Program-made: the position numbers and the translations under genes
Notes under the pieces: model-generated
What the model saw: only the letters and a program-made list of their open reading frames with translations
The model's database searches: none
What the model was told of the DNA's origin: nothing
Part shown: in pieces, positions 1-28,519 of the stretch
Numbering within the stretch: position 1 is the stretch's first letter
Layout of the letters: every line of letters begins with the position of its first letter
Origin: a virus
Length of the DNA stretch: 28,519 nt
Virus record (IMG/VR): IMGVR_UViG_3300027294_000017
Location: 1 to 28,519 of that record
Reading direction: 5' to 3' (one strand)

Positions 1-132
1 GGTGTTGTTGAAAGGGAACCAAAGGGTAAAAACAATGCTTTTTTCTGGGCATACAGCGGACAAACAAAATATTATGACACTGGTAATCTAGCAGCAACAA
101 AAATACCTGATAAGATAAGTAACCACACATAA
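1..132 (+). CDS. Unidentified protein, C-terminal part only
   Basis: An open frame enters from the left edge and stops at TAA 130-132, giving the last 43 residues of a protein. The tail is polar and aromatic (FFWAYSGQTKYYDTG near its middle) and shows no motif I recognise. It is in the same orientation as everything downstream, and 41 bases separate its stop from the next start. Codon use matches its neighbours, so I take it as a real gene end, but the function cannot be inferred from this fragment. Confidence 0.6.
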   Translation, partial: GVVEREPKGKNNAFFWAYSGQTKYYDTGNLAATKIPDKISNHT

Positions 133-150
133 CTTTTCTATTTTATCAGA

Positions 151-166
151 TATTTATTAATAAATA
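151..166 (+). promoter_or_regulatory. Palindromic AT-rich element, possible phage late promoter
   Basis: TATTTATTAATAAATA is a perfect 16-base palindrome ending 7 bases before the start codon at 174. Its TATTTAT half recurs before the genes at 6547, 10044 and 27341. T4 late promoters are TATAAATA-like and are read by the gp55 sigma factor, so a related late signal is possible. The AT-rich background makes chance matches likely and no start site is known. Confidence 0.35.
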
Positions 167-173
167 AACAAGT

Positions 174-401
174 ATGAATACTTTTAGCAATAAATTAGAT
201 CAATTTTTAGGTAAAAAAATTGAACAAGCTCAAATAGGTGAAGAAGTTTGTGACCTTAACACTGGAATTTGTTATATTAAAACAAAAGATGGTTTAATAG
301 AAAAAACTCTAATTGAGAAAAAATTAGTAATGGAAGATGGTAGAGAGTTGTTGAGAGAAGAGACACCAATAAGCCACAGTAATAAAACATTTTTAAGATG
401 A
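174..401 (+). CDS. Hypothetical small protein, 75 residues
   Basis: A short soluble, highly charged protein with no signal peptide or membrane segment. Residues 1-20 could form a helix (KLDQFLGKKIEQ). They are followed by a possible beta hairpin around DLNTGICYIKTKDGLIEKTLIEKK. It does not match a family I know. The start is the first ATG after the AT-rich element at 151-166. The stop overlaps the next ATG in an ATGA arrangement (398-401), which suggests coupled translation with the acidic coiled-coil gene downstream. The two products may therefore work together, but this is inference. Confidence 0.65.
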   Translation: MNTFSNKLDQFLGKKIEQAQIGEEVCDLNTGICYIKTKDGLIEKTLIEKKLVMEDGRELLREETPISHSNKTFLR

Positions 402-1081
402 GTAAGAAATTAGACACATTGTTATCTGAAGAAATCAAAAGATTTAACAGCATAATGAAATACCAAGAAAAGGTAAATGAGGGTATGCATTATAAGTTTT
501 ATGAAGCTGAGGAAGAACCAATCGCTGACGAACCAGCAATTGAGGAACCAGTTGAGGACCCTAATATGGATGCACCAGTTGACGCTAACGTTGATACAAC
601 GGCACCTGAAGAAACTGTTCCTGAAGATTTACCTGGTGATGAAACAGCTATTGATGGTTTGGATACACAAGCTGAAGATGGAGACATTGAGGTTGATGTT
701 ACTGACTTGGTCAATTCAACAAAGGAAATGGCCGCTAAATCGGAAGATATTATACAAAAAATAGCCAACTCAAACCAAAAAATTGAAGATATAATTAATA
801 AAGTTGGTCGTGTTGAACAAAATTTAGAAAAAATGGAAGCCTTAGTTCAAAAAATGGATGCCATGGCAAAACAAGTTGAATTAATGAGACCACCAACAGA
901 AGAAGAAAGAAGAAAAGCTTTGGCTAAAGATTCTTACCCATTCAATGTAACACAGGATGAATATTTGTCTGGATCTAGCGTTAAAACACAAACTGACCTA
1001 GAAACTAGACCAGATAAATTATCTATGATGGATAGCTTAATGGCAAATTATAACGAAATGGATATTAGAAATAGCTTTTAA
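398..1081 (+). CDS. Acidic coiled-coil protein, possible head scaffold or virion protein
   Basis: 227 residues in three parts. Residues 1-35 are a basic/helical start. Residues about 36-100 are an extremely acidic, proline-rich low-complexity stretch (many E, D, P). Residues about 100-165 form a heptad-like coiled coil (IIQKIANSNQKIEDIINKVG and onward). The remainder is polar and ends in NSF. There is no signal peptide or membrane helix. T4 prohead core proteins are also small, acidic and helical, so a scaffold or core role is possible, but no diagnostic motif is present and the neighbours do not settle it. The gene overlaps the preceding one by 4 bases and is followed 11 bases later by another small gene. 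Confidence 0.7.
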   Translation: MSKKLDTLLSEEIKRFNSIMKYQEKVNEGMHYKFYEAEEEPIADEPAIEEPVEDPNMDAPVDANVDTTAPEETVPEDLPGDETAIDGLDTQAEDGDIEVDVTDLVNSTKEMAAKSEDIIQKIANSNQKIEDIINKVGRVEQNLEKMEALVQKMDAMAKQVELMRPPTEEERRKALAKDSYPFNVTQDEYLSGSSVKTQTDLETRPDKLSMMDSLMANYNEMDIRNSF

Positions 1082-1092
1082 TTAAAAAAATT

Positions 1093-1398
1093 ATGAACTC
1101 AAGACAACAAATTTTAATAACACAGAAATTAACAGTCGGTGACCCAGCAATAGGTTTTGTTGAGACACCAGAATATACAATTGAATATTATGGTTTTATC
1201 GGTTTAGGTAACACAAACGATACGGTCATTGTAACATTAAATGGTGTTGAAGACGTACCATTATCAATGATGGGTATGATTGAATGCCCTATTGAATCGC
1301 TAGAAGTTACATCGATAAACAAGAGTGAAAGTGAGCCTGCACCCACATATGTTGGGCTTTTAGTGTTCGGAATTAAGAAATTCAAAACCCTGTTTTAA
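1093..1398 (+). CDS. Hypothetical protein, 101 residues, beta-rich
   Basis: A small protein predicted by eye to be mostly beta strands, with alternating hydrophobic residues (TIEYYGFIGLG, DTVIVTLNGVEDVPL, THV-like strands near YVGLLVFGIKK). It has no cysteine cluster, signal peptide or membrane span. The start codon follows an A-rich leader (TTAAAAAAATT), in keeping with Bacteroidota-type initiation. The gene closes the small block upstream of the ssDNA-binding protein promoter; no clear terminator hairpin lies between them. The family is unknown to me. Confidence 0.65.
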   Translation: MNSRQQILITQKLTVGDPAIGFVETPEYTIEYYGFIGLGNTNDTVIVTLNGVEDVPLSMMGMIECPIESLEVTSINKSESEPAPTYVGLLVFGIKKFKTLF

Positions 1399-1420
1399 AA
1401 AAATATTTTAGGTCGGGGTA

Positions 1421-1450
1421 TTGACTTTTCCGATTTTGTTCCTATCTTTG
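1421..1450 (+). promoter_or_regulatory. Bacteroidota-type promoter for the ssDNA-binding protein gene
   Basis: TTG at 1421-1423 and TATCTTTG at 1443-1450 are separated by 19 bases. This fits the Bacteroidota primary-sigma consensus (-33 TTTG or TTG, about 19-21 bases, -7 TAnnTTTG). The predicted RNA start is near 1456-1458, leaving a leader of about 17 bases before the ATG at 1474. This is the best host-type promoter seen in the window and suggests early expression by unmodified host RNA polymerase. Confidence 0.8.
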
Positions 1451-1473
1451 TATCAACTAAAAAATAATTTATT

Positions 1474-2445
1474 ATGATTGATTACAAAAAAGTTGATTGG
1501 AGCAAGGCCGCAAATGACACACTGGCCGATTACGAGAAAGCAAAGTCAAAATCAACACAGACTACCCAATCTAGTTCTGTTGACTTAACAAAGTATTTTA
1601 CAATTGCACTTGATGAGGGTGCAGCAAGTGGTGAGAAATCCGTTAGGATTCTACCAAATCAGGATGATCCAACCAAATGGTACAAAGTTGGTTTCTTCCA
1701 CAATCTTAAAATTGGTAAGAGATATACCAAACTCTACGATCCAGCTCAAGACAACGAGCCGTCACCACTTAACGACATGTACAAGTTCTTAATGAACACG
1801 GGTGACAAAGAGGATAAGAGATTAGCCGTAAATTATAAATCTAGACAATTCTTTATTGTTCGTGTTATCGAACGTGGTAAAGAACACGAAGGTGTTAAAT
1901 TCTGGAGATTCCCAGCTGTACAAGATGGTTCTGGAATCATGGACAAAATTGCACCGCTAGTTAAAAAATATGGTGCGTTCTGGAATCCTTACGAAGGATT
2001 TGACCTCACAATTTCAATGATTCGTGATAAATCAAAAGACTCTAAAGTTGGTTACACAAAAGTCGCATCTATCATCCCTGATAGAGAATCAAAATTGAGC
2101 GATGATGAAAACCAAATGGTTGAATGGTTGAGCGAACCAATGGCCTGGACTGATGTATTCAAGAAAAAACCATTGGAGTATTTGAGAATTGTATCTGAAG
2201 GTAATGAACCAATGTGGGATGCTGAACAAAAATGTTTTATCGCTAAGATCGAAGATGGTGTTGCAACCTATACGGGTACACCAACACCTAAGAGCTCTTA
2301 TGATGCACCTACATCAGCCGCTATGTCTGAAGACGATGCGGAAGATATGTCATCTATGACAGCACAATCTTCTGAAGAAAAAGAAGAAGAAACAGTAACT
2401 GAAGCACCAGGTGGTAAATTAAAAATTGACGATTTGCCGTTCTAA
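1474..2445 (+). CDS. 32: Single-stranded DNA-binding protein, T4 gp32-like
   Basis: 323 residues. The order matches T4 gp32: a charged N-terminal arm (about 1-35), a core with KSVRILPNQDDPTKWYKVGF (about 55-75) and RQFFIVRVIERGKEHEGVKFWRF (about 125-148), a second beta region (DLTISMIRD, VGYTKVASIIPD), then an acidic low-complexity tail from about residue 275. The protein should coat ssDNA at the fork and in recombination. Two features are odd. The region where T4 gp32 carries its histidine/cysteine zinc site reads YTKLYDPAQDNEPSPLNDMY, with no cysteine. The extreme C-terminus is KIDDLPF, like the DDIPF tip of bacterial SSB and unlike T4 gp32. The gene has its own promoter and terminator. Assignment is by pattern and context (uvsX next door). 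Confidence 0.85.
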   Translation: MIDYKKVDWSKAANDTLADYEKAKSKSTQTTQSSSVDLTKYFTIALDEGAASGEKSVRILPNQDDPTKWYKVGFFHNLKIGKRYTKLYDPAQDNEPSPLNDMYKFLMNTGDKEDKRLAVNYKSRQFFIVRVIERGKEHEGVKFWRFPAVQDGSGIMDKIAPLVKKYGAFWNPYEGFDLTISMIRDKSKDSKVGYTKVASIIPDRESKLSDDENQMVEWLSEPMAWTDVFKKKPLEYLRIVSEGNEPMWDAEQKCFIAKIEDGVATYTGTPTPKSSYDAPTSAAMSEDDAEDMSSMTAQSSEEKEEETVTEAPGGKLKIDDLPF

Positions 2446-2458
2446 ATTAAACTAATAT

Positions 2459-2510
2459 GCTTGGACATTAACTAGGATATTTCGTCCTAGTGTGTCCAAG
2501 CTTTTTTTTT
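2459..2510 (+). terminator. Strong intrinsic terminator after the ssDNA-binding protein gene
   Basis: Outer stem GCTTGGACA (2459-2467) pairs with TGTCCAAGC (2493-2501). Stacked inner stem ACTAGGA (2471-2477) pairs with TCCTAGT (2485-2491), around loop TATTTCG. Nine T's follow at 2502-2510. It starts 13 bases after the stop codon. Only 25 bases separate the T-run from the uvsX start. Confidence 0.92.
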
Positions 2511-2535
2511 ACACAACAAATTAATATAAAAATAT

Positions 2536-3552
2536 ATGGCTATTAAGAAAAAAGAGTTCTCTTTTGAGGATTTAAAGAAAAAAATGAGTACCACAACTAA
2601 GTACAAAGCAGACATGTTTTTGAATTGTGGTGAAGCTTTCTTAGAAGCTTCGGGTGTACCTGGACCTTGTATGGGTCACATTAACATGCTTTTGGGTCAC
2701 ACAAACACTGGTAAGACTAGTGCTTTGATCGCAGCATCTGTTGATGCTCAGAGAAAAGGAATCCTACCTGTTTATTTGGTTACTGAAAAGAAATGGAGTT
2801 TTGAACATTGTCAATTGATGGGGTTAGAATGCGAAAAAAACCAAGAAACTGGTGAATGGGATGGTTTTTTCCTATACCGTGATGACTTTAACTACATTGA
2901 ACAAGTAACTGATTACATTAATGAAGTTTTAGATATGCAAAATAAAGGTGATTTACCTTATGATGTTTGTTTCTTCTGGGATTCAGTTGGATCAGTACCA
3001 TGTAAAATGACCTGGGAAGGTAAAGGCGGTAAACAACACACTGCTGGTGTTTTAGCTGAAAAGATTAACATGGGTATTAACCAAAGAATTAACAACAGTC
3101 GCAAAGAAACATCACCGTATTTAAATGGTTTGGTTGTTTGTAACTTACCATGGGTTAGATTACCAGATTCACCAATGGGTCAACCTAAGATGAAACCAAA
3201 AGGTGGTGAGGCAATTTATCAAGCCGCAACATTAGTGTTCAGATTTGGTAATGAGGCTGATGGTGGTATCAATAAGATTGATGCGACTTCTAAAGGTAGA
3301 AAAATTAATTTTGCTACTAGAACAAAAGTAACAGTAGATAAAAACCACATCAATGGTTTGGGTTACGCTGATTCAAAACTAATTGTTACACCACACGGAT
3401 TTATCACGGATGATAAACGTGACAATAAAGCCGCTTTGGATGCTTATAAAAAACAAACGTTTGAATATTGGGCAACTAAATTGGAAGACGCTAACTTTGA
3501 GTTGGAGGAATATGAAGTAAATCAGAAAGTCTCTTACTCAGATGAAGATTAA
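2536..3552 (+). CDS. uvsX: UvsX-type RecA-like recombinase
   Basis: 338 residues of the RecA/UvsX ATPase fold. Walker A is GHTNTGKT at 54-61. A glutamate (E84, in VTEKKWSF) is placed like the RecA catalytic Glu. Walker B is VCFFWDSVGS with D149, and a basic, probably DNA-contacting segment lies at about 205-225 (GQPKMKPKGGEAIYQAA). The C-terminus is acidic (EELEEYEV...SYSDED), as in RecA family proteins. It is somewhat shorter than T4 UvsX (about 390). The expected role is ATP-dependent strand invasion on ssDNA coated by the gp32-like protein, for recombination-dependent replication and repair. The last 11 bases overlap the start of the 5' nuclease gene, implying coupled translation. Confidence 0.92.
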   Translation: MAIKKKEFSFEDLKKKMSTTTKYKADMFLNCGEAFLEASGVPGPCMGHINMLLGHTNTGKTSALIAASVDAQRKGILPVYLVTEKKWSFEHCQLMGLECEKNQETGEWDGFFLYRDDFNYIEQVTDYINEVLDMQNKGDLPYDVCFFWDSVGSVPCKMTWEGKGGKQHTAGVLAEKINMGINQRINNSRKETSPYLNGLVVCNLPWVRLPDSPMGQPKMKPKGGEAIYQAATLVFRFGNEADGGINKIDATSKGRKINFATRTKVTVDKNHINGLGYADSKLIVTPHGFITDDKRDNKAALDAYKKQTFEYWATKLEDANFELEEYEVNQKVSYSDED

Positions 3553-4591
3553 CAAACCAGTTAGGCATAAGCCAAGGACTATACAAAATACTCTACTAAT
3601 AGATGGGGAGTATTTATTAAAACAGGGATTTCATGGTACCAAACAGCTTCAAGGAAAAGAAGGTAGCGTTGGTACCATTTTCCACTTCATCAACACGATT
3701 AAAAGATTCTATCAGGATTATGCGATAACCAAAGTTGTTGTTTTTTGGGAAGGCGAAAATTCAAAACAATTCAGACAAGGTTATTACCCTTATTATAAAG
3801 CAAATAGAAATAATAAGTTTACGGCTGAAGAGGTCTTTGATTTAGACCGACAAAGAATCAGAATAAAACAGTATCTTGAAGAACTTTTTATAAGACAAGT
3901 TGAAATACCAGGATGTGAGGCCGATGACGGGATTGCTTATTATGTTGTTAATTCACCAAATGAAAATAAGATAATCTACACCAATGACCGAGATCTTTTG
4001 CAGTTATTAGATGAAGACACTAAAGTTTGTCTAACAATTAATAAGGCTAAAGTAATGGTTTCATTAAATAATTTTGAAACATATTTTGATTATCACTATA
4101 AAAATGTTGGTATCATAAAAATGATTGCTGGCGATAGTAGTGATAACATATCAGGTTTACAAAATATTGGTGAACAAAAAGTGCTTAAATACTTTCCAGA
4201 AATTAAGAAACAACCAGTAGATCATGAATGGGTGTTAAACAGAACAAAAGAACTTTTAATTGAAAAACCAGATGATAAGGTGCTAAACACAATCATTAAC
4301 GGTGAAACAAAATGGGGTACATACGGTAATGATTATTTTTCTGTTATGAATAAAATCATAAACCTTAAACAACCATATATAACCGAACAATTAGAAGAAA
4401 CTGTATATGACATGGTTAATGAAACATTATCACCCGAAGGTCGTGGAGGTATTTCAAAAGTAATGGAGATGATGAAAGAAGATGAGCTATTAAATTTTTT
4501 ACCAAAAAATGATGACGGGTTCTTTGTTTTTTGGTCATCGTTTATTACTATTATAAAAAAAGAAACAAATGCATACACAAAAACAAAATAA
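3542..4591 (+). CDS. rnh: 5'-3' exonuclease / flap endonuclease (T4 RNase H-like)
   Basis: 349 residues with the FEN/PIN nuclease layout. LLIDGEYLLKQGFHG has D21 as first metal ligand. VVVFWEGENSKQFRQGYYPYYKANR spans 65-89. EADDGIAYY is at 126-134, YTNDRDLLQLL has D149 and D151, and the helix-three-turn-helix entry IAGDSSDNISGLQNIGEQKV has D198 and D201. By spacing from KANR to KKNR in T4 RNase H, E70 takes the place of a metal-binding Asp, a conservative change. The expected role is removal of RNA primers and flaps on lagging strands. The C-terminal part (about 225-349) is less recognisable. The gene overlaps uvsX by 11 bases and ends 1 base before the chosen start of the next gene. Confidence 0.88.
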   Translation: MKINKPVRHKPRTIQNTLLIDGEYLLKQGFHGTKQLQGKEGSVGTIFHFINTIKRFYQDYAITKVVVFWEGENSKQFRQGYYPYYKANRNNKFTAEEVFDLDRQRIRIKQYLEELFIRQVEIPGCEADDGIAYYVVNSPNENKIIYTNDRDLLQLLDEDTKVCLTINKAKVMVSLNNFETYFDYHYKNVGIIKMIAGDSSDNISGLQNIGEQKVLKYFPEIKKQPVDHEWVLNRTKELLIEKPDDKVLNTIINGETKWGTYGNDYFSVMNKIINLKQPYITEQLEETVYDMVNETLSPEGRGGISKVMEMMKEDELLNFLPKNDDGFFVFWSSFITIIKKETNAYTKTK

Positions 4592-4592
4592 C

Positions 4593-5048
4593 ATGGAAGA
4601 AAAAAGAGAACAGAGAAAATTTGAGTTCACGCTCTACTTGAATGATAACATCATCGTTCAAAGATTTTTTAACATCATTGGGTTCAACTATAAAGCGGTT
4701 AACTCATTAAACTTTAAATACGCAGTAGATGATAATATGCGTTTGATTCAAAGTGTCCTAAAAGATAGAACCCTCGATTTTATTACAGACCACAAGAGAA
4801 ATTTCTTGGAGACATCGGATTACGAACAAAATGATTCACAAGATGTGATGAAAATTGTTATTAAGCACGATGGTAAAGTTATTGCTTATAGAGAGTGGGA
4901 TGCGACAATCTACCCAGTTAAGGTTAGATACACCGTTGATATCCGCCAACACATCTATGATTTGATTACTAGAGTTCAAAAATGTTTGTGTACACCAACT
5001 AAAGAGTTGGAAACTAAATATTTAGATTATAGTTTGGTTGTTCAATAA
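4593..5048 (+). CDS. Hypothetical protein in the replication cluster, 151 residues
   Basis: A soluble mixed alpha/beta protein with no motif I can name. It opens with a charged arm (MEEKREQRKFEF), has strands around LYLNDNIIVQRFFNIIGFN and MKIVIKHDGKVIAYREW, and a helical tail (RQHIYDLITRVQKCLC) ending in YSLVVQ. I prefer the ATG at 4593, one base after the nuclease stop and behind an A-rich leader. The in-frame ATG at 4569 would add 8 residues inside the preceding gene. It sits between the 5' nuclease and the gp41-type helicase with short gaps, so a replisome accessory role (for example helicase loading) is attractive. It does not resemble T4 gp59, which is all-helical and longer. Confidence 0.7.
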   Translation: MEEKREQRKFEFTLYLNDNIIVQRFFNIIGFNYKAVNSLNFKYAVDDNMRLIQSVLKDRTLDFITDHKRNFLETSDYEQNDSQDVMKIVIKHDGKVIAYREWDATIYPVKVRYTVDIRQHIYDLITRVQKCLCTPTKELETKYLDYSLVVQ

Positions 5049-5064
5049 TAAATTTTTAAAATAA

Positions 5065-6495
5065 ATGGGTAATATAAATAGTTTTGAAGACTTAGGTAAA
5101 GATTTTCAGTTACAATTATTAAATGAGATAATTACAGATAACAAATTCGCTCAATCAATTATAGACATTATTGAGCCTAAATTTTTTGGGTCCGAGGCCT
5201 TTGTTAAGATAATGAAAGTAATAAAGCATTATTACAAAGACCATGAGGTTGTGATTAATAATTTTCCGTCTTTAATAACTGAGATTAATAATGATATTGG
5301 CGCTCAAGAGGTAGCGTTAAGAGCCCAATTACACGACACGATCAAATTAATCGAGGATTGTAAGATTGGTAATCTAAATATACAAAGAAATGCACAAAAG
5401 TTTTGTAAATTACAGTCAATCCGTGGTGCTGTAAATGAGATCAAAACAAAATTAGATAGGGGTATTATCGCTGACTACGATGAAATCGAAAAAAAGATAA
5501 AAGATGCCATCACATTTAAAGAGGAACAAGACCCAATCACACTATTTGATAACATGGACAATGTTTTGTCCGAAGATTATCGAGACCCAATCCCAACAGA
5601 TATTAAGGGTATCGATAAAGTCACTAAAGGTGGTTTAGCCAGAGGTGAGGTCGGTCTTGTCATCGCACCCCTAGGTGTGGGTAAAACAACATTCTTAACC
5701 AAAGTGGCTAGTGCTGCGTTTCTTAAAGGTAAGACAGTTTTACAAATTTTCTTCGAAGATAAAGAAGAGGCGATACAGAGAAAACACTTCTCCGCATTAA
5801 CAAGTATACCGTTAAGTGAATTAGCTGAAAATAGAGATGTAGTACTTAGAAGGGTCCAAGGAATAAAGGATGAACATAAGAACGACTTATTCCTACAGAA
5901 ATTACCAGCAGATGGTGTCACAATTCACAAGATAAAAAACATTATCAAGAAAATAAACTCAAAGGGTCAAAAAGTTGATGTGTTGGTGCTAGACTATATA
6001 GACTGTATTTCGATGGAAAAAGAATATGGTAATAGTGAAGAGTGGTCGAATGAAGGTAAAATCATGAGAGCGTTTGAAACGCTTGTTGATGAGATGAATG
6101 TGGTTGGTTGGACAGCAACTCAGGGTAATAGAAGTTCAACGAGTGTTGAGGTGGTTAAAACCGAAAATATGGGTGGTAACCTAAAGAAAGCACAAATTGC
6201 TCACTTTATTATGAGTATTGGTAAAACATTGGAACAAAAGGATCAAAAAGTTGCCACAATATCTATCCTTAAAAACCGTATGGGTGATGATGGTGTGATA
6301 TTTAAAGATTGTGTTTTCGATAATTCCAGAATACATATTGACACTGATGATGTCTTAACCGAGAAGGGTTTTGAATCACAAAAACAAATCAGTAAAATGG
6401 AGTTAAGAAAAAAACACATGGAAGAATTATATGGTAAACCAGAATCTGAAACAGAAAATGAAAATAATATTGTTGGAATTAGTGATGGATTGTAA
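5065..6495 (+). CDS. 41: Replicative DNA helicase, DnaB/T4 gp41-like
   Basis: 476 residues, essentially the length of T4 gp41 (475). A helical N-terminal domain (about 1-150) precedes the RecA-like motor. The motor begins near IPTDIKGIDKVTKGGLARGEVGLV, as in DnaB proteins. Walker A is APLGVGKTT (201-209). FFEDKEE (229-235) holds the likely catalytic glutamate, Walker B is VLVLDYIDC (306-314), and WTATQGNRS (about 350) is the Gln-containing sensor motif. KNRMGDDG near 405 fits the arginine-rich C-terminal motif. It should form a hexameric 5'-3' helicase at the fork. No primase (gp61-like) gene is adjacent in this window. An A-rich leader (TTTTTAAAATAA) precedes the start, 16 bases after the previous stop. 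Confidence 0.93.
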   Translation: MGNINSFEDLGKDFQLQLLNEIITDNKFAQSIIDIIEPKFFGSEAFVKIMKVIKHYYKDHEVVINNFPSLITEINNDIGAQEVALRAQLHDTIKLIEDCKIGNLNIQRNAQKFCKLQSIRGAVNEIKTKLDRGIIADYDEIEKKIKDAITFKEEQDPITLFDNMDNVLSEDYRDPIPTDIKGIDKVTKGGLARGEVGLVIAPLGVGKTTFLTKVASAAFLKGKTVLQIFFEDKEEAIQRKHFSALTSIPLSELAENRDVVLRRVQGIKDEHKNDLFLQKLPADGVTIHKIKNIIKKINSKGQKVDVLVLDYIDCISMEKEYGNSEEWSNEGKIMRAFETLVDEMNVVGWTATQGNRSSTSVEVVKTENMGGNLKKAQIAHFIMSIGKTLEQKDQKVATISILKNRMGDDGVIFKDCVFDNSRIHIDTDDVLTEKGFESQKQISKMELRKKHMEELYGKPESETENENNIVGISDGL

Positions 6496-6504
6496 TAATT
6501 ATAC

Positions 6505-6512
6505 TACCTTTG
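6505..6512 (+). promoter_or_regulatory. Possible Bacteroidota -7 box before nrdB
   Basis: TACCTTTG matches TAnnTTTG, 34 bases before the nrdB start. No TTG lies at the right distance upstream (the nearest, at 6473-6475, is 29 bases away), so this is only half a promoter. It lies right beside the AT-rich element at 6517-6528. Confidence 0.3.
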
Positions 6513-6516
6513 GACA

Positions 6517-6528
6517 TATTTATTTAAA
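6517..6528 (+). promoter_or_regulatory. TATTTAT-type element before nrdB, possible phage promoter
   Basis: TATTTATTTAAA lies 19 bases before the start codon at 6547 and shares its first nine bases with the element at 10025. It could give nrdB/nrdA a phage-controlled promoter as well as read-through from the replication genes. The evidence is positional and the sequence is AT-rich, so it may be chance. Confidence 0.3.
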
Positions 6529-6546
6529 CAATAAAAATTTAAGACT

Positions 6547-7497
6547 ATGCAAGAATTAATATTACAAGAAAATCCGAACAGATTCGTTATTTTCCCAATT
6601 GAGCACAATGACATATGGGAGTTCTATAAACAACACCAGGCAGCGTTTTGGACCGCTGAAGAAGTTGATTTATCGGGTGACATCAGAGATTGGCAAAACT
6701 TAACCGATAATGAAAGATATTTTATCAAAAACATTTTATCTTTCTTTGCATCATCTGATGGTATTGTAAATGAAAATCTTGCTGAAAATTTCGTTAAAGA
6801 GGTTCAGTATCCAGAAGCTAAGTTTTTCTATGGATTTCAAATCGCTATGGAAAACATACATAGCCTAATGTATTCCCTTTTGATTGATACATACATCACA
6901 AATCCACAGGAAAAATTAGAAAGCTTTAGAGCTTTAGAACACCTACCAGCTGTTCAGAAAAAAGCTAAGTGGGCTTTAGATTGGATTCACGATACTCCTT
7001 TTCAAGAAAGATTGGTAGCATTTGCAGCTGTTGAAGGTATATTCTTTTCAGGATCCTTCTGTTCAATTTTCTGGCTTAAATCAAGAGGTTTGATGCAAGG
7101 CCTATGTAACGCAAATGCTTTAATTTTTAAAGATGAGAACTTACACGCTGATTTTGCGATTCACTTATTGAATAATCACGTGGTTAATAAACCATCTAAC
7201 GAAAAAATTAGAGAAATTTTATTGTCAGCTTTAGAGATTGAAAAAGAATTTATCACCGAATCATTACCAGTTTCTTTGATCGGTATGAACTCTAATCTAA
7301 TGAAACAATATTTGGAGTTTGTTACCGATGGGTTATTAGTTAAATTTGGGTGTAGAAAAGAATTTAACGTTGAACAACCTTTTAAGTTCATGGAACAAAT
7401 TGCCGTAGAGACAAAGGGTAACTTCTTTGAATCTAGAACAGTTGAATATCAGAAAGCTAAGCTAAACGAAAAAGTTAGCTTTACCGATGACTTCTAA
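6547..7497 (+). CDS. nrdB: Class I ribonucleotide reductase, small (radical) subunit NrdB
   Basis: 316 residues with all di-iron ligands of an R2 protein: D71 ([13 protein letters not shown]), E102 and H105 (MENIHSLMY), E163 ([12 protein letters not shown]), E197 and H200 (KDENLHADF). The radical tyrosine is Y109. The C-terminal peptide ends FTDDF, the type of tail that docks on the large subunit. From recall, the core is strikingly like the animal R2 sequence ([23 protein letters not shown]), more than E. coli NrdB. It makes the tyrosyl radical needed by NrdA to reduce ribonucleotides to dNTPs for phage DNA synthesis. It precedes nrdA by 32 bases, the reverse of the T4 order, and is not interrupted by an intron. 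Confidence 0.97.
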
Positions 7498-7529
7498 AAT
7501 TAAGTTTAAAATTTATAATATAAAATAAA

Positions 7530-9947
7530 ATGATCATACAAAAACGTAATGATGAGCAAGCCGCTTTTAACCCGTCAAAAATTTTGACCAGGATTAAAAG
7601 ATCCGCTAAGGGTTTAAAGGTTAACTCAGACGAAATATTTATTAAAGGTATAACATCACTACCTAACGAAGGTGTGGTGACAACTAAAGAGATCGATAAA
7701 TTGTTAGCTGAAATTGCGGCATCATATACTGGGAGTCACTACGACTACAGTAAATTAGCCGCTAACATCGCAATTTCATCTTATCACAAAGAAACAAACC
7801 CAAGCTTTAGCGAAACAATGAAAGTTTTAGCTGAAGACGGTGTCATTAATCAGGAACTCATTAAAATGATTGATGAGTATGGACCAGATAAAATTGATGC
7901 AGCGGTTAACCATGATAGGGACTTTAAATTCGATTATTTTGCTTGGAGATCTTTACATGAGATGTACTTAACTAAAACATCAGCAGGTAAACAAATTGAG
8001 AGACCACAGCACATGTATATGCGTGTTGCTATTTGGGTAACTAAATCTTTAGATGAGGCGATTGAATACTATGAAGCATTATCTAATCAATTTATTTCCC
8101 CAGCGACACCAATCATGATTAATTCTGGTACTAAGATACCGCAATTAGCGTCATGCGTTCTTCACTACAATAATGATGACTCAAGAAACGGTCTTTTAGA
8201 TTCACTGAGAGACATTTCAGTTTACTCGGCTGATGCGGCTGGTATCGGCTTGTGTATGTCAAATATTCGTAGTAAAGAAAGTAGAATTAAAACATCGGGT
8301 GGCTTTGCTGGTGGTTTATTGAAATATCTTAAGATTGTTAACGAATCGCTTCGTTTCTTTAATCAACAAGGACGTAGACCAGGTAGTGCGGCAATTTATA
8401 TTGAACCGTGGCACAAAGATATCTTCGACCTACTCGAAATTAAAAAGAACACAGGTGCTGAAGAATTGAGAGCGAGGGACTTATTTACAGCTTTGTGGAT
8501 TCCAGATAACTTCATGAGAGCGGTTGAAGAAGATGGTGATTGGTACCTATTCTGCCCAAATGACATTGTTAAGAACGGTATTAAACCATTACAGGATTGT
8601 TTTGGTGAAGAATATGAGGTTAACTATAATAAGGCCGTTGAAATGGGTTTAGGGAAGAAAATAAAGGCTCAAGATATTTGGATTAAAGTTATTGAATCAC
8701 AAGTTGAAGCTGGCGTACCTTACCTATGTTCAAAAGATAATGCAAACAGAAAAACCAACCACCAAAATATTGGTGTGATTAAACAGTCAAATCTTTGTAA
8801 TGAGATTTACCAGTACACTGATGAGAAGACAACCGCTATTTGTACTTTATCATCTATGGTAATTAAAAATTATGTAAACAACAAAACTTTTGATTTCGAA
8901 AGATTATTCACCGAAACCAGAAAAGTTGTTAGAGCACTTAATAAAGTTATCGATATTAACGCATACTCAACTGAAAAGGGTAGAAAAGGTGGTTTAGACC
9001 AAAGAGCAATTGCTATCGGTGTTCAAGGTTTAGCGGATGTATTCTTTTTAATGGATTATGTCTTTACATCTGAAGAAGCTAAAGAGTTGAATAAAAGAAT
9101 TTTTGAAACAATTTACTACGCTGCTGTCACAGAAAGTAATGAATTGTGCCGTTCTGGTAAATACAAACCATATAAACACTTTAAAGGTTCACCTATGTCA
9201 AAAGGAATATTCCAATTCGATATGTGGGGTGTTGAACAAAACTCATTAATGTGGGATTGGGAAGGTTTAAAAGAATCTGTTAAAGAATATGGTGTTTGTA
9301 ATAGTTTATTTACGGCACAAATGCCAGTAGCATCTTCTGCTAAAATCACTGGTTCATATGAAATGACCGAAGTAATTCCATCGAACCTTTTTAATAGAAG
9401 AGTTGTTGGTGGCGAGTTTTTAATTGCAAACAGATATTTGATTGAGGATTTTGAGGATTTGGGTATTTGGTCCGAATCATTTAAAAATGAAATCATTTTG
9501 AATGAGGGTTCGATTCAAAACATTAACTTCAATAAATTTTTGGAACCAACGGATAAGTATTATGAGAAAAAGATCAAAAGAATTGAACACTTAATTCAAA
9601 AATACAAAACTATCTGGGAGGTTTCTCAAAAAGAATTGATCACTATGGCAGCTGAAAGAGCACCATATATCGACCAATCACAATCAATGAACGTTTATTT
9701 TCAAGCACCGACAGTACAAAAGTTATCTTCTAGTCACTTTTGGGCGTGGAAATCTGGGTTGAAGTCTTTAGCTTATTATGTTAGAACTAAAGCGATATCA
9801 ACTGGAGCAAAACATTTAGCGATTAGCGTACCCTCAAACGAGGTAACAAAAACCGAACAGGTAGCTTTACCAGCGCAACCACAATTAAGCGATCTACCAC
9901 AAAAACCAGAAAATAGTCAATTCGATTGTTTTGGTTGTAGTGCCTAA
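7530..9947 (+). CDS. nrdA: Class I ribonucleotide reductase, large (catalytic) subunit NrdA
   Basis: 805 residues. An N-terminal ATP-cone (about 1-90, starting MIIQKRNDEQAAFNPSKI) suggests dATP/ATP activity control. Active-site residues are visible: C209 (LASCVL) and C438 (AICTLSS) for the redox pair, N421-x-C423-x-E425 (SNLCNEI) for the thiyl radical, Y749-Y750 (LAYYVRT) for radical transfer, and a C-terminal swinging CFGC (C800, C803) for reactivation. The core closely follows the eukaryotic R1 pattern (ERPQHMYMRV, EPWHKDIFD, RARDLF.ALWIPD). Compared with human R1 as I recall it, there is an insertion of about 20 charged residues around 665-690 before KTIWEVSQK. The leader is A-rich (ATATAAAATAAA). 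A terminator follows. Confidence 0.98.
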   Translation: MIIQKRNDEQAAFNPSKILTRIKRSAKGLKVNSDEIFIKGITSLPNEGVVTTKEIDKLLAEIAASYTGSHYDYSKLAANIAISSYHKETNPSFSETMKVLAEDGVINQELIKMIDEYGPDKIDAAVNHDRDFKFDYFAWRSLHEMYLTKTSAGKQIERPQHMYMRVAIWVTKSLDEAIEYYEALSNQFISPATPIMINSGTKIPQLASCVLHYNNDDSRNGLLDSLRDISVYSADAAGIGLCMSNIRSKESRIKTSGGFAGGLLKYLKIVNESLRFFNQQGRRPGSAAIYIEPWHKDIFDLLEIKKNTGAEELRARDLFTALWIPDNFMRAVEEDGDWYLFCPNDIVKNGIKPLQDCFGEEYEVNYNKAVEMGLGKKIKAQDIWIKVIESQVEAGVPYLCSKDNANRKTNHQNIGVIKQSNLCNEIYQYTDEKTTAICTLSSMVIKNYVNNKTFDFERLFTETRKVVRALNKVIDINAYSTEKGRKGGLDQRAIAIGVQGLADVFFLMDYVFTSEEAKELNKRIFETIYYAAVTESNELCRSGKYKPYKHFKGSPMSKGIFQFDMWGVEQNSLMWDWEGLKESVKEYGVCNSLFTAQMPVASSAKITGSYEMTEVIPSNLFNRRVVGGEFLIANRYLIEDFEDLGIWSESFKNEIILNEGSIQNINFNKFLEPTDKYYEKKIKRIEHLIQKYKTIWEVSQKELITMAAERAPYIDQSQSMNVYFQAPTVQKLSSSHFWAWKSGLKSLAYYVRTKAISTGAKHLAISVPSNEVTKTEQVALPAQPQLSDLPQKPENSQFDCFGCSA

Positions 9948-9972
9948 TTGATAATAAGATTATTAGAAAATG

Positions 9973-9999
9973 AAATCCCGTTAATAGCGGGATTTTTTT
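9973..9999 (+). terminator. Intrinsic terminator after nrdA
   Basis: Stem AAATCCCG (9973-9980) pairs with CGGGATTT (9988-9995), enclosing a 7-base spacer that can close further by a T-G pair. A T-run follows at 9993-9999. It separates the nucleotide/replication genes from the late baseplate block that starts 45 bases later. Confidence 0.9.
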
Positions 10000-10024
10000 A
10001 TTTACAAAAAATAAATTATTACGA

Positions 10025-10040
10025 TATTTATTTATAAAAG
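10025..10040 (+). promoter_or_regulatory. TATTTAT-type element before the baseplate block, possible late promoter
   Basis: TATTTATTTATAAAAG ends 3 bases before the start codon at 10044. It is very like TATTTATATAAAAG before the structural gene at 27341, and in both cases GAATA follows. A promoter is expected here because a terminator ends just upstream at 9999. Whether a phage sigma such as a gp55 homologue reads it cannot be told from this window. Confidence 0.45.
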
Positions 10041-10043
10041 AAT

Positions 10044-10460
10044 ATGGCGATTAGAAAACAAACATTTGGTATAGATTTCCCTTTTGTCCAGTCAGATAAC
10101 GGTGATTTTGTTAACATGACATCCATACCAGAATCTGAGGTTAAAAGCATGTTAATACATTTACTATTAACTAGAAAGGGGTCTAGATACTACTTACCAG
10201 ATTTTGGTACAAATTTGTACCAGTATATTTTTGAACCTTTAGATGAAATAACTATGGGTAAAATAGAAAATGAAATAACTGACGCTATTGAAAAATATAT
10301 ACCAAATTTAAAACTAAATGCTGTTGAAATAACAAAAGTTGGTGATGAGGAAGCTAATAAAAATAACACTGACTTGGAACACCATATAAGAATAAACTTA
10401 GATTACACTATATCAACCAGAACGTTCCAAACGAGCGATAAATTAAGTATAACAATATAA
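10044..10460 (+). CDS. 25: Baseplate wedge protein gp25-like
   Basis: 138 residues, close to T4 gp25 (132), with the GPW/gp25 family pattern. DFPF.....GDFVNMTSIPESEVKSMLIHLLLTRKGSRYYLPDFGTNLYQYIFEPLD places the FEP (EPR-like) motif after a strand-helix-strand core. It is followed by a helix (KIENEITDAIEKYIP) and a C-terminal strand pair. In contractile tails this protein helps hold sheath and baseplate together and is part of the wedge core with gp6 and gp7. It is the first gene after the terminator and the AT-rich element, and lies 1 base before gp6, so it likely opens a late operon. Confidence 0.93.
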   Translation: MAIRKQTFGIDFPFVQSDNGDFVNMTSIPESEVKSMLIHLLLTRKGSRYYLPDFGTNLYQYIFEPLDEITMGKIENEITDAIEKYIPNLKLNAVEITKVGDEEANKNNTDLEHHIRINLDYTISTRTFQTSDKLSITI

Positions 10461-10461
10461 A

Positions 10462-12276
10462 ATGGCTAGACAAATAAACTACAGTAAAAGGGATTTTGCT
10501 TCGTTAAAAACCGAGCAAATAAATTACATTAAACAATATTACCCTGATGTTGTACAAAACTTTAATGACGCATCAATTCTATCCGTGTTTTTGGATTTAA
10601 ATGCGGCTATTGCTGATAACCTAAACTTCCAAATTGACCGTGCTTTACAGGAAACGGTATTAGATTATGCTCAAGAAAGACAATCACTATTTAATATCGC
10701 AAAAACTTATGGTTTAAAATTACCATCAAAGTCTGCCGCAGTTGCTGTAGTTGAATTTACAGCGCAAATACCAGTATTCGGTGATCAAGAGGATAAAAGA
10801 TATCTACCTGTTATTAAAGCGGGTACTCAAGTAACAAACGGTTCTGGTACCTATGAGGTTTTATATGACATAGATTTCGCTTCAGCGTTAAATAGCGCTG
10901 GTAAACCAGATAGAACAAAAAGACCAATATTTGTGAATAACAAGTTAACTGGTTACTCAATAACAAAAACTGGTATAGTTGTCGCTGGTACAAGTAAAAT
11001 ATTCTCCCAAGTTTTTGCCGCTACGCAACCATTTTATAAGATAACATTACCTGAGAGTAATGTACTTTCAGTTGAAGGTGTATTCCATAAGTTTGGTACA
11101 AACTTTACGACATCACCAGCCGACTCTGAATTTTTAAGTAGCTCAAATAAATGGTATCAAGTACCTTCTTTAGCGGAAGATAGTGTTTTTGTTGAAGACC
11201 CTAATTCACCTAGAGTTAATGGTATCGCTAAAGGCGTTTACGAACAAATTGATCAAAGATATATTGTTGAATATACACCTAACGGTTTTTGCCAACTAAC
11301 CTTTGGTGCCCAAACAGACACATCGTTAGATATTTTAGATGATTTTATGGACAACGGTGGTTTTAGTTTAAAAAGTTTTTTAAGAAATGGTAGTTTAGGT
11401 TTGGCCCCGATAACAAACACGACCATGTATATTAAGTATAGAATTGGTGGTGGTGTTGAATCTAATGCTGGTGTCGGGACAATAACCGAAGTATCTAGAT
11501 TAAATACGGTAATAAATGGACCAGACTCCGCAATTAATTCAACGGTCAACACATCAATTACAGTGACAAACACCACACCAGCTGTAGGTGGGTCAGATGA
11601 ACCAACAATCGAGGAATTAAGAAACTACATTTCATATAATTTCTCCGCACAAAATAGGGCGGTAACGCTTAATGACTATAAAGTATTGATGTTATCAATG
11701 CCAAGTATATTCGGTACACCCGCAAAAGCTAGTGTAATACAAAGACAAAATAAAATCGAAATCGGTGTTCTAAGCTACGATTCATCAGGCAGCATATCAA
11801 ATGACATCTCATCATTATTGATGGAAAACATAGCCAATTATTTATCCAAATATAGAATGATAAATGATTATGTTGTTGTTAAACCAGCTGAAGTTGTTGA
11901 TCTTGGTTTTGAAATATCAGTCATTGTTGAACCTGGTACTCAGCTTGAAACTTCAGCAAATATAACAAAAATAGTTAGTGATGAATTTACTAAAGATAAA
12001 ATTGCTTTAGGTAAAAGTTATAGTGTTGGTGAAATCGTTAAAAAAGTAACTCAGGTTCCTGGCGTTGTTAACGTTAATTACGTTAAAGTTTTCAATAAAA
12101 CTGGCGTTGGTTACTCAAATAACGTAACAAAACAAGCGATATTGGATACAGTGACTGGTGAATTAGATGTGGCTAACAACTATATAATTGTGGAAGAAAA
12201 TCAGTTATTAAATATTAGAAAACCTGATACGGATATTAAAGTAATACCTTTGGTTGCGACTGGAGTTAGTAGTTAA
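10462..12276 (+). CDS. 6: Baseplate wedge protein gp6-like (baseplate J family)
   Basis: 604 residues against about 660 for T4 gp6. The N-terminal helical part (INYSKRDFASLKTEQINYIKQYYPD...DASILSVFLDLNAAIADNLNFQIDRALQE) is the hallmark of gp6/J wedge proteins. The middle is beta-rich. The segment around 375-410 (EPTIEELRNYISYNFSAQNRAVTLNDYKVLML) is the usual J-family motif, and the C-terminal part has VDLGFEISVIVEPG and SVGEIVKKVTQVPGV. In T4, gp6 dimers form the ring that ties six wedges together around the hub. It follows gp25 by one base and precedes the 732-residue protein by two bases. Confidence 0.92.
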   Translation: MARQINYSKRDFASLKTEQINYIKQYYPDVVQNFNDASILSVFLDLNAAIADNLNFQIDRALQETVLDYAQERQSLFNIAKTYGLKLPSKSAAVAVVEFTAQIPVFGDQEDKRYLPVIKAGTQVTNGSGTYEVLYDIDFASALNSAGKPDRTKRPIFVNNKLTGYSITKTGIVVAGTSKIFSQVFAATQPFYKITLPESNVLSVEGVFHKFGTNFTTSPADSEFLSSSNKWYQVPSLAEDSVFVEDPNSPRVNGIAKGVYEQIDQRYIVEYTPNGFCQLTFGAQTDTSLDILDDFMDNGGFSLKSFLRNGSLGLAPITNTTMYIKYRIGGGVESNAGVGTITEVSRLNTVINGPDSAINSTVNTSITVTNTTPAVGGSDEPTIEELRNYISYNFSAQNRAVTLNDYKVLMLSMPSIFGTPAKASVIQRQNKIEIGVLSYDSSGSISNDISSLLMENIANYLSKYRMINDYVVVKPAEVVDLGFEISVIVEPGTQLETSANITKIVSDEFTKDKIALGKSYSVGEIVKKVTQVPGVVNVNYVKVFNKTGVGYSNNVTKQAILDTVTGELDVANNYIIVEENQLLNIRKPDTDIKVIPLVATGVSS

Positions 12277-12278
12277 TT

Positions 12279-14477
12279 ATGGAGAAAAACATTAAGATAG
12301 TTTTAAATGAAAACGAGACTAACGAAAGAATATTGGTAAACTTAGAGGATGATTTTGATAATTTAGAAGTCCTTAGTTTAAAAATATCTAGCACTGATGT
12401 CTATAGAAAAACATCATCAGACTTTGGTGTTGTTGTTGGTCGTGTACAAACGGCTAACGGATATGGCTTACAAAATGCCAGAGTCTCAATATTTGTACCA
12501 ATAGACCCTTTAGATAAAGTTAGACCAGAAATATTAGAACTATACCCCTTTGAAACAGTAAACGACCAATTTCCAAATGGGGTTAGGTATAACTTATTAC
12601 CAAGAACTAGGAATCAAAATCCTAGTCACAGAGCTGTGGGTAATTTACCAACAATAAATGACCTAATACACTACCCTCAATATCTTGAGGTTATGGAAAA
12701 ATATTATAAATATACAGCAACAACCAATGAATCTGGTGATTATATGATATTTGGTGTACCAGTTGGTTCACATAACATTATGATGGATTTCGATCTATTT
12801 GATACTAAAAGTTTTGAAATATCGGCTAATGATTTAGTTGAAACGACAACAGAATTTAAGACAATTAATGACGTTGCCACAGCTGTTGGCTTAACTGATG
12901 ATAATAACCCTAATAAGGTACCAAATTACATATATGATGGGTTTGGTAATTTTAATGTCGAAGTTAAAACCAATATTAATGAAATGCCTAATATATTTAA
13001 TGAGGTTAAACAAGTTAACGTTGCTTCTTTTTGGGGTGACGAAGAAGAAGGTGATATCGGCATAACTAGATGTGATTTTAAAATTAATTACAAATACCAA
13101 CCCACAGCAATATTTTTTGGTTGGGCGTCAAACACAAGCGGTAGCTTTTACGCAAAAACAGATGGTTCTATTTCAGAAACACAGAACCCAATAGAGATAT
13201 TTGGTGAAGACACCACATTAGGTAGAATAACCAACGATATTTGGCCAGCAGATGATTTAATGGTTGTTGTTTATCGTTTAGATGATAAATTAACACCAGG
13301 TAGCCGCCTTAGAGTTGGCGCTTTTAAAGCCGAAAAAGGTACTGGTGTCTTTAGAATCGCATTACCCATGTACATGGATTATTTTAAAATAAACCAATTT
13401 GGTGACATGGTACCGACTGACGACACGGAAAATAGTATACCGACCAAAGGTTATTACGCCTTTGAGATTTATGACATTAACGAAAGTTACCAAACAAGAA
13501 TACCATGGGGTGGTTACTGGTTACCTCTCACGCCTGGCGTTAGGGTACCAGCATCACCAAAAGGTGAAACACTAACTGGTGGTTGGGAGGGTACAACATC
13601 TGGTTTATTTGAATACGATTTAGTTAACAGAAATAGAAAGTTCTACACAATCAAAACTAAATATAACAAACATAGAGAGGATAATGCTGGTATTGGCGGT
13701 AATGACATATTCTACATACCAAGATTAAACCCGAATAAAGACGTCCCATGGACATTTCCAATCAATAGAGACGATTTACCTGAGATTAATGACGTGGAGG
13801 TCATTGGGTCCATTATTATGCCTAGATATGAGTTTAAAATACAAAACACAAACACCGAAGACCCAACAGCTTACTATTACAACAGAATTTTAAATATAAT
13901 TAATATACCACAAACAGTTTCTTATAACGAGAAAGTTAGGGCTTATGAATATCATGTTGGTATTGGGGCTGGTTTAAATGGTAAAAATAGTGGTAATGTG
14001 TTTACCGATATTTTTTCTGGTGATGACTTTATTAGTGAGGATGGTAACAATTTTTATGGTGATAGATCAACATTTAATTATGGTGATAACGCTGACGGAC
14101 CCTTAAATTTGAGTTTATTTGCAATTGAATTAGCTAAAAATGAAGAGGCGACACCAAATGATGCTGGTGTACACAGAAGATTTACACAAGCATATAGTAA
14201 AAATTACACACACGGAGTTTTTATTTCTTCAACAGACAAAGAAAATAAATTCCCAGTCCTGGAAACTTCAATATATGACATAACTGATGAGCTGCAAGAT
14301 CTAATTGATAATAAAGTATATACCTCTTACGGGTTTTATACTGGGAATGTGGAACCAACAGGGTTTAATGCCGAAATATCAAACAGATATAAAGGTAATT
14401 TCTATTACTTCGGTTACTGGGACCAAGCCAATGTATTAAAAACTATAGAAAAAAATTATTTTACACAGAATGAGTAA
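12279..14477 (+). CDS. Large baseplate-block structural protein with a carboxypeptidase-regulatory-like beta domain
   Basis: 732 residues, at the gene position after gp6 where contractile phages usually carry gp7. I do not see gp7-specific sequence. Residues about 47-75 (SDFGVVVGRVQTANGYGLQNARVSIFVP) and 145-172 (YTATTNESGDYMIFGVPVGSHNIMMDFDL) together match the strand pattern of carboxypeptidase-regulatory-like (transthyretin-like) domains. They are split by a 70-residue insertion rich in P, N and Y. The rest is beta-rich with many G, N, Y and W (for example RIPWGGYWLPLTPGVRVPASP near 415), typical of virion proteins. There is no signal peptide. It overlaps the next gene by 8 bases. A structural role is likely from context; the exact place in the baseplate is unknown. 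Confidence 0.8.
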   Translation: MEKNIKIVLNENETNERILVNLEDDFDNLEVLSLKISSTDVYRKTSSDFGVVVGRVQTANGYGLQNARVSIFVPIDPLDKVRPEILELYPFETVNDQFPNGVRYNLLPRTRNQNPSHRAVGNLPTINDLIHYPQYLEVMEKYYKYTATTNESGDYMIFGVPVGSHNIMMDFDLFDTKSFEISANDLVETTTEFKTINDVATAVGLTDDNNPNKVPNYIYDGFGNFNVEVKTNINEMPNIFNEVKQVNVASFWGDEEEGDIGITRCDFKINYKYQPTAIFFGWASNTSGSFYAKTDGSISETQNPIEIFGEDTTLGRITNDIWPADDLMVVVYRLDDKLTPGSRLRVGAFKAEKGTGVFRIALPMYMDYFKINQFGDMVPTDDTENSIPTKGYYAFEIYDINESYQTRIPWGGYWLPLTPGVRVPASPKGETLTGGWEGTTSGLFEYDLVNRNRKFYTIKTKYNKHREDNAGIGGNDIFYIPRLNPNKDVPWTFPINRDDLPEINDVEVIGSIIMPRYEFKIQNTNTEDPTAYYYNRILNIINIPQTVSYNEKVRAYEYHVGIGAGLNGKNSGNVFTDIFSGDDFISEDGNNFYGDRSTFNYGDNADGPLNLSLFAIELAKNEEATPNDAGVHRRFTQAYSKNYTHGVFISSTDKENKFPVLETSIYDITDELQDLIDNKVYTSYGFYTGNVEPTGFNAEISNRYKGNFYYFGYWDQANVLKTIEKNYFTQNE

Positions 14478-16155
14478 TATCGTAGAAATATTAGGTTCAA
14501 AAAAGTTTAGTGGATCAACTAACCAAACACTAAAAACTCGAATAATACTTGAGCAACCCGCTACGCTTAGAAATGAGTATAACTTATTTACTAATGTATC
14601 ACAGGATGAGCAATTTTTAAAAGAAAAAAATGAAAATAATGTATATAAAGTTTACGGAACAATATCTCCGATAATAAGTAGAAATTTTCATTTTAGGGGT
14701 AAAAAATTAAATGTTGATGAGAAGGCAATAAACTTTAACCCTGATAACTGGAGTACTGTTTTATGTAAACCAGTCCCTTTTATGGGTTCAAAAGGTAAGA
14801 AGAAGTATAGTATACCATACAAAGATTCAAAAGGGGTTAACACAACATATAAATTAGATTTAACATATGGCTTACCAGCTACATTAGTATACCCATCACC
14901 AATTAATATTAAGAATGATGGTGAATACTTTGCAACTTTTTTAATGAATTATGGACACAATTTAAATATCGGTGACCAAGTCTACATTAGCTCATATGAT
15001 TCAAAAATATCCGCTGGTTTATATTTTGTAACAGGCGTAAATAAAAATAAGATAACAATAGATTTAAAGATTTCACCAAAAAATCTTTTTTATGTTAAAG
15101 AGGCCAAAGAAGCGTCATTTAATTTAGTGACAAAAGCAGATGGTTTATTACAATCTCAACCAGACACGAAAAAAAACGAATTTACTGGTGTCATGAAAAA
15201 CACACAGGTTAAGAATGACCAAGATTTACTCATCTCAGCTTTAAAAGCAGATAGACCGCCAGCTTATGATTTATTTGAATCTAAATTCAGTATATCGAAG
15301 GTTATCGATAACGAAGTTATGGAATATTACGTTAAACAAGCTGTTGTTGTTGACGTATCTAAGGGTTTTGATGCTTGCGGATTTTCAACAAATTTGTTTA
15401 ACCAAAAACTATATAATTTCTTTTTTGATAAAAACCTAGATTTAGGTACCCAGTTGGATAATAAAAACGAGCCAATTACTGAGTTATATGTTGGTTTAAT
15501 TAAAAATGGTGGTACTTTAAGTAAAAAAATTAGCACTGTTGAATCTAATTTTTCACCTTTAATTGGTTACACAAATCCTGGCGAAGGTATAATGAGAATA
15601 TCTGAAACATCTAATACGGAAATATCGGACAAACCAGATATAGGTACCGTATATGACATTGGTATATTTGAGTATTCAGCTGAAAATTTAACTGAGACAC
15701 AAATATCAGGAATTCATCATAATTTCATACTAGACTTTGTTATGTTTAATTACGAACCATTTCATGAGATCAAGATAAAAGCTAAGTCCTCTTATATTGA
15801 AGATTCCGTATCAAATCAGTACATACCAAAATACGCTGTTTACAGTAGAAAATCTGATAAATATATATGGAGAGATGTACTTGATCTTGGTATTTCTGAT
15901 GATGATGGTAATGTTTTAGACTTCCCGTTTTTAAATGGGTCTAGGTATGTATATACAAGATTAGTTTTCCCAGTACTAGCTGAAAAAGGTAAAACTAAAA
16001 AATATACTTTTGGTGTTAACGACATAACCAATATTGATTCATTAAATAACGTTGATAATTATACTAGAGATATCATTACCGACTTATTTGGTGATGAAAA
16101 TGATGTAATAGAAAATAAAGAACCGTTTAAAAAATATACTGACGATAAATGTTAA
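14470..16155 (+). CDS. Unrecognised structural protein, 561 residues
   Basis: A long soluble protein rich in N, K, D and Y with alternating beta strands. It opens with SNIVEILGSKKFSGSTNQTLKTRIILEQPATLR. A stretch near 155-190 (GHNLNIGDQVYISSYDSKISAGLYFVTGVNKNKITIDL) looks like a small beta-barrel module. It contains no enzyme motif, cysteine cluster or membrane helix. Its start lies 8 bases inside the preceding gene and its stop 7 bases inside the next, so the genes are probably translated as a coupled series. A baseplate or tail-tip role is inferred only from its place between gp6 and the giant tail protein. Confidence 0.75.
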   Translation: MSNIVEILGSKKFSGSTNQTLKTRIILEQPATLRNEYNLFTNVSQDEQFLKEKNENNVYKVYGTISPIISRNFHFRGKKLNVDEKAINFNPDNWSTVLCKPVPFMGSKGKKKYSIPYKDSKGVNTTYKLDLTYGLPATLVYPSPINIKNDGEYFATFLMNYGHNLNIGDQVYISSYDSKISAGLYFVTGVNKNKITIDLKISPKNLFYVKEAKEASFNLVTKADGLLQSQPDTKKNEFTGVMKNTQVKNDQDLLISALKADRPPAYDLFESKFSISKVIDNEVMEYYVKQAVVVDVSKGFDACGFSTNLFNQKLYNFFFDKNLDLGTQLDNKNEPITELYVGLIKNGGTLSKKISTVESNFSPLIGYTNPGEGIMRISETSNTEISDKPDIGTVYDIGIFEYSAENLTETQISGIHHNFILDFVMFNYEPFHEIKIKAKSSYIEDSVSNQYIPKYAVYSRKSDKYIWRDVLDLGISDDDGNVLDFPFLNGSRYVYTRLVFPVLAEKGKTKKYTFGVNDITNIDSLNNVDNYTRDIITDLFGDENDVIENKEPFKKYTDDKC

Positions 16156-18275
16156 AAACGCCATTTAAAAAAGATGTTACGATAAGGAAAAATATATTCC
16201 TTAGCTCCGAAGATGGTTCTTCAGATAGAGATTTTGTTTTCTCTAAAATGATAAATGTTGAATCTTTAGCAAACATAAACAGTATTATTGATTTTGAGAA
16301 CGTAGAATACAAACCAACATCAAGTAATATTGAGCTGGACTTATTTTTTTTGAGATATATTAAAAATAACGAGTTACCACAAATAAAAAATTACATAGAA
16401 GAATCTTTTTCTGACTATAATTCTAGAATTGTAAAAGCTTTAAAAATTAGTAAGAGTTCAGAAATGTTTCAAACCAAAGATTCGGACGGTAATCCATTAC
16501 CTAAATATGATTTTGAAAAATCACAGTCACCAGAACAAATCACGGCAAATAAACCGTATGTTGTTATAGACCCTTTAGTTGAGAATAGAAAAAAATACCC
16601 TAAAAAAGAGGGTTACCCACATTTTTATAACACATTTACGTTCCCATTTTGGGAAAATTCCGATGCTTGGGTTAACCTCAAATACGGCTTTAATAATAAA
16701 GCTTATACATATAATTCTTTTATAATTATAGAGTTATATGACGATTTTAATACAGATGGTCAAAATAGGGTAATGACAATACCAGTATACGTCTCAGACA
16801 GGTATATGTTTAGAGAAAAAACAACTGGTGATCTTGAAAACGGTAGCGTTGAACAAAAAAGACCCGTTTTTAATCTATTTGAAGGGGTTGATGGTTATTC
16901 CTTATTTTTCCTAAAGAACTACATAAAATCTGATTTTTATGCTAAGTTTTACTTTTGGGATGCGTTAAATGGTACAAAAATTCAGTTCATACCATCCGCT
17001 AAAAATAATTTAAGGAAAAAGTGGTTACAGGATGTTGAAACATTTAATCAAAAAAACTTATATCTTAAATATGAATTAAATTATGAAGATAGAAGTTATG
17101 AGATTTTTGATTATAACGAGTCAGCTGATAGCTTTGACATATTATGCGATACACATATTGATCTATACGAATTTGCTTACGATGATTACTGGTCTGAGTT
17201 TTTTGTTTTAAATGACCAACCAACGGACATAAAAATACCAACAAACCCAAGACAATACGGTGATCTATTTTTGGATAGAACAAGTATCACTAAAAATTTA
17301 ATTTACGATACAACCCACGCATTAGTTAGTGAGGCAATAAAAGATTTACCAGATTACGAGGAAGTCTCTGTAAAATACTCATATGGACCAACTTACGTTT
17401 GTTATGAATATGACGATTATGCTGGTTGTCTAGATGGTAAATTTGTATCATTTTATGATATAGCTGGATCATTAACTGGATATCTACCATATATTAGTAA
17501 TGATTTAAACATAAAAAATTTATCATTAATGACCAAAACAAGTAATCTTATTATCGATTCGTTAGTGTCATCGCAAAAAAGAAACATTGGTGGTGTTATC
17601 ATTGAAAATAAAAACACTTTAATCCCATATAATGTAAAGGATATTAGTTTTGAAAATATTAAATTGGGAACGGAAGCTAATAAGGTAATAATCGATTCCT
17701 ACGGCTCACTAGATCATAAAATTTATAATCAAGAATCTAAGTCAACAGAAGTGTATACTGAGTTAGCTTTCATACCAACAAAAATCGGTGAGTCTGGTAG
17801 CGATTTTGATTTCACTAAAACGGTTTTTGAGTCACATTATGAGGATTTCAAAGAAAGAAACAAACAAAACCCATTACCGAACTCAACCCCAGATCCTGAC
17901 CAACAATCGGAAGATTTTGTGAATAATATTGATAACCAATTATTATTTGCGAGCGGCCTATTAAATGGTGGGCAAATACAAACAAGTAATTTGAGTAAAA
18001 AATATACTAGCGAAGAAATTGTTAATAAATTAAAACTCGATAAAAAATCTAAAACCGATATGTTCATTTTAACGGCAGGCGTTTTGGATAGTCTGGTTAA
18101 GCCAGGTGAGCAAGTTATAACACAAATAAATTTTTACATCGGTGCTAATTTAGCTAAAACCTTCTACCAAATAAAAACTTTGGCTTTTACAGGTAATTTA
18201 AAAATCACATTTGAGTCGGCTAATGATGGTAAAGAGGAAATAATAAACATACCAATAAACTTTAGTTTAAAATAA
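16149..18275 (+). CDS. Unrecognised structural protein, 708 residues
   Basis: A large protein with many aromatic and acidic residues (DYWSEFFVLND, YYEDFKERN, FTFPFWENSDAWVNLKYGF). It has mixed strands and short helices and no motif I can assign. Residues about 405-425 contain a dense YSYGPTYVCYEYDDYAG stretch. The C-terminal 100 residues look like a beta sandwich (EQVITQINFYIGANLAKTFYQIKTLAF, GNLKITFESANDGKEEIINIPINFSL). The start overlaps the previous gene by 7 bases; the stop shares its final A with the next start (TAATG). It probably belongs to the same baseplate or tail-fibre attachment assembly as its neighbours, with the function unknown. Confidence 0.75.
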   Translation: MLKTPFKKDVTIRKNIFLSSEDGSSDRDFVFSKMINVESLANINSIIDFENVEYKPTSSNIELDLFFLRYIKNNELPQIKNYIEESFSDYNSRIVKALKISKSSEMFQTKDSDGNPLPKYDFEKSQSPEQITANKPYVVIDPLVENRKKYPKKEGYPHFYNTFTFPFWENSDAWVNLKYGFNNKAYTYNSFIIIELYDDFNTDGQNRVMTIPVYVSDRYMFREKTTGDLENGSVEQKRPVFNLFEGVDGYSLFFLKNYIKSDFYAKFYFWDALNGTKIQFIPSAKNNLRKKWLQDVETFNQKNLYLKYELNYEDRSYEIFDYNESADSFDILCDTHIDLYEFAYDDYWSEFFVLNDQPTDIKIPTNPRQYGDLFLDRTSITKNLIYDTTHALVSEAIKDLPDYEEVSVKYSYGPTYVCYEYDDYAGCLDGKFVSFYDIAGSLTGYLPYISNDLNIKNLSLMTKTSNLIIDSLVSSQKRNIGGVIIENKNTLIPYNVKDISFENIKLGTEANKVIIDSYGSLDHKIYNQESKSTEVYTELAFIPTKIGESGSDFDFTKTVFESHYEDFKERNKQNPLPNSTPDPDQQSEDFVNNIDNQLLFASGLLNGGQIQTSNLSKKYTSEEIVNKLKLDKKSKTDMFILTAGVLDSLVKPGEQVITQINFYIGANLAKTFYQIKTLAFTGNLKITFESANDGKEEIINIPINFSLK

Positions 18276-19057
18276 TGGATCAGGAAATAAAAATTAATGA
18301 TGGGTTTGACGGGTATGCTTTAAACATATTTCTAGAAGGTTTAATAGACCCAAAAGGTTCTTTAATAACACCATATTATAACGACCCCAAAGTTTTACAA
18401 ATTGAGGAGTCTTTAAATAATATGGAAAACTACCTTGATATAACAAAGCCAGCAATAAAATATGAAACAAACACTAAATTAATAGCATCATTAGATGACG
18501 TTAATGATCATTTTAAAGAAAAAGAAACAAAATATTTTGTTAAGGGTAAAACAGATAGTAAGTTTTCACTATTAGATCTGAGTTTTACAAAAGACCAGGC
18601 TCTATTATTTTTCGAAAAAGATAACAAAATAAAATATAAAGAATTAATTGAAAGGGAATACCCTAAACCAGAAAACATTAGGGTTGGTAAAAGGATAACA
18701 ATAAGTGGTACTGACATAGTTGGTATGATTATTCTTGAAAGCGAAACTAGGAAGGAATACGTGTTGTATTTAGATACACCCAATCCTATATTTTATGTTG
18801 ATAATTTTGACGGAACTACTATATTTAAGTTCATGAGAAATAATATAGATGATAAGATAACGCCAACGTTAAATTATTATTCTGATATTATTGACGAACC
18901 AAAAATTTTGTCGGAAGTATTTATTGATAGAGGTGTTACAAACGCCTTTGAACCAATGAGAAAATTAAAAAATGTTAATAACCTTAATGAGTTAACAAAA
19001 ACTGGTTTCGGTTATTATAAAATAAACACAAGAGGATACAATTTTAAAGATCAATAA
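18275..19057 (+). CDS. Unrecognised structural protein, 260 residues
   Basis: Soluble, lysine- and aspartate-rich, without signal peptide or membrane segment. An N-terminal part (DGFDGYALNIFLEGLIDPKGSLITPYYNDPKVLQIEESL) precedes a possible small beta-barrel around VGKRITISGTDIVGMIILESETRKEYVLYLD (about 138-168). A C-terminal region contains FIDRGVTNAFEPMRKLKNV, a phrase of the sort often seen in phage structural proteins with a helical docking segment. Translation is coupled to the upstream gene through TAATG, and the next gene follows after one base. The role is inferred from context only. Confidence 0.72.
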   Translation: MDQEIKINDGFDGYALNIFLEGLIDPKGSLITPYYNDPKVLQIEESLNNMENYLDITKPAIKYETNTKLIASLDDVNDHFKEKETKYFVKGKTDSKFSLLDLSFTKDQALLFFEKDNKIKYKELIEREYPKPENIRVGKRITISGTDIVGMIILESETRKEYVLYLDTPNPIFYVDNFDGTTIFKFMRNNIDDKITPTLNYYSDIIDEPKILSEVFIDRGVTNAFEPMRKLKNVNNLNELTKTGFGYYKINTRGYNFKDQ

Positions 19058-19058
19058 T

Positions 19059-19952
19059 ATGGCTATAGGTGTATATGGCGTTAAAAGACCAGCGGATGTC
19101 GACCCATCAGAAATAGAAGTAATTGTTTTATATGCTAAAACAAGAAATTCTGTCGATACTCAAACAGTTACAAAATTAAACGGTGTCGATGTAATGGCAC
19201 CAGTGTATGACCCAGTTAATCAAACTGAGGTTATGGGTGGTATGTACAACCTACAACTACCGAAAAGTGTGTTTAATGCCAAAGGGTATTATACGGTCTA
19301 CATTAGACCAGCACAAATTAGAATACCAATCGAAGATTGTTCGGAGTTAGCTAGTTTCCCAGACATTAAAGGTTTAGTTTTTAATCTTGATAACGCACCA
19401 GCCCAGTTCAGATCTAAATTTACAAACAACGGTTTGGATGGTTTTAGGGTTGAATATTTAAATGAAAACGGTAGTAAGGTGCAAAATTTATATAGAATTG
19501 TGACATCATCTTTTATTGTTGAACCAGTACAGGTTGACACAGCTAATAGTTCAGTTAAAACGATAAAATATACGTACAATAATGTCGGTACTCTATTGTT
19601 TTGTACGGTGACACCTAACGCAGCACCTAGTTTTAAACCAACAGCAACACCATTTATTGGTTATAAGGGTCAAAATATAATATTGACTAGCACTAATTTC
19701 ACGCCACAAGTTTTTGAGGTTGAATTAGTTAACTACGATGCTGAAAGCCTTGCAATCGCATTGTATTCCGATCAAACCAAATCAATGGAAGATGGAATAT
19801 ATACGCTATATGATTTTGATGGTAATATATACCAGCAGTATGATCTATATGAAATCAAAGATGCAACTGATAAAAAATTATATGAGGTTAGAACAAGAAG
19901 AAATAATATTGACACAACAAAGGCATTAAATAACATTATAGGAAATGGCTAA
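19059..19952 (+). CDS. Unrecognised structural protein, 297 residues, beta-sandwich-like
   Basis: Begins MAIGVYGVKRPADVDPSEIEVIVLYA and is almost entirely beta in character: YYTVYIRPAQIRIPIED (about 82-98), SKVQNLYRIVTSSFIVEPVQVD, KTIKYTYNNVGTLLFCTVTPN, then a second domain with GQNIILTSTNFTPQVFEVELVNYDAESLAIALY. The final 40 residues turn polar and basic (YEVRTRRNNIDTTKALNNIIGNG), possibly a helical attachment tail. No enzymatic motif is seen. The stop lies 8 bases inside the giant gene downstream. A plausible role is an adaptor or chaperone-like partner of that giant protein, but nothing in the sequence proves this. Confidence 0.75.
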   Translation: MAIGVYGVKRPADVDPSEIEVIVLYAKTRNSVDTQTVTKLNGVDVMAPVYDPVNQTEVMGGMYNLQLPKSVFNAKGYYTVYIRPAQIRIPIEDCSELASFPDIKGLVFNLDNAPAQFRSKFTNNGLDGFRVEYLNENGSKVQNLYRIVTSSFIVEPVQVDTANSSVKTIKYTYNNVGTLLFCTVTPNAAPSFKPTATPFIGYKGQNIILTSTNFTPQVFEVELVNYDAESLAIALYSDQTKSMEDGIYTLYDFDGNIYQQYDLYEIKDATDKKLYEVRTRRNNIDTTKALNNIIGNG

Positions 19953-22900
19953 TCTTAGTTACACAAATACACCATTAATAGCGGATTTATATGATACACC
20001 TGAAGCTGCATTAGATGCTGCATCTAGTTTGGGTTGTAATGGTTATAGAACATACAATATAAATGGCGAAACAAAATATGTTCCATGTTCTAGTTTTTTG
20101 ACCTATGAACAATCCTTAAGATTTAAAAAATCACAAGGGGTGAGCAACGCTATATCTGGTTTTGGTAATATTGCTGATAAAGCGGTTGGTTTACAATTTG
20201 CAAATGCTAATAGTGAGGTAAACGGTGACCCATTTTTTACTTTAGGTAATTTCTCAATATCAACTGCACAAACACAAACAACATCTAATGGTAAAAATAC
20301 TATTATTTCTGGTGGTAAAGAATATACAGCCGAAAAAATAAATCAGAAAAATCCGTTTAAAAGTAGTGCTGTATCAGCAATTGAACAGGTTAGTCAGAAA
20401 ATAGAAAATAATTTAACAGTTACAGTTTTATTTGATAAAGATAAACTAAAAAACTATGTTCTATTCTCGCCTTTTAAGGAAACGGTTAAAAATAGTATAA
20501 TTGATGTGACAAACCAATTCCCAGCAGGGCTTAAAATGAATGTAATTGGTTTAACAACACCAACCATAACTGAATATAATTACACACCATCAACGGATAC
20601 AGCTGAATTTAAAATCAATTTGAGGAACATAAGCAATCCATACCAAATTGAGTATACAACATCTGGATCAACTAAAAACGATGACGTAAATTTAAGTCCA
20701 CTTAGAAATTTTTCAAAAACTTACACTAGTTACGTATTATATTACAATGGTGTTGAATATAGGATAATAAATGCAACTTTACCAGCATCATACGAGGACT
20801 TTTCAACTGGTTTGTATTTAACGGTTGAAGGAGATCCATTTGTAAACGATGTAAACTTAGATTTGACCGTAAATAGAAACTTTTGGGTTAAACCGAAAAA
20901 AGAGAAATACGATGAGTTTTACAATAAATTACCCGATATGGGTAAATTTTTGTTGAATTATAACTACGATGAAAAGAAATACGTTAGTAATATAAAATAT
21001 ACAAAAACAACAGATAACGGTGTTGATATTAACACCAACGAAAGACTAGTATTCCCCCAATTTGATGAGGTTAACATAGATTTATTTAGTACGGATTTCG
21101 ATCAGTACTTAACTAAATTAAATGATGTTGCTGACTCTTTCGATGCGACAAAATCAAATTTAATTTCTAGATTTTTAACAACAGATTCTTTAAGAGAATT
21201 CGATACTGATGATAGAAAAGTTAACTTAATGTTTAATATTGTTGGTAGGAATTTCGATAATATTAGAAAATATGTGGATGGTATAACCTTCATGACAAAT
21301 TTAAGTTATGATAAGGTTGAAAATATACCAGACCTACTGATTAAAAATTTCGGTAATATGCTTGGATTCCAAACATATAATATCGAAGATGAGAACACCT
21401 TGGTTGAATCTTTATTCAATATAAAAGATTTAAACATCGAACCTGGTCTAACACCAACAGAAGTTGATATCGAGTTATGGAGAAGGGTTTTCATTAACGC
21501 ACACTATCTATGGAAATCAAAAGGAACCAGAAAATCAATTGAATTTATTTTAAATTTAGTTGGTTTACCAGACTCTATATTTGAGGTAAATGAGTACATA
21601 TACCAAGCAAGACAAAAGGTTAATTATGATGAAAAGGTTACTGAAACATATGGTTTCCTTTATAACGATGCGCAATTAACGGGTTTATTACCGTTTGACA
21701 AAGATGGATACCCAACCACACCCCCAGGTATTAGATACCAAGAAGCTGGTTTTAACTCATCAAATGATAACAAAAATTTTGGTCCATATGATTTTGGTCG
21801 ATCATATATTGATGGTTATAGAAAACAAGTCAATGTCAATATTTTTGATTTAGATAGAGTTGTTGACAATGTTAAATCTTGGGCTTATAGTGAAGAAGAG
21901 GTACTTAGGTTATCTGAAACGACTGTTGGTTACACGGAATATTATGAAAAGGACTCTAGATTAATAGTTAACACTAAAGAACTAGAAGTTTACATATCAA
22001 GCGATAAAATATTTGACATTACATTATATAGATTTTTAAATAGAAATGAAATTGAAGTAAATTCAGACCTAACCATTGATAACGTAACAAATATTAATGC
22101 GGGTACATTATCATTCAACCAATTTATGAGGGAATCTTTAGATAACTACATAAAAGTTGGTAACAGAAAAACAATTAAAACCTACCCAACGCTATCAAAA
22201 ATTTATTTTGATTATTTAAAGTTAACCGATAATCCAGTAACACAAACAAAAAGTTTAGAATTCCTAAACATGTTTGATAGTTCTTGGGTTAAATTGGTGC
22301 AACAGTTCACACCAGCGACAACAATATTGAATGCGGGTAAAAAGATACAAAATAGTAAATTTTTAGATAATAAATTTATTTATAAACACGGACTTAATCA
22401 GTCTGTTTCATGGGTTGGTACAGATGGATCAGAATTCCAGAATAAAGCTAATTTACCAGTAAATGTGGGTAACACAAACCCATTTGATGTTTCTGGGTTT
22501 AAAAAAGACGCTGTAACTGGCGAGTCCTCAACATTCACATTGGTGGGTCAAAGAGGTAAAAACTATGTTGGAACCGATCCAACAATAAATGAATATTTCG
22601 GTAACTATTTTGGTATTGAATATGCCTGTGAAGGTGTCGATATATATAAGTGGGATCCAGAGAAAAACTATGGCGATGACTTAGAGTTTAACGGGAACGT
22701 AAACACAGGAACTGGACCTAGATACGGTGTTTTTGTTATATACGAAAACAATCTTTATAGATTAAACACAAATAGGATGTTTACTGGTTTAGACACAATA
22801 AACACCTCTATGTATGAAGCAAATTCAGACATATTATTAGGTTCGGTCGATGATTTTGAGACCATAACATTACCAGCTGGACCAGGTGAGTACGAAATTT

Positions 22901-25900
22901 CGTTTACGATTAGTAGTAATGACGATTTGGTTATTTATGATGGTGGTATGATCGGAGGGGTTGAGGTTTCATCCTTAGGTAGGAGCGGTAAGATAACCAC
23001 TTTTAATGAGACCATAACATTCACCACATCGACAGTGACTTTTTGGAATATGAACAATTGGCCAAATGATATGATCATGTCCAATTTAATTATTAAACAA
23101 AAGCACGAACCAAATAGATACAAAATTGGTGGTGAAAACGTTTATGAGTTAATACCTTTAGGCGTTGACGCATCAACAATAGAATTTAAAGACTCTCCAT
23201 GGGGCCTTATTAGTGAAATAGAGAGAAAATATTACATTGAGGCTGTTGGTATTGGTCATGCTTATATGACTGCTAATGATGACTACATATGCCCAGTACC
23301 TAAACCACATACTTGTTATTATGATTATAGTGGTTTAACAATTAATATGGCTACACCAGGTATAACATCCTACTATGATGAGACTGGGACATTATTAACA
23401 ATCGAACAACCAAAATATTATGGGTACTCGAAAAACACATCAACGACTGAAAAACCAGAAGATGCTGTGTACGGTAGTTCTGGTAATTGGGCTGTACCGT
23501 ATAGAAGACCAAACACCTGGACAAATGGTGTTGTTTACTATTCTGGTGATGTTGTAACTAAATCATCGGTTAATTATCTAGTGACAGGATCAACTGTAAC
23601 TGGCTATACTGTCAGTGGGGTACCGAGTGGGACAACATTAACAACGATAGTTCCAGGATTATATCAAAATTATGACTTAAGAACTAAGACGGACCCATAT
23701 ATGCATATAGATTCCGCATATATTAAGAGATTAAGGTTAAACCCGTTAAATGATAGGATTTCAATAAATTTATCTAAAAACTTATACCTTTTCCAGGTAT
23801 ATAAGGGGGCAACGCAATACGACACATACAAGGTTACTGATAACATATTAAATGACGAATTGTACCTATCTGACTCAACAACAATAACTTTTGACGGTTT
23901 ATATTCTTTAGACGAAACCAAGATAGGCCCTTTCTATACCGCTAACACTGACGAGGTCATAACAAGTACATTAATAGACACCATACTACTTGTTGCCGAT
24001 AAAGATAATTATGTTGACATACAGTCACTAAATACCAATTTTGATGTATTAAACAATAACATAGGTGTTGGCGCTGGTTATTATTTGGTTAAAAATAATG
24101 CTTTCCTAAAAATGGAATTCGATTTATATTTTGAATCAGAGTATAATTTACAACAAGATGTTGATATTAAAATATTGAATCAATTAGGTGAGGCCCTATA
24201 TACACAAACATTCACCTTCTCAGGTAATGATATGGCACAAGATAGAATCGCTTCAGTTGATTACGAAGATGTGTTTGAGGTTGATAGTAAAATATATTTG
24301 GTAATACAACCTAAAGTATATGAGTGTACATTATCTAGGTACGAAAAAATAGAAATTGATTATACGGAACCGACTACCTATTCAGACGAAAACGACCCAA
24401 GATTTAGGGTGTTATTTAATGGGGGTAGATCATTAATAGATGGTAGATATACGGATGATGTTATATCAATAGAACCAATAGTAACAAACCTTAATGATTT
24501 TAACATCGATTATTTTCTATATAAAACAGATAATATATTAGATACATATAAATTTAGAACTAGACCAAACATATCAATATCATATGATGAAAGTAGTTAT
24601 TTTGGTTTATTATATGGTAATTATTATGAAAAGTACAAACCAGCCAGTGTTGTTGGTGACGTAAGTGTTTATGAAAAACTATTTAATAACGATAAAATTG
24701 ATTTTAATTTAGTTGTAAGGTCAAAAGAACCACAATCTATCTTAAATCAGGACCAATCTCAAGAAGGGTTTTATCGTGAATACACAATATCCTCTTCAGA
24801 TAATTATTTAGGTAATACACCGCAAGAAATTGAGAATACTAGTTTAACTAAATCAATAATAATTGGTAAAAATCCAAAACCTAGAACGAAAAAATTAAAT
24901 AAAAAAGATTTCACGTTTTTAAGGTCATATAAAAATAATAACATATTAAACGCATCTGCGTCTACAATTGATTTTATTAGTTATGATGAAGGTTTCACTG
25001 ATTACGATTTAATAGATTTTAACAGTAACATTGAAGATTCTTTCCTTGAAAAAAGAAGATATATAACCGCAACGGGTTATTATGAGAGAGAAAAATCGGT
25101 ATACGGTACACAATTATATAAAGATATTTTGGCCGTGGTACCATATTTTGACCAAACTGTAAATAACTATAAAGTTAATGATATCGTTAAAGTTAAATTA
25201 ACCAATTATAATGCGGTTGTTGAAACAGAAACTGGTACAACAATCGAGGTTAAGTCCGTTGACCGATTATATGTTTGTGTTGAAGATATCACCACAAACC
25301 ACTTAAGAAAGAAAACTGGCGTTTCTTATTTAATGAACATACACCCAGTGTATCAACCAAATGGTGCTAGAGCATCATTTATTCCTATTGAGGAATACGA
25401 TGTGAGATCTTTTACACCAATTGGGTATGATAAGTATCAGAAATTTAATTCGGTTAAAGCTAATCAGTTCCCATATAAGTATGAAACGGTTAAACAATTT
25501 GCTGGACAACCAACTTCACTATTTGATATTGGTGACATAATTAAAGTAGCTGGAACAGGCTCAACTTATACGCTTTATGAGTATGTTTACAATAAAGCAA
25601 TACCATTTGACACAACAAACGTTTACCCCGTTGGTTCATTCGTATACACTAGTGGCTCAACGTATAATGTTGATGGCAGATATAGTTTTTGGATGAAAAA
25701 AACAGCCACTGGTACAACAATACCTGTTGCTGGAACTAATTGGCAAGAATTTAGATACGATGCAACATCAATAACGGGTACACCGTTCTATACTTTTGTT
25801 GATCCATCTATAAACCCAGATCACCCTAATCTAGCTTTATCACCGTCTGCATATAGGCTTAAAAATTTAATTCCAACAATGGAAGACGGCACTGGTAATA

Positions 25901-27312
25901 GAATATACATACAATATACTGGTGTCACAAATATGGTTTTCGCTGACATAGTACCATCTTATTTACCGATGGAAAAAACTAATAACCAGTATGACGGTGT
26001 TGATGTTATTGACTATTTGATCATGACAGGTACCACTGGTAACATACAATATAGTGGTACAACTGGTACGATATATACTGGTTATACGTTAGATACGAAC
26101 TTAATACAAAACAACTATACGGCACTTAATGCGAATACTTTACCATCGTTAAGGTACGCTGGGTTAAACCAAGAAAGAAATGTAACCCCACTTTTCCATA
26201 GATTGTGTACTAACTTGGATGATGATAGTATATATGACTGGTCATCAACTAAAACATACGCACAAACAACTACAAGTATGAGTGGTAGATATGCTTTGAA
26301 TAGAAACGTACTCTATAGATCGGTATCCACAACATCGGTATCAGGTACAACTGAACCTTACGCTGATGCGACTAAATGGGTTGAGAATGACTTCATGTTA
26401 GTTAAGGCGTTTACATTCTATAAAGATAGAACCAGAGTTAAAGTTTATGAAGGTAAAATAGAATCTTTGGATAGTGCAACTAAAAATAGTTTATATTTCT
26501 TTAAAAACGATTTAACATTAAAGAACGGTTTTACCGAGAACTCATTTAGCGGGACAACAAAAAATAATAAATTATTAAATGGTCTTAACAAATTAGCTGA
26601 CGCTAAAAATGAAAATGTTAGGGACGTCAACCAATATGGTTTATTTGGCTTTAGAAAATTTGGTAGTGACATAATAATGGATTATTACTATGCGAGGGAT
26701 AATAATAATTTACCATTAACTGGTGAATTTATTGGTGGATTAACTTTAAATAATCCGTGCGGTCATCACGCTAAAGTAATATTTGGTCTATTATTAGATG
26801 CTGACTTTAGTGATATAACGGAATTGTCACCTAGACAACAAACACAACCAGCCTTACCAATAATAAGTGCCTTAGATTTTAACCCTAATGTTAGGTTGAT
26901 TATTAATCAAAATGGTGCTTCTGATGTCACAGTAACAGTTACTTCTGTTAATGGCGGAGTATCAAATGGTTTGGTTAATTATAAAAAATCGCTTAAAAAG
27001 TACGAAGCTTTAGATAAATCATTTACAATAAACGAAGCAGATTCTATTATTGTTAAAGTAACATACGATACTAATTTAAATAAAACAAAATACGCTAATG
27101 GTATTATTGATGGTTTTAAATTATTTGAAACAAACGATGTTGGTATAAACAATGAGTATGTTGTGGCAACTAAATCTAATGTTGGTAAAGTTGTAACTAG
27201 AACAATAACGCTTAAAAATGTTTATGAAGACAGGGTTATTAAATTAGATTTTAATGGGGCTAACTACACTGAAATTAACACAGTTGACCCAAAAGATTTT
27301 ATAAAATTTTAA
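19945..27312 (+). CDS. Giant tail/baseplate protein with a tail-protein-I/gp7-like module and carbohydrate-binding-like repeats
   Basis: 2455 residues in one open frame. Residues about 385-555 resemble the tail protein I/gp7-type wedge module: a helical lead-in, LPDLLIKNFGNMLGF-like segments, then W512-R-R...HYLWKSKGTRKSIEFILNLVG with the conserved KGT at 526-528. A jelly-roll-like stretch (about 970-1055) follows. Several segments have the aromatic spacing of CBM5/12-type chitin-binding-like modules (W, then Y..G..V, then NLY/NYL, ending P....W): near 903, 1192, 1736, 1893-1933 and 2099-2145. The last is the clearest (YDWSSTKTY...NVLYRSVS...EPYADATKW). The C-terminus is beta-rich. It probably combines wedge assembly with surface or receptor contact. 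It overlaps the upstream gene by 8 bases and is the largest gene here. Confidence 0.8.
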   Translation: MANLSYTNTPLIADLYDTPEAALDAASSLGCNGYRTYNINGETKYVPCSSFLTYEQSLRFKKSQGVSNAISGFGNIADKAVGLQFANANSEVNGDPFFTLGNFSISTAQTQTTSNGKNTIISGGKEYTAEKINQKNPFKSSAVSAIEQVSQKIENNLTVTVLFDKDKLKNYVLFSPFKETVKNSIIDVTNQFPAGLKMNVIGLTTPTITEYNYTPSTDTAEFKINLRNISNPYQIEYTTSGSTKNDDVNLSPLRNFSKTYTSYVLYYNGVEYRIINATLPASYEDFSTGLYLTVEGDPFVNDVNLDLTVNRNFWVKPKKEKYDEFYNKLPDMGKFLLNYNYDEKKYVSNIKYTKTTDNGVDINTNERLVFPQFDEVNIDLFSTDFDQYLTKLNDVADSFDATKSNLISRFLTTDSLREFDTDDRKVNLMFNIVGRNFDNIRKYVDGITFMTNLSYDKVENIPDLLIKNFGNMLGFQTYNIEDENTLVESLFNIKDLNIEPGLTPTEVDIELWRRVFINAHYLWKSKGTRKSIEFILNLVGLPDSIFEVNEYIYQARQKVNYDEKVTETYGFLYNDAQLTGLLPFDKDGYPTTPPGIRYQEAGFNSSNDNKNFGPYDFGRSYIDGYRKQVNVNIFDLDRVVDNVKSWAYSEEEVLRLSETTVGYTEYYEKDSRLIVNTKELEVYISSDKIFDITLYRFLNRNEIEVNSDLTIDNVTNINAGTLSFNQFMRESLDNYIKVGNRKTIKTYPTLSKIYFDYLKLTDNPVTQTKSLEFLNMFDSSWVKLVQQFTPATTILNAGKKIQNSKFLDNKFIYKHGLNQSVSWVGTDGSEFQNKANLPVNVGNTNPFDVSGFKKDAVTGESSTFTLVGQRGKNYVGTDPTINEYFGNYFGIEYACEGVDIYKWDPEKNYGDDLEFNGNVNTGTGPRYGVFVIYENNLYRLNTNRMFTGLDTINTSMYEANSDILLGSVDDFETITLPAGPGEYEISFTISSNDDLVIYDGGMIGGVEVSSLGRSGKITTFNETITFTTSTVTFWNMNNWPNDMIMSNLIIKQKHEPNRYKIGGENVYELIPLGVDASTIEFKDSPWGLISEIERKYYIEAVGIGHAYMTANDDYICPVPKPHTCYYDYSGLTINMATPGITSYYDETGTLLTIEQPKYYGYSKNTSTTEKPEDAVYGSSGNWAVPYRRPNTWTNGVVYYSGDVVTKSSVNYLVTGSTVTGYTVSGVPSGTTLTTIVPGLYQNYDLRTKTDPYMHIDSAYIKRLRLNPLNDRISINLSKNLYLFQVYKGATQYDTYKVTDNILNDELYLSDSTTITFDGLYSLDETKIGPFYTANTDEVITSTLIDTILLVADKDNYVDIQSLNTNFDVLNNNIGVGAGYYLVKNNAFLKMEFDLYFESEYNLQQDVDIKILNQLGEALYTQTFTFSGNDMAQDRIASVDYEDVFEVDSKIYLVIQPKVYECTLSRYEKIEIDYTEPTTYSDENDPRFRVLFNGGRSLIDGRYTDDVISIEPIVTNLNDFNIDYFLYKTDNILDTYKFRTRPNISISYDESSYFGLLYGNYYEKYKPASVVGDVSVYEKLFNNDKIDFNLVVRSKEPQSILNQDQSQEGFYREYTISSSDNYLGNTPQEIENTSLTKSIIIGKNPKPRTKKLNKKDFTFLRSYKNNNILNASASTIDFISYDEGFTDYDLIDFNSNIEDSFLEKRRYITATGYYEREKSVYGTQLYKDILAVVPYFDQTVNNYKVNDIVKVKLTNYNAVVETETGTTIEVKSVDRLYVCVEDITTNHLRKKTGVSYLMNIHPVYQPNGARASFIPIEEYDVRSFTPIGYDKYQKFNSVKANQFPYKYETVKQFAGQPTSLFDIGDIIKVAGTGSTYTLYEYVYNKAIPFDTTNVYPVGSFVYTSGSTYNVDGRYSFWMKKTATGTTIPVAGTNWQEFRYDATSITGTPFYTFVDPSINPDHPNLALSPSAYRLKNLIPTMEDGTGNRIYIQYTGVTNMVFADIVPSYLPMEKTNNQYDGVDVIDYLIMTGTTGNIQYSGTTGTIYTGYTLDTNLIQNNYTALNANTLPSLRYAGLNQERNVTPLFHRLCTNLDDDSIYDWSSTKTYAQTTTSMSGRYALNRNVLYRSVSTTSVSGTTEPYADATKWVENDFMLVKAFTFYKDRTRVKVYEGKIESLDSATKNSLYFFKNDLTLKNGFTENSFSGTTKNNKLLNGLNKLADAKNENVRDVNQYGLFGFRKFGSDIIMDYYYARDNNNLPLTGEFIGGLTLNNPCGHHAKVIFGLLLDADFSDITELSPRQQTQPALPIISALDFNPNVRLIINQNGASDVTVTVTSVNGGVSNGLVNYKKSLKKYEALDKSFTINEADSIIVKVTYDTNLNKTKYANGIIDGFKLFETNDVGINNEYVVATKSNVGKVVTRTITLKNVYEDRVIKLDFNGANYTEINTVDPKDFIKF

Positions 27313-27320
27313 AATAATAG

Positions 27321-27334
27321 TATTTATATAAAAG
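27321..27334 (+). promoter_or_regulatory. TATTTAT-type element, possible late promoter
   Basis: TATTTATATAAAAG ends 6 bases before the start codon at 27341. It resembles the element at 10025-10040, and GAATA follows directly in both. It sits in one of the few real gaps in the structural block, which supports a fresh transcription start there. Not proven; background AT content is high. Confidence 0.4.
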
Positions 27335-27340
27335 AATAAA

Positions 27341-28519
27341 ATGAGTTATATAATCAAAAAAAACGATCCTTTGGTTAACATAAAATTAACCGATGAGGGT
27401 AGGAAAAATCTAGCGGAAGGGGCTTTAAATTTTACCTACTTTTCTTTAAGTGATAGTGAAATGGATTATTCTAGTGATAATCCCTCATCAGTTAATATAT
27501 TAAGACCAGCGGATAATAGGGTTGGGATCGCCTCAACAGTACCACCGTTTGACGAAGAACCCTATGAACTAATTTCAACAATAAACGCAGTACCTAATGA
27601 GGTATACACTTCCGCAAAGGAAAGGGGTTTTTTTGATTACACTGGTACAACAATACAACCAAGTACTGGACTAGCTAGTGTGTTTAATATAACTGGCCAA
27701 ACAACAGGCGACACAACAACAATTGATTTTGTTTTTAACGCAAACAGTGTAAAAAACAATGATTTTATCGATTTAAAACCAGGTGATTATGTTTTTGTTA
27801 AATATGAATCTGAAAACTATATAACTGCTAGTGGTACTGGTTATACGCAATCTTTTGATGTAAAGGACGCCACCCAGTATTTTTGGTATATTATTGAGTC
27901 AATAATTACAGCCGATAATGGTGATAACCAATCGATAACTGGTATTACCAACACATCAACGATAACTTTGATTTTAGATAGAAAATTACCTATTGGTAAT
28001 GCTAATTTGACTGCGGTTATCTATCCTGGTAAGTACACAATAAAAGATTATTATGATAAACCAAACCCAATAGCTTATTGGCAGGGTGGGTTATTGGATT
28101 TTTCTAATAACAACACACAATCTGAATTAGATATTCCAGTTTGGAATATGAATATAATAAATATTGAGGATATCGTTGGTTTAAATTCTGTGACGGATAA
28201 AGGTAAATTCGACACCGAAGGTAAGCCATATCTAGGTACGGCAATCACAATAAATCAATACGATAATTTGTCCAGAATAGGTGTAATACATTACACAAAT
28301 AATACCGTATCTAATTTTTACGGTGAAGGTTTTTATGGTACATCTTTTAAATTAAAGATACCATATTTAATGTGGCATAAACAACAATCCACATCTGGAA
28401 ACCCAACAACTCTTGGTTATACCTTTGTTTCTGGTACGGAATTAAAAACAACCTCAGCGCTAAATATTTTAAATACCCTTCAGTCCTACAGATATTATGA
28501 TTTAGTTGACCAAGAAGCG
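27341..28519 (+). CDS. Large virion structural protein, N-terminal part (runs off the right edge)
   Basis: An open frame starts at ATG 27341 behind an A-rich leader (AAAAGAATAAA) and continues for 393 codons to the window edge without a stop. The N-terminus MSYIIKKNDPLVNIKLTDEGRKNLAEGALNFTYFSLSDSEMDY has a helix-strand start that recalls tail or fibre proteins of large Bacteroidota phages. I recognise the style but cannot name a family. The rest is beta-rich with T, G, N and Y, including a segment YDNLSRIGVIHYTNNTVSNFYGEGFYGTSFKLKIPYLMWH near 307-346. It lies 28 bases after the giant protein and probably belongs to the same tail/host-contact assembly. Full length is unknown. Confidence 0.85.
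   Translation, partial: MSYIIKKNDPLVNIKLTDEGRKNLAEGALNFTYFSLSDSEMDYSSDNPSSVNILRPADNRVGIASTVPPFDEEPYELISTINAVPNEVYTSAKERGFFDYTGTTIQPSTGLASVFNITGQTTGDTTTIDFVFNANSVKNNDFIDLKPGDYVFVKYESENYITASGTGYTQSFDVKDATQYFWYIIESIITADNGDNQSITGITNTSTITLILDRKLPIGNANLTAVIYPGKYTIKDYYDKPNPIAYWQGGLLDFSNNNTQSELDIPVWNMNIINIEDIVGLNSVTDKGKFDTEGKPYLGTAITINQYDNLSRIGVIHYTNNTVSNFYGEGFYGTSFKLKIPYLMWHKQQSTSGNPTTLGYTFVSGTELKTTSALNILNTLQSYRYYDLVDQEA

Follow-up and report, generated by a model that had tools for sequence, protein, structure and literature searches.

The window, that is the whole 28,519-nucleotide stretch of viral DNA analysed here (IMG/VR record IMGVR_UViG_3300027294_000017, positions 1 to 28,519), encodes a gp32-family single-stranded DNA (ssDNA)-binding protein of 323 amino acids (aa; 1474-2445, plus strand, as for all window features up to position 6495 described below), which ends in KIDDLPF (2422-2442), a peptide resembling the C-terminal tip (SSB-Ct) of bacterial ssDNA-binding protein (SSB). 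Our main reading, to which we assign a probability of about 60%, is that this peptide is a convergent SSB-Ct-type docking tip used mainly for phage-encoded partners; we infer the docking, the partners and the route by which the tip arose. Tip-bearing gp32s are found in T4-related phages that make up a large, mostly uncultured family.

The gp32 gene has an ATG start, and its product ends in ...GGKLKIDDLPF followed by the stop codon. Residues 53-235 match the Pfam gp32 family PF08804 (E 2.7e-10, 41 bits), for which the gathering cut-off is 26.8 bits. PHROG yielded no convincing match for this protein, sequence and profile searches of the PDB returned chance matches only (hemolysin E, ribosomal L19), and no match to the bacterial SSB domain PF00436 was detected. 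An AlphaFold2 model built on a 69-sequence alignment of relatives (pLDDT 80.6) contains a structured core (residues 37-265, 1582-2268; pLDDT mostly >90, with residues 41-265 mostly >80) and a disordered C-terminal region (residues 266-323), consisting of a hypervariable S/T/E-rich linker (residues 266-316, 2269-2421; pLDDT about 40-54) and the tip. In Foldseek searches with this model, all six PDB matches at E <= 0.001 were RB69 or T4 gp32 (E 4.5e-9 to 9.3e-7; target TM-score 0.55-0.65), and the probability of 1.00 against 1gpc and RB69 gp32, with target TM-scores of 0.61-0.65, identifies the gp32 core fold. Given both the profile and the fold match, the assignment to the gp32 family stands, and cooperative ssDNA binding is predicted from family membership. 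A sequence-only reading of the window had proposed a gp32-like protein in which KIDDLPF follows a long acidic linker, and had called for structure prediction and comparison with T4 gp32; the predicted fold is gp32-like, and the linker is indeed acidic (12 D/E, 3 K/R), although not unusually so, as T4-type gp32 tails have a similar acidic fraction. The LDDLL-type end of T4 tails is replaced by DDLPF.

Relatives were collected from three IMG/VR scans, two loci from metagenome-assembled genomes (MAGs) and Microcystis phage Mel-JY01, giving 104 distinct complete proteins. None of the IMG/VR search patterns included the tip, and since one of the scans contributed the best 80 of 597 loci, the family is larger than this sample. 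Down to about 27% identity, 103 of the 104 relatives have acidic residues followed by a terminal L/M-P-F; the end is DDLPF in 61, EDLPF in 22 and a sequence one or two residues off in the others, and Mel-JY01 is the sole relative without the P-F end. The sequence-only reading had asked whether DDLPF is conserved in homologues, and conservation of the terminal motif is what the family shows. Among 79 representative genes, Pro and Phe are unchanged in all 79 while being encoded by four and two different codons, respectively, and the Leu/Met position is represented by six Leu codons and ATG. As Pro and Phe are kept despite this synonymous variation, the codon patterns indicate that the tip is under purifying selection at the protein level. 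Even close relatives differ in how long the linker is and in its composition, and on one contig (L033) it is nearly gone while the protein still ends in LDDLPF.

The P-F end is rare outside this gene. In the loci of the relatives, PF is the terminus of 102 of 747 distinct open reading frames (ORFs) with 100 aa or more; in 101 the end reads [DE][LIM]PF, and just one PF-ending ORF lacks the KFW motif of gp32, a partial copy of 200 aa whose end, APSSNEYDDLPF, is the tail of a gp32 relative. Only one of about 650 distinct ORFs in the non-gp32 background of the same loci has a PF end, and none of 64 distinct T4-gp32 relatives has one; a 206-kb relative has 221 ORFs, of which the gp32 gene alone ends this way. 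Conservation of the tip, as read from these sequences, is no accident. The terminus is of the SSB-Ct type, with acidic, hydrophobic, Pro and Phe residues following a disordered linker, and because it is almost invariant across the family, it is probably used in this gp32 clade to dock partner proteins. An acidic C-terminus could instead serve only autoregulation, shielding the ssDNA cleft when the protein is free of DNA and docking no partner. The tail of the window protein is acidic and disordered, and the last acidic segment of T4 gp32 (residues 273-301) has been proposed to act on the protein's own DNA site (PMC11551737). However, the invariance sits in the uncharged L-P-F residues, and the acidity of tip-bearing tails ranges from 6% to 42% while P and F are fixed; we therefore regard a purely autoregulatory tail as improbable.

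Under the docking-tip reading, gp32 would coat the phage ssDNA, with its long disordered linker carrying a terminal docking peptide, xDDLPF, that would work like the C-terminal tip of bacterial SSB. Projecting from the ssDNA-coated filament, the tip would dock in a basic/hydrophobic pocket on partner proteins and bring these to phage ssDNA. The most likely main partners would be products of the same operon, which encodes a UvsX-like recombinase (2536-3552; PHROG 97, E 4e-9; order kept in all clades), a 5'-3' exonuclease of the T4 RNase H/FEN type (3542-4591; Pfam 5_3_exonuc_N, E 3e-28), orf159 (4569-5048) and a DnaB-like replicative helicase (5065-6495; PHROG 19, E 6e-56). The order gp32-UvsX-exonuclease-orf159-DnaB is kept in 24 tip-bearing loci from three clades. 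Directly downstream of gp32 lies a strong intrinsic terminator (2459-2510; 18-bp stem, T run, -26.7 kcal/mol, z -7.8), which suggests that gp32 is probably transcribed alone, as its own unit, from a promoter at 1421-1450. Farther along the window, a single 2455-aa ORF (19945-27312) is located near baseplate/tail-like genes and has a 2672-aa relative in the 206-kb record.

The orf159 product is clade-specific, contains two similar repeats with a RYTVDIR-type motif and matches nothing convincingly in Pfam, PHROG or the PDB. Its family was identified in 104 of 104 tip-bearing loci with enough downstream sequence, a count in which some contigs are represented by more than one extraction, and in none of six tipless whole records (immuto, Mel-JY01, LR756508, PTm1, T4 and S-CAM1). 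As both tip and orf159 are confined to one clade, their co-occurrence amounts to effectively one evolutionary event. Orf159 is a candidate partner, and a tentative elaboration, which we hold to be rather unlikely as a whole, is that the gp32 tail was converted to a hub peptide of the SSB-Ct type together with a tip-reading orf159 and is cross-compatible with host SSB partners. If orf159 does read the tip, a phage replication interactome would have been rebuilt with a bacterial docking code on a gp32 fold. No bacterial-type SSB (PF00436) was found in ten relatives' records of 113-328 kb, leaving gp32 as the main, and only detected, ssDNA-binding protein of the phage. A search with PF08993, for which T4 served as positive control, likewise revealed no gp59 helicase loader in the relatives, a result that does not in itself identify a replacement.

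Promoter motifs provide indications of the hosts. A promoter of the form TTG-N19-TATCTTTG lies upstream of the window's gp32 gene (1421-1450) and conforms to TTG-N17-23-TAnnTTTG, the known Bacteroidota promoter type. The paired motif is present upstream of gp32 in 5 of 6 members of the window clade and in 29 of 32 of a clade with zinc-bearing members (zinc clade), where about 3% is expected; only the pair is informative, as TAnnTTTG alone is not enriched in the window (53 occurrences vs 48 expected). On this basis, both the window clade and the zinc clade are assigned to Bacteroidota hosts. In the third clade, the paired motif is absent (0/37) and TTGAC/TAnnnT is found instead in 21 of 37. The TTGAC/TAnnnT promoters of the gp32 genes of L120-L166, which often stand directly after a terminator, indicate hosts outside Bacteroidota, where this sigma70-promoter clade probably belongs. 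A profile search of genome contigs yielded two MAG contigs, both of the zinc clade, one in a Bacteroidales and one in an Izimaplasma bin; because binning can be wrong, such placement is weak host evidence.

The sequence-only reading had suggested that the tip recruits host SSB partners such as RecO, PriA or exonuclease I (ExoI), or competes with host SSB for them. Among 32 listed Bacteroidota SSBs, 15 end in DDLPF, most others in xLPF and only three in IPF. Since these SSBs mostly end in DDLPF, docking of host RecO, PriA or ExoI via the tip is possible and chemically plausible, and as the peptide is the commonest Bacteroidota SSB tip, host SSB-interacting proteins would probably be engaged as well. 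In its strong form, in which the tip mimics that of host SSB so as to recruit or titrate RecO, PriA, RecG, RecQ and ExoI, this idea appears doubtful to us. A tip aimed at host proteins would account equally well for the match to Bacteroidota SSB tips, Bacteroidota-type promoters occur in the window and zinc clades, and the E. coli SSB tip is known to bind many partners (PMC7145534). Yet the tip is not set by the host: it is kept with both Bacteroidota-type and sigma70-type promoters, and it is missing in both Flavobacterium phage immuto, whose operon is the same, and Tenacibaculum phage PTm1. Host phylum alone thus does not explain the tip, and the notion that Bacteroidota hosts dictate it can be discarded. 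Furthermore, none of the 103 phage tips uses Ile before the Pro-Phe end, although some Bacteroidota SSBs do, and the phage family has replisome proteins of its own; the 206-kb relative, for instance, encodes PolB, a primase, an SNF2-type helicase and a sigma factor. The latter, a sigma-70-like protein (L293:16526-17329), comprises regions 2 and 4. Based on the independence from host phylum and the strict linkage to orf159, phage-encoded partners are at least as likely as host RecO, PriA and ExoI.

In the gp32 tree, the tip-bearing proteins group as a single clade (UFBoot 98), which is also obtained without the linker, tip and zinc columns (SH 0.875). In core-only gp32 trees that include immuto and LR756508, support for this grouping is weak (UFBoot 45; SH 0.014), and the tip may instead have been lost in the immuto/Mel-JY01/LR756508 sister lineage. 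In a concatenated UvsX, exonuclease and DnaB tree, immuto, Mel-JY01 and LR756508 are set apart from the tip-bearing phages (99.9/100); with the root placed on this sister group, the tip-bearing phages divide into the window plus sigma70-promoter clades (100/100) and the zinc clade (100/100). The simplest history is a single gain of the tip followed by one zinc loss common to the window and sigma70-promoter clades.

The sequence-only reading had left open whether the phage protein converged on the host docking peptide or borrowed it. The gp32 fold, the lack of PF00436, purifying selection on the tip and, most simply, its single origin lend good support to convergence on an SSB-Ct-type peptide that would serve docking. 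Capture of the tail from a host ssb gene by recombination could account for the same pentapeptide occurring in host SSBs. However, the residues preceding the last five showed no resemblance to host SSB, point changes could produce a peptide this short, and Flavobacterium phage immuto lacks the tip. The tails of the sister lineage end in FDDLFN (KFDDLFN), FDDLFNKD (EFDDLFNKD) and FSEIFDE, the first two of which already include DDLF and could yield DDLPF. These tails suggest that DDLPF is a remodelled older gp32 tail, and borrowing from the host seems highly improbable; the tip would have arisen once, most simply from an acidic FDDLF-type tail.

The window protein also has a degenerate zinc site. 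In an alignment of 171 gp32-type proteins, the H, C, C and C ligands of T4 gp32 share columns with H76 (1699-1701), D89 (1738-1740), S97 (1762-1764) and N100 (1771-1773) of the window protein and with H..YCPAHN..CPLC in zinc-bearing relatives. As had been noted from the sequence, no cysteine occurs in the T4-type zinc region, and the protein's sole cysteine, C254, lies outside it. The zinc columns of tip-bearing proteins read HCCC in 36, HDSN in 56 and variants (HDST, HDSS, NDSN) in eight, with three gapped, and those of the immuto/Mel-JY01 group read HSDE or HSDV. In a second T4-type gp32 lineage (L191-L246), which has SFFEQLAND-like tails, the zinc cysteines were lost independently (HSDS/HSDG). 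Considering these other lineages, the HCCC site is typical of the gp32 family rather than a requirement for membership, and its absence is not special to the window protein. Because the single tip-bearing clade includes zinc-bearing members, the alignments indicate that zinc loss is real, recurrent and an event separate from the tip. The idea that the tip makes up for the missing zinc site is rejected, as 36 zinc-bearing relatives have the same tip.

Gp32 and bacterial SSB are textbook cases of two separate SSB designs that differ in their tail codes. A gp32 clade that uses the bacterial one would mean that what can be reused is the docking peptide rather than the fold. No description of a gp32-fold protein with an SSB-Ct-type tip was found in the open-access literature, which does not prove absence, and a tblastn search of 50,697 phage records with three tip-bearing queries retrieved no tip-bearing relative, its sole matches being Mel-JY01 and gp32s of marine cyanophages. 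Tip-bearing gp32 would be a natural reagent for asking whether phages tap into the SSB interactome of the host or have imitated its logic for proteins of their own, and the sister pair of immuto (FDDLFN) and the window clade (DDLPF) makes this question testable within one host phylum.

Among known systems, the gp32s of T4 and RB69 share with the window protein the core fold, the ssDNA-binding family, the setting among replication genes and a disordered acidic tail, but differ in their H/C/C/C zinc site (H/D/S/N in the window protein) and LDDLLNDL-type tail. T4 gp32 recruits Dda via residues 248-270 (PMC11551737). Far-T4 phages have been linked to aquatic Bacteroidetes (PMC7198788), and no recognisable gp32 was found in the Far-T4 isolate RM378. 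The closest cultured comparison is immuto (L302, 2426-9483), in which gp32, RecA, exonuclease, DnaB, nrdB and nrdA are ordered as in the window and which encodes a family A polymerase. Both immuto and Mel-JY01, members of the sister lineage, share the gp32-UvsX-exonuclease-DnaB order and the lack of zinc cysteines with the window, but carry FDDLFN and FDDLFNKD tails instead of DDLPF and, unlike the window, have no orf159 between exonuclease and DnaB or elsewhere in the record. T7 gp2.5 and Enc34 ORF6 are phage SSBs that likewise have a disordered acidic tail, implicated in partner contacts in T7 gp2.5; they belong to another SSB fold group, and the accessible part of the source describes no DxPF tip for them (PMC5686142). 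Bacterial SSBs (...DDLPF in Bacteroidota, ...DDDIPF in E. coli) share the disordered linker and the acidic-Leu/Ile-Pro-Phe end with the window protein, but belong to a different domain family (PF00436), and the partners of the window protein are only presumed. In phage HK620, the last six residues of an SSB with the tip NDYPPF are needed to bind and stimulate the RecA-like, phage-encoded Sak4 (PMC5928155). While HK620 SSB was compared with E. coli SSB in that study and the window protein is of the gp32 type, HK620 combines a bacterial-like tip with a phage partner, as proposed here.

Follow-up and report, generated by a model that had tools for sequence, protein, structure and literature searches.

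What a phage does with a single polypeptide of 2,455 residues, and where in the virion such a chain would sit, is the question raised by a virus record of 28,519 bases, analyzed here in full and referred to as the window. The chain is encoded by an ORF at 19945–27312 on the + strand (ATG start, zero internal stops, ~279 kDa), whose start overlaps the preceding ORF (19059–19952) by 8 bases. An initial annotation had described this frame as a fusion of a contractile-tail wedge module with several CBM5/12-like repeats. The frame itself is confirmed and is kept in full across independent contigs: eight distinct complete relatives (L016, L020, L022, L024, L025, L029, L279, and L283/L287) have intact frames of, in ascending order, 2442, 2449, 2472, 2474, 2478, 2495, 2672, and 2686 aa. 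Scans against Pfam and PHROGs returned zero families above cut-off for the giant protein, and no family in either collection covers any scanned member of its own family. We propose that it is probably a baseplate wedge protein of the gp7/BW3 type whose long arm, at the periphery, carries beads with a CBM fold.

The gene lies downstream of gp25 and gp6 in one run of genes, as it also does in L292. The relevant features of the window are:

10044..10460, + strand, gp25-type baseplate wedge protein (PF04965, E 3e-14; phrog_261, E 1e-19)
10462..12276, + strand, gp6/baseplate J-type wedge protein (PF04865, E 2.2e-6; phrog_6, E 2.1e-22)
12279..19952, + strand, five ORFs separating gp6 from the giant gene (732, 561, 708, 260, and 297 aa)
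19945..27312, + strand, probable giant gp7/BW3-type wedge protein, frame intact in the window and relatives

The five intervening ORFs, whose order is maintained in relatives, are probable baseplate proteins; none matched a Pfam or PHROGs family above cut-off. Flavobacterium phage immuto and Microcystis phage Mel-JY01 show the order gp25, gp6, two ORFs, core protein, and there the core profile matches proteins of 1,265–1,336 aa at the equivalent place.

The predicted core comprises two modules, A and B, which were followed across a family of 53 non-redundant ORFs drawn from two phage records and from the best 80 of 478 relatives retained after a core-profile scan of viral contigs:

21067..21666, + strand, candidate wedge core module A, residues ~375–574 (similar to tail protein I by profile and to baseplate proteins by model)
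21478..21564, + strand, KGT signature, residues 512–540, within module A
22039..22509, + strand, candidate wedge core module B, residues ~699–855, containing FTPATTIL

The signature reads WRRVFINAHYLWKSKGTRKSIEFILNLVG from W512 to G540. Module A is present in 53/53 ORFs, which had been chosen with the core as query, and a module A model built from 10 close relatives found it in 43/43 of the distant, likewise core-selected ORFs (i-E<1e-4). Module B was detected in 48/53 (i-E<1e-2), of which 36 belonged to its training set; four of the five exceptions are cut by a contig end, and the fifth, L032, carries B in an adjoining ORF. Given this core-based selection, and with 36 of the 48 B hits coming from the training set, the counts characterise the family but do not test it independently. 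Modules A and B lie 18 to 3,052 residues apart. Complete ORFs (37/53) span 896 to 2,686 aa, and one further ORF reached 3,991 aa once its flank was fetched. The predicted wedge core, which had been placed at residues 385–555, is larger than proposed, with module B as its second part. Among viral predicted structures, 13 match the core at E≤1e-3, and zero of them carry a wedge annotation.

Modules A and B are the regions of highest identity in the giant protein: identity to close relatives is 0.61–0.78 over residues 451–900 and 0.33–0.77 in later parts. The N-terminal 370 residues are conserved. The distant relative L283/L287 retains ~33% identity across the C-terminal half, with a minimum against L283 of 0.17–0.23 at residues 1801–2100; a tblastn search with L287 against the phage collection gave zero matches. 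In all segments yielding an estimate, dN was far below dS, and an excess of dN over dS was seen in none (dN/dS values for L020–L022: core 0.036/0.61; residues 901–1640 0.181/0.834; residues 1641–2455 0.108/0.499). These sequence comparisons indicate purifying selection on the C-terminal part. A search for direct DNA repeats returned short, chance-like pairs only.

The KGT signature of tail protein I, noticed in the initial annotation at residues 512–535, was supported by profile comparison. The reference set consisted of nine proteins (P2 and eight fetched phage records), since widening P2 gpI over viral contigs gave near-identical copies only. Against this set, module A scored 34.4 (E 2.6e-4), and the best of 60 column shuffles scored 24.0. 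Against whole T4 gp7, its best place was 635–755, where it scored 25.1 while none of 60 shuffles exceeded 20.9; the T4 gp7 loci L248, L257, and L260 had been excluded for frame or stop problems. Over the genomes of a 206-kb and a 166-kb relative, the tail-protein-I profile matched at E≤10 nothing but residues ~512–552 of the giant ORF (E 0.02 in both), and over the window's own record it gave no match. The Pfam model Tail_P2_I (PF09684) matched 0/9 records at E≤10 and likewise misses T4 gp7, and Gp7_5th, Gp7_6th, and Gp7_helical found no match in the giant protein (no family at E≤1). Comparison of module B with the T4 gp7 profile yielded no significant match, the core profile recovered neither T4 gp7 nor P2 gpI at E≤10, and a PDB sequence-profile search with the core found no relative.

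Confidence in the predicted model of residues 330–905 is low (mean pLDDT 53), and a Foldseek comparison of the core model with the PDB gave no significant E-value (best 0.098). In VIA-align, the six top rows consist entirely of proteins from baseplates or injection systems (Z 7.4 for A-1(L), 5.0 for T4 gp7 643–896, 5.0 for KP1, 4.9 for the Streptomyces CIS, 4.6 for phiKZ, and 4.0 for Pam3), and unrelated long-helix proteins rank lower; for this model, a Z of 4–7 may reflect merely a common arrangement. A predicted fold unrelated to tail protein I/gp7 was not obtained for residues 385–555. Although the single results are weak, fold, position, and profile agree on one protein class, and on this agreement we assign the core to the gp7/BW3 type even though Pfam Tail_P2_I is silent. 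VrlC, which substitutes for gp7 in pelagi- and cyanomyophages according to PMC7029224, was considered as a member of the same family. Matches to the module A+B profile did not support this: there were zero in HTVC008M and P-SSM2, and S-PM2 gave one weak match (E 0.0018) at profile positions 304–432, the variable A–B stretch.

Beyond module B, the chain contains the five aromatic elements that had been read as repeats, and a further small module:

22636..22779, + strand, aromatic element 903, residues 898–945 (E 7e-4 in the profile comparison with element 2099)
22855..23094, + strand, module of ~80 aa, near residues 971–1050 (one copy here, three in L004/L011)
23503..23679, + strand, CBM5/12-like element 1192, residues 1187–1245 (PDB profile search, E 3.3e-5)
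25126..25329, + strand, aromatic element 1736, doubtful member, residues 1728–1795 (model, profile comparison)
25582..25770, + strand, CBM5/12-fold element 1893, residues 1880–1942 (model fold, profile links, PDB match)
26224..26412, + strand, CBM5/12-fold element 2099, residues 2094–2156 (model fold, profile links)

The shared spacing W...Y..G..V...LY...P....W, on which the repeats had been proposed, is loose, and a strict version of it occurs once (start 1894; mean 0.066 per shuffled sequence); element 1736 lacks any Trp, and element 1893 lacks the leading one. Since 31/500 shuffles attain one strict occurrence, the spacing alone is weak evidence. Profile–profile tests of the five elements (10 pairs, 40 shuffles per pair) linked 1192 to 1893 (E 8e-5, 0/40 shuffles), 903 to 2099 (0/40), and 1893 to 2099 (E 0.002, 0/40). 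The pair 1192–1736 reached E 0.03 (1/40), and the remaining 6/10 pairs did not rise above shuffles. Four of the five elements are thereby linked, whereas 1736 stays doubtful.

Among 177,635 PDB sequences, element 1192 matched the CBM5/12 domains of Vibrio chitin-oligosaccharide deacetylases, but at this element the Pfam model PF02839 remained sub-threshold in 8/8 records, with none (0/8) exceeding the cut-off; lenient PF02839 matches also occurred in 11/14 control genomes. For element 1893, the top PDB hit by sequence was the Anabaena injection-system protein All3316 (E 0.018), and element 2099 had no significant match there, a deacetylase appearing only at E 1.3. The model of residues 1715–2170 has a mean pLDDT of 46, the three elements within it being its better parts, and compared with the PDB in Foldseek it gave no significant E-value. 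In VIA-align, residues 1883–1938 and 2094–2152 resembled chitin-binding domains (Z 4.0–6.4, rmsd 1.7–2.8, 42–51 residues), as well as proteins from the fibres or baseplates of A-1(L), Milano, Pa193, 7-7-1, PhiTE, and the Anabaena system. Of the five repeats, three therefore have the fold or a significant similarity (1893 and 2099 model like chitin-binding domains, 1192 is related by sequence), 903 is tied to 2099 by profile, and 1736 is uncertain; an absence of any shared fold was not observed. In the deacetylase domain, the Trp before the conserved Pro (ADW-TP) presumably forms part of the sugar-binding face; its counterpart in element 1192 is non-aromatic, and elements 1893 and 2099 have no aromatic residue at that position.

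From the computed similarity of the core, the gene position, and the fold of the beads, we infer assembly into a wedge, a peripheral position, and a role for the arm. The virus, in which gp25 and gp6 are both encoded, would be an uncultured phage with a contractile tail, and modules A and B (~375–855) would form a wedge core, whose counterpart in known phages pairs with two gp6 copies. Wedges of gp6- and gp7-type proteins are described for A-1(L), Milano, and T4 in PMC10966104, PMC10811340, and PMC3004832. In the second of these papers, receptor-binding proteins dock on BW3 (T4 gp7, P2 gpI, and others) at the baseplate rim, and PMC8894135 presents the gp7-like part as an evolutionary hotspot contacting fibres. 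Because a gp7-type core holds receptor-binding proteins at the rim, the ~1,600 residues beyond module B should stand there as a long peripheral arm, carrying several small beads of which at least three appear related to CBM5/12. Most likely, the arm would act as a built-in platform that holds or spaces fibres and other peripheral proteins, and weak glycan contact by the beads is possible. Our analysis accordingly ranks holding first and host contact second. It favours holding because collagen-like fibres are encoded by separate genes (the 206-kb relative has three such ORFs and the 166-kb relative has two), because the fold is found in fibre proteins (as in the beads of the Pa193 fibre, PMC11042391), and because the Trp before Pro is absent. 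The initial annotation had linked the wedge core directly to receptor-contact domains. The linkage is supported, core and CBM5/12-fold modules lying in one chain, but receptor contact by these modules is put in doubt by the separate fibres and by a fold that can be structural elsewhere.

The same beads might instead bind host-surface glycans, so that six wedge chains together would serve for adsorption separately from the fibres. We regard this as possible though rather doubtful. It draws on the CBM5/12 similarity of the elements, on residues 1801–2100 being the most variable against L283, and on a precedent in PMC11406892, in which Bacillus cereus cells are decorated by the Vp4 wedge protein Gp119, which has CBM folds, but not by its Deep-Blue homologue, which lacks CBMs. 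The substituted Trp position in 1192, 1893, and 2099 argues against it, as do the separate collagen-like fibres of two related genomes, the use that other systems make of this fold in their fibres and baseplates, and dN nowhere exceeding dS. A broader version, unlikely in our judgement, would extend to many contractile phages that form a large group, most of it uncultured. Their gp7 wedge would serve as a chassis in which A and B are kept, domains are inserted (18 to 3,052 residues) or appended (chains of up to 3,991 aa), proteins that are separate in T4, such as fibre connectors and adhesins, are built into every wedge, and the arm binds the host.

Other readings concern the chain itself. In L032/L033, modules A and B are split over two adjacent ORFs, so the skeleton can function in pieces, and the giant chain might likewise be cleaved after synthesis, leaving wedge core and arm to function separately; however, close relatives with a complete ORF retain a single frame, and we consider cleavage very unlikely. 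Least probable of all is a fibre or other tail protein, not a wedge, with a KGT-like segment arisen by chance. The missing curated family match of the core and the low model confidence would fit such a protein, but two conserved modules with the top identity within the protein, their constant place after gp25 and gp6, and the six baseplate proteins leading the structural list all speak for a wedge.

As a gp7/BW3-type wedge protein, the giant protein would share with T4 gp7 and P2 gpI the core fold (T4 643–896), a KGx signature, and the place after gp25 and gp6. It differs in size (2,455 aa vs 1,032 aa in T4 gp7 and 176 aa in P2 gpI) and in lacking matches to the Gp7_5th, Gp7_6th, Gp7_helical, and Tail_P2_I models. 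Baseplate wedge 3 of Vp4 (Gp119, PMC11406892) also has CBM folds in a BW3 wedge protein. It has 831 aa, comes from a Bacillus phage, and best matches family 16 and xylan-binding modules, unlike the CBM5/12 type here; cell binding was tested there. AlgoCIS (PMC8894135) likewise combines a fibre-contacting gp7-like hotspot with CBM folds in a baseplate extension (Alg11/Alg12), but its CBMs reside in Alg11 (spike cage), and Alg12 is a fusion of the gp7-like part with gp6. All3316 (PDB 7b5h_AE) has a CBM5/12-like fold, aligned to element 2099 with a VIA Z of 5.1, and differs in being a separate 154-aa baseplate-associated protein. The immuto core protein, immuto35A_161 (1,265 aa), shares modules A and B and the gene order, but is half the length, and the C-terminal parts of the giant protein were not found there.

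A CBM-bearing, cell-binding wedge protein (Vp4) and the gp7 hotspot are already known. Within the open-licence PMC literature, as far as our searches of partial texts show, CBM-bearing wedge proteins were found (PMC11406892) and none of this size. New by the same measure are the size, the CBM5/12 type, the A–B skeleton, whose inserts reach 3,052 residues, and the family's assignment to gp7. The assignment would supply a function for very large phage proteins that form a widespread, uncharacterised family and mark gp7-type wedges as a site where large domains are added. It would also mean that the machine's framework is made as a single chain with segments that might contact the host or carry its fibres, making direct host binding by a baseplate frame protein a testable question. 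The host itself is possibly a member of the Bacteroidota, judging from sequence neighbours: the large ribonucleotide reductase subunit in the window is nearest to those of Tenacibaculum and Cellulophaga phages (~40%), and its gp6 is nearest to those of Microcystis phage Mel-JY01 and Flavobacterium phage immuto.

The wedge core, which comprises modules A and B of the predicted gp7-type giant protein, varies among related viruses in how its two modules are arranged. In the related loci L032 and L033, modules A and B are located on separate neighbouring ORFs, and this pair is the wedge core in split form. A relative, L294, carries both modules on a single ORF of 3,991 aa, separated by 3,052 residues; within it, the Pfam scan returned only a sub-threshold PA14 match.

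L032 and L033, 9158-11848 and 11875-15135: adjoining ORFs of 896 and 1,086 aa
L294:55-12030 (-): giant-gene relative, an extended reading of the ORF in L078 and L088

VrlC substitutes for gp7 in the phage groups of HTVC008M, S-PM2 and P-SSM2, according to PMC7029224. Neither module A nor module B was detected when the core profile was compared with these three phages.

An ~80-aa module containing a DDLxIYDG stretch, for which the family search returned no match, varies in its number of copies: the window has one, whereas the related loci L004 and L011 have three.

Window 22855-23094 and L004 residues 946-1284: ~80-aa module

Between the baseplate J-type wedge gene gp6 and the giant gene lies an ORF with a carboxypeptidase-regulatory-like domain match (PF13620, E 1.4e-4, below cut-off). 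Two relatives have collagen-like tail-fibre ORFs, which lie ~31–39 kb downstream of their giant gene; two such ORFs of the 206-kb relative contained sub-threshold matches to CBM5/12, a carbohydrate-binding fold type.

Window 12279-14477: 732-aa ORF, after gp6 and before the giant gene
L289:1039-8270 (-) and L291:2267-8309 (-): collagen-like tail-fibre ORFs of two relatives
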